Positions 1-64,000 of a stretch of DNA of 64,000 nt are shown here, piece by piece (the stretch's first letter is position 1; every line of letters starts with the position of its first letter). Under the pieces are notes generated by a model. That model made no database searches and had not been told where the DNA came from. It was given only the letters and a program-made list of their open reading frames with translations. The translations under genes were made by a program, and so were the position numbers. Source of the stretch: Planctomycetota bacterium (GTDB lineage Bacteria > Planctomycetota > Planctomycetia > Gemmatales > Gemmataceae); NCBI GenBank assembly GCA_016873095.1, contig VGYC01000015.1, forward strand, positions 1 to 64,000. The letters are read 5' to 3'.

Positions 1-90
1 CGCCAGTCACAAAACGCTTTCGCATGGCTGGTGACTGCCGTCGAGGCCCAACTTGCCGGAAAGCCAGCGCCATCGCTGGCCAAGGCGTGA
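1..90 (+). CDS. C-terminal tail of a gene entering from the left (partial)
   Basis: Frame 1 is open from the first base and ends at TGA (88-90), giving a 29-residue tail that ends in ..KPAPSLAKA. Only the C-terminus is inside the window, so no family can be named. The next gene starts 48 bases later on the same strand, so the two could be co-transcribed. The open stretch is short and could be chance. Confidence 0.35.
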   Translation, partial: RQSQNAFAWLVTAVEAQLAGKPAPSLAKA

Positions 91-138
91 ACGGTTACCA
101 TTGAGCGTTGACGTGCAGACCTTTGATTCAACTTTGCA

Positions 139-645
139 ATGGAATTCACCTGTCGAACTTGCGGCCAGCGGCACGACACCGGCGAGATTTCGTTCGGCGC
201 CGACGCACCCGCGCAGTGGATGCTCATCTCGGACGAAGAACGCGAGAAAAGTGAACTGGGCGGAGATCAGTGTGTCATCGAAGCCGACGGTCAGCGCCAT
301 TACTTTGTCCGCGCTTGCCTGGAGGTTCCGATCCAAGGGGCCCAGCAAGCATTCACTTGGGGCGTGTGGGTGTCCCTGAGCGAAAAGAGCTTTCGAGAAA
401 TGTCGGACCACTGGAAAGACCCCTCCAGGACGAGCCTTGGACCGTACTTCGGCTGGCTATGCACCAGACTCCCCGAGTATCCGGACACGGTATTCCTGAA
501 AACGATGGTTCATCAGCGACCGGTCGGACTGCGACCACTGGTAGAACTGGACGAGACGGATCATCCGCTGTCGATAGATCAACGACGAGACATTGAGCCG
601 GCGCGGATGCAGGACATCATCAGAAAGGTCCTCCACTCAGAATGA
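139..645 (+). CDS. DUF2199 domain protein
   Basis: This 168-residue protein begins FTCRTCGQRHDTGEISFGAD, the Cys-x2-Cys-Gly-x-x-His opening of the DUF2199 family. It continues with the family-like core 'CVIEADGQRHYFVRACLEVPIQ' region and a 'FTWGVWVSLS' block near residues 75-85. The function of the family is unknown. The Cys pair and following His may bind a metal. There is no signal peptide or membrane segment, so it is probably cytosolic. The stop codon overlaps the start of the next gene as ATGA (642-645), so the two are likely translationally coupled. No clear Shine-Dalgarno sequence precedes the ATG. Confidence 0.8.
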   Translation: MEFTCRTCGQRHDTGEISFGADAPAQWMLISDEEREKSELGGDQCVIEADGQRHYFVRACLEVPIQGAQQAFTWGVWVSLSEKSFREMSDHWKDPSRTSLGPYFGWLCTRLPEYPDTVFLKTMVHQRPVGLRPLVELDETDHPLSIDQRRDIEPARMQDIIRKVLHSE

Positions 646-899
646 AGACGGTCTTGACGATCGTTGTTGCGATGCAACTGCTGTTGTGGTTCTTTACAGC
701 AACCGCTGTCGACGCCGGGTTCGCCTGGACCGTGTATTCCTGCATGGTGCTCCTCTACTGGACAACGGTCTGGCTGATCCACGCAATTGGGTTGGTTCAC
801 ACGCGCTCATTTGCTGGAGTCGTGGCTGCATCCGGCTGGCTGCCGCCCGTGGCCTGCGTTTTTTGGCTGCTCTGGCTGTCGGGCGTCATTGGCGGCTAA
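642..899 (+). CDS. Small hypothetical membrane protein
   Basis: The 85-residue product is almost entirely hydrophobic, with about three predicted membrane-spanning stretches: residues 5-25, 30-52 and 58-82. Its start overlaps the stop of the DUF2199 gene by four bases (ATGA), which supports real translation as the second gene of a two-gene operon. I recognise no family. It may anchor or partner the DUF2199 protein, but that is inferred only from the coupling. Confidence 0.6.
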   Translation: MKTVLTIVVAMQLLLWFFTATAVDAGFAWTVYSCMVLLYWTTVWLIHAIGLVHTRSFAGVVAASGWLPPVACVFWLLWLSGVIGG

Positions 900-996
900 T
901 CTCGTTTTTCGTTGCGGCCTCGTTGTTGTGCCGCATGAACACGGAAAAATCCATCCCTGAAGGATGTGGCGCGGTCGAGCTGCGTAGAATGCACTC

Positions 997-2991
997 ATGG
1001 CCGCTTTTCCCATCTGTCGCGTCGTCCTCTACAAGCATGGCATCGGCTATTTCGAGCGCGAAGGCTCTGTCGCCGGTGACTCCGTGCTGTCGCTCACCTT
1101 CAAGCAGGCGGAAGTCAGCGACGTTCTCAAGTCGCTGACCGTGCTCGATCTCGACGGCGGCCACGTCGCTTCCGTCTCCTACGACTCGACCAAACCGCTC
1201 GAGCAACTGCTGGAAGAGGTCGCGCTATCGATCCCCGAGAAGGAGAGCGTTGTCGGCCTGCTGCCGCAGATCAAGGGGGCGCGGGTGGCCTTGCACTCCG
1301 GCGTCGCCGATCCCGTGGAAGGCATCCTGCTGGGCGTTGATACGGCGGAACGCCAGTACGGCGACGGCATCGTCCGCGTCGTCCTCGTCTCCATCCTCAC
1401 CGACAAGGGCGAAGTCCGTTCGTTCGACCTGCACGCTTTGGCAGCGCTGCAGATCCTCGACCCGGTTCTGCGTCGCGATCTCGATTACTACCTGCGCACG
1501 CAGCTTTCCAGCAAGAAGAAGGACGCCCGCACCTTCTCGTTCTTCGCCCAGGGCAAGGGCGAGCGCCGCGTCCGCCTCAGCTACACGCTCGGCGCTCCGG
1601 TGTGGAAGGCGACCTACCGCATCCTGCTGGGCGAGGAAGGCAAGCCGCCCATGATCCAGGGCTGGGCCGTGGTGGACAACACGCAGGACGAGGATTGGGA
1701 AAACGTGCAGCTCTCGCTGATTGCCGGGTTGCCGGTGTCGTTCATCCACGACCTGTACACGCCGCGCTACATCCGCCGCCCCGAAGTCAAGGTGCAGGAA
1801 ACGACGGGCGTGCTGCCGCCGATGGTCGAGGATGGCATGCCGGAATCAGACGAATTCAGCCTTGACGAAATGGAGATGGCTCCGCAAGTCGCAGACTATT
1901 CAGCTCAGGCCCGGGTCAGCATGGCCAAGCGAGCGGTCCGTGCGGGCGCGAGGGAACAACACTCCGCCGTCAGCTCGATGCCGACGCAGGTTCGCGAGCG
2001 CAAGATCGGCGACCTGTTCGAGTACCAGATCGAGCATCCGGTGACGATTCGCCGCAATCAGTCGGCACTGGTGCCGATCGTGCTGCGGGCCTTCGAGGGT
2101 CGGCCGGTGCTGCTGTACAACAAGGCCACCCGCGCCGAAAATCCGATGCGCTGCGTCGAGTTCAAGAACACCACGGAACTCACGCTCGAGGGCGGCCCGG
2201 TCACCGTCCTGGAAGGCGGCAGCTACGTCGGCGAGGCCATGCTCGAAACGCTCAAGCCGGCCCAGCAACGGCTGGTCCCCTACGCCGTCGAGCTGAGCGT
2301 GCATGTCCTCGACAACGTCAACTCGCACGACGACAAGGTGCACCGCATCGTCATGCGCCGCGGTATCATGCAGGCGCACTATCTCCAGGTCCGGCAAACG
2401 GCGTACACCTTCAACAACAAGGGCACGGCGGAGTACACCATTTACGTCGATCATCCGCGCGAGGGCAGGGAATGGAAGCTGTTCGAGACGGCCGAGCCTG
2501 TCGAGATCACCGAGAACTTCTGGCGCTTCCGCTTCTCGCTGCCGGCGGGCAAGGTGTCGAACATCGTCATCCGCCAAAAGCATGCTTTCCACCATCATTT
2601 CGCGCTGGCCGATACCAGCGAGAACCAGCTCGCCCTGTGGATCGAGCAGCGTTATCTCGACAAGAAGACCGAGGCCTTGCTGCGGCAGGTGATCGAGATT
2701 CGCCAGGAGGCCGCCGCCCACGAGCAGGCGATCAACACACTCCGCCAGGAACGCGAGCAGATCCACGCCGAGCAGAAGCGCATTCGCGAGAATCTGCAAT
2801 CGCTTGGCGACCGTACCACGGAGAAGGATCTGCGCGAGAGGTTCGTGCGCACGCTGAACGCCCAGGAAGACCGCCTGGAGAAGATCGACGCCGAAAGCAA
2901 GAGTGAAACCGCCGCCCGCGACAAGGCGCGCCAAAAAATCGCCGACATGCTCGGCAAGCTCGACTACGACGCCGAGAGGTCCGCTGTGTGA
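997..2991 (+). CDS. DUF4139 domain protein (MuiA-like), cytosolic paralog
   Basis: The 664-residue protein starts ICRVVLYKHGIGYFEREG, a typical opening of bacterial DUF4139 proteins related to mucoidy inhibitor MuiA. The DUF4139 body spans roughly residues 190-530 and includes 'LSYTLGAPVWKATYRILL' near 195-215. The last ~120 residues are rich in Glu, Gln, Arg and Ala with heptad-like spacing and probably form a coiled coil. Biochemical function is unknown for the family. No signal peptide is visible, unlike the second DUF4139 protein at 31262-33130. The gene is monocistronic in appearance and converges on the aldose epimerase gene. Confidence 0.75.
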   Translation: MAAFPICRVVLYKHGIGYFEREGSVAGDSVLSLTFKQAEVSDVLKSLTVLDLDGGHVASVSYDSTKPLEQLLEEVALSIPEKESVVGLLPQIKGARVALHSGVADPVEGILLGVDTAERQYGDGIVRVVLVSILTDKGEVRSFDLHALAALQILDPVLRRDLDYYLRTQLSSKKKDARTFSFFAQGKGERRVRLSYTLGAPVWKATYRILLGEEGKPPMIQGWAVVDNTQDEDWENVQLSLIAGLPVSFIHDLYTPRYIRRPEVKVQETTGVLPPMVEDGMPESDEFSLDEMEMAPQVADYSAQARVSMAKRAVRAGAREQHSAVSSMPTQVRERKIGDLFEYQIEHPVTIRRNQSALVPIVLRAFEGRPVLLYNKATRAENPMRCVEFKNTTELTLEGGPVTVLEGGSYVGEAMLETLKPAQQRLVPYAVELSVHVLDNVNSHDDKVHRIVMRRGIMQAHYLQVRQTAYTFNNKGTAEYTIYVDHPREGREWKLFETAEPVEITENFWRFRFSLPAGKVSNIVIRQKHAFHHHFALADTSENQLALWIEQRYLDKKTEALLRQVIEIRQEAAAHEQAINTLRQEREQIHAEQKRIRENLQSLGDRTTEKDLRERFVRTLNAQEDRLEKIDAESKSETAARDKARQKIADMLGKLDYDAERSAV

Positions 2992-3023
2992 CCCGTTTGC
3001 GCTTCGCTCGGTGGTCGCGGTCT

Positions 3024-3041
3024 TTGACAGGATTGACAGGA
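3024..3041. repeat. Direct repeat TTGACAGGA x2 between convergent genes
   Basis: Two perfect adjacent copies of TTGACAGGA lie in the 73-bp space between the convergent DUF4139 and epimerase genes. They are followed by GCGAGCGCGAAACGC (3046-3060), the reverse complement of a motif seen in the repeats at 14.4 kb and 33.2 kb. A terminator role is possible but no strong stem is evident. Confidence 0.5.
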
Positions 3042-3064
3042 TCCCGCGAGCGCGAAACGCAAGC

Positions 3065-4045
3065 TCAGCTCGCCCGCATCTCAACCACCGCGGACCAGTC
3101 ATGTCCCGGTCCCAGCACCAGCCAGCCGGCGTCCATACCTTGCTGCTGGAGGTTGATCGCGTCCGTCACGCACGTGTACGGCTCGATGCAGAATGCCTGG
3201 CGATGCGGCGGCGTGAAGACGACGGTCTCGCGAAACACCGGCGATGCATGCATCTCCACTTTCACGCCGTGGCTGTTCACGCCGTCTCTGCGGCGGACGA
3301 TACCGCGCAGGCACAGGCCCTCCGCGTCTGCCTTGCCGGGCAGACCGGTCAGCACGTCATCGAGTTGGAGCTTGTCGAATGGCTGTCGCGAGCGCAGATC
3401 TCGGACGCCCGTCACGGACCAGCGTTTTCCCGTCGGCAGACATTCCAGCAACTCCCAGAACTCCTCCGCGGGGACCTCGACGGTGCATTCTTGCGGGTCG
3501 CCGACGCTGAAATAATGGTGGAAACCAATGCCGAAGGGGAGCGGCCCGAGATCGGGATTGTGCAGCGCGATCTCGCAACGCAGCCGGCCGGGCATGAGCC
3601 GATATGTGATCCGCAAGCGATAATCGGCGGGCCAGAGATCGCGGCAGTCGGCGGCGTCGCGCAGCCCGTGAAACTCACCCGTCACCCATGCCGCGTTCGC
3701 AGCCACGCCCTGGTCCACCACGTGCCAGGGCCGGCGGCACGCGAAGCCGTGGATGGCGTTCTTCTTGGCCGGATCGTTGATCGGCAGCTCGTAGGTCTTC
3801 CCGTCCCAGACGTATTTGCCATCGCGGATGCGGTTGGGAAACGGAAACAGGATCGGAATGCCCGTGCGCGTCGGCGAACTGCCGGCGAGAAATTGCGGGT
3901 CAGCATAAAGCAGATCCACCTCGCCGCCGCGGATCGACCAGTGATAGCAGTTGAAGCCCTTGTCCACGGCGATCTCGGCGCGCTCGCCGGCGGCCGGGTT
4001 TTCCAGAGTCGCCAGCTTGGACGCGACACGAACAGCGAAAGACAT
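3065..4045 (-). CDS. Aldose 1-epimerase (galactose mutarotase-like)
   Basis: This 326-residue protein belongs to the beta-sandwich aldose 1-epimerase family, which interconverts alpha and beta anomers of hexoses or hexose phosphates in the cytoplasm. Visible family landmarks are 'GIPILFPFPNRI' (about residues 62-73), the catalytic-His block 'KNAIHGFACRRPW' (about 94-106), 'GIGFHHYF' (about 170-180) and the catalytic-Glu segment 'QAFCIEPYT' (about 284-292). Length is normal for the family. The start lies six bases after the stop of the upstream HAD phosphatase gene, so the two form an operon, suggesting a sugar or sugar-phosphate substrate. Exact substrate cannot be read from sequence. Confidence 0.88.
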   Translation of the reverse strand: MSFAVRVASKLATLENPAAGERAEIAVDKGFNCYHWSIRGGEVDLLYADPQFLAGSSPTRTGIPILFPFPNRIRDGKYVWDGKTYELPINDPAKKNAIHGFACRRPWHVVDQGVAANAAWVTGEFHGLRDAADCRDLWPADYRLRITYRLMPGRLRCEIALHNPDLGPLPFGIGFHHYFSVGDPQECTVEVPAEEFWELLECLPTGKRWSVTGVRDLRSRQPFDKLQLDDVLTGLPGKADAEGLCLRGIVRRRDGVNSHGVKVEMHASPVFRETVVFTPPHRQAFCIEPYTCVTDAINLQQQGMDAGWLVLGPGHDWSAVVEMRAS

Positions 4046-4051
4046 GGCAAC

Positions 4052-4723
4052 TCACTCCAGCAGCTTTAACAAGGCGCCGGCATCCTCCAGGTGTGGAAAC
4101 AGCAGGTCCGGCTTGGCAGCTTCCAGCTCGGCCAGCGAGTGCCAGCCCGTCGCCACGGCGGCGACGCGGGCGCCGATGGCGCGGGCGCAACGAATGTCCA
4201 GCGGCGTGTCGCCGATCACCCAGATGCGTTCATTGGCAACCTGGCCATTCAAATGCCGCCGGGCCTCCGCCAGCGCCTCGCGAGCCACCTCGTCGCGGTC
4301 AAAGTGATGATCGCCATAGCCGCCGAAGGCAAAGTGATGCTCGAGGCCGAAATGTCCGAGCTTGATGCGGGCGCCGTCGCGGATGTTTCCCGTCAGCAGA
4401 CCGAGCGTCACGCGCGGATGCTCGGCCAGACCTTCCAGAAGAAGCTTGATGCCTGGCAGGACAGTGCCGTTGTGCTGCGCAAGGCAGGCCGGCAAGCGCC
4501 GCAAATAGCCTTCGCGCAGACGTTGCCAGTTGGCGACATTGTCCTGGAGACCGTGCATCTCGAAGAGGTCGCGGACAATGGCGCGGTCCGTCCGGCCACT
4601 GTAGCTCACCCGGCCGCGCATCTCGACCTGGAACTCTTCGCACAGGGCCGTCTCGACCGCTGCCTTGCCGGCGCCGCCGCTCGCCAGCAGCGTACCATCG
4701 ATGTCGAACAGGCATACGTGCAT
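4052..4723 (-). CDS. HAD-family phosphatase (phosphoglycolate phosphatase-like)
   Basis: The 223-residue protein carries the haloacid dehalogenase motifs in order: motif I DIDGTLL (D7, D9), a helical cap of the beta-phosphoglucomutase/phosphoglycolate phosphatase type, motif II 'GLLTGN' near 115, and motif IV 'VIGDTPLDIRCA' near 168-180. It should be a Mg2+-dependent phosphatase acting on a small phosphorylated metabolite. It sits six bases upstream of the epimerase gene and about 60 bases downstream of a membrane protein gene on the same strand. Linkage to the epimerase suggests a sugar phosphate, but that is inference. Confidence 0.88.
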   Translation of the reverse strand: MHVCLFDIDGTLLASGGAGKAAVETALCEEFQVEMRGRVSYSGRTDRAIVRDLFEMHGLQDNVANWQRLREGYLRRLPACLAQHNGTVLPGIKLLLEGLAEHPRVTLGLLTGNIRDGARIKLGHFGLEHHFAFGGYGDHHFDRDEVAREALAEARRHLNGQVANERIWVIGDTPLDIRCARAIGARVAAVATGWHSLAELEAAKPDLLFPHLEDAGALLKLLE

Positions 4724-4781
4724 CGCGTCATTATAGCGGCTCGCGTGGTCAGCGTACGTCCGGTCGTGTTGTCATGCCGTC

Positions 4782-5252
4782 TCAGCGGTGCGCGAGCACT
4801 CCCAGTGCCATGCTCAGGCCGACCAGGCAGAGCGTGATCGTCGCCAGCCGCCGCGCAACACGCTGCACGCGCGGGATCTCGTCGGCCAGCGCCATGATGC
4901 GCTCCGGCCACAGCCGCCACGAGACATGCACAAACAGGGCAAATGCGACGGCGAACAGGATCAGCTTGAGCCCAACAAGCACCAGCCAGCGTATGGATAC
5001 TGCGTCGCTGTCGTGAAGCAAGCCAAGCGTCAGGCCGCTGAGGCCGACCAGGCCAAAGGCTGCCAGCACGCTCCAGCGGGCGCCCTGGCTGATGGTGGCG
5101 ACGAAGGTTTCATACTCGGCCGGACTGGCAAAGTAGCGTGCCGCTCGCGGCTGCAGCACCGTCAAGCTATAGAACATCGCGCCGAACCAGGCTGCTCCCG
5201 CCAGTACGTGAACGATGGCGGCCAGTGCCGCAACAGTGTCGAAAATGTCCAT
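4782..5252 (-). CDS. Integral membrane protein, CopD/DUF2269-like
   Basis: The 156-residue protein has four hydrophobic helices at about 5-27, 57-77, 85-108 and 133-154. The first contains 'IVHVLAGAAWFGAMFY', where the His and Trp match the pattern of CopD-like and related small four-helix membrane proteins, some of which bind heme or copper. I cannot assign a substrate. It lies upstream of the HAD and epimerase genes on the same strand and may share their transcript. The 286-bp space to hisD, which is transcribed away from it, should hold both promoters; I saw no strong consensus promoter there. Confidence 0.65.
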   Translation of the reverse strand: MDIFDTVAALAAIVHVLAGAAWFGAMFYSLTVLQPRAARYFASPAEYETFVATISQGARWSVLAAFGLVGLSGLTLGLLHDSDAVSIRWLVLVGLKLILFAVAFALFVHVSWRLWPERIMALADEIPRVQRVARRLATITLCLVGLSMALGVLAHR

Positions 5253-5538
5253 GCGCCTGCCCTCAAAGTGCCTGGCACGCCTTGCCGTCGTGACAACCGC
5301 GACGCCCCTGGAAAGTTAACCGAGAACATGCATGCCACCAACCCGGACGGAAGACTCCCCACAGAATTTTTCTTGACCGCGTCTGCGTTATGTGAAAGAG
5401 TAGGAGTCTGTCACGTTGCCTGACCGGATAGGCGGGGAACTCGCGGGCGGACGCTCCAGGGGTTCTCAAGCCGACCGGTGCCGAGATCCTCTCCGTCGGC
5501 GCGCAGGGCATTGATGCAAACGGAACCGAGGAAACTTC

Positions 5539-6957
5539 ATGGACATGGTGAAGATCAAGAGGATACGATGCGCGGAGGCGGACGGCCGGGCGCAGCTCAC
5601 GGCCCTGCGCGAGCAACTGGGGTCGCAGGCGAACGTGGTGTCGCCGCGCGGCCGGCAGCTCACGCGCGCCGTCTTCGGAGAAGAACTGGCGCCGATCCAG
5701 GTTGTCGAGCGCGTTTGCAATGATGTGCGCGCCCGCGGCCTGGACGCCCTCCTCCACTACACCGAGCAATTCGACCGGGTTCGTCTCGACGCCGATCGCC
5801 TGCGCGTTTCTCCCGAGGAGCTGGCCAGGGCCCACGCCGGGGCCGAACCGCGCTTTCTCGAGACGTTGCGGCGCGTCCGGCAGAATCTGCTCGCCTTCCA
5901 GCTAGGCATCCTGCATCGCGACGCATCCCTCAACGTCGCCGATAGCCATGAGTTGCGGCTGCGCTACCGGCCCATGCAGCGCGTCGGCATCTGCGTGCCG
6001 GGCGGGGCCGCGTCCTATCCATCGACCTTGTTGATGACCGTGTGCCCCGCCAAGGCCGCGGAAGTACGCGAGATCGCCGTCGTCCTGCCGCCCACGCCCG
6101 CCGGCGCCGGCAACCCCGATTTGCTGGCCACCTGCCATGAGCTGGGCGTGAACGAGGTGTACCGCGTGGGGGGCGCCCAGGCCGTCGCCGCTCTCGCCTA
6201 CGGCGTCGATGGCCTGCCCGCCGTCGACATGATCGTCGGTCCCGGCAACATCTTCGTCGCACTGGCGAAACAATTCGTCCAGGGGCAAGTCGCCATTGAC
6301 TGTCTGGCCGGACCCAGCGAGGTCGTCGTCCTGGCCGATGACACCGCTTCGCCGGAATTCCTGGCCGCCGACCTCATCGCCCAGGCGGAGCATGACCCGG
6401 CCACCAGCATTCTCATCACCTGGCACGAGGAATTGCTCGATGAGGTCAGCATCGCCCTCACGCGCCAGCTCGACACCCTGGAGCGCGGCCAGCAAGCGCG
6501 CGAAAGCCTGGAAACCTACGGCGCCCTCGTGCTGGCTCGCTCACCCGCCGAGGCTGTCAGCCTGGTCAACCAGATCGGTCCGGAGCATCTGCATATTTCG
6601 ACGAGCGATCCGGAGTCCCTGCTGGACCGCATCGACAACGCCGGCGCCATCTTTCTCGGGCATTTCACGCCCGTGGCTCTGGGCGACTATGTGGCCGGCC
6701 CGTCGCACGTCCTGCCCACCGGTGGCACGACCCGTTTCGCCAGCGGACTTTCCGCCAATGACTTTCTGCGGCGCACCAGTGTCCTGAGCTTCACGCCCAA
6801 GGGCCTGGAAGCGATGGCCGACGACGTGCGCACGCTGGCGACCAAGGAAGGACTGACTGGCCATGCCGCCAGCGTCGAGATCCGCCGCGGCGCCGGTGTC
6901 CGACCCGTGCCGAAAAACCGCCGCCCGATCCCGGAAAACGCGCTCGCAAGGCCCTGA
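5539..6957 (+). CDS. hisD: Histidinol dehydrogenase
   Basis: This enzyme catalyses the last two NAD-dependent oxidations of histidine synthesis, L-histidinol to L-histidine, in the cytoplasm. Diagnostic blocks are 'RVGICVPGGAASYPST' near 150, 'VGPGNIFVALAKQFVQG' near 235, 'CLAGPSEVVVLAD' near 255, the Zn-ligand segment 'IAQAEHDP' near 282, the catalytic Glu-His pair in 'IGPEHLHI' near 352, 'GDYVAGPSHVLPTGG' near 385, and a final 'HAASVEIR' His. The 472-residue length is somewhat above usual because of short extensions at both ends. The chosen ATG has GAGGA seven bases upstream. No other his gene is adjacent, so histidine genes are dispersed here. Confidence 0.95.
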   Translation: MDMVKIKRIRCAEADGRAQLTALREQLGSQANVVSPRGRQLTRAVFGEELAPIQVVERVCNDVRARGLDALLHYTEQFDRVRLDADRLRVSPEELARAHAGAEPRFLETLRRVRQNLLAFQLGILHRDASLNVADSHELRLRYRPMQRVGICVPGGAASYPSTLLMTVCPAKAAEVREIAVVLPPTPAGAGNPDLLATCHELGVNEVYRVGGAQAVAALAYGVDGLPAVDMIVGPGNIFVALAKQFVQGQVAIDCLAGPSEVVVLADDTASPEFLAADLIAQAEHDPATSILITWHEELLDEVSIALTRQLDTLERGQQARESLETYGALVLARSPAEAVSLVNQIGPEHLHISTSDPESLLDRIDNAGAIFLGHFTPVALGDYVAGPSHVLPTGGTTRFASGLSANDFLRRTSVLSFTPKGLEAMADDVRTLATKEGLTGHAASVEIRRGAGVRPVPKNRRPIPENALARP

Positions 6958-7138
6958 GGCCGCAGCGGTTTCGCTCGGACTGGGTGGCTACGGCATCTGT
7001 CCGAAAGATTCGTCCAGCATTCGTCCAGAAAATGACATACACCCCCTCGGCGCATCCTTCGAAGGGCAGGCCTAGGTCGTAACCGACTACCTGTAAAGTA
7101 TTTGCGTTATTCCAGCTCGCCAGCGCCTCATGGACGGC

Positions 7139-7176
7139 GGCTGTCCGAAACGGGGTCAGACCTCCCGCATTGCGGG
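7139..7176. repeat. Degenerate half copy of the 62.9-kb inverted repeat, plus small hairpin
   Basis: GGCTGTCCGAAACGGGGTCA (from 7139) matches one arm of the long inverted repeat at 62919-63030 with one mismatch over about 20 bases. It is followed by the hairpin CCCGCATTGCGGG (7164-7176). The stretch lies in the 285-bp gap between convergent hisD and the ATPase gene. No other feature was recognised in that gap. Confidence 0.6.
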
Positions 7177-7242
7177 TGATCCAGTGTCAATCTGTGGGGG
7201 CTTTGCACCGACTGGGAAAAGGGGCCTCTTTCAGGCTGCCTC

Positions 7243-10200
7243 TCATTTCCTCGCCTCGAGCCGCACGCGAATGGCCCGCGCGATCTCGGCGAAGATCAGC
7301 ACGCTGGATGTGAAGACGATGATCGCCAGCCACACCCAGACGCTCAGCGGCTCCACCTTGAAGACGTTGCCGCCGAAGGTGACGATCACGATCTGCCCCA
7401 GGGCGACGGCGGCGGCGATGGCCACGAACGTCGGGTTGCGCCAGATGCTGGTCAAGCCGCTCCGCTCCGGCGTCAGTGACCGGCAATTGATCTGGTTCCA
7501 CACCTGGAAGAACACGTAGATCGAAAAGAAGACGCTCACCTGGAACACGGTGAAGGCTACATAGACATCCTGGCCGCGCAGCGACGGCGCCACGTCGGCG
7601 TCTTCACTGATGCGAAACTTCTTGATGCGCGGGTCGCGCTCCAGGTCCGCGCGCGGCACGGCCAGCCGCACGCCGGACGCCTCGACCAGCCACGGCCCGT
7701 CGCCGGCGAACCAGCCGTGCTCGGCCGGCGGCTGCGGCTGCCCTCTCATGTTCACCAGCAGCACCAGCATGACCACCACGAAGTAGCTGGCCGTCACCAG
7801 GATATTGCGAACCATCGGCAGCGTGAGAATGTTCTCGTCGCGGCGCCGCGGCGGCAGCGACATCAATCCAGGCTGCGGCGGCTCCGAGCACAGCGCGATC
7901 GACGCAAACGTATCCATGATCACGTTGATCCACAGCAGTTGCAGCACCGTGAACGGCGCCTTCACGTTGAACAGCAGGATCCCCAGGAACGTGATCGTCA
8001 ATGCGCTGACGTTGATCGTCAGCTGAAACTGAATGAAACGCTGGATGTTCTCGTACAGAGACCGCCCCCAGTGGACGGCATTGACGATGGTGGAGAACGC
8101 ATCGTCGAGCAACACGATCTTGCTGGCTTCCTTGGCGACCTCGGTGCCGGCGCGGCCCATGGCCAGGCCCACGTCGGCCTTCTTCAGCGCCGGCGCGTCG
8201 TTGGTGCCGTCGCCCGTCACCGCCACCACCTCGCCCATTTCCTGCAACAGCCGCACCAGCCGCAGCTTGTCCAGCGGCCTGGCTCGGGCCAGGATCGCCA
8301 CGGACGCAAGCTGTTTCTTCACCGCTTCATCGTCGAGCGCGTTGAACTCCTGGCTGGTCAGAATCTTTGCATCGGACCGGTCGAGCAGGCCGATCTCGGT
8401 GCCGATGGCGCGGGCGATCTCGACGCTGTCGCCGGTGACCATCTTGACGGCGATGCCCGCGTGCCGACACTGCGCCATGGCGTCCTTGACGTCGTGCCGC
8501 AGCGGGTCGCGGATGGCCACGAAGCCGACATAGATGAGATCCCGCTCCAGCACTTCGGGCGCCGCGTGCGCGGCGTGCGCTGCTTCGCCGTGCCCGGGCG
8601 GGCCGGGCAGTCTCGCAACGGCAAAGGCCAGCGTCCGCATGGCCTGGGCGGCCGACTCCTGCACACGCTTGTGGATGGCCTGACCGACTTCGTCCGTCAG
8701 CGGCACGCACTCGCCGTCGCCGGTCATGTACTGACTACATTGCTCCAGCACCCATTCGGGAGCGCCCTTGACCAGCACCCAGCAGTGCCCGTCATGCGGG
8801 ATCACCGTGGTCATGCGCTTGCGCTCGGAGGAGAAATGCACCTGGTACAGCGGCTCGAATTGCAAGCGCAGCTGGGCGTACTCCAGGCCCGACTCGCGCA
8901 GCCAGCGCAGCAGCGAGCCCTCGGTGAAGTTGCCGACAGCCAGCAACCGCCCGTCCTTTTCCTCCAGATGGGCGGTCGAGTTGACGGCCGCATTCAAGAC
9001 GATCCAGTCAAGCGCCGTGCCGCTTGCAGACCGTGCGAAGGGAGCCGCCAGCTTCAGCCACGCCGGCTGCGCCCGATCCAGCGTTTCTGTTCCCCACGAC
9101 AGACGTTCGACCTGCATCTTGTTCTGCGTCAGCGTGCCCGTCTTGTCGGTGCAGATGACGGTCGCGGAGCCGATGGTCTCGCAGGCGACCAGCTGCCGCA
9201 CCAGCGAGTTGGCCCTCGTCATCTTCCGCATGGCCAGGGCCAGCGACACGGTCACGCTCATCGGCAGACCTTCCGGGACCGCGACGACGATGATGATGAC
9301 CATGGTGACAAAGTAGCCGAGCAACTCGCCAAAGACGTCGAGAAAGTCCGGGCCGAATCCCTGGCGCATGCCAGGCAGGAAAATGTCGCCGACGATCAGA
9401 CCGCGAATCATCTGGGCAGAGAAGATCAGCACGGCGGCGACGTAGCCGACCTTGCTGATCAGGTCCGCCAACCGTGCGAGCTTCTGCTGTAGCGGCGTCA
9501 ATTCCTTGGAGATCGTCAGCTTCTGCATGACACGATCCTGCGTGTCGATGCTGTCCTCCGCGCCCGTGAGCCGGCGCGCAATCTGGCCGAGCGCCGTGGC
9601 GTTGCCGACCTCGGTGACCAGCATCTGGCCGACGCCGTCCACGACCTGTGTCCCGCGATAGATGCAACCCGGCTGGTCCGGACCTTCACTGGTCTCGTCA
9701 TGCGAACTCGCGAACTTCTGCAGCGGCTCGGATTCGCCCGTCATGAGCGATTGATCGACGTGCATCTCGGTGGCCTTGACGATGCGTCCGTCGGCGGGGA
9801 CCTCATCCCCCATCTCCAGCAGCGCCAGGTCGCCTACCACGACGGCCTCGAGCGGCACGGTGGTCAGCAGGCCCTGGCGAAGCACCTTGGCCTGCAATGA
9901 TGTCTTGCGCGCGTTCAGGATCTCGAACTCGCGATCGCTCTTGAACTCGCTGAGAAAAGCGACCCCGGTGGCCAGGATGACGGCCACCATGACAGCCAGG
10001 CCCTCGACGAGCACATGACCGGCCAGCAAGCCGAGCAGAAAAAAGGCCAGCGCAGCGCCGAACAGCAGCGATGGCAGCCCTTGCCGCTGCTGGCCCAGCC
10101 AGACCGCCGCCAGCACCAGCAGCAGAAAGCCGAAGGCGATGCTGCCCAGCACCGGCGCGGCGCGACAGAGATCGACCACAAGCGAAAGCAACGCCGCCGC

Positions 10201-10383
10201 CAGCAGGATCTTGATGATCGGTTCATCGAGCTTTTCGAGGAACTTCTTCCAGATGGGTGGCCGCGGCAACGCCGTCAGCTCATTGGCGCCGAAGCGCTCC
10301 CGGCTCCGGGCGACGCCCTCTGTTGCTAGCCCGCTTTCCAGGCTGACCGGCAACTCGCGGATGATCTCGGCTATCGTTCGCAA
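7243..10383 (-). CDS. P-type calcium-transporting ATPase, PMCA-like
   Basis: An ATP-driven cation pump of the P2 class, most like plasma-membrane Ca2+ ATPases. It would export Ca2+ across the cytoplasmic membrane. Blocks in order are an N-terminal cation-ATPase domain, 'LMTGESEP' (actuator loop), the metal-site helix 'VAVPEGLPMSVT', the phosphorylation motif 'ICTDKTGTLTQNKM', 'MVTGDSVEIARA', the hinge 'GDGTNDAPALKKADVG', and a C-terminal set of membrane helices containing 'LLWINVIMDTFASIAL'. I chose a TTG start at 10383 (1046 residues). It follows GAAAGG by nine bases and begins at the homologous region, while the longer open frame upstream reads through a -10-like box. Confidence 0.9.
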   Translation of the reverse strand: MRTIAEIIRELPVSLESGLATEGVARSRERFGANELTALPRPPIWKKFLEKLDEPIIKILLAAALLSLVVDLCRAAPVLGSIAFGFLLLVLAAVWLGQQRQGLPSLLFGAALAFFLLGLLAGHVLVEGLAVMVAVILATGVAFLSEFKSDREFEILNARKTSLQAKVLRQGLLTTVPLEAVVVGDLALLEMGDEVPADGRIVKATEMHVDQSLMTGESEPLQKFASSHDETSEGPDQPGCIYRGTQVVDGVGQMLVTEVGNATALGQIARRLTGAEDSIDTQDRVMQKLTISKELTPLQQKLARLADLISKVGYVAAVLIFSAQMIRGLIVGDIFLPGMRQGFGPDFLDVFGELLGYFVTMVIIIVVAVPEGLPMSVTVSLALAMRKMTRANSLVRQLVACETIGSATVICTDKTGTLTQNKMQVERLSWGTETLDRAQPAWLKLAAPFARSASGTALDWIVLNAAVNSTAHLEEKDGRLLAVGNFTEGSLLRWLRESGLEYAQLRLQFEPLYQVHFSSERKRMTTVIPHDGHCWVLVKGAPEWVLEQCSQYMTGDGECVPLTDEVGQAIHKRVQESAAQAMRTLAFAVARLPGPPGHGEAAHAAHAAPEVLERDLIYVGFVAIRDPLRHDVKDAMAQCRHAGIAVKMVTGDSVEIARAIGTEIGLLDRSDAKILTSQEFNALDDEAVKKQLASVAILARARPLDKLRLVRLLQEMGEVVAVTGDGTNDAPALKKADVGLAMGRAGTEVAKEASKIVLLDDAFSTIVNAVHWGRSLYENIQRFIQFQLTINVSALTITFLGILLFNVKAPFTVLQLLWINVIMDTFASIALCSEPPQPGLMSLPPRRRDENILTLPMVRNILVTASYFVVVMLVLLVNMRGQPQPPAEHGWFAGDGPWLVEASGVRLAVPRADLERDPRIKKFRISEDADVAPSLRGQDVYVAFTVFQVSVFFSIYVFFQVWNQINCRSLTPERSGLTSIWRNPTFVAIAAAVALGQIVIVTFGGNVFKVEPLSVWVWLAIIVFTSSVLIFAEIARAIRVRLEARK

Positions 10384-10410
10384 GCGGATGTGCCTTTCTT
10401 CAATTCGGGG

Positions 10411-10416
10411 ATTATA
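10411..10416 (-). promoter_or_regulatory. Candidate -10 box for the Ca2+ ATPase gene
   Basis: The minus strand reads TATAAT here, a perfect -10 hexamer, 28 bases upstream of the proposed TTG start. No good -35 is visible 17 bases further upstream, so the call is tentative. Confidence 0.3.
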
Positions 10417-10594
10417 CGCACTGGCGCCGAATCGGCGCTGTGCCGCGCACACCACGCCGGCGACTTTGCAGAGAAGGCCGACAGGGAAACGTCGCCAGCC
10501 ATGCCTGCAACCCTGTCGTGAATGGCCCAAATGGGGTCAAATTGCTACAGTTCCTTGGATGCCTGCTGGTTGCTGAGATGGCTCGGAGAAGCGC

Positions 10595-11851
10595 ATGGCC
10601 CTGGTCAAGTGCCCGAAATGCCGTAAAAGCTATGATCCGGGGACGGAGGACCTCGACGACTTGCCCGAGAACCTGTCGCGCAAGGTCGTCTGCCCGGCGT
10701 GCGGCCAGTGGGCCCGACTGCCCGACGGCGATGCCATCGCCCCCCCCAAGCTGCCGCCCAAGATGCTCAAGACAATGATGAGCCAGGCCACGCTGGTCGA
10801 CGACGAGCCGGCTCCATCCCCCCCGCCTCCACCACCCCCGAAGCCGGCCGGCGACGACGACGAAGAAGGCGGCGCCTACACGTTGACGGCTGACGCGGCG
10901 CCCGCCGCACCTGTCGAGGACCAGTCCAAGAAGAAAAAAAAGAAAGAGAAGAAGGCCGTCGTCAAGCGGACCATCAAGAAAAAAACCATCCAGTTCGCCG
11001 ACGACTGGCGGAAGCTCTTGATCGCCATCTGGTTGATGTTTGCCGGCATGTGCGTCTGGGGAATTTGCTGGCTGCTTCACCTGGTCATCGTGCTCCAGGG
11101 CTTGCTATCCAGCACCCTGTATTCGCCGCTGCAGCTGGAAGTGATCCGCGACAACGAGCTACAGAAGGGCCCATTCGTGATTGGCCTCATCTGCAATCTC
11201 AGTAATCTCGATGCCGGCAAGGCACTGTACATCACCGAGCAAGCGCTGTTCCTTGCCTCGGGAGGCTGCTTCCTGGCGGCCTATTGCATCTGCCTGGGCG
11301 TGCCCAACGTCTTCGGCACGCGCGGGCAGACGATCACGCTGCTCATCTTCAGCATCATCAATCTGCTGGTCACGCTGCTCTTGAAGCTGTTGCCGGCCGC
11401 CGGGGCCATGGGTTATGTCATGGTGCCGCTGGTGGCCCCGGAGATCTGCTTCAGCGTCGCCAGCCTGGAGCGCACCCTGCCGCTGCATGTCTTCTGGAGC
11501 GCCGCGCCGTTCTGGGAGTTCTTCGGCGCCATCATCTTTCAGGCTGTTTTCTACGGGGAGCCGATCCTTTTCTGCGTCTTTCTACGCTCGACCGCGCTGG
11601 CATTGAAGGACGACCAGTGGCTGGAGCCGCGGGCCCAGTCGCTGCTGCGCATGGGGTTCGGGCAGTTCTTCATGCTGCTCAGCTTCTACATGCTCAGCAT
11701 CACCGGCACCACCGACGTGGTCGGCTGGACGTTGCTCATCGTCTATCTGGTCTGGCGGAGCTTCCTGATCGGCTACATTATCAACTACGCCCTGGTGCTG
11801 TACGGGAGCCTGGCGCGCATCAAGTACCTCATCGACGAAGATGAAGACTGA
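10595..11851 (+). CDS. Zinc-ribbon multi-pass membrane protein (paralog 1 of 3)
   Basis: The 418-residue protein starts with a zinc ribbon, CPKC (residues 6-9) and CPAC (about 35-38). A low-complexity linker follows, with a proline run near 75-85 and a lysine-rich KKKKKKEKK stretch near 109-120. The remainder has about seven or eight hydrophobic helices from residue 145. I recognise no characterised family, but the layout of a cytosolic zinc ribbon, charged linker and multi-helix membrane domain is shared with the gene at 12906 and in part with the one at 11890. The three genes are tightly spaced and probably one transcript. Function unknown. Confidence 0.65.
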   Translation: MALVKCPKCRKSYDPGTEDLDDLPENLSRKVVCPACGQWARLPDGDAIAPPKLPPKMLKTMMSQATLVDDEPAPSPPPPPPPKPAGDDDEEGGAYTLTADAAPAAPVEDQSKKKKKKEKKAVVKRTIKKKTIQFADDWRKLLIAIWLMFAGMCVWGICWLLHLVIVLQGLLSSTLYSPLQLEVIRDNELQKGPFVIGLICNLSNLDAGKALYITEQALFLASGGCFLAAYCICLGVPNVFGTRGQTITLLIFSIINLLVTLLLKLLPAAGAMGYVMVPLVAPEICFSVASLERTLPLHVFWSAAPFWEFFGAIIFQAVFYGEPILFCVFLRSTALALKDDQWLEPRAQSLLRMGFGQFFMLLSFYMLSITGTTDVVGWTLLIVYLVWRSFLIGYIINYALVLYGSLARIKYLIDEDED

Positions 11852-11889
11852 GCGCGTGCTGCTGGAACCTGCGCCCTCGGGGACGCGAC

Positions 11890-12909
11890 ATGGCGAAAGA
11901 CGATTCGGCGAGAAGGCGAAGCGCCCGCGGCAAGGACCGCGACGACGAGGATCGTCCGCGCCGCCGCCCGCGCGACGAAGAAGACGACGACGAGGCAGAG
12001 GACGAGCGCCCGCGCCGCCGCCGGGCCCGCGACGAGGAGGAAGTCGACGAGCGCCCGCGCAAGCGCAAGCCGCGCCGCGACGAGGAGGACGAAGACGAGC
12101 CACGCCGCAAGCGCCGGCCGCGTGACGACGACGATGAGGATGACAGCGACGACGGGGAGGATGACGAGGACAAGCCGCGCAAGAGCGCGACACGCAAGAA
12201 ATGGGAAAAGGTCCACCTCGGACTGGGTTTCAGCATCGCCAATGCCGCCATGCTCCTGGGCGCGATGGGTTGCGTTATCCTGGCCGTCGCCCTCATCATC
12301 CTCGCGGGCATCCTGTCCTGGGACGGCCTGGTATCAATCTCCAACATGCTGATGATGGTTGGCGGCGTCCTCTACCTCGGCATGGAGATTCCGGCAGTGG
12401 TTTCCTATTCCCTGTGCCTGAACACACCGAACAAGCGCGGCACCCTGCCGCTGGCCATCATCTCGCTGGTCATCGCGGTCATCAAGGTCGTCTCTCTCAT
12501 CATCCTCTTCGTGCTGCCCATCCTGGACCAGGGAGTCACCAGCGCCAACATCGGCGCCATCGGCGCGGCGGGCTGGATCGTCTTTATCCTTGGCGATGTC
12601 GAGTGGATCATCTTTCCCTTTTACATGAAGGCCGCCATGCTCATCCTGCGCGACAAGTACCTGTCGGAGTCCACGAACATCCCGATTGCTCTGGCCTGCG
12701 GCGTGATTGGCTTTAAGATTGTCCTGGCCTTCGTGGTCTCGGTCAAGAACGTCCGCGGCGAGGGCGGCGCCAGCATGATCGGCACCATCCTCGGCGCCGT
12801 CGTGCTCGTGGTCATGCTGTTCTTCGCCTTGACCTACTTGAAGGCCATCATCGCTGTAAGAAAGCGCGTGGCAACCAAGCTGCCTCCACCGTCGGATGAC
12901 ATGCCATGA
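11890..12909 (+). CDS. Asp/Arg-rich multi-pass membrane protein (paralog 2 of 3)
   Basis: Residues 1-105 are a highly charged, probably disordered segment of alternating acidic runs (DEEDDDEAED) and basic runs (RPRRRRARD), with no zinc ribbon. Residues 110-330 contain about seven hydrophobic helices with several Gly/Ala-rich faces, ending in a short tail. The gene lies 38 bases after paralog 1 and overlaps the start of paralog 3 by four bases (ATGA at 12906-12909), so paralogs 2 and 3 are translationally coupled. No enzyme motif is visible. The charged tail may bind nucleic acid or protein partners, which is only an inference. Confidence 0.65.
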   Translation: MAKDDSARRRSARGKDRDDEDRPRRRPRDEEDDDEAEDERPRRRRARDEEEVDERPRKRKPRRDEEDEDEPRRKRRPRDDDDEDDSDDGEDDEDKPRKSATRKKWEKVHLGLGFSIANAAMLLGAMGCVILAVALIILAGILSWDGLVSISNMLMMVGGVLYLGMEIPAVVSYSLCLNTPNKRGTLPLAIISLVIAVIKVVSLIILFVLPILDQGVTSANIGAIGAAGWIVFILGDVEWIIFPFYMKAAMLILRDKYLSESTNIPIALACGVIGFKIVLAFVVSVKNVRGEGGASMIGTILGAVVLVVMLFFALTYLKAIIAVRKRVATKLPPPSDDMP

Positions 12910-14129
12910 GCATCACCTTCCAGTGCTACTCCTGTCAAAAGGTCCTGCGTGTCGGCGAGGACAAGGCCGGCAAGAAAGCCAAGTGCGCCCAGTGCGGCAC
13001 CATCTTGACCATTCCGATGGCGTCGGCCGAGGAAGAGGTGGTAGGCGCCGAGGTGGAGGCCGAGCCGGAACCGCGCCCCAGGCCGCGCCCCAGCCGCGAC
13101 GACGACGACCTGGACGATGATGTTCCTCCGCGCCCGCGCCGCAAGCGCGACGACGACTACGACGACCGCGACGATGATGACGACCGCCCGCGCAGCCGTC
13201 GCCGTGGCCGCGCTGATGACGATGATGACGACCGTCCGCGCAGCCGTCGCCGCGACCGCGCTGATGACGACGATGACGACCGCCCGCGCAGCCGCCGCGG
13301 ACGCGACGATGATTACGATGATTACGACGATGACGACGATCGCCCGCGCCGACGCCACCGTGACGATGACGACGACTGGGACCGCCCGCGCAGGTCCGGA
13401 TCCGGCACATCCAGCTGGCCGAAGGTCCGCGTCGGCTTGCTGCTGGCCTTCATCGGCTTTTGCGTCATGGCGGGTGGCTACGGCCTGGAGGGCGTGGGGA
13501 TCCTGCTATTCCATACCGGTTCGTTCCGTGCCAGCCAGATCGTCTCGGCCATCGGCACGATCATTGAGGTCGGCGGACTCATCACCGCTGTGGTCGGCTA
13601 CGTCTTCTGGGTCTTTGTCAACAACAAGTTCGGTTTGCTGGCGTTCGGCATCTCGGCACTCGCCGTCAATGGCGTCTCGCTGATCTTCCAGATCATCAAT
13701 CGGCTGGTGCCGGCATTCAACGCCTTCGGCAGAGGCGGCCTGGGAGGGCTGCTCTTCATAGTGGCGGGGAATCAGTTGTTTATCTTTCATGGCGGCATGG
13801 GCGCGGCGATTGTCGGCATCATTCTCTCGCAGGCCTTGACTGCCGCTTGCTTCATCATGCCGGCTTTCTACCTGATCGCGCTCGGCAAGAACTTCAAGGA
13901 CCGCAGCCTGACCGGCAAGGGCAACCTGCTCGTGATCCTCAGCGGCGCCAACGCCGGCGCGAGCGCTCTCGCAAGCATCATCATCATCAGCATGTTCAGC
14001 GGCGCCAACGCCGGCAGCGGCGCCCGCATTGTCATGGTCATCCTGCAGATTCTGACTTTCGGCTTGCAGAACCTCTTGTACGTGATGTTCATCGTTGCCC
14101 TGCACTACGCACGCGGCACGGTGGAATGA
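12906..14129 (+). CDS. Zinc-ribbon, Asp/Arg-repeat membrane protein (paralog 3 of 3)
   Basis: The 407-residue protein combines the N-terminal features of its two neighbours. It has a zinc ribbon with CYSC (7-10) and CAQC (27-30), then a charged region from about residue 50 to 165 with a tandem 16-residue repeat rich in Asp followed by RPRSRRR. About seven membrane helices follow from residue 172. Both the domain order and the spacing of hydrophobic segments match paralogs 1 and 2, so tandem duplication is likely. Function is unknown. The start codon overlaps the stop of paralog 2. Confidence 0.68.
   Translation: MSITFQCYSCQKVLRVGEDKAGKKAKCAQCGTILTIPMASAEEEVVGAEVEAEPEPRPRPRPSRDDDDLDDDVPPRPRRKRDDDYDDRDDDDDRPRSRRRGRADDDDDDRPRSRRRDRADDDDDDRPRSRRGRDDDYDDYDDDDDRPRRRHRDDDDDWDRPRRSGSGTSSWPKVRVGLLLAFIGFCVMAGGYGLEGVGILLFHTGSFRASQIVSAIGTIIEVGGLITAVVGYVFWVFVNNKFGLLAFGISALAVNGVSLIFQIINRLVPAFNAFGRGGLGGLLFIVAGNQLFIFHGGMGAAIVGIILSQALTAACFIMPAFYLIALGKNFKDRSLTGKGNLLVILSGANAGASALASIIIISMFSGANAGSGARIVMVILQILTFGLQNLLYVMFIVALHYARGTVE
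13167..13350 (+). repeat. 48-bp coding tandem repeat (Asp-rich/RPRSRRR)
   Basis: Inside the gene at 12906, about three imperfect copies of a 48-bp unit encode DDDDDDRPRSRRR followed by G/D-R-A. A degraded fourth copy follows. Copies differ mainly at third codon positions, so the repeat appears maintained at the protein level. Confidence 0.75.
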
Positions 14130-14136
14130 GGGCCAA

Positions 14137-14361
14137 ATGATCAGTCCCGACCTGCTAGCGATCCTGCGCTGCCCGCTCAACCCCAGCAAGACGCGCCTGC
14201 TGCTCGAGGGCAATCATCTGGTCTGCGAGCGCTGCGCCCTCAAGTTCCCTATCAAGGATGGCTTCCCGGTCCTGGTTGTCGAGGAAGCCGAACTTCCCAG
14301 CGGCTGCGACACCGTCGGACAGCTGCCCTGCCAGTGCGAAGATTCCCCCAGACATGCGTAG
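14137..14361 (+). CDS. Trm112-family / UPF0434-like small zinc protein
   Basis: Starting at the ATG at 14137 the product is 74 residues: MISPDLLAILRCPLNPSKTR and onward, then 'LVCERCALKFPIKDGFPVLV'. This matches the Trm112/YcaR (UPF0434) family, whose members are small proteins that partner methyltransferases. The usual first CPxC is reduced to a single Cys here, followed by CERC, so the zinc site may be incomplete or include the C-terminal CQC. The gene begins seven bases after the stop of the membrane protein gene. A longer reading from 14095 would overlap that gene and is not favoured. Confidence 0.75.
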   Translation: MISPDLLAILRCPLNPSKTRLLLEGNHLVCERCALKFPIKDGFPVLVVEEAELPSGCDTVGQLPCQCEDSPRHA

Positions 14362-14376
14362 CCGACGCTCGCGGTG

Positions 14377-14428
14377 GTTTACGTTTCGCGCTCGCGCGGC
14401 GCCAGGCGAACGCGAATCGTGAACAGGT
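14377..14428. repeat. Intergenic repeat containing TTTACGTTTCGCGCTCGCGC, copy 1
   Basis: This ~50-bp sequence between the convergent Trm112-like and alaS genes resembles the one at 33171-33222. Both start with TTTACGTTTCGCGCTCGCGC and end in GTGAACA-G/A-GTC. The function is unknown. Confidence 0.5.
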
Positions 14429-14437
14429 CCGGGGCGA

Positions 14438-17125
<2,688 letters not shown>

Positions 17126-17210
17126 GTCAACCTCGACTCAACCCGAAACGAAACGAGATATCTAATGTTATAGCCGCTGTCTATCAGTGTCCCACAATCG
17201 GGCGCGTGCC

Positions 17211-17267
17211 AACCGCTTGCGGTTTCGCGCACCTGGCGCGTGCCAGTGCGCGGAACCGCAAGCGGTT
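17211..17267. repeat. Palindromic element, copy 1
   Basis: A 57-bp imperfect palindrome with arms AACCGCTTGCGGTTTCGCGC and GCGCGGAACCGCAAGCGGTT lies between the divergent alaS and enolase-superfamily genes. A near-identical element lies at 18468-18522, on the other side of the latter gene. It resembles a REP or small mobile palindrome more than a terminator, because it sits upstream of both genes. Confidence 0.8.
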
Positions 17268-17324
17268 GATTGTGCGCCGGCCTCCATGGCAACTTCGACT
17301 ACCGACGATTGATAGAATGATTGG

Positions 17325-18446
17325 ATGATGAACGACAATCCGGGTGCTCAGGTCGTCGATCGCGCGGCAGCCATCCGCATCACGGCCCTGCGCTGCTACT
17401 GGGTCAACCCGGTCGTCTTCGTCAAGATCGAGACCAATCGCGGCATCGCCGGCTGGGGCGACATCAAGGCGGTCCATCCGCTGCCGGCCAAGGCGCTCGC
17501 GGAATCACTCTTCGAATTGCTCGATGGCGAGAACCCGACGCGCATCGAGCACCTCTGGCAGAAGCTGTATCGGTCACACCGCGACATGCGCGGCGGACCG
17601 TTGCTGACGCACACCATCGCCGGCATCGACATGGCCTTGTGGGACATCGTCGGCAAGCTGCACGGCGTCCCGGTGTATCGCCTGCTGGGTGGACCTTGCC
17701 GGGACCGGATTCGCGTCTACCACACGCCGCGGGCCGTCAAGGTACCGCCGCCCGGCATGTTCGAGCACTCGAGCAATCCCGCCGATATCGAGCGCATCGT
17801 CGCCGCCATCCGCGCGGCCCGGCAACGGGTCGGACCCGACGGTGCGGTGATGTTCGACGCCCACTGCGCCTTGCCGCCGGCCACGCTCATCCAGCTGGCC
17901 GCTGCCCTCAAGCCTCATGACGTGCTCTTCATCGAGGAACCGGCCGTGCCCGGCAACATCGAGGTCTTCAAGCGCCTCAAGGAAGCCATCACCATCCCGT
18001 TGGCGACCGGCGAACGGGATCGCACGATCTGGGAGATGGTGCAGTATCTTCAAGAAGGCTGCATCGACATCCTGCAACCCGACTGCTGCCACACCGGCGG
18101 CATCACGCAGATGAAGAAGATCGCCACGCTCGCCGAGACTTACCACGTGCCGCTGGCCCCGCACTGCACAGCCAGCTACCTGGGCATCGCCGCCAGCCTG
18201 CACGTGGTCGCCTCCATCCCGCTGTTCCTCATCCACGAGTTCTATCCGGACAACCACGGCTTCAACCCCAAGGGCATCGGCCACATGCCCTGGCAGCTCG
18301 ACCGCGACGGCATGATCGGCCTGCCGCCGGGCCCCGGCCTGGGCGTGGACATCGACGAGAAGCACTTGCAGAAGCGAGCGCGCGAGCCGCAAACGTATCG
18401 CTGGCCGGGGGCACGCTTGGGTGATGGGTCAGTCGCCGACTATTGA
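17325..18446 (+). CDS. Enolase-superfamily dehydratase (mandelate racemase/muconate lactonizing type)
   Basis: A 373-residue cytosolic enzyme of the mandelate racemase/galactonate dehydratase/mannonate dehydratase branch, which removes water from sugar acids after proton abstraction next to a carboxylate. Metal-ligand blocks are 'VMFDAHCAL' (Asp, near 178), 'FIEEPAVP' (Glu, near 205) and 'LATGERD' (Glu, near 231). The catalytic-base region 'VPLAPHCTASYLG' with a His follows near 285. N-terminal substrate-cap elements such as 'GGPLLTHTIAGIDMALWDI' are present. Substrate is not decidable by eye. Its 3' end overlaps the 3' end of the convergent cytochrome gene by 18 bases, and the gene is bracketed by two copies of a palindrome. 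Confidence 0.85.
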   Translation: MMNDNPGAQVVDRAAAIRITALRCYWVNPVVFVKIETNRGIAGWGDIKAVHPLPAKALAESLFELLDGENPTRIEHLWQKLYRSHRDMRGGPLLTHTIAGIDMALWDIVGKLHGVPVYRLLGGPCRDRIRVYHTPRAVKVPPPGMFEHSSNPADIERIVAAIRAARQRVGPDGAVMFDAHCALPPATLIQLAAALKPHDVLFIEEPAVPGNIEVFKRLKEAITIPLATGERDRTIWEMVQYLQEGCIDILQPDCCHTGGITQMKKIATLAETYHVPLAPHCTASYLGIAASLHVVASIPLFLIHEFYPDNHGFNPKGIGHMPWQLDRDGMIGLPPGPGLGVDIDEKHLQKRAREPQTYRWPGARLGDGSVADY

Positions 18447-21400
18447 GAAACGGCGACGGCCGTGCCCACCGCTTGCGGTTTCGCGCACTTGACGCGTGCC
18501 AGCGCGCGAAACCGCAAGCGGTTGATGACGCGCCCGCTTGGAATTCCCGGTTTCCGATTGCTTGCGCTTTGCCGGCACGCTCTTGCGAATAAACGCCAGC
18601 AGATCGGTCATCTCCGCCGGCGAGATCTCTTTCTCGAGCCCCTCTGGCATCGCAGACTTGCCAGTGCTCGACAGTTCATCCAGGTCCGTTCGCAGGATGA
18701 CGTGCTTCTTGCCGTCGGCGGCGACAAGGGTGATGCTCGTCCCCGTCTCGGCGGCGAGCAGGCCGTTGAGCGACAGCCCGTTGCGCGTGACGGCAACGTA
18801 GCCGATGTAGCGCGACTCGACTGCCTGGTTGGGATCGAGGATGGCGGTGAGCATGGCCAACGTTGACTTGTCGGGAACGGAGGCGAGGTCCGGCCCCACC
18901 TGCTGGCCGACGCCGCCGAGCTGATGGCAGGCCGCACAGCTTTTTGTGAAGACCTTGGCGCCGCGCGCAGGATCGCCGTTGTCCTTGATCTGCTTGAGAT
19001 AGGATGCCACGACCTTGCGGCGATCTGGATTGAGCGACTCACGGAAAACCTCTCTGGCCAGCTTGCGGATCTCGCCGTCCTTGTGGTCGACAAGCCGTTG
19101 CCGGCGGACGGCGTCGAAATCCATGGGCAGGATCTTTCGATCTTCCAGGGCGTAGAGTGCCTTGCGCGTCCAGTCCGGACGGCTGAGGAGGATGTCGAGG
19201 ACTTGGATTCGGAGCGTGGGCGAATGGCTCTTCCATTGTTTCAGCAATATCGGGACAACGGGGCCGCGTAGCTTTCCGAGCGTGGAAACGGCCGCCAACT
19301 GCGATTCAGACGCCATCCTCGGGCTAAGCAAGCGTTCAAGCGCCCGCACGTCCTCGCGAATCAGCCTATCGAATCCACGTCCAAGCAAAGGGATGGCCGA
19401 AAGCTGGTCGGCACTCGGCAACTTGCCCGGCTGAATAGCCGCAACCTGCTTGCGTGCCGCCGTGTACAGCGCCGTAAGGTCCTCGATCGCCGGCTTTATT
19501 CTTTTGCCGCCGAGGACGACAACCGACTCCAGTGAAGCGTTCTTCCGGTCCAAGGCGTCGAGCAAGACGCCCAGTGAGGCGAACTGCGTGGCTGTGTAAC
19601 CGCCAACAGGCGGCGCAGCTGCGGCGGATAGCAGCATTGCCAGGCCATCCCGATTATCGAGCGCGCTCGCCAGGGCCAGCAGTTTTTCCATCAGTACGAC
19701 TGGTGGCGGCTTGTCGCGCGTAATTATCTCCTTCAGCATGTCGCCCAGGTTTTTCCTATCTACGGAGCTCATGATGGCGGCGAGCACATAGGAGTCGCCA
19801 GCATCTCGCAGCGCCAGACGCGACAGCGCTTCGGCAGGCCGTTTGGAATAAGTCTTGGCTGTGAGAATCATCAGATTCCCCAGCGAAGACGCTAGCTGCA
19901 TGCGAACCTGGACATCGTCATCGGCAACGAGCTTCAAGAGAGCTGCCTGCACATCCAGCGATGCCGGAAGCAGCGTTTCGCACAGTCGGACCGCATGACG
20001 CCGTACTCCGGGATGTGGATCTTTGGAGACTCTGAGCAGCAGGCCCTCGTTGATTTCATCCAGGCCGTTCAGGGTGCACAACGCTTGCAGCCGTGTCTCC
20101 GCCCGGTTGCAGGTCTGGAACAGCGCTCTCAGCGTCGCGGCGGCCGCCCGATCTTTTTTCGCCACCAGCATCATCTGCGCCATGTCCCGCTGCCAGCCGT
20201 TCGGACTATCGAGCGACGCCACCAGCCCGGCGGTGTCGAGCTTGTCGAGCCGCGGAATGGCCCGCGGCTTCTTGCCGGTGGGATAGATGCGGTAGATGCG
20301 GCCCTTGTCGTGGCCGGCCCGGAGGTCGAGCTTCTTCTGCCATTCCTTCGGAATCCACTCCGGGTGCTCGATGACGTGGCGGTACATGTCGGCCACCCAG
20401 AGGGCGCCGTCCGGGCCGGTCTGCACCATCGTCGGCCGGAACCAGCTGTCCTTCGACGCCAGGAACTCCGAGGTCTGCTCGTCGGCCGCCCGCCGGCTGG
20501 TGAAGGTCACGCCCTTCGGCGTCATGATCTCGCGATGGATGAGGTTGTGCACCGGCTCGCAGACGAAGCTGTTGTTCGCGAACTCCGGCCCGAAGAGATC
20601 GTCACGATAGATGGGGACGCTGCATGCCGACGTGAAATGATTGGCCGACGCCGGGTTATTGAAGCGCGGCAGCGTCCGGCTGATCGGATACACGCGCGAT
20701 GCTCCCGGAGTGACCGACACGTCGACCCGCGCCGGCGGGGCCGGCAGGTGCGGGTTGCGGCGCATGTAGTGATCCTCGAGCACGAAGTGGAACATCGGGT
20801 TCGAGTTGTTGCAGCCGAACCAGTTGCCCCAGTCGTCCCGGCATCGGCCGAACTGCGATTGCCCCGTCTGCGCGTCGATGAGGCCCAGGTCCGGCTTGAT
20901 GCGAAAATCCCGGCCGGAGATGTTCACCGTTTGCCCCGTCTTCAGCGACTTGATGGTCCCGCCCGAGTCGCCATTGGCGCCGTACACCCAGTTGTCGAGG
21001 CCCCATGTCAGCCCATTGACGCGATGCTGCTGGTTGCCCTCGACGAAGCCGGTGTAGAGGACGACCTTCTTGTCCGCCTTGCCGTCGCCGTCGGTGTCCT
21101 CGGCATAGAAGATGTCCGGAGCGCAGGTGACGAGCACGCCCTTGCCCCAGGGCAGGACGCCGGTGGGATAGCCGAGGTTATCGAGGAAGACGGTGGCCTT
21201 GGTGTAGGGGCCGTCTTCCTCCGGTCGCTTACGCTCCCGGCTCGCCTTCTCCAAAAACTTGATGCGGCCGCCGCGTTTGCCCTTGCCGTCCACGCCCAGC
21301 GGGTAGTCGCCCATCTCGACGACCCAGAGCTTGCCATCGGGACCGAAGGCGAAGGCGATGGGATCCTGCACGAGCGGCTCGGCGGCCATAAGCTCGACCG

Positions 21401-21530
21401 TGCAGCCTGGCCGCGGCTGCATCGCTTTCAAAGACATTGCCGGCGACAGGGGCCGGTCCGTGTCATCGGCCTGGGCGAGGACGGCAGCTTGCAACGACAC
21501 CATGGCAAGGGTCACGAAAGATGCAGGCAT
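18429..21530 (-). CDS. Giant secreted PVC-type CxxCH protein (dehydrogenase-like propeller, HEAT repeats, cytochrome c)
   Basis: A 1033-residue secreted protein typical of Planctomycetes. An N-terminal signal peptide (MPASFVTLAMVSLQAAVLAQ) is followed by a six-bladed-propeller 'membrane-bound dehydrogenase' domain (about 40-430) with 'IAFAFGPDGKLWVVEMGDYP'. A HEAT-like helical region (about 450-850) comes next. A C-terminal c-type cytochrome has heme motif CAACH near 895 and 'VGPDL'. The family probably moves electrons during sugar or glycan oxidation outside the cytoplasm, but activity is unproven. I chose the ATG at 21530 because GGAG lies seven bases upstream and the signal peptide starts there. 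The last ~30 residues are encoded by a palindromic repeat and look non-native. Confidence 0.85.
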   Translation of the reverse strand: MPASFVTLAMVSLQAAVLAQADDTDRPLSPAMSLKAMQPRPGCTVELMAAEPLVQDPIAFAFGPDGKLWVVEMGDYPLGVDGKGKRGGRIKFLEKASRERKRPEEDGPYTKATVFLDNLGYPTGVLPWGKGVLVTCAPDIFYAEDTDGDGKADKKVVLYTGFVEGNQQHRVNGLTWGLDNWVYGANGDSGGTIKSLKTGQTVNISGRDFRIKPDLGLIDAQTGQSQFGRCRDDWGNWFGCNNSNPMFHFVLEDHYMRRNPHLPAPPARVDVSVTPGASRVYPISRTLPRFNNPASANHFTSACSVPIYRDDLFGPEFANNSFVCEPVHNLIHREIMTPKGVTFTSRRAADEQTSEFLASKDSWFRPTMVQTGPDGALWVADMYRHVIEHPEWIPKEWQKKLDLRAGHDKGRIYRIYPTGKKPRAIPRLDKLDTAGLVASLDSPNGWQRDMAQMMLVAKKDRAAAATLRALFQTCNRAETRLQALCTLNGLDEINEGLLLRVSKDPHPGVRRHAVRLCETLLPASLDVQAALLKLVADDDVQVRMQLASSLGNLMILTAKTYSKRPAEALSRLALRDAGDSYVLAAIMSSVDRKNLGDMLKEIITRDKPPPVVLMEKLLALASALDNRDGLAMLLSAAAAPPVGGYTATQFASLGVLLDALDRKNASLESVVVLGGKRIKPAIEDLTALYTAARKQVAAIQPGKLPSADQLSAIPLLGRGFDRLIREDVRALERLLSPRMASESQLAAVSTLGKLRGPVVPILLKQWKSHSPTLRIQVLDILLSRPDWTRKALYALEDRKILPMDFDAVRRQRLVDHKDGEIRKLAREVFRESLNPDRRKVVASYLKQIKDNGDPARGAKVFTKSCAACHQLGGVGQQVGPDLASVPDKSTLAMLTAILDPNQAVESRYIGYVAVTRNGLSLNGLLAAETGTSITLVAADGKKHVILRTDLDELSSTGKSAMPEGLEKEISPAEMTDLLAFIRKSVPAKRKQSETGNSKRARHQPLAVSRAGTRQVRETASGGHGRRRFSIVGD
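18468..18522. repeat. Palindromic element, copy 2, inside the 3' end of a coding sequence
   Basis: A 55-bp palindrome with arms ACCGCTTGCGGTTTCGCGC and GCGCGAAACCGCAAGCGGT. It is nearly identical to the copy at 17211-17267. It lies within the last codons of the convergent cytochrome gene (18429-21530) and appears to have supplied that protein with a novel C-terminal tail. Confidence 0.8.
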
Positions 21531-21556
21531 GCTCGCTCTCCAAGCTGGTAATTGCT

Positions 21557-22015
21557 TCAAGGCGATTCAGGATTGAGGACCTTGAGTCCTTCCAGCGGAC
21601 CAAGCGTCACCATGACGTGGTCCGCTGCGACGACCTCATCAAACATTCCCTGGCGTTGCAAATCCAAGGCAACGGCGAGTTGCAGCGCGTCCAGCGTGTA
21701 CAGGCCGTGAGTGGGCCCGTGCCGCTGCAGGAGGCGGTCGCCATCCTGAAAATGTCGAACCAGCAGCCGAACAGTAATGGGACGACGGCTACGGAGGTCG
21801 GCGAAAAAGCGGCGCCGCAGGAGGTCAAAGTCTTTGGCCGTGATCATGCCGATTCGCAGTTTCTTGGCAAAGACCGACACCGTTTCGACCACGCTGAGCC
21901 GGGAAATGAACAGCTTCGACGCCGCATCCGACCAGATGGCGTCCACCTTGGCCGTCCCGACCTCTGCATGGTAGTGCTTGACAAGGGCACTCGTGTCCAG
22001 GAAATACTGCGGCAT
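21557..22015 (-). CDS. PIN-domain toxin (VapC-like ribonuclease)
   Basis: The 152-residue protein has PIN-domain acidic residues in order: 'YFLDTSALVKHY' (Asp6), 'SRLSVVETVSVF' (Glu near 44), 'LYTLDALQLAVAL' (Asp near 107) and 'VVAADHVM' (Asp near 129). Together they form the Mg2+ site of VapC-type RNases, which cleave RNA such as tRNA when not held by the antitoxin. Its ATG shares one base with the stop codon of the upstream antitoxin gene (TAATG), the usual toxin-antitoxin arrangement with the antitoxin first. No frameshift is seen. Confidence 0.85.
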   Translation of the reverse strand: MPQYFLDTSALVKHYHAEVGTAKVDAIWSDAASKLFISRLSVVETVSVFAKKLRIGMITAKDFDLLRRRFFADLRSRRPITVRLLVRHFQDGDRLLQRHGPTHGLYTLDALQLAVALDLQRQGMFDEVVAADHVMVTLGPLEGLKVLNPESP

Positions 22016-22275
22016 TACCCTTCGTCCCGCTCGGCCCGAATGTCGTCCACGAGAGAACCAGGAATCTTCGCCAGCGCCTGCCTGACGGCTTCGAGAGAGA
22101 TGGAAGAGTCAGCCTGTGACTCGCAATAAGCGAGAAACTCGTCGTCGAGAACCGCTTCCTCCTCCGGGGCCGGACTCTCAACAGTTAGCGACACGCGTTC
22201 TCGTTCGCGGCAATTCACAGGCTCCAGGGGATGAAATGCCCCTTTCTCATAAATCGCCTGAATGGTACGTGTCAT
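22015..22275 (-). CDS. DUF104-family antitoxin
   Basis: Starting at 22275 the 86-residue product begins MTRTIQAIYEKGAFHPLEPV and continues with a short beta-rich segment 'ERVSLTVES', the signature of DUF104 (AF2212-like) antitoxins, which pair with PIN toxins. The C-terminal half is acidic and helical, as expected for the part that occupies the toxin active site. The start was chosen because AAGGAGG lies eight bases upstream. The upstream frame extension crosses the palindrome at 22293-22305. The complex probably represses its own promoter. Confidence 0.82.
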   Translation of the reverse strand: MTRTIQAIYEKGAFHPLEPVNCRERERVSLTVESPAPEEEAVLDDEFLAYCESQADSSISLEAVRQALAKIPGSLVDDIRAERDEG

Positions 22276-22292
22276 GCGGGCAACCTCCTTCA

Positions 22293-22305
22293 ATGATAAT
22301 ATCAT
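22293..22305 (-). promoter_or_regulatory. Candidate operator/promoter palindrome of the toxin-antitoxin operon
   Basis: ATGATA-A-TATCAT is a perfect 13-bp palindrome around a central base. It sits directly upstream of the AAGGAGG ribosome-binding site (22284-22290, minus strand) and contains the -10-like TATTAT. A toxin-antitoxin complex binding here would shut off its own transcription, which is inferred from how such systems normally work. Confidence 0.45.
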
Positions 22306-22332
22306 CTTGCGTCCAGCATAGGTTCACGCCTT

Positions 22333-24030
22333 TCACTTCGGCGCCTTCTTCAACAGCTCCTTGATCGACCGCCGATCGACATGGTCCTTGAGGTTCACCG
22401 TGTCCTCGTTCGACCACCACAGCTGCCCGGAGTGGACCCAGAAGCCGTTGTTCGTGCCGTTGCGCGAGATCATCGGCAACGCGTCGGCATCGCCGCGCTT
22501 GCCGGCCAGCACCTTCCGGCTCCAGCCGCTCTTCATGTCCTTGAAGAGGTAGATGCCGAATTCCTTCTCGTTGGAAAAGATGATGTCGAGCTTGCCGTCG
22601 CCGTCGAGGTCGAGGAAGCGGAGGCCGTGATCCTTCGATCTCGAACCGTATTTGGCGCCACGCGGCAAGGAAAAACGCAGGTTCTCAGATTCGAGTTTAT
22701 CAAGATTGAAGCGGAAGAGTTTCTCTTCCTTATCGTCTCCTGCCATGTAGATATCAGGTTCTCCAAGATCGAGCTCACGAAATCGTTCGAACCGGTCGAA
22801 CGGCGTGTTTATTCCCCCTAGGTTTTTAATGTTCTCAATGCTTACGACTCGCCAATGATTGCCACCGCCGTCTGGTTCAGCGGCCCAAGTGCGCCTCCGC
22901 GTGTATTCTCTACCCTCTATTAATCTCCTCTTGAACAGCGCGCCGATGAATCCTTGATTTGCTAGACACGCGACCTGAACATGATTGTCTGCACCCGTCT
23001 TGGCGTTCCGAATGGGCCAGCCGTCAAGAAACTCCTTGTTCAACCGCTCCTGCGCCTCCTTGAACGTCAAGAACTTCACCTTCTTCCCATGCTTCGCCAC
23101 GGCGTGGTCGATGAGCTCGATGATCTGGTCGCTCTTGCACCAGCCGTGGGGGTGGAAGACGAGGCACATGACGCCTTGTTTGATGACGGTGCAGTCGAGG
23201 GCGGCTTTCCAGTCGCGGACCGTCTCCGGGTTGTTCGGCTTGTGGAAATGCTGGGCCTGCCAGTCGCTCGGCGTGACGCAGGGGAACTGCCAGCACAGCC
23301 GGCCGATGACGTAGGGATACGGATAGTCCTCGATGGTGTTCACGAAGCTGCGGTCCTTGGGCAGATAGCGGCGGAAGCGCTCGGTGCCATCCGGCAGCAG
23401 CACCAGTTCGCGCGGCAATTCCTTGTCGTTGGCCGTGAAGACGTTGAACACCGAGCTATCGATGGTCAGGAAGTTGCCCTTGGCCGTCGTCTTGTTGAAG
23501 ATCTCGGCGTAGAAGCGCGGGCTCGGCGTGTTCAGCGAATCGCAGCACGGCATGCGGAAGGCGACCGGCTTGCTGTTCGGGATCTTCGCCATCAGGTCCA
23601 CGCAGCCGTCGTAGGTTGCCTTCGCCTTGGCGAAACCCTTGGCGAAGAACGGGCACGGATGGTCCAGCGTATGGCACTCGATGCTGAGCCCTTCCTTGAG
23701 CCACGTCTGAAGCTGCGGATCGGCCGGATCGACCTTGTTGGCCATGATGCTGACGGGCGCCCGGCCATCGATCTTCTTGAGTCGCCGCAAGATCGGCCGC
23801 AGGAATGCCTCGTAGCGCTTCGACTCGCGCATGTCGTCGATGCCGAGGATGACGACCGCCTCCACGCCCTTGTCGCCGACCCATTGCGGCGTGATCAGCT
23901 TGGGAAACGTCCGCGACGGATAGTAGGGATTGACCGCGTCGAGATAGGCGAGCCGGTTGCCGTCCTTCGACTGGGCGAGGAGCGGCGATGGCAGCAAGAA
24001 CGTGACGAGGATGGGGGTGAGGTGGCGCAC
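22333..24030 (-). CDS. Secreted polysaccharide-deacetylase-like protein with FG-GAP/VCBS-type repeat
   Basis: With a GTG start at 24030 the product is 565 residues and opens with a signal peptide (MRHLTPILVTFLLPSPLLAQ). The first domain (about 30-330) has NodB-like features: 'VVILGIDDMRE' with an Asp pair, 'ECHTLDHPCPF' resembling the His motif, and a late 'MCLVFHPHGWC'. The C-terminal part contains 'FLDLDGDGKLDIIFSNE', a calcium-binding FG-GAP/VCBS-type loop of a beta-propeller. It may deacetylate an extracellular glycan, but substrate is unknown. Upstream in-frame ATGs run antisense to the divergent sialidase gene and were rejected. Confidence 0.65.
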   Translation of the reverse strand: MRHLTPILVTFLLPSPLLAQSKDGNRLAYLDAVNPYYPSRTFPKLITPQWVGDKGVEAVVILGIDDMRESKRYEAFLRPILRRLKKIDGRAPVSIMANKVDPADPQLQTWLKEGLSIECHTLDHPCPFFAKGFAKAKATYDGCVDLMAKIPNSKPVAFRMPCCDSLNTPSPRFYAEIFNKTTAKGNFLTIDSSVFNVFTANDKELPRELVLLPDGTERFRRYLPKDRSFVNTIEDYPYPYVIGRLCWQFPCVTPSDWQAQHFHKPNNPETVRDWKAALDCTVIKQGVMCLVFHPHGWCKSDQIIELIDHAVAKHGKKVKFLTFKEAQERLNKEFLDGWPIRNAKTGADNHVQVACLANQGFIGALFKRRLIEGREYTRRRTWAAEPDGGGNHWRVVSIENIKNLGGINTPFDRFERFRELDLGEPDIYMAGDDKEEKLFRFNLDKLESENLRFSLPRGAKYGSRSKDHGLRFLDLDGDGKLDIIFSNEKEFGIYLFKDMKSGWSRKVLAGKRGDADALPMISRNGTNNGFWVHSGQLWWSNEDTVNLKDHVDRRSIKELLKKAPK

Positions 24031-24220
24031 TGGATGACTCCGCGACTCGGACGTTGGGCTCGACTCAGAATCGTACCCGGAGATCGCGGGCCGGTAAAGG
24101 AGAATGGTCAGACGGCCAGGGCGGAACTCCTCGCCGGGCTTCATCCAGGTCCACTTGCCCGCGCTCTCCAGTATCATAACGCTTTCAGGCATGGCGGCGA
24201 AAAACATTCGAGGTTCCACC

Positions 24221-26287
24221 ATGATGCGTACCTGTCTCCTCTTCTCGTGGCTGTTGTTCGCTCCGGTCCTGGCGGCGGCCGACGACGCGCTGCCTGTTCC
24301 CGTCCGCATCGATAGCGGCGTCAGCGGGCACATCCATCCGGTGCTGGCCGTCACCAGGAAAGGCACGCTCGTCGGCGCTTACTGCAAGAGCGAGTATCAG
24401 CCGTATCTCATCTCGCGCTCGACCGACGGCGGCAAGACCTGGTCCAGCCCGGCGCTCTTTCCGCCGACGGCGAAGACCAAACTGTACCCCGGCTCCTTGA
24501 CGACGCTTGCCGATGGCCGGCTCGTGCACGCCTGGAATGTCTGGTACGACATCGGACCGAAGAAACGCTCGCGCTACGTGGCGTTTTCGATCAGCAGCGA
24601 CGACGGCATCACCTGGAGCGCGCCCAAGAGTCTTGCCAGGAGCAAGGACGAGAAGATCGAAAGCGTCATTCGCCATCCGCTCGTCGAGCTATCTCCCGCT
24701 GCCTGGCTGTTTCCATTGATGGACCGGACCGTCGTCTACAACCCGATGACCGGCGAGGAAACCCCTTTCGGCGACGGCCGGAACCACGGGCTCGTGCCCA
24801 TCGTTCGCACAGCCAGGGGGACCCTGATCAGCGGCATGGGCCTGCGCTCCACGGATGGCGGCAAGACCTGGCAGGATGTCAAGCCATTCCCCGACGTCTC
24901 GTCCCAGGGCTGGCGCCAGCAGATGATCGGACTGAAGAACGGCTGGCTGCTCGCCTCGCAAAGCATCGGCCCGGGCACCGGGGGGAACAAGATCCACTAC
25001 ATTGTCTCGCGCGACGATGGCAAGACCTGGGACATGGACCATCCCGTCGAGTTCTACAATCCGGGACGCGCCATCGGCGGCCGGGCCTGTCCGCGCAGCG
25101 TCGAGGTTGACGACCGCACGCTCGGGACCATCTTCTACGATGTTGATGTCAAGCAACCAGGCGGTGCCGGCGTCTTCTTCCGCAGCCTGCCGATCTCCCG
25201 ACTGGCCGGCCCAGCCCGTCCAGCCGGCGAATCGCGCAGCAGCCGCTCGCAGTCAAAGACTGACGCGAGTGAAAAGACCTGGTACGACGTTCGCAAGCTC
25301 GCCATCGAAGGCCAGGGCTGGAACGAGGACATCGCGCCGTTTGGCCGGCTGCCGGCGAAGGCGGCCAGGATGGTCCGACAGCCCGTTTGGGACCTGAGCC
25401 GGCACTCGGCCGGCCTGTGCGTCCGTTTCCTCACCGACGCGACCGAGATCGATGCTCGCTGGACGCTGCTCTCGAATTCGCTCGCGATGCCACACATGCC
25501 GGCCACTGGTGTGAGCGGCCTCGATCTCTATGTGAAGACCGACACGGGCTGGCGCTGGCTGGGCGTGGGCCGACCGACCCAGCAGACCACGCAGGCGCGG
25601 CTCGTTTCCGGCATTCCCCCTGGCCAGCGCGAGTATCTGCTCTACCTGCCGCTCTATAACGGCGTGACCTCGGTGGAACTCGGCGTGCCGAAGGACAAGT
25701 CGCTTGCGAAAGCGCCGCCGCGCGCCAAGGGCCGCCACAAGCCCATCGTCTTCTACGGCACGTCCATCACCCAGGGCGGCTGCGCGTCGCGGCCCGGGAT
25801 GGTGCATACGGCCATCGTCGGCCGCCATCTTAATTATCCGGTCATCAACCTCGGCTTCTCGGGCAATGGCCGCATGGAACCCGAGCTGGCCGACCTGCTC
25901 GGCGAGCTGGACCCGGCCGTGTACGTGCTCGATTGCCTGCCGAACATGGGACCCAAGGACGTGGCCCAGCGCGTCGAGCCGTTCGTGCGGACGCTCCGCA
26001 AGATCCGGCCCGACACGCCCATCCTGCTCGTCGAGGACCGCAGCTACGCCAACGGTTTCCTGGTGACCGCCCAGCGGCAGCGGAACGACGGCAATCGTCA
26101 AGCGCTGCGTGCAGCGCACGATCGCCTGCAACAGGCCGGTGTCAAGAATCTCCATTACCTGCGCGGCGAGGAACTGCTCGGCGCCGACGGCGAAGACACC
26201 GTTGATACCTCCCATCCAACGGACCTGGGCTTTCTCCGCCAGGCCGAAGCATTCATCCGCGTCCTCAGGCCGATTCTTGAAAAGTAG
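24221..26287 (+). CDS. Secreted sialidase-like/SGNH-hydrolase fusion protein
   Basis: A 688-residue exported protein with signal peptide MMRTCLLFSWLLFAPVLAAA. Residues about 30-330 form a sialidase-type six-bladed propeller with four Asp-boxes: SRSTDGGKTW, SSDDGITW, RSTDGGKTW and SRDDGKTW. Residues about 370-688 are an SGNH esterase preceded by a beta-sandwich. Block I is GTSITQGG, block II GFSGNG, block III 'DCLPN', and the catalytic Asp/His are in 'DTSHPTDLGF'. The combination fits removal of O-acylated sialic acid or a similar sugar from glycans. The start at 24221 follows GAGG by about eight bases. The gene diverges from the deacetylase-like gene. Confidence 0.85.
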   Translation: MMRTCLLFSWLLFAPVLAAADDALPVPVRIDSGVSGHIHPVLAVTRKGTLVGAYCKSEYQPYLISRSTDGGKTWSSPALFPPTAKTKLYPGSLTTLADGRLVHAWNVWYDIGPKKRSRYVAFSISSDDGITWSAPKSLARSKDEKIESVIRHPLVELSPAAWLFPLMDRTVVYNPMTGEETPFGDGRNHGLVPIVRTARGTLISGMGLRSTDGGKTWQDVKPFPDVSSQGWRQQMIGLKNGWLLASQSIGPGTGGNKIHYIVSRDDGKTWDMDHPVEFYNPGRAIGGRACPRSVEVDDRTLGTIFYDVDVKQPGGAGVFFRSLPISRLAGPARPAGESRSSRSQSKTDASEKTWYDVRKLAIEGQGWNEDIAPFGRLPAKAARMVRQPVWDLSRHSAGLCVRFLTDATEIDARWTLLSNSLAMPHMPATGVSGLDLYVKTDTGWRWLGVGRPTQQTTQARLVSGIPPGQREYLLYLPLYNGVTSVELGVPKDKSLAKAPPRAKGRHKPIVFYGTSITQGGCASRPGMVHTAIVGRHLNYPVINLGFSGNGRMEPELADLLGELDPAVYVLDCLPNMGPKDVAQRVEPFVRTLRKIRPDTPILLVEDRSYANGFLVTAQRQRNDGNRQALRAAHDRLQQAGVKNLHYLRGEELLGADGEDTVDTSHPTDLGFLRQAEAFIRVLRPILEK

Positions 26288-26301
26288 ATGGGCCCGTGCC
26301 G

Positions 26302-26378
26302 GAAGGGCGACGCTCCTGCCGAGCCGCTAACGTGCTTGATTCTTGGCGCTCCACGGCTCGGCAGGAGCCTCGCCCTTC
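26302..26378. repeat. 25-bp-arm inverted repeat between convergent genes
   Basis: The arms GAAGGGCGACGCTCCTGCCG-AGCCG (26302-26326) and its complement (26354-26378) match at 24 of 25 positions around a 27-bp loop. The element lies between the convergent sialidase-SGNH and nrfA genes. It may act as a bidirectional terminator, though no T-run follows, or be a dispersed repeat. Confidence 0.75.
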
Positions 26379-26416
26379 GTCACAAAGAACAGCTCATGGA
26401 CATGCGGAACAATCAA

Positions 26417-27826
26417 CTACTGGGTTTTCCTTGGCTTTCTTGATTCCAGCGCCTTGACCTGTCCCTGTCGCGCATAATCGATGGCTTCCCCGAGGATGCG
26501 CGCCGACTCTTGCGGAGCGTGAAAACCCATTGAGTTCTCTGAAAGCACGAAATCGAGGCGCCACTGGGCCTTGCGATGCAGACCATGGATCGGCTGCAGT
26601 TGATCGTCGGCGACGCCGGCGTTTCTTGCCGCCTTCATTGCATCGAACATCTGCATGAGCGCGTCCTCGGCGCGATCGGCGAGTTTCCTTGTCCGGTCCT
26701 GAATCGTCGCGACTCGCGCCTGGATCTCCGCCTCGCCGTAGCGATGGCACACCATGCAGGATCGCTCGACGTTCAGTAGCGGACTGCGGACGTGATGGTC
26801 GCTGACCTTGACCGCCCCCTCGCGCTTGTAGGGCATGTGGCAATCGGCACACGATACGCCGCTGCGGGCGTGAATCCCCTGGTTCCACAGTTCGAACTCC
26901 GGATGCTGTGCCTTGAGAACGCCCGCTCCGGTTTCGGGATGAGTCCAGTCGCTGAAACCTGTATCGTCGTAATAGTTTTCGATGCTATCGACCTTCAAGC
27001 CCTTGTGCCACGGATAGGTCAGCAGCTTGCCTTCGCCCTTGAAGTAGTATTCGACATGGCATTGCCCGCAGACGAAGCTGCGCATCTCCTGGCGGCTGGC
27101 GAGCTTGTTTGGATCGTAGTCCTGTTCGCGTGAGCCCTTGCGCCAGCGCTCGATGCTGGGCATGTGCGGCAATGGATCAGGACTCGTGGCCAGTGCCTTG
27201 ATCCCGGTGAGAAAGCCCGGACGGGTCACGCGTAGTTGCGTTGTCTTTGGATCATGGCAATCGATGCAAGTCACGGGATGCTTCACGAGCTTGCGTGCCT
27301 CGGCCAATGGCATCTTGCATACGGCCTCGAAGCCTTTCATGACGTCGCCGTTGCCGGCCTCGCGATACGCCGGAATGATCGACGAATGGCAATGCAAGCA
27401 GGCTCCGGGCTGCTTGAACTTCTTGGTGCGCTCGGTGAGGTCCTGGTCGGCAAGCATGTAGGCATGGCCGCGCTCCTCGCGGAAGTCCGTGCTGAAAGCG
27501 TAGCCGGCGTACAGCCTGACCAAGCGCGGAGCCTGCTCGAGCTTCGAGAACGCCTCGCTGCCGCCATGCCGGGTCCGCTCCGCGTCGACAGTGAGCAGGT
27601 AGCTCCTGTATTGCCGCGGAAAATTCTCGCCCCACCTGGCCGGATCCACCGAGTTCTCGTCAAGATCGACGACACGAAAAACGTGCTCGCGCGCTTCCCG
27701 CTTGCGCTCGAAAATGTTCATGAGCAAGGCGGCCAGGCCAAAGGTGATGCCGGCCGTGATAACAATCGTGACGACATATATCATGTAACCACGGCGTCCC
27801 GGAGATGGCGGTGTCGTACCACTCAT
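26417..27826 (-). CDS. nrfA: Pentaheme cytochrome c nitrite reductase, catalytic subunit
   Basis: NrfA reduces nitrite to ammonium with six electrons, outside the cytoplasmic membrane. The 469-residue product has an N-terminal membrane anchor (about 15-37) and five heme motifs: CLHCH (143), CIDCH (187), CGQCH (253), CADCH (326) and CMVCH (357). Active-site landmarks are the Tyr of 'CHVEYYF' and the His of 'KAQHPEFELW'. The first, catalytic heme normally uses CxxCK; here it is CxxCH, as known for a minority of NrfA proteins. AAGGGAG five bases before 27826 fixes the start. It follows nrfH by 22 bases. Confidence 0.93.
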   Translation of the reverse strand: MSGTTPPSPGRRGYMIYVVTIVITAGITFGLAALLMNIFERKREAREHVFRVVDLDENSVDPARWGENFPRQYRSYLLTVDAERTRHGGSEAFSKLEQAPRLVRLYAGYAFSTDFREERGHAYMLADQDLTERTKKFKQPGACLHCHSSIIPAYREAGNGDVMKGFEAVCKMPLAEARKLVKHPVTCIDCHDPKTTQLRVTRPGFLTGIKALATSPDPLPHMPSIERWRKGSREQDYDPNKLASRQEMRSFVCGQCHVEYYFKGEGKLLTYPWHKGLKVDSIENYYDDTGFSDWTHPETGAGVLKAQHPEFELWNQGIHARSGVSCADCHMPYKREGAVKVSDHHVRSPLLNVERSCMVCHRYGEAEIQARVATIQDRTRKLADRAEDALMQMFDAMKAARNAGVADDQLQPIHGLHRKAQWRLDFVLSENSMGFHAPQESARILGEAIDYARQGQVKALESRKPRKTQ

Positions 27827-27848
27827 GTAAACTCCCTTCCCTGCCACG

Positions 27849-28295
27849 TCATCTTTGCGGTCCATGTCCCACCGAGGCATGGCAATGCACGCAATTCAAC
27901 TTCTCGCCTCCATGATCCGCAACTTCGCTGACCAGGTCCCGATGGCAGTCGATGCAGGCGTCGTTGAGGACCCTGAGGTTGCGCGGGCGAATGCGGATCG
28001 GCTCGGCAAAATCCTGGAGCGTGAAGCCTTTGGAATGCCAGAAGCCGTTCTCCGCCTTCACCAGATACTTGGGAATGAATGCATGCGGCATGTGGCAATC
28101 GTTGCAGCTCGCGTGGGCGTGATGGCTCGCCTTCTGCCAGCCATCGTAATGCTCGCGCATGACGTGGCAGTTGACGCACGCCGTCGGGTCGTTGCTGAAA
28201 TAAGACCAGCCCTGGGCATAGCGAAATGTGAAGCAGCCCAGACCGAGCGCGACGCCGGCGAGCACACACAGCACGGCAAGTCGTCGCGATGGCAT
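27849..28295 (-). CDS. nrfH: Tetraheme quinol dehydrogenase NrfH
   Basis: NrfH is the small membrane-anchored partner that takes electrons from menaquinol and passes them to NrfA. The 148-residue product has one N-terminal membrane helix (about 5-25) and four CxxCH motifs: CVNCH, CNDCH, CIDCH and CVHCH. Length and order match the NapC/NirT-family NrfH type. A GGAG eight bases upstream supports the ATG at 28295. The nrfH-nrfA order is the standard two-gene nrfHA operon, and the pair allows respiratory ammonification. Confidence 0.93.
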   Translation of the reverse strand: MPSRRLAVLCVLAGVALGLGCFTFRYAQGWSYFSNDPTACVNCHVMREHYDGWQKASHHAHASCNDCHMPHAFIPKYLVKAENGFWHSKGFTLQDFAEPIRIRPRNLRVLNDACIDCHRDLVSEVADHGGEKLNCVHCHASVGHGPQR

Positions 28296-28380
28296 GATCG
28301 TTCTCCGACGCGCAGCGTCGTGGGCAAGAATGGCGATTGCTGTACGAGAGACTTTCTCCCGTGTCGCCTTGAGTCTAAGC

Positions 28381-28389
28381 TATGATAAT
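28381..28389 (+). promoter_or_regulatory. Candidate -10 element of the homoserine dehydrogenase gene
   Basis: TATGATAAT lies 36 bases upstream of the start codon in the gap between divergent nrfH and hom. No clear -35 box is present at the usual distance. Confidence 0.3.
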
Positions 28390-28424
28390 GCGCGAGTGAT
28401 TCATGCCCCATCGAGAAACATTGC

Positions 28425-29744
28425 ATGCCTGAGCCTGACAGCAACGCACCTTACAACATCGCCCTGCTCGGCTGCGGCACCGTCGGCGGCGGCGTGGCCC
28501 GCCTGCTGCTCGAGCAGCCGCAACGACTGGCCGCGCGGGCCGGTCGGCCGCTCGTGCTGCGCCGCGTGCTGGTGCGCGATCCCGGCAAGCCGCGCGACCC
28601 GGTCTTGCCGCCTCAACTCCTTACCACGGACTTGTCAGCCATCGTCCGCGACCCCGAGATTCACCTTGCCGTTGAAGTCGCCGGCGGCGTGGACTGGGCC
28701 CGCAAGGTCATCCTCGATCTCTTGGCGGCGGGCAAGGACGTCGTCACCGCCAACAAGGCGCTGCTGGCCGAGCATGGCCAGGAGATCTTCGACACCGGCC
28801 GGCGGCATGGCCGCGCCGTCGCCTTCGAGGCCAGTGTCGGCGGCGGCGTTCCCATCATCGCCGCCCTCACGCAGTCGCTGGCCGCCAATCGCATCATCTC
28901 CTTGCAAGGCATCCTCAACGGCACCTGCAACTTCATCCTCACCGGCATGAGCGAGCATGGCCGGTCCTACGCCGAGGCTCTCGCCGACGCTCAAAAACAC
29001 GGCTACGCCGAGGCCGATCCCTCGCTCGACGTCAACGGCACGGACGCCGCCCAGAAGCTGGCGATTCTCGCCCAGATTGCCTTCGGCGTCGCGGTGCCAG
29101 TGGACCAGATTTCCTGTCGCGGCATCGCCAACATCCAGGCCGCCGACATCCGCTTCGCCCGCGAACTCGGCTACACGATCAAGCTGCTGGCCGAGGCCTG
29201 GCTGGACGGCAACCAGCTATCGCTGCACGTGTCGCCGGTGCTGTTGCGGCATCTCACGCCGCTGGCCCAGGTGCGCGACGCCTTCAACGCCATCAACGTC
29301 ATCGGCGACGCGGTCGGACACACCCTCTACTATGGCCGCGGCGCCGGGCAGATGCCGACCGCCAGCGCCGTGACCGCCGACATCATCGACATGGCCGTCG
29401 GCCGGGCCCAGCGAACCTTCGCCACGCTGTCGCTCTGGTCCGGCAAGGACAACGGCGTGACGCTGCGCTCGCGCGAGACGGTGCGGACGCGCTTCTACCT
29501 CCGGCTGCTCATCCAGGATCGGCCCGGCGTGCTCGCCGATGTCGCCCGCCTGCTCGCCAACCACGGCATCAGCATCTCTTCGGTGATCCAGCACGAAGCG
29601 CTCGAAGGCCACGAGGGCGACACCGTGCCGCTGGTCATCGTCACCCACACCGCCCCGACCGGCAGCGTCCTGGCCACCCTGGCCGAGATCGACCGCATGC
29701 CATCTGTGACAGCGCCAAGCGTTCACTTCCCGATGGAGGATTGA
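28425..29744 (+). CDS. hom: Homoserine dehydrogenase with C-terminal ACT domain
   Basis: This cytosolic enzyme reduces aspartate semialdehyde to homoserine for threonine and methionine synthesis. Near the N-terminus is the NAD(P)-binding 'IALLGCGTVGGGVARLL'. The catalytic region has 'VVTANKALLAEHG', 'FEASVGGGVPII', 'ILNGTCNFILTGM', and 'GYAEADPSLDVNGTDAAQKLAIL', where family members place the substrate-binding Glu/Asp and catalytic Lys. An ACT domain (about 355-435, 'RPGVLADVARLLANHGISISSV') should bind an amino-acid feedback inhibitor, usually threonine. Length 439 is normal. The palindrome array begins seven bases after the stop codon. Confidence 0.95.
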   Translation: MPEPDSNAPYNIALLGCGTVGGGVARLLLEQPQRLAARAGRPLVLRRVLVRDPGKPRDPVLPPQLLTTDLSAIVRDPEIHLAVEVAGGVDWARKVILDLLAAGKDVVTANKALLAEHGQEIFDTGRRHGRAVAFEASVGGGVPIIAALTQSLAANRIISLQGILNGTCNFILTGMSEHGRSYAEALADAQKHGYAEADPSLDVNGTDAAQKLAILAQIAFGVAVPVDQISCRGIANIQAADIRFARELGYTIKLLAEAWLDGNQLSLHVSPVLLRHLTPLAQVRDAFNAINVIGDAVGHTLYYGRGAGQMPTASAVTADIIDMAVGRAQRTFATLSLWSGKDNGVTLRSRETVRTRFYLRLLIQDRPGVLADVARLLANHGISISSVIQHEALEGHEGDTVPLVIVTHTAPTGSVLATLAEIDRMPSVTAPSVHFPMED

Positions 29745-29750
29745 GCGGTC

Positions 29751-30320
29751 GCCGTAGCCGCAAGCTGCCAGCTTGCAGGCTGGGGACCGTCGCATACGCA
29801 GCAAAATACTGCCGCCGCGGCAGCCGACAAGCTGGCAGCTTGTCGCTACGATGACCCTCGCCGTAGCCGCAAGCTGCCAGCTTGCAGGCTTGGGACCGTC
29901 GCACACGCATTGAGATTGCCGCCGCGGCAGCCGACAAGCTGGCAGCTTGTCACTACGATGAGCCTCGCCGTAGCCGTAAGCTGCCAGCTTGCAGGCTTGG
30001 GACCGTCGCACACGCATTGAGATTGCCGCCGCGGCAGCCGACAAGCTGGCAGCTTGTCGCTACGATGACCCTCGCCGTAGCCGTAAGCTGCCAGCTTGCA
30101 GGCTTGGGACCGTCGCACACGCATTGAGATTGCCGCCGCGGCAGCCGACAAGCTGGCAGCTTGTCGCTACGATGACCCTCGCCGTAGCCGTAAGCTGCCA
30201 GCTTGCAGGCTTGGGACTGTCGCACACGCATTGAGATTGCCGCCGCGGCAGCCGACAAGCTGGCAGCTTGTCGCTACGATGACCCTCGCCGTAGCCGCAA
30301 GCTGCCAGCTTGCAGGCTTG
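29751..30320. repeat. REP/BIME array: five ~107-bp units plus a partial sixth
   Basis: Units start at 29751, 29860, 29967, 30074, 30181 and 30288, a spacing of 109, 107, 107, 107 and 107 bases. Each full unit holds a direct REP (GTAG, then a short link, then the hairpin CAAGCTGCCAGCTTG) and an inverted REP (CAAGCTGGCAGCTTG ending in CTAC). Between them lie two conserved linkers, one with GCCGCCGCGGCAGCC. The first unit differs most in its linker; later units are nearly identical, which suggests recent amplification. The sixth unit stops after its direct REP, 20 bases before the transposase start codon. The array fills the 595-bp gap after hom. Confidence 0.93.
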
Positions 30321-30339
30321 CAGCGAACGGGGGTTCGCC

Positions 30340-31077
30340 ATGGCACTTCGGGAATATGTGACGCGGCGCAATCTGCCGCATTGGTTTGTCCCTTACGCCT
30401 GGCATTTCGTGACGTACCGGCTGGCGGGCACGATTCCGGCGCCGGTGCTTTATCAACTGCGCCAAACTCGAGACAAGCGCTGGCGGCAAGCCAGGGATAC
30501 CGGGAACGGTACGCCGGAGTTGCGCGCACAACTGCACAAGCAATTCTTTGCAGCCTACGATCAGTATCTCGACCAATCGTGCAAGATCGACTGGCTGGCA
30601 AACCCGCAAGTGGCGGGGATGATCCGAGGCAATCTCTATCATCATCGCGGCAGCAAGTATGAGCTTCTTTCGTTTTGCATCATGCCAAATCATGTGCATG
30701 TGTTGCTGCGGCCAATGGAAAAGGAGATCGATGAAGCGAGCGCGCCAGCAAGGCTGCTTGCGGCTACGAGCGACGACATTTCTGACGAGGCTTCAGATGG
30801 TAAGGGGCCGCTGGCAGGGATCATGCACAGCTTGAAGAGCTACACGGCCAACCAGGCGAACATCATCCTGGGCAGGACGGGGCAGTTCTGGCAGCATGAA
30901 GCGTTCGATCACTGGGTGCGGGATGAGGAGGAGTTGGAACGGATCGTCAATTACATCGCGTGGAACCCGGTCAAGGCGAATCTCGTCGCCAGGCCCCATG
31001 ACTGGTACTTTGGGTCGGCGCATGATCGGTTCTTGCAAGATGGAATGGAGGAGGGCTTCCTGTTGTGGCCGGGGTGA
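30340..31077 (+). CDS. REP-associated tyrosine transposase (RAYT, Y1/HUH family)
   Basis: The 245-residue protein has the RAYT pattern. An N-terminal 'RNLPHWFVPYAWHFVTYRLAG' region is followed by the HUH metal motif in 'CIMPNHVHVLLRP' (near 120). The C-terminal block includes 'SYTANQANIILGRTGQFWQHEAFDHWVRDEEELERIVNYIAWNPVKANLV', read here in pieces, with candidate catalytic Tyr in 'NYIAWNP'. Such enzymes nick single-stranded REP hairpins beside a GTAG tetranucleotide. The gene is flanked by exactly such REPs on both sides. It is longer than most RAYTs because of an insertion at about residues 132-157, part of which is REP-like DNA. The ATG at 30340 is the first in-frame start outside the REP. 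Confidence 0.9.
   Translation: MALREYVTRRNLPHWFVPYAWHFVTYRLAGTIPAPVLYQLRQTRDKRWRQARDTGNGTPELRAQLHKQFFAAYDQYLDQSCKIDWLANPQVAGMIRGNLYHHRGSKYELLSFCIMPNHVHVLLRPMEKEIDEASAPARLLAATSDDISDEASDGKGPLAGIMHSLKSYTANQANIILGRTGQFWQHEAFDHWVRDEEELERIVNYIAWNPVKANLVARPHDWYFGSAHDRFLQDGMEEGFLLWPG
30749..30769. repeat. Decayed inverted-REP-like sequence inside the RAYT gene
   Basis: CAAGGCTGCTTGCGGCTACG resembles the inverted REP (CAAGCTGGCAGCTTG, two to three bases, GGCTACGA) with a shortened hairpin. It encodes residues in the low-homology insertion after the HVH motif. It could be an old REP insertion kept in frame, or chance similarity. Confidence 0.45.
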
Positions 31078-31086
31078 AGAAGCACA

Positions 31087-31149
31087 CAAGCTGGCAGCTT
31101 GTGGCTACGACGGAGCGCGAGCTGGCCGTAGCCGCAAGCTGCCAGCTTG
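31087..31149. repeat. Inverted REP pair downstream of the RAYT gene
   Basis: An inverted REP (31087-31108, CAAGCTGGCAGCTTG then GGCTAC) and a direct REP (31128-31149, GTAG then CAAGCTGCCAGCTTG) start nine bases after the stop codon. Their sequence matches the upstream array, but the order is reversed and the spacer is shorter. Confidence 0.88.
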
Positions 31150-31261
31150 CAGGCTGAGAGATTGGGCCTTTTCATGGCCCCGTTTTCGAGGCTGCCCGAA
31201 GCGCGGCGTGATAGCGCCAGCACTTCGGGCTCTGCGATTCCGACAGCAACATCGACAACCG

Positions 31262-33130
31262 CTACCTGCTCTGGAAGCCCTTGATGGCCATCTGCCGGTC
31301 GAGTTCCATGCGGAACTCGTAGGTGATGGGCACGGCATTCTCGCCGTTGCGATTGGCCTCGACTTCCATGTCCCAGCGCAGCAGGTTCTTGGGCCGGCTC
31401 TCGCGGAGATAGATGCCGTCCTTGCTCAGCTCCGGGGAGGTCTTGACCAGCGTGATGTTCACGCGCTCGCTGTCGGCGTGCAGCAGGCGGTCCCAGACCT
31501 GCAGCTTCACCGGCTCGGACTTGTAGCTGCTGATGAGCATGCGATACTCGTACTTCAGCACCTGGTTGCCGCCCTGCGTGCTCTTCGACTTGTCCACCAG
31601 CTCGCGCTGGACTTGCAGCTGCGTGTCCACGCCGAAGCCGGCGGTGAACTCCTCGCCGACGGCGACGAGCGGCAGCACCATGCGGCCGACGAAGTCGGTT
31701 CCCTGGTACATCGTCGCCTCGCCCGGCAGCAGGATATGGCTGCTGCGGTTGACGATGTCCGCGAGCTTGTACACATTGCGATTGAGCACTGGCACCGTCT
31801 TGTAGTAGTACCTGGGCGCCAGGTTCAGCTTGGCGACCTCGACGATCTGCTCGTCGTTGCGCGACGGCACCGACAGGTTGCTGGTCAAATGGTAGGTGAC
31901 GCTGGGGCCGTCGTTGCCGGCCATGGGAGCGGCGGCTTTCTTTTTCTGCATGGCCAGGATGTCGTCGCGCGAGCGCATCAGGTCAAGCTGCTGTTCCTGC
32001 GCGGAGGCATCGTTGAGTTGCTTGGCAGCCTCGGCAGCAGCCTTGGACTCACCGCTGCGGTAGTTGGCGCTGGCCTGGCTGCGCCGCGAGTTGGCCTTGG
32101 ACTCGAGGTCGCGTGCGGCCGCGCCGGGAACCGCGAACGCGTCCGGGCTGGGCATGCCGGCGGTCGGCATGGGCGGGCCGCCGGGACCGCCGCGCGCCAC
32201 CAGGATCGGCTCCAGCACCGCCAGTTCCGGCGGGGCGGCGTTCAACAGCGGCTGCGCCGTTGATAGCGTCAGCTTCACGTGGTTCCAGTCCTCGCCGGAA
32301 TGTTGCTTCAGGTTGGCGAGGTAATCGAGTTGCACGTCCTCCTTGCCCTTGCCGGCCCGCAGCTTGTACTCCGGCCGCCAGGTCACCGAGCCGACCAGGT
32401 AGTTGAGCCGCAGCGTGCCCCCCTTGCCGTCGGCGCGATCGACGACGATGATGGCGTCGCGCTCCTCGCGGCCGGAGCCCTGGCCAAGCTCGCCCATCTT
32501 GCGCTTGCAGAAACTCATCTGGATGTCGTTCTGCCGCTTCTGCTCCTTGTAGCCGACCAGTTCCTTGGTCTTCTCGCCGCGCTGCTCCATGACGTACTTG
32601 GCCATGGTGATGACGGCATCGCCGTTGAGGCCGCCCTTCTCGGTCGAAAGCACGGTGCTCTTGTCGGTGAAGTTCTCGAGCTTGTTGAGCAGCATCATGT
32701 TCTTGTCGCAGCTCTGGATGTCGGAATCGATCTTGGCGGCCGTCACCATCAGCTTCTCCATCTCGGCTTCGAGCTTGCGGCGCTCCTCGCTCGTGTCCTC
32801 GAGGACCTGGCGGGTGCGCAGCCTCGTGGTCAAGACGCGCACGCCGTTGCCCGCCTCGCTGTACATGGTGCTGGCCACGATCTGGTTGGGCATGGCCGGC
32901 ACGACAAGTTCGACCAGCCCAGCCCCATCCGGCACGACGACCTCGCGCGTGACGAGGGCGCTGTTGGGATAGACGGTGACGCGCGCGATCTTGCTCATGG
33001 CGATCTTGGGCGCCGCCGCGGCAGCGTCCTTGCCGGCGTCCTTGGGCGCGCCGGAAAACAGCATCGGACCGAACGCCGCCAGCAGGCCGAGCGATACGAG
33101 CCCGCTCGAATACAAGCACCATCGACGCAT
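31262..33130 (-). CDS. Secreted DUF4140/DUF4139 protein (MuiA-like)
   Basis: A 622-residue protein with an N-terminal signal or anchor (about 8-25, 'LVSLGLLAAFGPMLFSG'). A DUF4140-like beta segment follows ('KIARVTVYPNSALVTREVVVPDGAG'), then a coiled-coil region (about 110-215). A DUF4139 body ('GTLRLNYLVGSVTWRPEYKLRAG') runs from about 240 to the end. A low-complexity Ala/Gln/Asp-rich insert sits near 340-400. This is the usual MuiA-like order. Family function is not established, though it was named for inhibiting mucoidy. AAGGAG precedes the ATG. The cytosolic paralog is at 997-2991. Confidence 0.78.
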   Translation of the reverse strand: MRRWCLYSSGLVSLGLLAAFGPMLFSGAPKDAGKDAAAAAPKIAMSKIARVTVYPNSALVTREVVVPDGAGLVELVVPAMPNQIVASTMYSEAGNGVRVLTTRLRTRQVLEDTSEERRKLEAEMEKLMVTAAKIDSDIQSCDKNMMLLNKLENFTDKSTVLSTEKGGLNGDAVITMAKYVMEQRGEKTKELVGYKEQKRQNDIQMSFCKRKMGELGQGSGREERDAIIVVDRADGKGGTLRLNYLVGSVTWRPEYKLRAGKGKEDVQLDYLANLKQHSGEDWNHVKLTLSTAQPLLNAAPPELAVLEPILVARGGPGGPPMPTAGMPSPDAFAVPGAAARDLESKANSRRSQASANYRSGESKAAAEAAKQLNDASAQEQQLDLMRSRDDILAMQKKKAAAPMAGNDGPSVTYHLTSNLSVPSRNDEQIVEVAKLNLAPRYYYKTVPVLNRNVYKLADIVNRSSHILLPGEATMYQGTDFVGRMVLPLVAVGEEFTAGFGVDTQLQVQRELVDKSKSTQGGNQVLKYEYRMLISSYKSEPVKLQVWDRLLHADSERVNITLVKTSPELSKDGIYLRESRPKNLLRWDMEVEANRNGENAVPITYEFRMELDRQMAIKGFQSR

Positions 33131-33159
33131 TGCAAGACTCCTTGGAAAAGAGAACTGGT

Positions 33160-33222
33160 TTACGTTTACGTTTACGTTTCGCGCTCGCGCCGCGCCTCGC
33201 GAGCACGCAACGTGAACAAGTC
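33160..33222. repeat. (TTTACG)3 and intergenic repeat copy 2
   Basis: Three TTTACG hexamers are followed by TTTCGCGCTCGCGC and a tail ending GTGAACAAGTC. The main block (33171-33222) resembles the repeat at 14377-14428. It lies in the 99-bp gap upstream of the DUF4139 gene and downstream of the cytochrome/WD40 gene. Confidence 0.5.
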
Positions 33223-33229
33223 AAGCGTA

Positions 33230-35761
33230 CTACGGTGACCAACTCCACAGACGCAGAAATCCACCCGGGCCACCGGCGAGGACGTATCGGCCGTCACCGG
33301 TGAAGGCAGCGCAACCGATGCGCGCCTCCTCGGCGGGCGCCAGCGATCCAACCTCGCCCCCCTTCGGGTCCCAGCGCCGCCAGACCCGGTCCGTTCCCCG
33401 ATGCTGGCTGCTGCTTGACAGCACGTGTTTGCCCTCGGCGGCGAATTGCACGTGCACGACGGCGTTGGCGTGTCCCTTGAAGCAAACCACCTCAACGCCG
33501 TCGCTGACGCGCCAGAGCCGAACGCTCTTGTCATTGCCGCCGGACAGCGCCAGGGCGCCGTCGGCGGACAGGGCGACGCTCAGCACCGCGCCGGCGTGGC
33601 CTTCGAGGACGCGCCGCTGTTTCGACTCCTTCCAGTCCCACAGCCGCAGCGTGCCGTCGAGGCTGCCGCTGAGGACGTTGCCTCCGGACCAGGCAACGCC
33701 CGTGATCGCCTTGCCGTGCCCGGCGAGGGCCGCAAGCTCACTGCCGTCGCTCACCTTCCAGACGCGCACGCTGTTGTCGTCGCCGCCGCTGACGGCCCGC
33801 TTGCCGTCCGGCGCGAAGGCAACGCAGCGCACGCGATCGGTATGGCCGCGAAAGACGCGGCTCAGCTGGTGCTGCTGCACGTCCCACAGCCGCACGAGAC
33901 GGTCCTGGCCCGCGCTGAGAAGGAACTTGCCGTCCGGCGAAAAGGCAAGGGCATCGATCGCGCCGCCGCTGCCTTGCAGCCGCGCCAGCACCTTGCCGCT
34001 CGGGATCTCCCAGATGCAGATGAGCCGGTCGTCGCCGGCGCTGGCGGCGCGCTTGCCGTCGGCGGAGAATGTCACCGCATTGACAGTCCCCTGGTGTCCC
34101 TTGAAGGCAGCGTCGGCAGCGATCGTCGTCGCGCGTGCATCATCGGCAAGCAGCCGCCGCGCCAGTTCCGGGAAGCTCTCCTGGAAGGTCTCGCGCTGCA
34201 CCGTGCCGCCCGCCGTCAGCAAGCCGCCGAAGATGCGTGCCATGTCCGGCTGCCTCTTGAGAAAGCTGGCCATCTGCCCGGGCGACATGCCCAGCTCCGC
34301 GGCCGCCGTGCGTCCATCGAGCGTGGCCTCGAAGCGCTGCGTCACCAGGTTGATGGGTTCCTGGTCCGGGTCGCGGACGCCGAAGCTCTCAAGTGCCTTG
34401 CGATAGCGCTCATTGTCCCGTTCCACCTGCGCCTGGAACACGGCCTTGCCCGCATGCAGGGCCCGGACGGTGTCCACGACGTTGCGGCCAAAGACGGCGA
34501 CATTCCTGTCAACGTGGGCCCGCACCTGGTCGGCCTTCGGCAGGATGCCGCGGGCATGGCACGACATGCAGGAGATGCCAGTCTCGACACGCTGGTCCGG
34601 CCGGCGCGGATCCGCCACGATCTCGCCAGGCGCCTTGTCGATCCTGCGGCCCGAGGCGTCCACCAGCATGAAGCCGAGCAGCCCATTGGGCAGGTGAAAG
34701 ATGATCTCGCCGCCAGCAGGCTGAAACGACGTCGCCCCGGTGTTCGGGCCGAGCGGATGCTCGAAGAGATTCTGCCGGCCGAGGTTGCCGGCAAAGTCGT
34801 GGCTGCGCCACAAGGCGCCATGAGCCCCGTCGTGTCGCTCGATCAGCCGGTTGTTCTTGGACACGCCGGAATCGTTGAAGCCGGCGCGCATCACGTTGTC
34901 ATCTTGCAGGTTGCCGGGAACGTCTACTTGCAACAATCGTTCCAGTGCGCGATCCGTGGGCGGTATTTGCAGCAGGTCGTGATACAGCGGCGGCCGCGAC
35001 GCGTTGGCGATGAACCAGTCCGCTCGCAGCGCCGGTGTTTCGGTCCCGCTCAGGGCGGCGAACTCGCGCGCGGCTCCCAGCCACGTGCCGAGCCGGTAGG
35101 GATACGCCACCGCCAGCTTGGCCCACAGCCCGGCGGTCCACTTGTAGTCACGCAGGTCGATCCGCAGGATGGTTGCATCCGCATCCACGGGCAACGGCAA
35201 GGAGATTCGCGGATGCCACGACAGGCTATTGAGCAGTTTGCCTGCCGCTTCGCGAACGCCCGCCATGTCCGTGCGACGCGCGGCGGCAAGATGATTGAGC
35301 GTGAGATAGCGCGTGAAGCGCCGCCGCCGCTGGTCGGTCCTCTTCAGGTCGGCGACGACCGCCTGGGCCGCCTCGCGCTCGGACAGGACCTTGGCGGCCC
35401 GGCCGCCTTCGTCCCAGGAAGAGGCGCCCGTGTCCAGCCATCGTTGCAAGATCTTCTGCTCGGCGGCGCTGGGCCGAACCTTCTTTGCGGGCGGCGGCAT
35501 GTCCCCTTGCTCGACGCGCAGGTAAAGCTCCGATTCGCGCGCCTTGCCGGGCACAATGAGACTTCGGCCAAGCAGGCGATCATGATCGAGCACGAAGCCA
35601 AAGCCACCCTTGGCCGCCCCCTTGCCCCCGCCATGGCAGCCGGCGCAATGCGTCTGCAAGATAGCGCGTGCCTGCTTGGCGAGCGCGGCAGCATCGTCCG
35701 CCGCCGCGCCGGCCGGCATTGCCAGCACCGCGCACATGAGATTGACTGTTCGACAGTTCAT
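33230..35761 (-). CDS. Secreted planctomycete cytochrome c with C-terminal WD40 propeller
   Basis: The 843-residue protein starts with a signal peptide (MNCRTVNLMCAVLAMPAGAAA), then a planctomycete-type cytochrome c domain with heme motif CAGCH near 40 and 'QGDMPPPAKKVRPS'. A second heme motif, CMSCH, lies near 410. From about residue 565 to the end are seven WD40 repeats, e.g. 'GHQGTVNAVTFSADGKRAASAGDDRLICIW'. It is probably an extracytoplasmic electron-carrying scaffold; partners are unknown. GAGGA seven bases upstream supports the ATG at 35761. Longer in-frame upstream sequence lacks a signal peptide and was not used. Confidence 0.82.
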   Translation of the reverse strand: MNCRTVNLMCAVLAMPAGAAADDAAALAKQARAILQTHCAGCHGGGKGAAKGGFGFVLDHDRLLGRSLIVPGKARESELYLRVEQGDMPPPAKKVRPSAAEQKILQRWLDTGASSWDEGGRAAKVLSEREAAQAVVADLKRTDQRRRRFTRYLTLNHLAAARRTDMAGVREAAGKLLNSLSWHPRISLPLPVDADATILRIDLRDYKWTAGLWAKLAVAYPYRLGTWLGAAREFAALSGTETPALRADWFIANASRPPLYHDLLQIPPTDRALERLLQVDVPGNLQDDNVMRAGFNDSGVSKNNRLIERHDGAHGALWRSHDFAGNLGRQNLFEHPLGPNTGATSFQPAGGEIIFHLPNGLLGFMLVDASGRRIDKAPGEIVADPRRPDQRVETGISCMSCHARGILPKADQVRAHVDRNVAVFGRNVVDTVRALHAGKAVFQAQVERDNERYRKALESFGVRDPDQEPINLVTQRFEATLDGRTAAAELGMSPGQMASFLKRQPDMARIFGGLLTAGGTVQRETFQESFPELARRLLADDARATTIAADAAFKGHQGTVNAVTFSADGKRAASAGDDRLICIWEIPSGKVLARLQGSGGAIDALAFSPDGKFLLSAGQDRLVRLWDVQQHQLSRVFRGHTDRVRCVAFAPDGKRAVSGGDDNSVRVWKVSDGSELAALAGHGKAITGVAWSGGNVLSGSLDGTLRLWDWKESKQRRVLEGHAGAVLSVALSADGALALSGGNDKSVRLWRVSDGVEVVCFKGHANAVVHVQFAAEGKHVLSSSSQHRGTDRVWRRWDPKGGEVGSLAPAEEARIGCAAFTGDGRYVLAGGPGGFLRLWSWSP

Positions 35762-35962
35762 CTGCTGGTCCTCGGGCGAATCAGGCCTCTGATAAGACGG
35801 AGACGGACGGGGAACGGATGGCGCAACCCCAAGCCGACCTGCCGCGGCGGCAACGCAGCTATTGTAATTTGCGGGCCAGGCCGATCTGTAACAACTGTGT
35901 AAAACGAACCTGACGATACGGGAGGGGGAGCTATTTGTCGCCGGACGAGCGTGACTGAACGT

Positions 35963-36009
35963 CGTTTGGCGGTTTCGCGCTGAGACATCGCGCGCGAAAC
36001 CGCCAAACG
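35963..36009. repeat. Palindrome with 18-bp perfect arms
   Basis: CGTTTGGCGGTTTCGCGC and its exact complement (35992-36009) flank an 11-bp loop. The inner GCGGTTTCGCGC matches the palindromes at 17.2 and 18.5 kb, so all three may belong to one family. It lies in the 426-bp gap between two divergent genes. That gap also holds a candidate promoter at 36086; no gene was recognised in it. Confidence 0.8.
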
Positions 36010-36085
36010 AGCTTTCTACACGCTCGCTTGACGTACGCTCGCGTGATCGCCCAGAATCAATCGCGCACATTAAATGGTTATTTTG

Positions 36086-36114
36086 TTGACGGTTCTTGTC
36101 GGTTCGGTTACTTT
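36086..36114 (+). promoter_or_regulatory. Candidate sigma-70-type promoter for the GLUG protein gene
   Basis: TTGACG and TACTTT are separated by 17 bases and sit in a locally AT-rich patch, about 75 bases upstream of the start codon at 36188. Confidence 0.42.
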
Positions 36115-36187
36115 GAGTTGATTCGAGCAAATCGGGTGCTAAGAGGTTGTCGATGGCCTCCCGTCGACGGCCAGGGGGGCGCCATCG

Positions 36188-39100
36188 ATGTCTCCGGCAA
36201 TCCTGCGCACGTTGCTTGGCGGCCCGGGCGGCCGTGGAAGAAGTGCGCGCCGGCAGCGGCTCGTTGTCGAATGGCTGGAGGACCGGATCGCGCTGGCTAC
36301 TTACTACATCACCAATGTCCAGCAACTTCAGGCGATGGAGAAGGACCTCAACGGGACCTACATCCTCGCCAACGACATCGATGCCTCCTCCACTCAGTCG
36401 TGGTATTTGGGATTTGAGCCCGTGGGCTCGTCAACCCGACCATTCACGGGCGCGCTTTTGGGCCAAGGCCACGTCATTTCCGGGCTCTATAGCGCTAATC
36501 TGGAATAGGGCAATTTGGGCGGCTTGTTCGGCTATGCCAAAGGAGCTTTGATAACTGACGTGGGCCTGGAAAATTTGCGTGTGAGCGGCCACTGGGGGGC
36601 CGGCGGACTGGTTGGCGAACTGGAAGACAGTGCTGTCTATCGCTGCTACGCGGAGGGCCACGTGTACTCGCCCCATTACGCCGGCGGGCTCGTCGGCAAC
36701 TTGCTCCGCAGCACAATCACCGATTCTTATGCGAACGGGCACGTGAGCAGCGGCGGCGCCGGCGGCGCCGGCGGCCTCGTGGGCTACATGAACGGGAGCA
36801 CCGTCTCGAATGCATATGCGGCCAAGCAGGTCCACGTACTAGATGACGGCGGTTTCGGCGGCGATGCGGCCGGCGGCTTGGTGGCAGTCTCCGACGCGTC
36901 CACGGTTTCCCGTTCTTACTGGGACGTGGAGTGTAGCGAACAGCTCAGTTCGGCCGGCGGCGTCGGCAAGACGACCGCCCAGATGATGCAGCAGGGTACT
37001 TACACCAGCTGGGATTTCACGAATACCTGGACGATCCAGCCGAGTAATCGTTCCATCTTCCACCGTTATCCGCGCCTGTTGTCTTTCCTGTCGCCGCATC
37101 TGCAAGTCTCGCAGGAGCCGCCGACCGGAGTTGCCACGGGCGCGCCGTTCGACGTGCAATTCACTGCAAGAAAGGCGAACGGCACGGTGCACACCGGGTT
37201 CAACGGCAACGTCACGATCGCCCTGGAACAGAACTTTGAAGACGCCACTTTGGCGGGCGTCCTGACCGTCAAGGCCGTCGACGGCGTGGCCAATTTCCGT
37301 GGCTTGACGCTCGACAAGCCTGGTATTAGCTACGTTCTCTTGGCGACGGCTTCGGGCCTGGAATCTGCCCTGACCAATCCGTTTTCCGCGTACCTCGATT
37401 TAGAAATGACCGGCTTGAGCTGGAACAACCTGCTACTAGAAAAAGCCGTCCGTTTCACTTACCGGCTCGACCAGCTGCCCAGCCCGTCAACCGTTGCGTT
37501 TTTCTGGGCAAGCGGAGACACGCCCGACACGGTGCTCAACGGCGTCCCATTTATCAGTCAAGCAACCGCTACCTCCGTGGGCAGTCACGCAGACTATCTT
37601 CCCTTCTCCGACATTTCTGCGCCCCCCGCAGAAGCCAAGTACCTCATTGCCGCCATCGATCCTGATGACGACTTTGCCGAAACCTACGAGGACAACAACT
37701 TCAAGGCCCTGAAGATTGCCAATGTCAGGGCCGACAGCATCGGCTGGAACAATGATCCGGAAGAGCTGACCTGGGTTGGCACCAGGCAGCGCAATCGCAT
37801 CAATTATCAATACACGATCGAGGGCGCCCGCTATTCCGATCCCGTGCCCGGCCGATTCTACTGGTCCACCTACTCGCTCAACGACCCGCCCATGACGGCC
37901 GCGAACTGGCGGCAGTTCGTCGTTGGCTTTGCGCCGAGCCCGGTCGTCAACCTGAAGAAAGAGCCGAACAGCTACTCGCAGAAAGAGCCCGCGTACAACT
38001 GGGGCGCCCCGCCGACGGAAGCCACCGGCGTTCTGCTCGTGCTCGATCCGGACGACACGCTCTTTGAGTCGAACGAAGACGATAACTTCGTGTTCCTGTC
38101 GATGCACAGCGCCGCCGAGATTCTGCACGACGATGGAAACAACGCGGTCACGTTTGCGCAAGTCGGCGACGCCGGGATCAGCGCCACTTTCAGGCCCGGC
38201 GGCGGGCTCTACACGCTCGCCGAGGCCGAGACCCGCTTCGGCGTGGACCATTTCAACTGGATTCAGTGGGTGACCGTGCCTGAAAACTGGCAGCCGGTCA
38301 CGCTGGGCAATCTCGACTATGGCAGGTGGCTGGACGATGGCCTCATCGTCACGGCCGAAGGACTGGTCGCGTATGCCGACAACGGCGTGCCGCTGGCAAG
38401 CCAGTACGCCATCGACAGGACCTTCCTGGATCCGATCGTCCACGCGCAGCCCGGACAAACGGTGACTTCCGCGACTCGGGCCTTCATCATCACCCAAAGC
38501 GACGGCACGCGCCGGGTCATGGTTTGGCCGAATGACAACAGCGCCGACATCAGCCTGGCGATCGAAGACCGAAAGCTATTGCGCGATGCGCCGCAGCCCG
38601 ATGACTATTGGTTTTACCACCGAGAATGGGACAATGCGAGCTGGGAAAGCATCCCGGCCAATGCCGACGCGTATACCCTGCGATTCGGCGACGCGCCGGA
38701 GCAGCTCGACTGGGCGTTTCTTTCCTCGGAACGTCCCTGGCTGGCTTTTTCAACCCATCTGGTCGGCGTCAAGGTTGGTGGCTTCTCTTGGATCTCCTTC
38801 CTTGGCGTCGATCCAACGATTCCAACGGGATTCACTTGGTCCAGTGATCGGAACGGAATTCGCGAAATAGCCTATGCAGGCGGAAACCCGAACAGGACGC
38901 TCGGCGCTGGCCAAGGCGGCATCCTCTCGCTCGCTCCGGCCACATCCTTCCCAAGCTACGCGCCGCCGACCAGCAGCGTCGCCGCTCTGCCGACCAAGAG
39001 CTTCACGCAGTTCGAGGTGAGCTGGGCGGGGACGGCGGACCCGGCGACGGGCGGCATCGCAGTTTACAGCGTGTATTTTTCCGATAACGGCGGACCTTTC

Positions 39101-39976
39101 GAGCCGCTCGTGGAGAACACCACAGCGACTTCAGCCCTATTCACGGGACAGCACGGCCACACCTACTCCTTCTTCAGCATCGCCAGCGATCGCTTCGGAC
39201 AGGTCCAGACGACTTTGCTGACTCCCCAGCTCACGACGGTCTACAACACGCCGGTGCAGCCGACGACGGCCGTGGCCTTGCGCGCGATCAGCCGCAGCAA
39301 CACCAACCCGGCCGGTACGGCCGTGTCGAAGCTGCTCGCCGACGCCGCCAACGCGGACGGCTCCCTTCCGGCTGGCGTTGCCGTTATCGGCTCGACGGGA
39401 AATGGCGTCTGGCAGTATTCGATCAACAACGGCGTTGCCTGGACGAGTTTCGGCAGCCTCAGCGCGGCGGCTGCGCGCTTGCTGCGCAACACCGATCTGG
39501 TCCGCTTCGTCCCCAAGAGCACCTTTGTCGGCGTCGCCACCATCAGCTATCGCGCCTGGGACGCAACGACGGGGAACGCTGGCGACATCGTGGACCTGAG
39601 TGACTCCGCTGCTGTCGGCGGGCTCTCTGCTTATAGCAGCGCCGCTCGCAACGCGACCATTGCCGTCGGTGTCGCTCGGCTCGTACGCCTCGGCTTCATC
39701 ACCCAGCCGCCGCCGACCACCAAGCTGGGTGTGGTCATGCCGGTCATTCGAGTGCAGCTCCTGGATCAATATGGGCAGCCCTTCAAGAAAGCTAGTCAGC
39801 TGGTCACGATCACGTTGGTGTTCGGCAAGTCAAAGAAGGTCTACCAGGCATACACCAACGCCAACGGCATCGCCGTTTTCCGCAGCATTGTGCCATCGTG
39901 GCGCGGCGCTGCCAGGCTGATCGCCCGCTCCACGGGTCTGTTCAGCGCAATTTCCAATCCGTTCCAGGTCGTGTAG
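36188..39976 (+). pseudogene. Large GLUG-motif surface protein interrupted by an in-frame amber codon
   Basis: The frame is continuous from ATG 36188 to TAG 39976 (1262 sense/nonsense codons) except for TAG at 36506-36508. Residues 1-106 start with 'RQRLVVEWLEDRIALA', resembling the planctomycete LEPR-type N-terminal motif. The TAG falls between 'LYSANLE' and 'GNLGGLFGYAKGALI', inside the first of several GLUG repeats. After the repeats (to about 250) come Ig-like and CARDB-like beta domains with 'TYEDNNFKAL' and 'FESNEDDNFVF', then a fibronectin-like domain. It was probably an exported adhesin or matrix protein. It is either truncated, rescued by readthrough, or affected by a base-call error. 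Confidence 0.75.
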
Positions 39977-40109
39977 TGCGGTTGCATTTCGCGCTTCAAT
40001 GCCGAGCCGGGCATAGGTTGTGTGTATTCTGTACCTGTTCTCGATGCCCAGTGCGGCTATGGTAAGCGCTGTGTAACATTCATGTTGAGCTGCTACCTCC
40101 GAGGAGACG

Positions 40110-41276
40110 ATGATGGCGCTTCGATGGACGATCCCGCTTGCCGCCGCCATTCTCATCGTGTGGATTGCCTCGGGCGGCGAGCGGCCCGAACTGGCCTACA
40201 TCGGTTTTGACCGCGAGCGCGGCATGTGCGACGCCGTCATCGTGGACGCTCTGCCGCTGGCGCACACGCAACAGCTTCTACCTCTGAACGCCGACGGTCG
40301 GCTGAGCGGCAAGGACGCAGCGGCGCAGATCAAGCGCGTCTTCGAGCGACTCGCCGACACGCTAGCGGCCAATCGCTCCGGCCTGGATCGGCTCGTCAAG
40401 CTGAACTTTGTGGTGGCGTGCACGGAGGTTGTGGCGGCCATCGAGCGCTTTCTGGCCCGGCAATTCGCTTCCGGGCGAGGTCCCGCAACCAGTTTCGTCG
40501 TCAGCTCGCTGCCGCACGCCGGGGCGGTGGTCGCCGTCGATGCCGTCGCCGTTGCGGACAGCGAAGCTGGCAAGCGGGGTCAGGCGGACTGCCGCATCTT
40601 GCCGCCGGGGGCGCGTGTTTACATCGCCGGCCAGGCCGAGCCTGGCAAGTCCCTTGGCGAGGCCACCCGCAAGACTCTTGAAAGCCTGCGCGCCACCTTG
40701 AAGTTTCTGGGTCTGTCCGCCAAGGACGTCATACAGGTCAAGTCGTTCCTCACGCCCATGTCGGCGGTTGCCGAAGTTAACGACGAGATGGCGAAATTCT
40801 TCGGCAGGGACGATGTCCCGCCACAGGTCTTCGTCGAATGGCGATCGTCGTTACCCATCGAGATCGAGCTGATCGTGCAGGCTGGCAAGGATCGGCCGGG
40901 GCCTGTCGTGGAGTTCCTTACGCCGCCAGGCATGAAGTCGTCGCCGGTTTTCAGCCGGGTGACGCGCATCAACCGTGGCAAGTCGATCTACATCTCCGGT
41001 CTGCACGGCCGCAAGGCGGCCGGCCCGCACGACGAGATCATCGACATCTTCGATCGCCTCGGCGGCATCCTCAAGAAAACCGGCAGCGACTTCAAGCATC
41101 TCGCCAAGGCGACCTACTACGTGACTACCGCCGAGACCACCCGCAAGATGGGCGAACTGCGGCCGCGCTACTACGATCCCAGGCGGCCGCCTTCCGCGTC
41201 GCTGGCACCGGTTGCCGGCGTCGGCCTCGCCGGCAGATCGGTGACGCTGGACATGATCGCCGTGCCTGTGGAGTAG
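40110..41276 (+). CDS. Exported protein with three tandem RidA-like (YjgF) domains
   Basis: The 388-residue protein has an N-terminal signal or anchor (ALRWTIPLAAAILIVWIASG). Three consecutive RidA-like folds follow, at about 30-155, 165-270 and 285-388. Each has the pattern of an initial beta pair (e.g. 'GKSIYISGL'), two helices with 'LGGILKKTGSDFKHLAKATYYV', and a terminal strand pair ('RSVTLDMIAV'). RidA proteins normally form homotrimers that deaminate reactive enamines/imines. The usual catalytic Arg near the last strands is replaced in each repeat as I align them, so activity is doubtful. GAGGAG precedes the tandem ATGs. Confidence 0.72.
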   Translation: MMALRWTIPLAAAILIVWIASGGERPELAYIGFDRERGMCDAVIVDALPLAHTQQLLPLNADGRLSGKDAAAQIKRVFERLADTLAANRSGLDRLVKLNFVVACTEVVAAIERFLARQFASGRGPATSFVVSSLPHAGAVVAVDAVAVADSEAGKRGQADCRILPPGARVYIAGQAEPGKSLGEATRKTLESLRATLKFLGLSAKDVIQVKSFLTPMSAVAEVNDEMAKFFGRDDVPPQVFVEWRSSLPIEIELIVQAGKDRPGPVVEFLTPPGMKSSPVFSRVTRINRGKSIYISGLHGRKAAGPHDEIIDIFDRLGGILKKTGSDFKHLAKATYYVTTAETTRKMGELRPRYYDPRRPPSASLAPVAGVGLAGRSVTLDMIAVPVE

Positions 41277-41299
41277 CCCGCCCAGGCAAGCCGGCACGG

Positions 41300-41446
41300 C
41301 TATTTGCCCGGCGACGACAGCAATGCCACCCCGACCAGCGCCAGCGGCATGCCCAGCGGCAGCAGCCACAGCGTGAGCGACAGCGCGCTGCCTACAAGAA
41401 CGAGTATCCCGCCTGACAGTTTCGTGACGTTGAGGATTGTGGCCAT
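41300..41446 (-). CDS. Small hydrophobic protein (48 residues)
   Basis: The minus strand encodes MATILNVTKLSGGILVLVGS followed by ALSLTLWLLPLGMPLALVGV and a short tail ALLSSPGK. The product has two closely spaced hydrophobic helices. AGGAG lies eight bases before the ATG, which supports real translation. The gene fits exactly between two rightward genes and is convergent with the RidA-like gene. Function is unknown; length is below usual gene-finder cut-offs. Confidence 0.55.
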   Translation of the reverse strand: MATILNVTKLSGGILVLVGSALSLTLWLLPLGMPLALVGVALLSSPGK

Positions 41447-41621
41447 CGGTGGACTCCTGGTTCAGTGCCGGCCGGCATGCGGCCATGCGATTGTTGCCAG
41501 TAGACCAGGCGAGAACGACCGGACATCAACGCCAAAAAATCAGGCCACGCGCCCCCTGTTGCAGCCAGGGGGAAACGCGGCTATCATACGTTGTCCCAAC
41601 GTCCTGGGAGGCGCTCGGTTC

Positions 41622-42584
41622 ATGTTGCAAGCGTTGGTGAGCACGGCCAGTCGATGGCTCAACAATCTACATCGTTCCTGGTTCGAAACCAACGAACCTA
41701 CCGTCGAGGTGGCGCCGGCGCCGCCAGCGCGGCAAAGGTACCAGCGCTTGAATCGCGTCTTGCTCGCAGACGAGGTCAGCCGCACCATCTTTCACGAGTT
41801 CGGCACGCACCGTCGCACGGAACGCGGCGACGAGGAGACAGGCTGGGTCCTTCTTGGCGTGCGTGAAGCCGACGAAGTCGTCGTGCTCGCGACCCTTCCC
41901 GCCGGCGCCCAGCGCAGCGCCGGCGTGGCCCATGTCCGTTTCAATGCCAGTGCCCAGGCCCTCGCCAGCCGGATTGTTCGTCAGTGGGATCGCCGGCTGA
42001 CAATGGTCGGCGTCGTGCACACGCACCCCGGCAGCCTGCGCCATCCGAGCGACGGCGACTTTCGCGGCGATAGCCATTGGGTCGGCCAGCTCCGCGGCAA
42101 GGAAGGCGTCTTCGGCATCGGCACCGCCGATGGCGACGAACCGCCACCCGGCAACGCCGTCTTCGCGCGACAACCCCGGAAGCACATGCAATGCCTGGGG
42201 CCCCTCTGCCTGTCCTGGTATGCGCTCGGGCAAGGCGAGCAGGCGTACCGCGCCATGCCCGTGCAACTGACCATCGGCCCGGACCTGGCCTTGCCTTTGC
42301 ATGCGATCTGGGAAACCATCGAAACCTTCGGCGAGCCGCTCGACCGCCTGTGCCGGCAGCAAGCGCAGGTGTCCTTCGAGGTCGTTCAGGGCGCGGCGGG
42401 CAAGGCGCTGGCCGCCTCGATCAAGCTCGCCGAGGCCGACAGCAAGCTACGCCTGCTGATGGAGAAGGACCGCGTGCAGTATCATCTCTTCCACGACGGC
42501 GACGTGATCGATATCGATCCTAAGGCCGCACCGCTCGATCGCGCCGTCTATCTCATACTCGCGGAACTGGCGTCCCGGTCGTGA
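41622..42584 (+). CDS. JAB/MPN (JAMM) metallopeptidase-like protein
   Basis: The 320-residue product contains the JAMM zinc motif 'VVHTHPGSLRHPSDGD' near residue 130-145, with an upstream Glu in 'ERGDEETGWVLLG' near 70 as the expected catalytic acid. This is the fold of ubiquitin-type isopeptidases, and bacterial members process ubiquitin-like or sulfur-carrier proteins. The ~150-residue C-terminal half is not recognised and may be a substrate-binding module. No E1-, E2- or ubiquitin-like gene is adjacent. GGGAGG upstream supports the ATG at 41622; a longer frame begins inside the neighbouring minus-strand gene. Confidence 0.75.
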   Translation: MLQALVSTASRWLNNLHRSWFETNEPTVEVAPAPPARQRYQRLNRVLLADEVSRTIFHEFGTHRRTERGDEETGWVLLGVREADEVVVLATLPAGAQRSAGVAHVRFNASAQALASRIVRQWDRRLTMVGVVHTHPGSLRHPSDGDFRGDSHWVGQLRGKEGVFGIGTADGDEPPPGNAVFARQPRKHMQCLGPLCLSWYALGQGEQAYRAMPVQLTIGPDLALPLHAIWETIETFGEPLDRLCRQQAQVSFEVVQGAAGKALAASIKLAEADSKLRLLMEKDRVQYHLFHDGDVIDIDPKAAPLDRAVYLILAELASRS

Positions 42585-42734
42585 CGCACCTTCCTTGACA
42601 AGTATCAGCCGCGTTTTTTCGGCAGAGTATTGTGCTCGCGGTCTGCGCGGCTATCATATTGCCTTGCACCCTGGACAGGCTGTGCCGGCCAACTCCGTGT
42701 CGGCGTTCAACGATTCGCATCGCCGGATTTACTC

Positions 42735-44615
42735 ATGGCAACACGACATCTGGTAATTCGAGGCAATCTCCAGAGCGACTACGCGGATGTCTTCACGCCC
42801 GCAGCCGTGGCCGCACTGGAAGCCCTGGCCAACCTCGATGCGGATCGGAAGGATCTGATGGCCGCGCGCATCGCGCGGCGGGCGGCACGCGCACGCGACC
42901 GCCAGCGCATCACTTTTCTCGACCCGCAAGCCGTGATCGGCCGCACGCGGATTCAGGTTCAGGATGCCCGTGCCGGCGCCTTCGCCGGCGCCGAGATTCC
43001 CCCGGACCTGCAGCGTCAGTGGATCCAGGGCACCGGACCGGCGGCCAAGCCGAACGCATCGCTAGACAAGAGCATCCGCAATGCCGCGTACGCGCTCCTG
43101 TCCGGCGCCGATGGCTGGATGTTCGACGGCGAGGACGCACTCGGCCAGATCTCGACCATGTCGCTGGACAACCAGCGCAACCTCAAGCTGGCCATCCATC
43201 GCGATCCGGCGTTCCTGAAGGTTGCCGAGCAGGTGGCCGGCGAGATGAACCACTGGGCCCAGGGCTTCTTCGGCCGCCCGATCATCAGTGACTGGCAGAA
43301 GCAGCTCGACTTCACCACCAAGATCTTCCGCGCCCGTGGGCTGCACCTGGACGACCGGCATGTGCGTCACGCCGGCGGCGCAAGCTTTTCCGCATCCATC
43401 GTCGACGCGGCACTCTACGTCGTCAACAATCACCAGCGCCTGCGCGAGACCAATGCCTCGCTGGTGCTCTACTTGCCCAAGATCCAGACTGCCGAAGAAG
43501 CCGCGCTGTGGAGTGACATCCTGTCGGCACTGGAGCGACATCTCGGCATCGCTGAGGGCAGCATCAGGGTATACGTGCTCGTGGAGCAGGTCGAGGCGTG
43601 CTTTCAGTTGATGGAGATTCGCGCCGCCCTGGGGTTGCACTTCGTCGGCTTCAACACTGGCCGCTGGGATTACATCAACAGTGTCGCCGACGCCCTGGCC
43701 TGGGACAGCGGCTTCGTCAACCCGAATATCGACGCCATCACGATGACATACGGGTACATGCGGACCTACGAGGACCGCGTGCGCCGCGCCTGCAACACGC
43801 CCGACCGGCTGGGCCGCTGTGCCCTCTGGCAAGGAGGCATGGAGCCGAACATCCCGGTCGGTTCGGCGGCCGGTGTTGCCGCCGGCATGCAGCGCGCCGT
43901 GGCCGGCGCCGAGCGTGAGCAACGGGAAGGCGCCAGCGGCAAGTGGGTTGCCCACTGGAAGATGGTCCACATCGTTCGACCGGTCTGGGAAAAGGCAGGG
44001 CAGGACAACCAGCTCGGCCGCAAGTTTCCGCCGCTAACCTACACTCAGGCCGACGCCGACGCCCTCTTTCTGCTCGAACCGGCCCCACGCACCGTGCGCG
44101 GCGCCCGCGATCTGCTGAGCGTCGCATTGCAGTATGGCAATGCCTTTCTGGTCGGACTTCAGGCCGCCGCACTGAAGCCGGCCGATTACTTTGGCAACGA
44201 CGACGTCCTGTACCTGATGGAGGACATGGCCACCGGCGAGATTCGCCTGAGCATCCTCTGGGAATGGCTGCACAAGAATGCCGCTTTCAGCGCCGACGAT
44301 GCCGCCACCGGCGTCAAGTCCGGCGACTGCCTCACGCCCGAGTTGTGCCGTCGGCTCCTCGCCGAAGAATACGACAAGCTCCAGAACGCCGGCAACCGCG
44401 ACGTTCACGACGCGTCAAAACGTACCACGCTGCCCATCGCCAGGGAAATCGTCGAAGCCTATGTCACCGACAACGTGAAGCTGCCCTGGTACATCGATCT
44501 GCTCAACATCAACCTCGAGAACCACGACCTGACCGAGGCCAGGAGACGAATTCGCCTGCTGGCCGAAGCGTTTCACAAGGATGGCACGCGGATCACGCAG
44601 AACGTGAGCTGGTGA
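42735..44615 (+). CDS. Malate synthase-like enzyme
   Basis: The 626-residue protein aligns by eye with malate synthase A, which condenses glyoxylate and acetyl-CoA to malate. Blocks include 'YVLVEQVEACFQLMEI' near 312, 'GFNTGRWDYINSVADAL' near 335, 'AITMTYGYMRTYEDRVRRAC' near 365, 'GGMEPNIPVGS' and 'GKWVAHWKMVHIVRPV' near 425, and a C-terminal 'YLMEDMATGEIRLSILWEWLHKNA' region with 'CLTPELCRRLLAEEYDKL'. Length is above the usual ~530. Isocitrate lyase is not in the window. The ATG at 42735 is where homology begins. Several blocks diverge from typical AceB, so a related specificity is possible. Confidence 0.8.
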   Translation: MATRHLVIRGNLQSDYADVFTPAAVAALEALANLDADRKDLMAARIARRAARARDRQRITFLDPQAVIGRTRIQVQDARAGAFAGAEIPPDLQRQWIQGTGPAAKPNASLDKSIRNAAYALLSGADGWMFDGEDALGQISTMSLDNQRNLKLAIHRDPAFLKVAEQVAGEMNHWAQGFFGRPIISDWQKQLDFTTKIFRARGLHLDDRHVRHAGGASFSASIVDAALYVVNNHQRLRETNASLVLYLPKIQTAEEAALWSDILSALERHLGIAEGSIRVYVLVEQVEACFQLMEIRAALGLHFVGFNTGRWDYINSVADALAWDSGFVNPNIDAITMTYGYMRTYEDRVRRACNTPDRLGRCALWQGGMEPNIPVGSAAGVAAGMQRAVAGAEREQREGASGKWVAHWKMVHIVRPVWEKAGQDNQLGRKFPPLTYTQADADALFLLEPAPRTVRGARDLLSVALQYGNAFLVGLQAAALKPADYFGNDDVLYLMEDMATGEIRLSILWEWLHKNAAFSADDAATGVKSGDCLTPELCRRLLAEEYDKLQNAGNRDVHDASKRTTLPIAREIVEAYVTDNVKLPWYIDLLNINLENHDLTEARRRIRLLAEAFHKDGTRITQNVSW

Positions 44616-44641
44616 CCGGGCATAACGGCACGGAGTGAATC

Positions 44642-47600
44642 ATGCGCTGCACTATCCCCGCGCTCTTGTTCGCGCTGGCGCTGACCATTTTCGCCCCGGC
44701 GCAAGACCTCGCCCCCAAACCGGTCCCGGTGTCCGCCTTCAAGGTCCCACCCGGCTTCGTCGTCGAGCGCATTGCCGCGCCGCCGCTGGTGCGCTATCCG
44801 CTCTTTGCCGCACTCGACGAACGTGGCCGCATGTTCGTCGCCGAGGGAACCGGCACCAATTTGCCGGGAACCGAGCTGGCCAAGAAGAAGCTCGGCCGGA
44901 TCGTCCTCCTCGAAGACACCGACGGCGACGGCATCTACGACACCAGCAAGGTGTTCGTGGACAAGCTCATCTTCCCGCAAGGTGTGCTCTGGCATGACGG
45001 CGCCCTCTACTGTGCTTCCCACCCGAGCTTCTGGAAATTTCAAGACACGAAAGGCGTGGGCAAGGCCGACAAGCTCGAGGAACTGGCGACCGGGTTCAAG
45101 TTCAACGGCAACGGCTGCGACATTCATGGGCCGTTTCTTGGCCCCGATGGCCGCCTGTACTGGACCGATGGCCGGCATGGCTACAAGTTCAAGTCGCGTG
45201 ACGGCAAGCTGTTCGAGGGACTGGCCGCACGCATCTGGCGTTCCAGAACGGATGGCACGGACCTGGAGCAGATCTGCGGCGGCGGTTTCGACAATCCCGT
45301 CGAGATCGCCTTCACGCCGGAGGGCGAGCCCATCGGCACCATGGACCAGGGGGCCGGCGATTGCCTGCTCCACTACGTCGATGGCGCGGTCTTTCCCATC
45401 GAGCATCCGTGCATCAAGGAGTTCGTTCGCACCGGACCGCTGCTGACGCCGATCAAGCAATACTCGGCCGCGTTGCCGCCGGCCCTGTGCGGCTTCACAC
45501 GCTATCGCTCCGATCATCTCGGCAAGGCGTTTCAGGACACGTTCTTTTCGACGCATTACATGCTGCATCGCCTCGTGCAGAATCGGCTCATTCGCGATGG
45601 CTCGACCTTCCGCTCGGAAGACAGGAACTTCCTCACCTCGGAGCTTCAGGATGTCCGCATCACCGACGTGCTCGAGGACGCCGATGGCAGCCTGCTCTTC
45701 GTCGACATGGGAGCGTGGTTCACCTACGGCTACGTGAAGCCGACGCTCCCCAAGCCGGAAGTGCTGGGCGGCATCTACCGCATTCGCCGCGTCGACGGCA
45801 AGCGCGTCGCCGATCCGTGGGGCAAGTCGCTGAAGCTGGCCACGCTGCCGACCGCAGAACTGGCAAAGCTGCTCGACGATCCGCGGCCCATGGTCCGCGA
45901 CCAGGCGATTCTGCATCTGGCCAAACGTTTCGGGGCGATTCCAACCCTGTCGGGCATGCTCGATCCAGCCCGCGGCCGTTCCGTGCAAGGCCGCCGCAAC
46001 GCCGTCTGGGCATTGTGTCGCATGGACGACGCCAGGGCGAGCGTGCCGCTGCGCGGCGCCCTTGCGGACAAGGACTTCAGCGTGCGCATGGCGGCCGTCC
46101 ATGCCAGCGGACTGCACCGCGACGCCAGTACGCTGCCCACGCTCAACAGGATGGTCGTCGACGAAGTTCCGCCGCTGCGCCTGAAAGCAGCCGAGGCGCT
46201 CGGCCGCATCGGCAAGGCGGACGCCGTCCCCGCGCTGCTCGAGTCGCTTCGCAAAGGCGGCGACTCGTTCCTGGAGCACGCGCTCATCTACGCCTTGATC
46301 CGCGTCAACGATCCGAAAGGGACTGCCGTCGCCCTGGCGGACGCCAACCCACGGCTCCGCCGGGCCGCGCTGGTCGCGCTCGACCAGATGAAGGACGGCA
46401 ACCTGGCACAGGCCCAGGTCGTGCCGCTGCTGGACACCGACGATGCCGCCCTGCAACAGACGGCGCTGGAGGTGATCAGCCGCCGACCGGGCTGGTCGGG
46501 GGCGGTGCAAGGCCTGCTGCGGAAATGGCTGGCACTGCCGAAGCTCTCCACCGAGCTCGAGAAATCGCTGACCGGCGCCCTGCTCGGCTTCAGTGGCGAG
46601 AAGGACATTCAAGCGCTGATGGCCGAGTCCCTATCAACCCGGGATACCCCGGCAGCCACACGGGTCCTGTTACTCGGCGTGCTGGCACGCTGCCGGCTTG
46701 ACACGTTGCCGCCGCCCTGGCTCAAGGCGCTCGCTCAGGCGCTCGCCGATGCCGACTCGGCGGTGCGCCGCGAGGCGGTTACGGCCATCAAGACACGCAA
46801 TCTCCGGCAATTCGATGAGCCGCTGCTCGCCCTCAGCCGGCACACGAAGCTGCCCGCCGAACTGCGTATCGCCGCGATGGAGACCGTCGCCGAGCGGCGG
46901 TCGGAAACCGATGCCGAGTCCTTCGCCCTGCTGACGGCCCATCTTTCGGAAAAGACCGATCCGCTGCTGCGTCTTTCGGCGGCGCGGGCCCTCGGCGCCA
47001 ACTCGCTGTCCAGGCAGCAGCTCGTCGATCTCGCCAGGCGGTTGCCGGAGACCAGTACGCTCGTGCTGCGGCAACTGCTGCCGGCGTTCGCCCGCTCGAA
47101 GGACGTGGCGGCCGGCAAGGCGCTCGTTGCCGCCCTCGACAAGACCCCCACGGCCGAGGCCCTGACAGTGGACGAGCTGGACAAAACGCTCAAGCCGCAT
47201 GCTCCGGAAGTTCACGAGCAGGCCCGAGCCTTCCGCGACAGGCTGGCAGCCCGGCAGCAGAAGCAAACCGCATACATCGTCAGCCTCCGCGATGAACTCG
47301 ACAAGCTGCAGGGCAACGGCGACGCCGGCAAGCAAGTCTTCTTCTCGCAAAAGGTCGGCTGCCATGTCTGCCACAAGGTCGGTACGCAGGGTGGCGTCAT
47401 CGGTCCGGACCTGTCGAAGATCGGCGGCTTTCGCAGCCCGGCCGAGCTGCTCGAGGCCATCGTCTTTCCGACACTCACGATCACGCCGGAGTTCCGCACC
47501 TACCAGGTGCAGACGAAATCCGGCCGTTCCTTCGATGGCCTCATCTTCCGCGAAACCGCCGACGCCATCTTCCTCCGCACCGCTCAGCTCGCCGAGGTCC

Positions 47601-47728
47601 GTGTGCCACGCAAGGATGTCGAGGACCTGGTCCCATCCAGCACATCGTTGATGCCGGACGGCCTGGACCGCACGATGTTACGGCAGGAGCTGCGCGACGT
47701 GCTCGAGTTTCTGCGAGGATTGAAATGA
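44642..47728 (+). CDS. Giant secreted PVC-type CxxCH protein with HEAT repeats, second copy
   Basis: A 1028-residue protein with signal peptide (MRCTIPALLFALALTIFAPA) and a propeller 'membrane-bound dehydrogenase' domain (about 30-400, 'LDERGRMFVAEGTG'). A long HEAT-like solenoid runs from about 415 to 860. A C-terminal cytochrome c has heme motif CHVCHKVG near 905, followed by 'GGVIGPDLSKIGG'. Architecture parallels the gene at 18429-21530 but sequences are clearly different. It probably acts in extracytoplasmic oxidation. GGAG upstream supports the ATG. It may share a transcript with the short gene downstream. Confidence 0.85.
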   Translation: MRCTIPALLFALALTIFAPAQDLAPKPVPVSAFKVPPGFVVERIAAPPLVRYPLFAALDERGRMFVAEGTGTNLPGTELAKKKLGRIVLLEDTDGDGIYDTSKVFVDKLIFPQGVLWHDGALYCASHPSFWKFQDTKGVGKADKLEELATGFKFNGNGCDIHGPFLGPDGRLYWTDGRHGYKFKSRDGKLFEGLAARIWRSRTDGTDLEQICGGGFDNPVEIAFTPEGEPIGTMDQGAGDCLLHYVDGAVFPIEHPCIKEFVRTGPLLTPIKQYSAALPPALCGFTRYRSDHLGKAFQDTFFSTHYMLHRLVQNRLIRDGSTFRSEDRNFLTSELQDVRITDVLEDADGSLLFVDMGAWFTYGYVKPTLPKPEVLGGIYRIRRVDGKRVADPWGKSLKLATLPTAELAKLLDDPRPMVRDQAILHLAKRFGAIPTLSGMLDPARGRSVQGRRNAVWALCRMDDARASVPLRGALADKDFSVRMAAVHASGLHRDASTLPTLNRMVVDEVPPLRLKAAEALGRIGKADAVPALLESLRKGGDSFLEHALIYALIRVNDPKGTAVALADANPRLRRAALVALDQMKDGNLAQAQVVPLLDTDDAALQQTALEVISRRPGWSGAVQGLLRKWLALPKLSTELEKSLTGALLGFSGEKDIQALMAESLSTRDTPAATRVLLLGVLARCRLDTLPPPWLKALAQALADADSAVRREAVTAIKTRNLRQFDEPLLALSRHTKLPAELRIAAMETVAERRSETDAESFALLTAHLSEKTDPLLRLSAARALGANSLSRQQLVDLARRLPETSTLVLRQLLPAFARSKDVAAGKALVAALDKTPTAEALTVDELDKTLKPHAPEVHEQARAFRDRLAARQQKQTAYIVSLRDELDKLQGNGDAGKQVFFSQKVGCHVCHKVGTQGGVIGPDLSKIGGFRSPAELLEAIVFPTLTITPEFRTYQVQTKSGRSFDGLIFRETADAIFLRTAQLAEVRVPRKDVEDLVPSSTSLMPDGLDRTMLRQELRDVLEFLRGLK

Positions 47729-47747
47729 TCCTTTGCGAGGAGCGACG

Positions 47748-47996
47748 ATGGACTGCTTCGACTTGTTATGGCAAATTGGCCAGGACCGTGAGCTGAGCGA
47801 CCTGCGCGGTCAACTGGAGAAGATCCGCCACGAACACGACCGGACCACACGTGGCCGCGATGGCCGTGATCTCGAGGGCGAGTTGCTCGAAATGAAGCTG
47901 CGTCACGGCTTGCTGGTACGTTTGTTGATCGCCAAGGGCGTCATCACGGCCGCCGAGTACGCCGCGCTGATCGCCGAGACGCGGATGGACACGTAG
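47748..47996 (+). CDS. Hypothetical helical protein
   Basis: An 82-residue charged protein starting MDCFDLLWQIGQDRELSDLR. Residues 12-58 look like a single long helix or coiled coil, followed by a shorter 'GVITAAEYAALIAETR' helix. GAGGAG five bases upstream of 47748 supports this start over the earlier in-frame ATG at 47733. It lies 19 bases after the giant cytochrome gene and 30 before the ceramidase-like gene, so all three may be co-transcribed. No family recognised. Confidence 0.6.
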   Translation: MDCFDLLWQIGQDRELSDLRGQLEKIRHEHDRTTRGRDGRDLEGELLEMKLRHGLLVRLLIAKGVITAAEYAALIAETRMDT

Positions 47997-48026
47997 GCAC
48001 TGCGACATCATCACGGAAACTCACCG

Positions 48027-49400
48027 ATGCTATTTCGTCTGTTGCTTCTGGCGCTCGTCGTCCTGACATCTGTTGCCGGCAGGGCTTCGGCCCAGGCTCC
48101 GACCTGGAAGGCCGGCCTCGCCAAGGCCATCATCACGCCGGAAAAGAGTGTCTGGCTGGCCGGCTACGGCTCGAAACGGCCGCCCGACGGCAAGCTGCAC
48201 GACATCTGGATGAAGGCGCTCGCGCTCGAGGACCCGCGCGGCAACCGCGCCGTGCTCGTCACCAGCGATTTCCAGGGCGTCCCCAAGGAGATGAGCGACA
48301 ACGTTTTCGCGCAGCTCAAGAAGAAGCTGAACCTGGAACGCCACCAGGTCATGATCACCTTCTCGCACAACCATTGCGGCCCACGGCTCGGTCTCGACCT
48401 CGTCGATTACTATCCCGTCGAGGAAGAGCAGGTCAAGCTGGTCGATGAGTACACCGCTCTCATGGAAGCGCGCATGGTCGAGATGATCGCCGAGTCGCTT
48501 AAGCAGGTCCAGCCGGTGACGTTGCGGCTGGGCGCCGGCAAGACCACGTTCGCCGTCAATCGCCGCAACAACCGCGAGGCCGATGTGGCCGACATGCTTG
48601 CCAAGAACGTGCCGCTCAAGGGACCCGTTGATCACGCCGTGCCAGTGCTGACCGTCACCGGCGCCGACCGGAAGTTGCTGGCCGTCGTCTTCGGCTACGC
48701 CTGCCATCCGACGACGCTCAGCTTCACGAAGTGGTGCGGTGATTTTCCCGGCTTCGCGCAGATCGCGCTCGAGAAGAATCATCCCGGCACGCTGGCGATG
48801 TTCGTCAACACCTGCGGCGGCGACCAGAATCCGCTGCCGCGCCGCAAGGTCGAGCTGTGCGAGAAGTACGGCAACATGCTCGCCGCGGCCGTCGAGGAAG
48901 CGCTCAAGCAGCCGCTGAAGACGGTGTCGCCGGGCCTGCGGACGGCCTTCTCGTATGTCGACCTTGCCTATGAAAAGGTCATCACGCGACCGGAGCTGGA
49001 GAATTTCGCCGCCAAGGATGCCAACGCCATCCGCAAGCGCTGGGCGGCGCGAATGCTCAAGAAGCTCGACGCCGGCGAAAAGTTCGCAGCGGCCTACCCC
49101 TATCCGCTGCACGCCTGGCGCCTTGGCAAGGAGTTGCTCGTCCTCGGCATGGGGGCAGAGACCGTCGTCGATTATTCGCTGCGCTTCAAGGTCGAGTTCG
49201 GTCCCGGCACCTGGGTGTTCGGCTACGCCGACGACATGATTTCCTACATCCCCTCACGCCGCGTCTGGGCGGAGGGCGGTTACGAGGGCGGCTACAACCT
49301 CTACGAATACGGTCGCCCCGCCCTGCGCTGGGCCGGCGACGTCGAGGACCGCATCGCCACGGCAATGAAAAAGCTGGTGAAGTCCGTGCCGGCCGAATGA
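48027..49400 (+). CDS. Neutral ceramidase-like secreted protein
   Basis: The 457-residue protein has a signal peptide (MLFRLLLLALVVLTSVAGRASAQ). Next comes a domain like the N-terminal part of neutral/alkaline non-lysosomal ceramidases, with 'ITPEKSVWLAGYG', 'FSHNHCGPRLG' (candidate Zn-binding His) and 'FGYACHPTTL'. The nucleophile region reads 'NTCGGDQNP', where ceramidases have a catalytic Ser after GD; the Ser is missing here. It is also shorter than true ceramidases. It may be a metal hydrolase of other specificity. This subtype is common in Planctomycetes genomes. Confidence 0.8.
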   Translation: MLFRLLLLALVVLTSVAGRASAQAPTWKAGLAKAIITPEKSVWLAGYGSKRPPDGKLHDIWMKALALEDPRGNRAVLVTSDFQGVPKEMSDNVFAQLKKKLNLERHQVMITFSHNHCGPRLGLDLVDYYPVEEEQVKLVDEYTALMEARMVEMIAESLKQVQPVTLRLGAGKTTFAVNRRNNREADVADMLAKNVPLKGPVDHAVPVLTVTGADRKLLAVVFGYACHPTTLSFTKWCGDFPGFAQIALEKNHPGTLAMFVNTCGGDQNPLPRRKVELCEKYGNMLAAAVEEALKQPLKTVSPGLRTAFSYVDLAYEKVITRPELENFAAKDANAIRKRWAARMLKKLDAGEKFAAAYPYPLHAWRLGKELLVLGMGAETVVDYSLRFKVEFGPGTWVFGYADDMISYIPSRRVWAEGGYEGGYNLYEYGRPALRWAGDVEDRIATAMKKLVKSVPAE

Positions 49401-49583
49401 CGGATCCGTTGCGTTGCCACCCCCCTCTCTGCACCCCGGCAACGAATCCGCCGATTTGCCCCCGTTGCGATGCCGTCCTTGGGCAACCACCAAGGTCACA
49501 AACGGCGATGCCTTCGTGATCTTTGTGCCCTTTGTGATTGATCGAATTCAGCCTGGACGACGATCCGCGATGGAGCTGAAGTC

Positions 49584-50582
49584 ATGGTGCAACAGAAGAC
49601 CTTCACCCCCGTGAAAATCGGCGTCGTCGGCCTGGGCCGATTCGGGCGGCTGCATGCGCTGACCTTGGCCGGCCTGGCGGAAGCGGACCTGGTCGCGGTG
49701 GTGGCACGGCGGCAGGCGAGCCTCGACGCACTGGCTCGCGAGCTTCCCGGCGTGCCCGGATTCACCAGCCTGGAGCAAGCCATCGGGCAATCGTCGGCCG
49801 AGGCCTGGGTGGTCGCCTGCACGACGGCCCAGCACGTCCCCGTTGCCCGGGCACTCCTTGAGGCGGGCAAGATCGTCCTGCTCGAGAAGCCGATTGCCGA
49901 CAACCTGGCCGATGCCAGGAGCCTGGCGCCGCTGGTCCGGCCCGGTTCGAGCAATCTCATGATCGGGCATATCGTGCTCTTCAACAGCGAGTATCAGCAA
50001 CTGCGCGAGGAAGCCCGCCAGCGCGGGCCCATCGCCTACATCGATTGCGTCCGCCATCGGCCGGCCAGCATCGTCAAGCAGTTCCCGGGCGAGAATCCAT
50101 TGCATGCCGCGATGGTCCACGATCTTTATGCCGCGCAGGTGCTCGTCGATAGGGCCGAGCCGGCGAGCTTCAGCGCCCAGTTTCATCGAACCAAGGATGG
50201 CGAGGTCGATCTGGCGCTGGCGCAACTTGGCTGGCGGGACGGCCCGCTGGCATCGTTCGCCGCGTCCTATCTTACACCCACAGGCATGCCGCCGCGCGGC
50301 TTCGATCGCATGGAGGTTTTCGGCGACGGCTGGTCGGCGCGCATCCACCCCAATCCCAGGCCCATCGAGGTATGGGACGACAAGGCGTCCTGGCCGCTGG
50401 CGCTGGAGATTCGCGCGGGCGGCAGCGCGGCAACCGGCATGATGGCGGAGGAACTGCGCTGTTTTTGCCGCGTAGCGCGCGGCTTGCAAGCCGTTCCCGT
50501 CGGCGCGACCTATGCCGACGCACTTCAGGTGCAGACCTGGATGGACCGGCTGGAAGCTTGTGCTTCGGCGCCGCGAGCATGA
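49584..50582 (+). CDS. Gfo/Idh/MocA-family oxidoreductase
   Basis: The 332-residue protein begins 'PVKIGVVGLGRFGRLHALTL', an NAD(P)-binding Rossmann motif. The family signature 'LLEKPIADNLADA' near 93 carries the EKP lysine, and 'NPLHAAMVHDLYAAQVLV' near 170 carries the conserved Asp/His region. Such enzymes oxidise or reduce sugars, inositols or related alcohols in the cytoplasm, using NAD(P). The substrate is not identifiable. It stands alone between a ceramidase-like gene and a repeat-rich gap. The upstream gap of 183 bases shows no clear promoter. Confidence 0.88.
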   Translation: MVQQKTFTPVKIGVVGLGRFGRLHALTLAGLAEADLVAVVARRQASLDALARELPGVPGFTSLEQAIGQSSAEAWVVACTTAQHVPVARALLEAGKIVLLEKPIADNLADARSLAPLVRPGSSNLMIGHIVLFNSEYQQLREEARQRGPIAYIDCVRHRPASIVKQFPGENPLHAAMVHDLYAAQVLVDRAEPASFSAQFHRTKDGEVDLALAQLGWRDGPLASFAASYLTPTGMPPRGFDRMEVFGDGWSARIHPNPRPIEVWDDKASWPLALEIRAGGSAATGMMAEELRCFCRVARGLQAVPVGATYADALQVQTWMDRLEACASAPRA

Positions 50583-50715
50583 TTGTGGTTCGCAGAATCC
50601 GCCGTCGGTGCGGCATCAAACCTCAGGGATGCGGGGTGTAGCTCCGGGTTGATAAGGAACGCTTCGAGATTTCGATGGAATCATGATGCAAGGCAACATG
50701 GGCGTGTTGTGCACG

Positions 50716-50886
50716 GCCCCGTTTACGGGGCTTGCCGCGAAGCGGTTGTAGGCCCGCCGTTGACGGCGGGTTAGCGTGAATAGTGGAAGAACTCGAGGCC
50801 CGTTCACGCGCCTTCTCGCCGTGGGCTTGAGCTCCAGAATGAATCGCTTAAGCGATACAGCGAGAAGCCCCGTAGAACGGGGCTAC
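50716..50886. repeat. Cluster of GTAG/hairpin (REP-like) elements in a 521-bp gap
   Basis: Hairpins: GCCCCGTTTACGGGGC (50716-50731); CCCGCCGTTGACGGCGGG (50753-50770), preceded by GTAG at 50748-50751; and AGCCCCGTAGAACGGGGCT (50866-50884), overlapping CTAC at 50883-50886, i.e. GTAG in the opposite strand. The layout of GTAG next to a hairpin, in alternating orientation, is that of REPs, but the hairpin sequence differs from the 29.7-kb family. The rest of the gap (50583-51103) holds no gene I can support. Confidence 0.7.
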
Positions 50887-51103
50887 CAGGACCGTGTCAG
50901 CCTCGCGAAATGCAACCTACCCGCGATCCGCCCGCTGCGCCTGCCGCGGGTCTCTTGGCCGTAGCCTTCGGCAACGAATGCCGGACGCAAATTGGGTAGG
51001 ATGAAAGAAATAATTGCGATCTTGAATTTCAGGATTGGATTGCAACCCCCACGACAGCTGACAATGCAAGTCGAGTCGCCTTTGTTTAGGAAGTAACTGT
51101 CGC

Positions 51104-52642
51104 ATGAACAGTTCACGATTCTGGCGCCCCTACCATGCGCCCATCTCATGGGCCGCTTTCGGGCTATGCGTGCTCGCTCTGGGAATGATTCTTGATGATT
51201 GGTTTGCTCATGCGCCGCGTTGCACTATTCCCCTTCATGGATCTTTGGGCGTTGATCGTCTGTTTCCCGATGGATCCAAACTCGTGTTGGCGACTCCTCA
51301 TTGCTTCGCCGACGAAATGCCCCGTGCGCCACAAAAGCCAGATAGCCTTCCCACCGAACAGCTGTTCCAAGTATGGAATACCCCCACGGGCGAGATGGTC
51401 GAAATCGCCATCAAAACCATAGGTTCTCAGGTTATCAGGACCGGCTATTCTCCCAGTTGCCGCTTCCTGGCAGTTTGGGAAGCAATGCTACCTGTCGCAG
51501 GCGCCAACAAGTCCGCCGATCGATTGCATTTGATCGATCTGCGCCGCGATCGGCAGATTCACCGTTCATGCGAAACGATGAAAGACCCCATATTCGTGTA
51601 TTCCCCAAGTGATACCTTCGTTTTCGTATTTGATGCGGATCATGCGAGTCGAACTCAGTCCATCCTCGTGGAAACCGCAACAGGCAAGATCGTCCAGACT
51701 TTTCCGCCGACCATTCCCGATTTTGTTCCCGACGAAAGTCTGATGATCTATGCAACGAACAAGGGGAGCCTGCGTGACCTTCATTTTTGGCAAACGCGGA
51801 CGCGCAGCCCTTTCCGGACTATTGCCGGTGCCAAGCTCTGGGTGATTTCGGGCGACGGCCGGACTGCGGCAGTCGTGATTTCGGAGGATTGGGTGTTAAT
51901 CGACCTGGCCACCATGCAAAAGCGCCGGCTGCGTGACGCCAAGGACACGAAGGCCGTGTCCTTTTCACCCGATGGAAAGACACTGGTCTTCGTTTTTCCA
52001 CAGAACCTGGAATTCTGGGACGTGGTTACGGCAAAGAAGCGCGGCGAGGATCCTGAAACCATTCGCGATTGGCAGTTGCGCTTTGGGTCATTCTCTCCCG
52101 ATTCTGCGATTTACGCCATTCACCCCGCGGATATGCGTTCCGAGCTTATGATGTGGGACGTTTCCTCGGCGCGGCTATTGTGGTCGAGAAATATCGAACG
52201 CTTCGGTTTCTCACGAGATTCTCGTTCCGTGATCGACATGGACTCATGTGAGATTCTGGATTCGAGAACCGGCGGTTTGCGATTTGGTATCCCGGCTGAT
52301 GACTGCAAGAGGAAGTTTTCCGCCGACAACCGATTTGTGACGCTGCAACGGGAAACACGTAACAAGCTGGAGCAGGTGCGCGTGATCGATTTGTCGAGCG
52401 GACGCGAAGTGGCTCGTGTCGAAACCAACCCTAATTCAAACTGGCTCTCGGAGGATGGGGCAACGCTAGTGACCTCACATGGAGATAACGACGGACGCCG
52501 TATCTGCTGTTGGGACGTGCCATTGGCGCGGCCGTTTCGTTTCTGGATTCATTGCATTCAGCTCGGCTTGGTAATTGTCGCGATCGGGCTCGTCTGGTGG
52601 CGATGGAGACGTCGTGTCTCGCGAGAGTCGGCGCCAGCGTAG
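51104..52642 (+). CDS. Membrane-anchored WD/propeller-like protein
   Basis: The 512-residue protein has one N-terminal membrane helix (about 14-30) and one near the C-terminus (about 482-502). Between them is a beta-propeller-like region with WD-like pieces such as 'AVSFSPDGKTLVFVF', 'FGSFSPDSAIYAI' and 'LMMWDVSSARLLW'. I recognise no enzyme motif; it may be a sensing or scaffold domain. Codon use is visibly less GC-biased than in neighbouring genes (many TTT, GAT, CGA, ATT), which suggests relaxed selection or transfer. The repeat cluster lies just upstream. Confidence 0.6.
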   Translation: MNSSRFWRPYHAPISWAAFGLCVLALGMILDDWFAHAPRCTIPLHGSLGVDRLFPDGSKLVLATPHCFADEMPRAPQKPDSLPTEQLFQVWNTPTGEMVEIAIKTIGSQVIRTGYSPSCRFLAVWEAMLPVAGANKSADRLHLIDLRRDRQIHRSCETMKDPIFVYSPSDTFVFVFDADHASRTQSILVETATGKIVQTFPPTIPDFVPDESLMIYATNKGSLRDLHFWQTRTRSPFRTIAGAKLWVISGDGRTAAVVISEDWVLIDLATMQKRRLRDAKDTKAVSFSPDGKTLVFVFPQNLEFWDVVTAKKRGEDPETIRDWQLRFGSFSPDSAIYAIHPADMRSELMMWDVSSARLLWSRNIERFGFSRDSRSVIDMDSCEILDSRTGGLRFGIPADDCKRKFSADNRFVTLQRETRNKLEQVRVIDLSSGREVARVETNPNSNWLSEDGATLVTSHGDNDGRRICCWDVPLARPFRFWIHCIQLGLVIVAIGLVWWRWRRRVSRESAPA

Positions 52643-52675
52643 AGAGCGCGCTTGAAAGCGGAACTTGCGACCGCT

Positions 52676-53038
52676 TCACCGGCGCTGTCCCGCCGACAGC
52701 TCGATCGGCTTACCATGCGGCGTGTTGAGGTAGGCGCGGCGCCATTCCTCCTTGCGGCGGAGCATGTCGGCGATGTCGAGTAGTCCCTTGCCGACGCAGA
52801 GCCTTTCGAGCGCGGCCAGCCAGTGCTCGTAGTAGGTATCGCCCAGGTCCGGGTCGCCGCGTTGTTGCGCCGCCTTGATCTCGTCGCTGAGCGTGGCCGC
52901 CCATTCCGCCCAGGTAAAGCAGCCGGCCTCGGACAGCCGCACGGCCAGGGCGAAGGCGTGCGCCTGCCACGGTTCGCGAAAGACCGGGCCCTGCTCGTCG
53001 CGAGGCAAGGCGAGAAGCTCGTCGAGTTGCGCTTTCAT
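52676..53038 (-). CDS. Nitrile hydratase accessory / beta-subunit N-terminal-like protein
   Basis: The 120-residue product matches nitrile hydratase activator (P14K-like) and the helical N-terminal half of the beta subunit. It contains 'PVFREPWQAHAFALAVRLSEAG', 'FTWAEWAATLSDEI' and 'YYEHWLAALERLC'; the last parallels 'YYENWLAGLEKQLL' in the beta subunit next door. In other systems this protein delivers Co to the alpha subunit as an alpha-activator complex. Its ATG overlaps the beta stop codon by ATGA (53035-53038), so it is translationally coupled and last in the operon. Confidence 0.85.
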   Translation of the reverse strand: MKAQLDELLALPRDEQGPVFREPWQAHAFALAVRLSEAGCFTWAEWAATLSDEIKAAQQRGDPDLGDTYYEHWLAALERLCVGKGLLDIADMLRRKEEWRRAYLNTPHGKPIELSAGQRR

Positions 53039-53703
53039 CCAGCCGGCTCCAGGTAGTCTTCCCACAGATCGACGTAGACGCAGTCGCGGGCGGCGCTGTC
53101 GCCCCAAAGCTCGGCGGCCTCGAAGCGGACAGAGTACAGGTGGTGGCCCGCGCGGATGCCCTGGGCGCTCAGGTCTGGAAGAACATGGGCGCCGCGATGC
53201 TCGTGAATCGTACCCGTCCGCCCGCGGACGTAGCGCGGCGCGCGTGTGTGCCCCGGCGGATGCCGGTTGAAGGCGCGGACGCGCTGGCCCGGCTGAAAGC
53301 GCGGCGGCCCCTCGGCGGGCAAGGTGGCCGGCGACCCCTGGACCAGCACCCGCGGCACATCGCTCGTCGTCAGTACCCGTTGCCGCGTGGCGTCATCCGC
53401 CTTGCCGCCCGCCTTGTGCGTGCGCAGTTCCTCGGCCGTCAGCAACCCGGACTCGAGGAGCTGTTTCTCCAGTCCAGCCAGCCAGTTCTCGTAATAGGTG
53501 TGCCGCAGGTAATCGACAGGATGTTGTCGCTCGCGGGCATGACGGGACATATCGCTGGTCCACTTGCCCAGCGCCCCGGCGGCGCGGACCATGCCGAAGA
53601 CGCGCCGCTCCCAGTCCGCGTGGAAGACCGGCTCCGTCGCCTCCGGCTCGGCGTTGATGGCGCCAAAGCCGTGCATGCCACCGAGATCGTGTGCGCCGTT
53701 CAT
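53035..53703 (-). CDS. nthB: Nitrile hydratase beta subunit
   Basis: The 222-residue protein starts 'MNGAHDLGGMHGFGAI', the classic opening of nitrile hydratase beta. 'PVFHADWERRVFGMVRAAGA' and 'YYENWLAGLEKQLLESGLL' follow. The C-terminal SH3-like barrel has 'FQPGQRVRAFNRHPPGHTRAPRYVRGRTG'. With alpha it hydrates nitriles to amides in the cytoplasm. Length is normal. Alpha is 34 bases upstream and the accessory gene is coupled downstream, the usual Co-type alpha-beta-activator order. Confidence 0.93.
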   Translation of the reverse strand: MNGAHDLGGMHGFGAINAEPEATEPVFHADWERRVFGMVRAAGALGKWTSDMSRHARERQHPVDYLRHTYYENWLAGLEKQLLESGLLTAEELRTHKAGGKADDATRQRVLTTSDVPRVLVQGSPATLPAEGPPRFQPGQRVRAFNRHPPGHTRAPRYVRGRTGTIHEHRGAHVLPDLSAQGIRAGHHLYSVRFEAAELWGDSAARDCVYVDLWEDYLEPAG

Positions 53704-53709
53704 TGTGAG

Positions 53710-53743
53710 TCAGTTTTCAGTGTTCAGTGTTCAGAGTTCAGTT
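53710..53743. repeat. Heptamer-like repeat (CTGAACA) between nitrile hydratase genes
   Basis: On the minus strand the spacer between alpha and beta reads as imperfect copies of CTGAACA (CTGAACTCTGAACACTGAAC). It overlaps the end of the alpha gene and leaves no obvious ribosome-binding site for beta. The function is unknown. Confidence 0.55.
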
Positions 53744-54373
53744 ATCGGTTGTGCGCGCTTTCTCGACGCCGATCATTGAATTGCGCGTCACCAGAGTGGC
53801 CAGTTGTTCCTCGCTCCAGCCGTCGGTGTTGGCCGGCCGTTCGGGCAGCACTAGGTAGCGGACCTCGGAAGTCGAATCCCAGACGCGGACCTCGACATCT
53901 TCGGGCAGGCCCGTGCCGAATTCCTTGAGCACGCCGCGGGGATCGGCCACGGCCCGCGACCGGTACGGCGCCGACTTGTACCACACGGGCGGCAGCCCCA
54001 GCACCGGCCAGGGATAGCACGAGCACAACGTGCAGACGACGACATTGTGGACCTTGGCCGTGTTCTCCACCGCTTTCATGTGTTCTCCACCCCGGCCCGT
54101 GAAGCCGAGCGAAGCGATGGCGGCCGTCGCATCCTCCAGCAGCCACTTCTTGAAGGCCGGATCGCTCCACGCCTTGGCCACGACCTTCGCGCCGTTGCGC
54201 GGGCCGATCTTCGTCTCGTAGGCATCGACAAGCAGATCGATGGCCGCAGGATCGACCAGTCCCTTCTCGACCAGCAACGACTCGAGCGACTTGACGCGCA
54301 GCTCCAGGTCGGACGGCGGATCGGTGTGATCGTGGTCGTGATGGTGGTCGTGGTGGTGGTGGTGTTCGCTCAT
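53738..54373 (-). CDS. nthA: Nitrile hydratase alpha subunit, cobalt type, with His-rich N-terminus
   Basis: The 211-residue protein carries the metal site 'VCTLCSC' (Cys114, Cys117, Cys119), whose Thr marks the Co3+ type (Fe types have VCSLCSC). Two of these Cys are oxidised to sulfinic/sulfenic acid in the mature enzyme. It also has '[15 protein letters not shown]' and '[23 protein letters not shown]'. The first 16 residues are a His/Asp run ([13 protein letters not shown]), which could bind Co or Ni and is not usual in the core family. The start overlaps the stop of the FHA gene by ATGA (54370-54373). Confidence 0.93.
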
Positions 54374-54945
54374 GTCTGCCTTGAGGAGTCATCCGGCACG
54401 CGCTCAGGCGGCACAAAGAGGGAAGGCGTGGTGTCATCTTGGCCTATCGATTCAGGGGAGGGTTCAACGGGCAAACTCACGACCTCGAAACAGTGGCCGG
54501 GCAAGGCGATGAGATCGCCCGCGGTCAGGGGTTGCCAGACTTGATTGCGCAAGTATTCTCCCCAGAACCACCCCTCCTCTGTGATGCGAGCTATACGGTC
54601 CTGGCTCAATCTTGCCCTGTCTGCCGCCCGCAAGATTGGCACTCCACAGCGCGGACTGAGAGTCAGGATATGACAGCCTCCGCCATCGTTCTTGACACGA
54701 ATGTGCTCCCTCGACACGGCGGGATGCGGAAGTGCCACATCCACGCCGCAACCGGAGCGACGTTTCTGCGGAACTCGCCGTAGGCCGATGAACGTCCGAC
54801 CGACCGTCACGAGCTGTCCCGGTTCCACAGTGAAGGAGAACGCAGGGTCAGGGTAGCAGCGGAACATGAACCGCGATTGGCCACGCAGTTCTAGGTCGGA
54901 CGGCGAATCGGCGGTGGCGTCGCCATGACGAGGATGATGACTCAT
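54370..54945 (-). CDS. FHA-domain protein coupled to the nitrile hydratase operon
   Basis: Starting at 54945 the product is 191 residues. An FHA-like beta-sandwich (about 40-150) has '[13 protein letters not shown]', '[20 protein letters not shown]' and a late '[15 protein letters not shown]'. FHA domains bind phosphothreonine peptides. Residues 1-25, [22 protein letters not shown], resemble the alpha subunit's MSEHHH...[11 protein letters not shown], and the DNA matches over ~28 bases with few differences, so the 5' end is probably a duplicate of nthA. The stop overlaps the nthA start. Role in nitrile metabolism is unknown. Confidence 0.72.
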
Positions 54946-54967
54946 ACGGTTACTCGCACGGTCGTGC

Positions 54968-55555
54968 CTACTTCCCCTTCTCAAGCTTTTCGAGTTCCAG
55001 CGTGATCGCGTTGCCGCCGATGTCGGCCGTCTGCTTGACGACGCCCATGCCGGCAACGAACCAGTAGGTTGTGCTGACCTTCATGTTGGCGGCGTCGGCG
55101 GTGACACTCACGGTGACGGCCTTGAACTTGCCCGCCGGCACCTCGATCTCCTCGCGGCCGACACGACAGGTCGCTGTCGCCTTCTCCGTGCCGACGGTGA
55201 AGGCGCTGTCCCACGAGTCGCCGTCCTTGACCGGATACTTTAGCAAGCACAGGGGCGGCGCAACCTCGACGCCATTGTAACGGTAACGAAACACTCCCTT
55301 GGCCGTGCTCGTCAGATGCTCGGAAGCGACCACTCTGCCATCGGCAACGGTTTCCAGGCGGCCAAGGCGCTGGCCGTCGATCGTCTCAATCTTGGCGAGA
55401 TGAAAAACGATCTTGCGCTCCTGGCCTCCCACCTGGACCCGGTAGTGCCACTTGGCGCCGGACTTCAGCGGATAGTAGTCTGTCTTCTTTTCATCGGCGA
55501 CCGCTGCCGCGCCGCAGACGATCGGCAACAGCAGTAGTGCGGCAAACTTTCTCAC
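54968..55555 (-). CDS. Secreted hypothetical protein
   Basis: With a GTG start at 55555 the product is 195 residues and opens with a signal peptide (MRKFAALLLLPIVCGAAAVA). The mature part is beta-rich with 'YYPLKSGAKWHYRVQVGGQ' and 'YWFVAGMGVVKQTADIGGN', a pattern common in secreted planctomycete proteins of unknown function. Cys in 'VCGAA' could be a lipobox, but the fit is weak. It lies 22 bases upstream of the FHA gene on the same strand and probably shares the operon. GGGAG upstream supports the GTG start. Confidence 0.6.
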   Translation of the reverse strand: MRKFAALLLLPIVCGAAAVADEKKTDYYPLKSGAKWHYRVQVGGQERKIVFHLAKIETIDGQRLGRLETVADGRVVASEHLTSTAKGVFRYRYNGVEVAPPLCLLKYPVKDGDSWDSAFTVGTEKATATCRVGREEIEVPAGKFKAVTVSVTADAANMKVSTTYWFVAGMGVVKQTADIGGNAITLELEKLEKGK

Positions 55556-55593
55556 GTTGTTTCTCCCAGAGAATTCGATGTCATTGATATCGA

Positions 55594-58500
55594 TCATGGC
55601 TCGCCAACCAGAACGAAGCTGGCCCAGAAAAATGGATGCGCTGCGCTGCTGTCCTGGCGGCGCTGGCGGACAAGATCAACCTGGGCGGCGTGCAGGGCGG
55701 CCAGCTTGCCCTGCCCGGCACGAAGGTTGCCGTAGAATCGGCGCATCAGCTCGCGCGTCTCGCGATCGGGAACCTCGAACAGGCTCGTGAGCAGGCTGCG
55801 GGCGCCGGCGTGGACAAACGCGCGACGCAGGCCGAACACGCCCTCGCCGGTCTTGATGTCGCCCAAACCGGTCTGGCAGGCGCTGAGGACGACCAGCTCG
55901 GTGCCGCGCAGATCGAGGAGCGCGATCTCCTCGGCGGTAAGCCAGCCATCGTCGGCACGCGTCGCCTTGTCGCCTGCGGTGTTGGCGCCGGCCAGCACGA
56001 TGCCCGAACGCAGCAGCGGACTATCGAGCCGCCGCAACCGGCCGCGGACCGCGCCGGCGCCGCTGCCGCGCACCTCGTCGTCCTGCGGCGCCGGCGGTTC
56101 GTGATCGATGAAGTAGCCATGCGTCGCCAGGTGCAGGATGCGCGGTGGCTTCATGGCCTTGAAGACTTCCTCGAGCGCCTCCGCGCCCGCAAACGTCTTG
56201 ACCGGACCGTAGGCGGACCCCGCGAGCGCCTTGTCAATGTCGCGGGCCTCGGCGGCGGCCCCGGCAAGCTGCTTCCAGCCGACGCTGCGCAGCGTCCGGC
56301 CCGGCCCCTCGGCGACGGCCAGTTCCAGCTTTTTCGCCAGCAGCGTCTCCGCCGTCGCCAGCCGTTGCGGCGCGTCCAGCTTGAAATCCGGATCGGCAAA
56401 CACCACCGTGCCGCGCGCCGGCGTGTCGGCCGGTCGCAGCACGTCACGGCCGGTTGACAGGTAGGCGAACTGCTTCGTCTCTACCAGGTATCGGTCCTCC
56501 GCATCCACGAGCGCCTCGAAGGAAAGCCGGTTCAGCTCGCCGTCCGGCGCCAGGTAGACCGTCGTCGCCTTGCCGAGGGCGCCCTGCAGCGGCGCGAATA
56601 CTCTCTCGTGAAGAGCGCGGGCGGTCTTCTTGTATTGCTTTTCCTGGGCTGTCTCCAGCTCGTTGATCTCCTCCTGTGATTCGCAATCGCGGAGCTTGTC
56701 CTGGAAATCGAGGATCTCCTTGCGAACCGCCGCCACGCCGGCGTCGATGATCTTGGCCTCGCCCAGGTCAAGAAAGCGCGGTGGGTGAGCGGACGTCAGG
56801 ACGAAGGCGAAGTAGCGCGGTGGCTGCCACGCGGACGTCTTGAAGTCACGCTTCGAGACGCGGACGAACTCGACGAGCGCGGCATTGTCCGGCAAGCGCT
56901 TGCCCACGGTCGCGGCGGCCGCCGTCGCGGCCTGGTCGCCGGGTAGCCGCGCGATGAGGGCCCGGTTCAGTTGCGCCTCGAGGTCTTCGGCCTGCCGACG
57001 ACGATCGGCAAGCTGCTTTTGATGCTCCGCCGCGCTCGTTCCCGCCGGAGGCTGCAACGCCGAACGGGCCAGCAACTCCTTGAGCCCGCGATACTGTCCC
57101 AGCTTCTTCGACAGTTCATCGTCCGGGGCGAGCAACCGCTGGGCCTGGCGAAACCTGAAAAGCGTGTCGAAGACGATGCCCTTGCGGCGCAGGCACCAGT
57201 CGAGGGCGGTGGCTGCGGCCGCGTCGCTGCCGTGAGCCAGGCTGAGCATGCCCGGCAAGTGGCCCTCGATGAAGCTCAGCGAGTCGTGCATGGCCGACTC
57301 GGAGCTGAAGGCGAGGATGTCCTGCAAGTCGCGCTGGCCGATGCGCAAGGCCCGGTCCTGCGTGGCGACAGCCTGGTCGTGCCGGCCCGTGGCCTGGTAG
57401 ATGCCCGCGAGCGGCACCAGCAGCGTCACGAGATGACGGCTGTCCTTGCCGTAGTTCTTCTCCTGGATGGCCAGGCAGCGGACCAGGAGGCGCTCGGCCT
57501 CGGCGAGCCGGCCCAGTCGCCAGTACATGACGGCCAGGTTGTGCAGCGGCGGCGCCAGCTCGGCATGATCCTTCCCCAGGCGAGCCTCGAGCGTGGCAAG
57601 GGACTGCAAGAAGAGCGGTTCGGCCTCGGCGCACTTGCCCGCCGCGCTCAGCAGCGACGCCATGTTGCCACGCCGGCGGGCCGTCTCCGGGTGGTCCTTG
57701 CCCAGCGTACGCTCGGCAATCTGCAGGCCGCGGGCCAGCAGCGGGACCGCCTCCGTCACGCGTCCGGTGTTCTTCATCAACCCCACGATGTTGCTGAGGC
57801 TGTCGCCGATGAGAGGATGATCCTTGCCAAGCCGTTTCTCGCGAATCGCCAGGCTCTGCTGGAACAGGGTCTCGGCCTCCTTGAACCGGCCGATGTCGTG
57901 GTTCATCTGGGCGAGGTTGTTCAAGGTCGTGGCAATGTCCGGATGATCGGCGCCCAGGTGCTTGTGCTGGATGGCCAGGCAACGGCGATACAGCGCTTCC
58001 GCGTCTTGAAAGCGCCCGACGTCCTGTTGGATCGTGGCGAGGTTGTTGAGCACCGCGGTCAGTCCTGGGTGCGCAGCGCCCAGCCGCGCCTCGCGAATGG
58101 CCAGGCAGTGCGTGAACGCCGTCTCCGCCTCCCGGAAGCGGTTCTGCGACTGTAGGGCGAGCCCGAGCAGGTTGAGCGCGCTGGCCGACATCAGATCGTC
58201 CTTGCCGAGCTTGTTTTCGGCGATGGCCAGCGCCCGTCGAGCATTCATCTCACCTTCGAGGTAGCGTCCGCGCGAACGGCACGCTGCCGCCAGGTTGACG
58301 AGCGTCGCTGCCAGTTCGACGTGTTCCTTGCCCAGGCGCTGTTCCTTGATGGCCAGGCTGCGCGTGAAGGATGCTTCCGCATCGGCATAGCGGCCCAGCG
58401 CATGCTGCAAGCTGCCGAGGTTGTTCAGAGTGGCCGCGACTTCGAGGTGGTCCTTGCCGTGATGCTTCTCCTCGATCCGCAGGGCACGCTCGAAGAGCGG

Positions 58501-58926
58501 CAACGCATCCTGATGGCGGGTCATGCCCAGATAGAGGACCGCGAGATTGTTCAGCGGCACTCCCAGCCGCGGATGGTCGGGCCCCAGCTTCGCCTCGAGA
58601 ATCTTCAGACCGCGCGTGTAGTGAACCTCGGCGTCCCTGTTCTTGCCGCAGGCCCGGCACGCGTCGGCCAGCACGCTGGCCAGCGCCGCCGTGTTCAGGT
58701 CGTCTGCCCCGAAGACGCTGACCGCCAGCGTCGCCGCCTTTTGCAAGTGAGGCAAGGCCTCGGCCGCCTTGCCCTGCTTGAAGAGCGCGATGCCTTTCTG
58801 AAAGGCCGCGTCGAGTTCGGCGCGCGGATTCGGCTCCTGGGCCAGCGCTTGCGCGACGATGAGTCCGACGAAAACCAGGGCCCAGTGCCACGGCGTCGGC
58901 AGCGGATAGCGAGCGATATTCCCCAT
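55594..58926 (-). CDS. Exported TPR-CHAT protein (caspase-like protease)
   Basis: The 1110-residue product has an N-terminal signal or anchor (about 14-30, 'HWALVFVGLIVAQALA'). About a dozen ~42-residue TPR repeats of the kinesin-light-chain type run to about 545, e.g. 'VAATLNNLGSLQHALGRYADAEASFTRSLAI'. A helical linker follows, then a C-terminal CHAT domain. Catalytic His is in 'RILHLATHGYF' near 925 and Cys in 'VVLSACQTGLG' near 1010. CHAT proteases are caspase-like cysteine peptidases, several of them effectors of bacterial defence or cell death. No obvious partner or substrate gene is adjacent. The start at 58926 lies at the signal peptide; the SD is weak. Confidence 0.85.
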   Translation of the reverse strand: MGNIARYPLPTPWHWALVFVGLIVAQALAQEPNPRAELDAAFQKGIALFKQGKAAEALPHLQKAATLAVSVFGADDLNTAALASVLADACRACGKNRDAEVHYTRGLKILEAKLGPDHPRLGVPLNNLAVLYLGMTRHQDALPLFERALRIEEKHHGKDHLEVAATLNNLGSLQHALGRYADAEASFTRSLAIKEQRLGKEHVELAATLVNLAAACRSRGRYLEGEMNARRALAIAENKLGKDDLMSASALNLLGLALQSQNRFREAETAFTHCLAIREARLGAAHPGLTAVLNNLATIQQDVGRFQDAEALYRRCLAIQHKHLGADHPDIATTLNNLAQMNHDIGRFKEAETLFQQSLAIREKRLGKDHPLIGDSLSNIVGLMKNTGRVTEAVPLLARGLQIAERTLGKDHPETARRRGNMASLLSAAGKCAEAEPLFLQSLATLEARLGKDHAELAPPLHNLAVMYWRLGRLAEAERLLVRCLAIQEKNYGKDSRHLVTLLVPLAGIYQATGRHDQAVATQDRALRIGQRDLQDILAFSSESAMHDSLSFIEGHLPGMLSLAHGSDAAAATALDWCLRRKGIVFDTLFRFRQAQRLLAPDDELSKKLGQYRGLKELLARSALQPPAGTSAAEHQKQLADRRRQAEDLEAQLNRALIARLPGDQAATAAAATVGKRLPDNAALVEFVRVSKRDFKTSAWQPPRYFAFVLTSAHPPRFLDLGEAKIIDAGVAAVRKEILDFQDKLRDCESQEEINELETAQEKQYKKTARALHERVFAPLQGALGKATTVYLAPDGELNRLSFEALVDAEDRYLVETKQFAYLSTGRDVLRPADTPARGTVVFADPDFKLDAPQRLATAETLLAKKLELAVAEGPGRTLRSVGWKQLAGAAAEARDIDKALAGSAYGPVKTFAGAEALEEVFKAMKPPRILHLATHGYFIDHEPPAPQDDEVRGSGAGAVRGRLRRLDSPLLRSGIVLAGANTAGDKATRADDGWLTAEEIALLDLRGTELVVLSACQTGLGDIKTGEGVFGLRRAFVHAGARSLLTSLFEVPDRETRELMRRFYGNLRAGQGKLAALHAAQVDLVRQRRQDSSAAHPFFWASFVLVGEP

Positions 58927-59061
58927 GAGCGTCTCGCGGTTGCAGGAGGTGAGGTAAGAGCATCGTAAGCGATCGCCTGGCGTGTTGCAAGCGCAGCGAT
59001 GCAATCAAGCGAAAAGGTCGCAACTGCGAAGGGAAGGTTGACGGCTGCACGCGGCAGAAAT

Positions 59062-60759
59062 TCAGCGGCAGCCGGCGGACGTGCACGGCGGCGGTGCACT
59101 CACGGGCGGCAACGGCGGCGGACGTTCGGTGTTGACGGGAATCGGCTCGCCGGGCGAACGCTCGCAGGCCAGTACGCCGGCGGGATAGCCCATCGCCCAG
59201 TAGAGACGAAACTGGGCCCGGTTGTAGTCGGCGATGCTCAGGTAGTAGTTCTCGTAGGCCTGGTTCAAGGTCGCCAGGGCGGCAACGGCTTCCTGCGGGC
59301 GGACGACCAGCTGCAGGATGTCGCCGAAGCGGATGGTCTCCCGCAGGCCCTTCAGGTTGCCTGCGAAGTTCTTCTGTGCCTCGAAGAGGCCAACTTGCGC
59401 CTCGCCGATGCGAACGAAGGCAGCTTCCAGCTGGGCGTGGGCCTGGGCGACGTCGGCAGCGACGTTGTCCTGGATGCGATAGAGATCGATCAGGGCTTGC
59501 TGCTGCTGCGCTTGCCGTTCGCGGACCAGGGCGCGATTGCCGAAACCAAAATTGCGCATCTCCCAGAGAATCTGCGCAGATGGATCGAATCGACCCGTCC
59601 ACGGATTCGAACTGCCGTTGCGGCTGGACTGGAAGGCGCCGCCCATCAAGTAATTGCCCGGGCCCACCGGCACCGCATCACCCAGGAGCACCAGGCTCGG
59701 AATCAACGGCCGCAGGCGCTCCTGGCGAATGCGAATCAGCGTCGCCTCCACCAGGGCCTGCTGCGACGCCAGCTCCGGACGACTCGTCAAGCCGATCGGA
59801 ATGAGCGTGTCCACGATCTCGTCGGGCGACAGCAGCGTGACTTGCAGGTGCGGCGGCTCCAGCGGCACGGCGACCGTCGTCGGATCGAGTCGCAGGGCAC
59901 GCGTCAGCGCCGCGCTGGCCACGCGCCAGTCTTGCCGGGAAAGCGCGGCCTGCTGCTCGATCTCGGCCAGCCGGGCCCGCACGCGATCAATCTCGAAGGC
60001 CGGCGCCAGGTCCTTGCTGAGCTTCTCGACTTGCCTTAACAGCTCGCGTCCCTTGGCGACGGCGTCCTGGTTGCCCGCCAGCCGGCCGCGCGCCTGCTGC
60101 ACCAGGAAGTACGCGTCGGCCACCTCGCGCAAGGCATCGTTCTTCGCGGTCTGCACGTCGATCTCGCGGGCACGCAGCACTTGCCGGGCCGACAGCGGCG
60201 TGAAGATGGCGTCGGTCGTGGCGAAGGTCGCCGTCAGGCCGGCACCGGCCAGCAACTGATTGCGACTGTTCACGAACTGGTTTCCCGAATTACCCACCCC
60301 GCCGCCGGCGTGATAGTATTCGCTGACGCCCAGGTAGACGTTTGGCAGCCACAGCACCTGCGCCTGCGACAGCTTGGCGGCCGCAATCTGCATGCTGGCC
60401 TGTGCGGCGGCGATGATGATCGGCCGGGCATCCGACAGCCGCAACGCCGTCGCCAGGTTGATGGGCAGCAGCCGATCTCCCGGGGCCGGCCGGGCGTCGC
60501 CGATGGGAATGGGCGTCTGCCGCGCCGACAGCAACGGCCCGCGCAACAGGCCTGCCGCATCCGTCTGCAGTCCCGGCGGCGTGTCCGTCGGCGCCAGCAA
60601 CATCGTGGGCGGCGGCAGCTCTTCCGGCAGATTCAGGTCCTTGACATCGACCCCCGTGCGCGGCGGCGGCCCCCCGGGCGCCATGCCCGAGAGCACGCTG
60701 GCCACGAGCACCGCGGCCGCAAGCATCGCCACTCCTGGAAGCCAGCCTCGACGCACCAT
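59062..60759 (-). CDS. TolC-family outer-membrane efflux protein
   Basis: The 565-residue protein has an N-terminal hydrophobic segment (about 8-25). From about 90 are two long alpha-helical repeats of the outer membrane efflux family, with 'LATALRLSDARPIIIAAAQASMQIAAAKL' and 'VAQAHAQLEAAFVRIGEAQVGLFEAQ'. It would form a trimeric channel in the outer membrane for a tripartite pump or type I secretion system. No inner-membrane partner is adjacent, which is common for planctomycete TolC paralogs. AAGGAG four bases upstream supports the start at 60759; upstream sequence is polypurine repeats. Confidence 0.85.
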   Translation of the reverse strand: MVRRGWLPGVAMLAAAVLVASVLSGMAPGGPPPRTGVDVKDLNLPEELPPPTMLLAPTDTPPGLQTDAAGLLRGPLLSARQTPIPIGDARPAPGDRLLPINLATALRLSDARPIIIAAAQASMQIAAAKLSQAQVLWLPNVYLGVSEYYHAGGGVGNSGNQFVNSRNQLLAGAGLTATFATTDAIFTPLSARQVLRAREIDVQTAKNDALREVADAYFLVQQARGRLAGNQDAVAKGRELLRQVEKLSKDLAPAFEIDRVRARLAEIEQQAALSRQDWRVASAALTRALRLDPTTVAVPLEPPHLQVTLLSPDEIVDTLIPIGLTSRPELASQQALVEATLIRIRQERLRPLIPSLVLLGDAVPVGPGNYLMGGAFQSSRNGSSNPWTGRFDPSAQILWEMRNFGFGNRALVRERQAQQQQALIDLYRIQDNVAADVAQAHAQLEAAFVRIGEAQVGLFEAQKNFAGNLKGLRETIRFGDILQLVVRPQEAVAALATLNQAYENYYLSIADYNRAQFRLYWAMGYPAGVLACERSPGEPIPVNTERPPPLPPVSAPPPCTSAGCR

Positions 60760-60927
60760 CCGCTCCTTCCCCGTCCTTCCTCGTCTTCTCCGTCCTTCCC
60801 GCACAATCCGCGCAACCGCTTCATCCCTAAATATCGTGGCCGCCCATCGGTTTCGGTGACCGCCACTCGCCCGATCGGGCAGAATGCACCGGCCAGCAGC
60901 GGCACAATCGTCAGGGCGTGCGCAGCT

Positions 60928-62190
60928 TTACTGGTTGGCGGTGCACTCCCGGATCCGCGCCGGGCGGATGCCGTAAGCGACCATCCTGGCCGGGATGTTG
61001 CGCAGCACGGGCAAGCGCAAGGCGAGCCGCAAGAACCAGGGGATGCGGAAGGGCCGGCCTGCTTGCAAGGCGGGAGCGGCGATCCGGTTCTGAATCATGC
61101 GTTGAAAGGCCTGGATGACCCGCACTGGGAACTGCCGGGACTTCTGCACGGCGGCCAGGTCGGCCGCTTCGACCCTGCCGCGCCGCAGCGGCGCCGCCAG
61201 CAGATTGGCCGTCTCGACCGCGTCCTGGATGGCGTAGTTGATGCCGACGCCCATGACAGGCGACATGACGTGGGCCGCGTCGCCGATCAGCAACAGCCCG
61301 GGCCTGTGCCACTCCCTGAGCCGGCTCGATTCCACCGACAGTACGGTGGTTTGCTTCCAGTCGTGCAGCAGGTCAACGCGGTCGCTCAGCCACGGGACGA
61401 GGCGGCGCAGCGACTGCCGGACCGTGTCGATCCCGGCTGCGCGCACCTGCTGCAGGCTGCCCTTGAGGATCACGTAGCCCACTTGCCACTCGTCGGCCCG
61501 ATCCAGCATCACGGCCAGATGGCCGTCGGCAATGTAAATCGTGCCGTCGTCCTGCTCGTCGGCCGGCAATCGTGGCAGGCGAAACCAGACGACGTCCATC
61601 GGCGGCGCGGTCTTGACGGGTTCCAGGCCGGCCAGCGCACGAACCTTGGAAAAGCGCCCGTCGCAGGCCACGGTGAGGACGGCCCGTACCTCGTGCCAGG
61701 CATCATCCGCGCCGCGATAGCGCACGCCGCGAACGACGTCGTCTTCCACGACGATCCGCTGCACGTTGGCCCCCATCTCCCGGTGAAACGCGGGCAACTT
61801 CTCCGCCTCGTGGACCAGGAATTCGAGCAACTGCGCTTGCGGCAGCATGGCGACGAAGGGAAAACGGCAACGCAGCCGCCCCAGGTCTCCCATGAGCACG
61901 CTTCCCTGGGGCGTCACGATCTTGAGTCGGCGCATCTTGCCGTGCGGCATCTGCAGCACCTGCTCCGCCAGGCCGAGTTGATGCAGGACGTCCAGCGTCG
62001 CCGGATGAATCGTGTCGCCACGAAAATCGCGCTCGAAATCCTTGTGCGCCTCCAGCAGCGTCACCGGCACGCCGCGCCGGGCCAGCAGCAGCGCCAGCAT
62101 GACTCCCGCCGGGCCGCCGCCCACCACGCAACACGTGGTCTCCCGCACATCACGCACGGCTTCATCAGTTGACGCCAACCTGTCCATCAT
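60928..62190 (-). CDS. FAD-dependent aromatic monooxygenase (UbiH/PHBH family)
   Basis: The 420-residue protein has the FAD-binding 'CCVVGGGPAGVMLALLLARRGV' near residue 20, 'VTVACDGRFSKVRALAGL' near 180, and 'LLLIGDAAHVMSPVMGVGINYAIQDA' near 300. These are the three motifs of group A flavin monooxygenases, which hydroxylate aromatic or quinone-like substrates using NAD(P)H and oxygen. Substrate cannot be assigned. GAGGAGG upstream of tandem ATGs (62190, 62187) supports this start; an earlier ATG would add a region that overlaps divergent repeats. The gene diverges from the DUF6817 gene. Confidence 0.86.
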   Translation of the reverse strand: MMDRLASTDEAVRDVRETTCCVVGGGPAGVMLALLLARRGVPVTLLEAHKDFERDFRGDTIHPATLDVLHQLGLAEQVLQMPHGKMRRLKIVTPQGSVLMGDLGRLRCRFPFVAMLPQAQLLEFLVHEAEKLPAFHREMGANVQRIVVEDDVVRGVRYRGADDAWHEVRAVLTVACDGRFSKVRALAGLEPVKTAPPMDVVWFRLPRLPADEQDDGTIYIADGHLAVMLDRADEWQVGYVILKGSLQQVRAAGIDTVRQSLRRLVPWLSDRVDLLHDWKQTTVLSVESSRLREWHRPGLLLIGDAAHVMSPVMGVGINYAIQDAVETANLLAAPLRRGRVEAADLAAVQKSRQFPVRVIQAFQRMIQNRIAAPALQAGRPFRIPWFLRLALRLPVLRNIPARMVAYGIRPARIRECTANQ

Positions 62191-62259
62191 GTGCCTCCTC
62201 CACGTCTGGCGAACAGCATCGGCAAGAATATGATAAGCACAGCGGAAGTATCCGCCCCT

Positions 62260-62298
62260 GACTCCCGACCCTTGACTCCTGACCCTTGACTCCTGACC
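62260..62298. repeat. 14-bp tandem repeat GACTCCTGACCCTT
   Basis: Three imperfect copies start at 62260, 62274 and 62288, directly upstream of the GGAG ribosome-binding site of the DUF6817 gene. Similar short tandem repeats lie before nthB. The role is unknown. Confidence 0.6.
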
Positions 62299-62308
62299 GG
62301 AGACCGCC

Positions 62309-62863
62309 ATGGACCGCGACTGGAAGCGCTTCACCGATTTTCTCGTCGAGCAGGGCATCGACAAGGTTGCGCACACGACCAAGACCTATCTTGGTCACCT
62401 GATCGGTCTGTATCGACTGATGGAGGCGAAGGGTTGCAACGAGGAGTTGTGCCGGGCCGGCATGTTTCACTCGATCTACGGCACGCAACAGTTCCAGGGC
62501 TTCAAGCTGCCCCTCGAGCGCCGGCCGGAGGTGCGCAGCCTGATCGGCACGCGAGCGGAGAAGCTCGCCTACCTGAACTGCGCCATGCAGCGCGAGACTT
62601 TCGACGCCATCGTTTGCTCGGACCGCGAGCCTTACGTCTTCACCGATCGGCTCACGGGCGAGGCGGTGCACCTGTCGCGGCAAGACTTCGACGACCTGTG
62701 CCGCATTCATCTCTACGACTGGCTGGAGCAGGTGCCGCGCTCGCAAAAATGGGACTACCGCCGCGCCGCCTACCGCAGCATGGCCGAGCGGCTCGGCCCG
62801 CCGGCTCGCGACCTGTACGACGAGGTCTTCGCCGCCCAGATGACGCCGTCGAGCGCCGGCTGA
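62309..62863 (+). CDS. DUF6817 domain protein
   Basis: The 184-residue cytosolic protein has the family pattern 'FLVEQGIDKVAHTTKTYLGHLIGLYRLMEAKGC', followed by 'LCRAGMFHSIYGTQQFQGFKLPLE'. The His residues and 'FHSIYGT' suggest an HD-like metal-binding helical fold. Function is unknown. GGAG eight bases upstream supports the ATG. It diverges from the flavin monooxygenase, and a long inverted repeat follows it. No membrane segment is visible. Confidence 0.82.
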   Translation: MDRDWKRFTDFLVEQGIDKVAHTTKTYLGHLIGLYRLMEAKGCNEELCRAGMFHSIYGTQQFQGFKLPLERRPEVRSLIGTRAEKLAYLNCAMQRETFDAIVCSDREPYVFTDRLTGEAVHLSRQDFDDLCRIHLYDWLEQVPRSQKWDYRRAAYRSMAERLGPPARDLYDEVFAAQMTPSSAG

Positions 62864-62918
62864 TACGAGTGTTGAGCAAACAGTCACGCGCGGCGTCTCT
62901 GGATCCGCCAATGAGCTT

Positions 62919-63030
62919 AGAGGCTGTCCGAAAAGGGGTCAGACCCCTTGCCCAACTAAGTGCAAAGTCCCCAGATTGACGCTGGATCACACGAAAGGCA
63001 GGGGGTCTGACCCCTTTTCGGACAGCCTCT
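62919..63030. repeat. Long inverted repeat with 29-bp arms
   Basis: Left arm 62919-62947 begins AGAGGCTGTCCGAAAAGGGG and ends TCAGACCCC; the right arm 63002-63030 is its exact complement. The 54-bp centre is not obviously coding. Part of one arm recurs in degraded form at 7139. This resembles a mobile palindromic element (MITE-like or REP-like) or a strong terminator for the DUF6817 gene. Confidence 0.82.
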
Positions 63031-63032
63031 TA

Positions 63033-63055
63033 GTAGCGGAACTCGCAGAGTTCCG
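63033..63055. repeat. GTAG-hairpin (REP-like) element
   Basis: GTAG (63033-63036) is followed by CGGAACTC-GCA-GAGTTCCG, an 8-bp stem with a three-base loop. This is a third hairpin sequence with the same GTAG-plus-hairpin layout found at 29.7 and 50.7 kb. It lies 19 bases upstream of the next gene. Confidence 0.6.
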
Positions 63056-63074
63056 ACCTCGCGAGGGAAGCGCG

Positions 63075-64000
63075 ATGACGTTGCTGGTTCGCATCTATTA
63101 CAACACCGTATTCGGCGCCCTGGGCGGCTTGCTCGGCTGGATGCTGTTCGGCGTCTTCGGCGAGAAGAATCCGAGCGGCGCGCCGGCGTTTCTGTTCCTC
63201 AACGAGCAGGACCTCAACGCCATTCTGGGCGGCTTAGTCATCGGCGGCGCCATCGGTTTCCTGGTGGTCAGCGTGGATGCGATTCGTGACGGAGCAATGG
63301 TCCGCTTCGCGCGGCTGGCATCCTACGGCGTCGTGCTCGGGGCCATCGGCGGCGCCCTCGGCATGTTCCTGGGCGACAAGCTCAATCGGACGCTGATCGA
63401 AGCGCTGGGGGATCGCTGGTACGTGGCCATGCTGGTGCGCGGGCTGGGCTGGATGCTCCTGGGTGTCGCCATCGGCATGAGCGAGGGCATCGCCGCCCGC
63501 TCGCTGGGCCGCTTCAGCTACGGCACCCTCGGCGGGGCCATCGGCGGCTTCGTCGGCGGCTGCCTCTTCATGGTCTTCTACCAGGCGGGACTCCCGCAGG
63601 CCTCCGCTACCCAGTCGTCGGCCGCCCACATCTGGAGCCAGGCGCTGGGCCTGGTCATCCTGGGGGCCAGCATCGGTTCACTGTCGGCACTGGTGCAGGC
63701 TGTCTTTCAGCCGGCCTGCGTGCGCGTGCTCCGCGGCTGGCAAGAAGGGCGCGAGTATCCGCTGGAGAAGCCGGCCAGCCTGCTCGGCCGCGAGGAACAC
63801 GCCGACATCGCCCTGTTTCGCGACATGAAGGTCGAAAAGAAGCACGCCTACATCAACCGCGTCGGCGAGCGCTACGTGCTGGTGAACAACAGCGCGCCGC
63901 CGGAATGGACACGCGTCAACGACGCTCCCGTGCCGCAAAGCCTCGACCTCAACGACGGCGACCGCATCCAGCTCGGCAATGTCATCCTCCGCTTCCACCT
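63075..64000 (+). CDS. Multi-pass membrane protein with C-terminal FHA domain (partial)
   Basis: The frame is open from ATG 63075 past the window end. The first ~215 residues contain about six hydrophobic, Gly-rich helices ('GALGGLLGWMLFGVFG', 'GGAIGGFVGGCLF'). After a linker, residues from about 245 form the beginning of an FHA domain, with 'HADIALFRDMKVEKKHAYINRVGERYVLVNNS' and 'LNDGDRIQLGNVILRFHL', a normal FHA end. Only a few residues are likely missing. It probably senses phosphothreonine proteins at the membrane; similar proteins in other bacteria lie near secretion or kinase genes. GAGGGAAG upstream supports the start. Confidence 0.75.
   Translation, partial: MTLLVRIYYNTVFGALGGLLGWMLFGVFGEKNPSGAPAFLFLNEQDLNAILGGLVIGGAIGFLVVSVDAIRDGAMVRFARLASYGVVLGAIGGALGMFLGDKLNRTLIEALGDRWYVAMLVRGLGWMLLGVAIGMSEGIAARSLGRFSYGTLGGAIGGFVGGCLFMVFYQAGLPQASATQSSAAHIWSQALGLVILGASIGSLSALVQAVFQPACVRVLRGWQEGREYPLEKPASLLGREEHADIALFRDMKVEKKHAYINRVGERYVLVNNSAPPEWTRVNDAPVPQSLDLNDGDRIQLGNVILRFH

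Follow-up and report, generated by a model that had tools for sequence, protein, structure and literature searches.

A putative REPtron with a TnpA-REP gene of the subclass 2.4 type in a planctomycete-like genome

The window, by which we mean the whole 64-kb stretch of DNA that was analysed, contains a RAYT gene which is preceded by a tandem array of short repeats and followed by two further copies of the same REP (Table 1). The array starts 10 nt behind the end of a homoserine dehydrogenase gene, and from the opposite side a MuiA-like DUF4139 gene converges on the locus. TRF run on the window reports positions 29749-30320 as a tandem repeat with a period of 107, 5.3 copies and 96% matches. 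The hairpin core of the repeat, CAAGCTGSCAGCTTG, occurs ten times in the window, as compared to 0.00 copies expected after shuffling.

Table 1. Positions of the RAYT gene and of the REP elements in the window.
Feature	Position	Strand	Remarks
Five array units, GTAG to GTAG	29754-30290		starts at 29754 (109 nt) and at 29863, 29970, 30077 and 30184 (107 nt each)
REPIN unit 1, 96 nt	29754..29849		CC REP (GTAG-CC) on plus strand 29754-29775, spacer, CG REP on minus strand 29828-29849
REPIN units 2-5, 94 nt each, with 13-nt joints	29863-29956, 29970-30063, 30077-30170, 30184-30277		period 107
Single CC REP, all that is left of a truncated sixth unit	30291..30319	+	20 nt 5' of RAYT start codon
RAYT / TnpA-REP gene, 245 aa	30340..31077	+	HUH = NHVH (117-120), WQ (184-185), Tyr205 in YIAWNP
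Decayed REP within RAYT coding sequence	30745..30767	-	GTAGCCGCAAGC-AGCC-TTGCTGG; in frame, residues 136-143 (PARLLAAT)
Downstream CC REP	31087..31108	-	core nine bases past RAYT stop codon
Second downstream CC REP	31128..31149	+	foot facing the foot of the REP at 31087..31108; core at 31135

Each array unit comprises a REPIN, i.e. an inverted pair of REPs. The third and the fourth unit are identical, the fifth differs from them by one base and the second by three. The preliminary description of this DNA had already named five units of 107-109 bp and a partial sixth ending 20 bases before the gene, and had stressed the near-identity of the last four units; its coordinates and distances are right, and the near-identity holds with 0 to 3 base differences. 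The lone REP of the sixth unit folds as single-stranded DNA into a bulged hairpin of -11 kcal/mol (z -3.3). A hairpin at the ribosome site before the RAYT start codon, CGAACGGGGGTTCG, was folded as well and is not unusual (z -0.86). The inverted REP pair behind the gene was correctly placed by the preliminary description; however, its GTAG feet face each other, as they do at the junctions of the array units, and it is therefore not a pair of the REPIN type.

Since the 13-nt joints were copied together with the REPINs, the 107-nt array was probably lengthened on site after the REPIN had spread, either by local tandem duplication or by REP-to-REP strand transfer, and would not be the product of fresh insertions. 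Tandem arrays of near-identical REPINs, and clusters of REPINs adjoining RAYTs, were described for Pseudomonas fluorescens SBW25 (PMC3116915, Bertels and Rainey 2011). The array presented here resembles the SBW25 clusters in its inverted-pair unit and in the near-identity of tandem REPINs, including their flanks, beside a RAYT, but it has a lower copy number and belongs to another RAYT group and another lineage.

The reading frame of the RAYT gene is intact, as are the HUH motif and the catalytic tyrosine. The best protein family match is NCBIfam NF047646 (REP_Tyr_transpos) with 74.4 bits and an E-value of 8e-21, which lies slightly under the curated cut-off of 80 and places the protein as a homologue narrowly outside this equivalog; the score for Pfam Y1_Tnp (PF01797) is also slightly under its curated cut-off. 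AlphaFold2, given an alignment of 39 sequences, yields a model with a mean pLDDT of 85 and a pTM of 0.82. Its top match among the solved structures in Foldseek is 4er8, the REP-bound TnpA-REP of E. coli (E 4.6e-8), followed by IS200-type transposases. Among the 39 aligned relatives H118, W184, Y205 and N209 are invariant, and H120 is present in at least 90%. The residues by which the E. coli enzyme contacts GTAG (W94, Q95, H101 and R104) are, as judged by eye, matched in the window RAYT, whose W184 and Q185 stand in the context FWQHEAFDH. Fold and motifs thus agree with the Y1/HUH transposase-like gene noted earlier. The host genome contains one full copy of this RAYT, and the wider family has six members there in all. 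Among named RAYTs, those nearest to it come from Schlesneria MAGs, and the host is called planctomycete-like on the evidence of this one gene.

The host genome (G000; 8.36 Mb in 548 contigs) contains 68 exact copies of the hairpin core, compared to none for the reversed control. The genome-wide count had been proposed as a check by the preliminary description. REP loci and background were scored in 639 kb of host sequence around the REP sites. In this sequence 45 REP loci are situated outside the window, 42 of which are intergenic according to rough gene calls that assign about 86% of the sequence as coding. The base preceding the foot is a C in 60 of 63 elements. Two REP copies have a double foot, with GTAG at both ends (L184:1315 and L188:9325).

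The short inverted pairs follow a clear rule. All 22 carry their GTRG feet on the outside, which is the REPIN arrangement, and 21 are heterodimers of a CC REP and a CG REP (GTRG-CC / GTRG-CG; p 5e-6). One GTAG foot is combined with one GTGG foot in 17 of the 22 (p 0.007 versus random pairing). The unit that spread is the REPIN and not the single REP, and the single REPs appear to be remnants of such pairs. Heterodimeric pairing was rejected as a general rule of the REP family, because many pairs in two other genomes of the order, G111 and G112, are homodimers.

A Y1/HUH protein with hairpins on both sides could also be taken for an insertion sequence of the IS200/IS605 type, in which the REPs form the ends of the whole locus. 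That is extremely improbable: only one full copy of the gene is found in the genome, as against many REPs without it, no tnpB adjoins, the hairpins are inverted instead of being in direct order, and the tyrosine motif is the Y---NP of class 2 and not Y---Q. At the locus the RAYT has REPs on either side, and these belong to a dispersed family occurring in inverted pairs, as expected of a REPtron with REPINs.

The unlike pairing of the REPs (GTAG/GTGG, CC/CG) is a testable hint of distinct left and right REPIN ends. Different guide tetranucleotides would imply different predicted cleavage sites at the two ends. The host REPIN might accordingly be a two-ended IS605-like element, with GTGG-CG and GTAG-CC ends, that is able to hold a passenger gene, but we consider this quite unlikely. 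Two host loci bear on it. At G000:C95 (L208:9789-10604) about 0.7 kb with an LRR gene (217 aa) separate the two halves of an otherwise standard CG/CC REPIN, and the half-spacers weakly resemble the spacers of other REPINs (p 0.03 and 0.02). At G000:C54 (L201:9396-9880) an orphan gene of 127 aa is located between inverted REPs sharing about 33 nt, and its left half-spacer matches REPIN spacers (p 0.002). These loci may represent insertions into REPINs or the capture of passengers. A homologue of the C54 gene with 62% identity is encoded in G007 (L277), where it lies between cassette-like repeats reading ALHLTA, which are possibly of the integron type.

The RAYT coding sequence itself contains a decayed REP, which corresponds to the host CC REP minus a short internal stretch and had escaped the preliminary description. 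In the AlphaFold2 model it occupies a loop of low pLDDT between HUH and Tyr. Aligned with the REP consensus sequences it reaches a score of 18.0. A chance resemblance of a GC-rich coding stretch to the REP has to be weighed here, as mismatches and a deletion are present in the element, its hairpin does not stand out (z -1.7) and the match is weak when compared to the local flanks alone (14, p 0.03). We nevertheless regard chance as very unlikely, because with its foot and spacing in place the element is the best non-canonical site in the 639 kb of host sequence, where the best background site scores 15.0, and because it shares its loop with intact REPs of the three closest relatives, each of which carries its own REP there. 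In the closest one, G111:C265 (59% identity), the loop holds three direct copies and one inverted copy of GTAGGGCAAGCGGCCTCGCTTGCC. Of the other two, L018 from a Schlesneria MAG contains a complete pair of REPs placed back to back, which over 46 nt is identical to a pair situated 5' of the gene, and L019 has six 27-nt units. The in-gene REP of the window most likely goes back to an old insertion, which was fixed in the RAYT gene itself with the reading frame preserved in a flexible loop.

Of 142 non-redundant homologues that were scanned, 93 are full-length genes, and 10 of these have a stretch in common with their own flanks to a degree reached in none of the shuffles. The stretches cluster at two places, the HUH-Tyr loop and a loop in the N-terminal part near residues 37-57. 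In-gene matches in L090 were discarded as they are due to neighbouring paralogues and not to REPs. A stretch shared with the flanks was also seen within the RAYT genes L070:4974-5594, L074:4953-5669, L076:3302-4024, L023:4893-5639 and L225:1252-2247; this set comes from other phyla (Bacteroidota, a Caldithrix MAG) and from the relative G026, and several of its stretches are located in an N-terminal loop. The RAYT of G111:C265 (L240:1492-2331) lacks the second His of HUH beside the insertion of four REPs, and its reading frame is terminated by the TAG that belongs to a GTAG foot in the flank.

Intragenic REPs, as well as families of palindromic repeats in Planctomycetes, are known from the literature (PMC3733652, Di Nocera et al. 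2013). The in-gene REP resembles the intragenic GTAG REPs and the Rickettsia palindromic elements discussed there in being a short palindrome which keeps the frame on insertion and which a loop can accommodate. In contrast to those elements, the gene hit here is that of the transposase thought to move the repeat.

Subclass 2.4 of the TnpA-REP proteins, which is group 4 of Bertels, was defined by the motifs NH[IFV]H, WQ and YIxNNP, by long or double-foot REPs with GTRG, and by in-frame REP insertions between HuH and Y, which are a hallmark of this subclass (PMC6006769, Quentin et al. 2018). Judged by its motifs, the window RAYT is closer to subclass 2.4 than to groups 2 and 3, which are proteobacterial. 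It shares NHVH, WQ and Y---NP as well as the in-frame REP, and the locus has the long GTRG-footed and double-foot REPs, the REPtron layout and the occurrence in scattered phyla in common with that subclass. It differs in YIAWNP, where a W replaces the middle N of YIxNNP with the class 2 signature Y---NP being present, in the decay of the in-gene REP to one partial copy, and in the host REPINs, which are mostly heterodimers. With the E. coli TnpA-REP and its BIMEs (subclass 2.2, group 2; 4er8) it has the HUH/Y1 fold, the GTAG-contact residues W, Q, H and R, and a tandem order of REP and inverted REP in common. The E. coli motifs DHLH, WE and YIHYNP are, however, replaced by NHVH, WQ and YIAWNP, the window RAYT has an extra N-terminal part and a loop insertion, and the host REP has no mid-stem mismatch. 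The preliminary description had referred to a layout known from Proteobacteria; this can be refined in that the protein fits subclass 2.4 and the host belongs to a non-proteobacterial, planctomycete-like group. Nothing is new about the layout, the array or the presence of a REP within the gene, and what is added here is the lineage, the sequence and the REPINs with unlike ends.

The distribution of the REP was compared across the order, with 102 genomes covered. High numbers of the footed REP were seen in just three of these, the host (62), G111 (69) and G112 (49); three further genomes contain 2 or 3 matches each, and all others lack it. One stray match was found in a viral contig collection. 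The genome G111 contains the closest RAYT of the order, but that gene is flanked by a REP of its own which differs from the one of the window. In G112, which is 92% complete, no RAYT was found beside the shared REP, the nearest family member being several hundred bases away from a REPIN. The checked RAYTs of G111 and G112 adjoin other REPs or no copy of the REP of the window. The link between REP and RAYT is real, but it is not one to one, because G112 is rich in the REP without a RAYT beside it. The expectation that copy number would track the presence of the RAYT is thus borne out by G111, rich in the REP and home of the closest RAYT, and not by G112. As the examined REPs of G112 have no adjoining RAYT, either the RAYT was lost there or the REPs were mobilised in trans.

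Taken together we consider it highly probable that the locus, which lies in the planctomycete-like genome of an uncultured host, represents a REPtron whose RAYT is of the subclass 2.4 (Bertels group 4) type and mobilises the REPINs. Fold, motifs, feet, copy number and pairing all fit the RAYT embedded in an amplified REP/BIME array that had first been proposed. The 245-aa HUH/Y1 protein would bind single-stranded REP hairpins beside the GTRG foot, Tyr205 would cut beside the hairpin, and after rejoining of the strands the REPIN would have been copied or moved to intergenic sites. GTAG-guided cleavage was shown for enzymes of groups 2 and 3 only (PMC8266576, Corneloup et al. 2021). By analogy to these assays on the E. 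coli and Stenotrophomonas relatives, which belong to other groups than group 4, binding, cleavage and mobilisation of the REPs are most likely functions of the RAYT described here.

It is rather unlikely that the repeats are merely old and the RAYT is inactive now, with the array being a tandem repeat which is kept by slippage or selected as a hairpin at mRNA 3' ends. Many REPs are indeed found at most 10 nt from an upstream stop codon, and duplication of the joints together with the REPINs is what slippage would produce. The decay of the in-gene REP, the REPs kept by G112 without an adjoining RAYT and the His missing from the G111 RAYT would also be in line with such a history. However, frame, HUH and Tyr are intact in the window, the dispersed REPINs retain both hairpins and feet, and the occurrence of frequent REPs in only 3 of the 102 genomes points to spread rather than to ancient conservation.

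The locus, whose gene is intact, whose array is young and whose REPs can be counted, extends the group 4 / subclass 2.4 RAYTs to a planctomycete-like lineage. Together with the relatives that carry their own REP several times in the loop between HUH and Tyr, it forms a natural series for studying whether RAYTs target their own genes and whether REP and RAYT co-evolve.

Two other features of the window were recorded. On the minus strand (26417-28295) a cytochrome c552 is encoded beside a cytochrome of the NapC/NirT type, which corresponds to an NrfA/NrfH-like pair of an ammonia-forming nitrite reductase. Between 11985 and 13369 several tandem repeats with lengths of 45-57 nt, in which GACGAC and CGCCCGCGC abound, are located in or beside a coding region and probably represent a low-complexity acidic/basic stretch of a protein.
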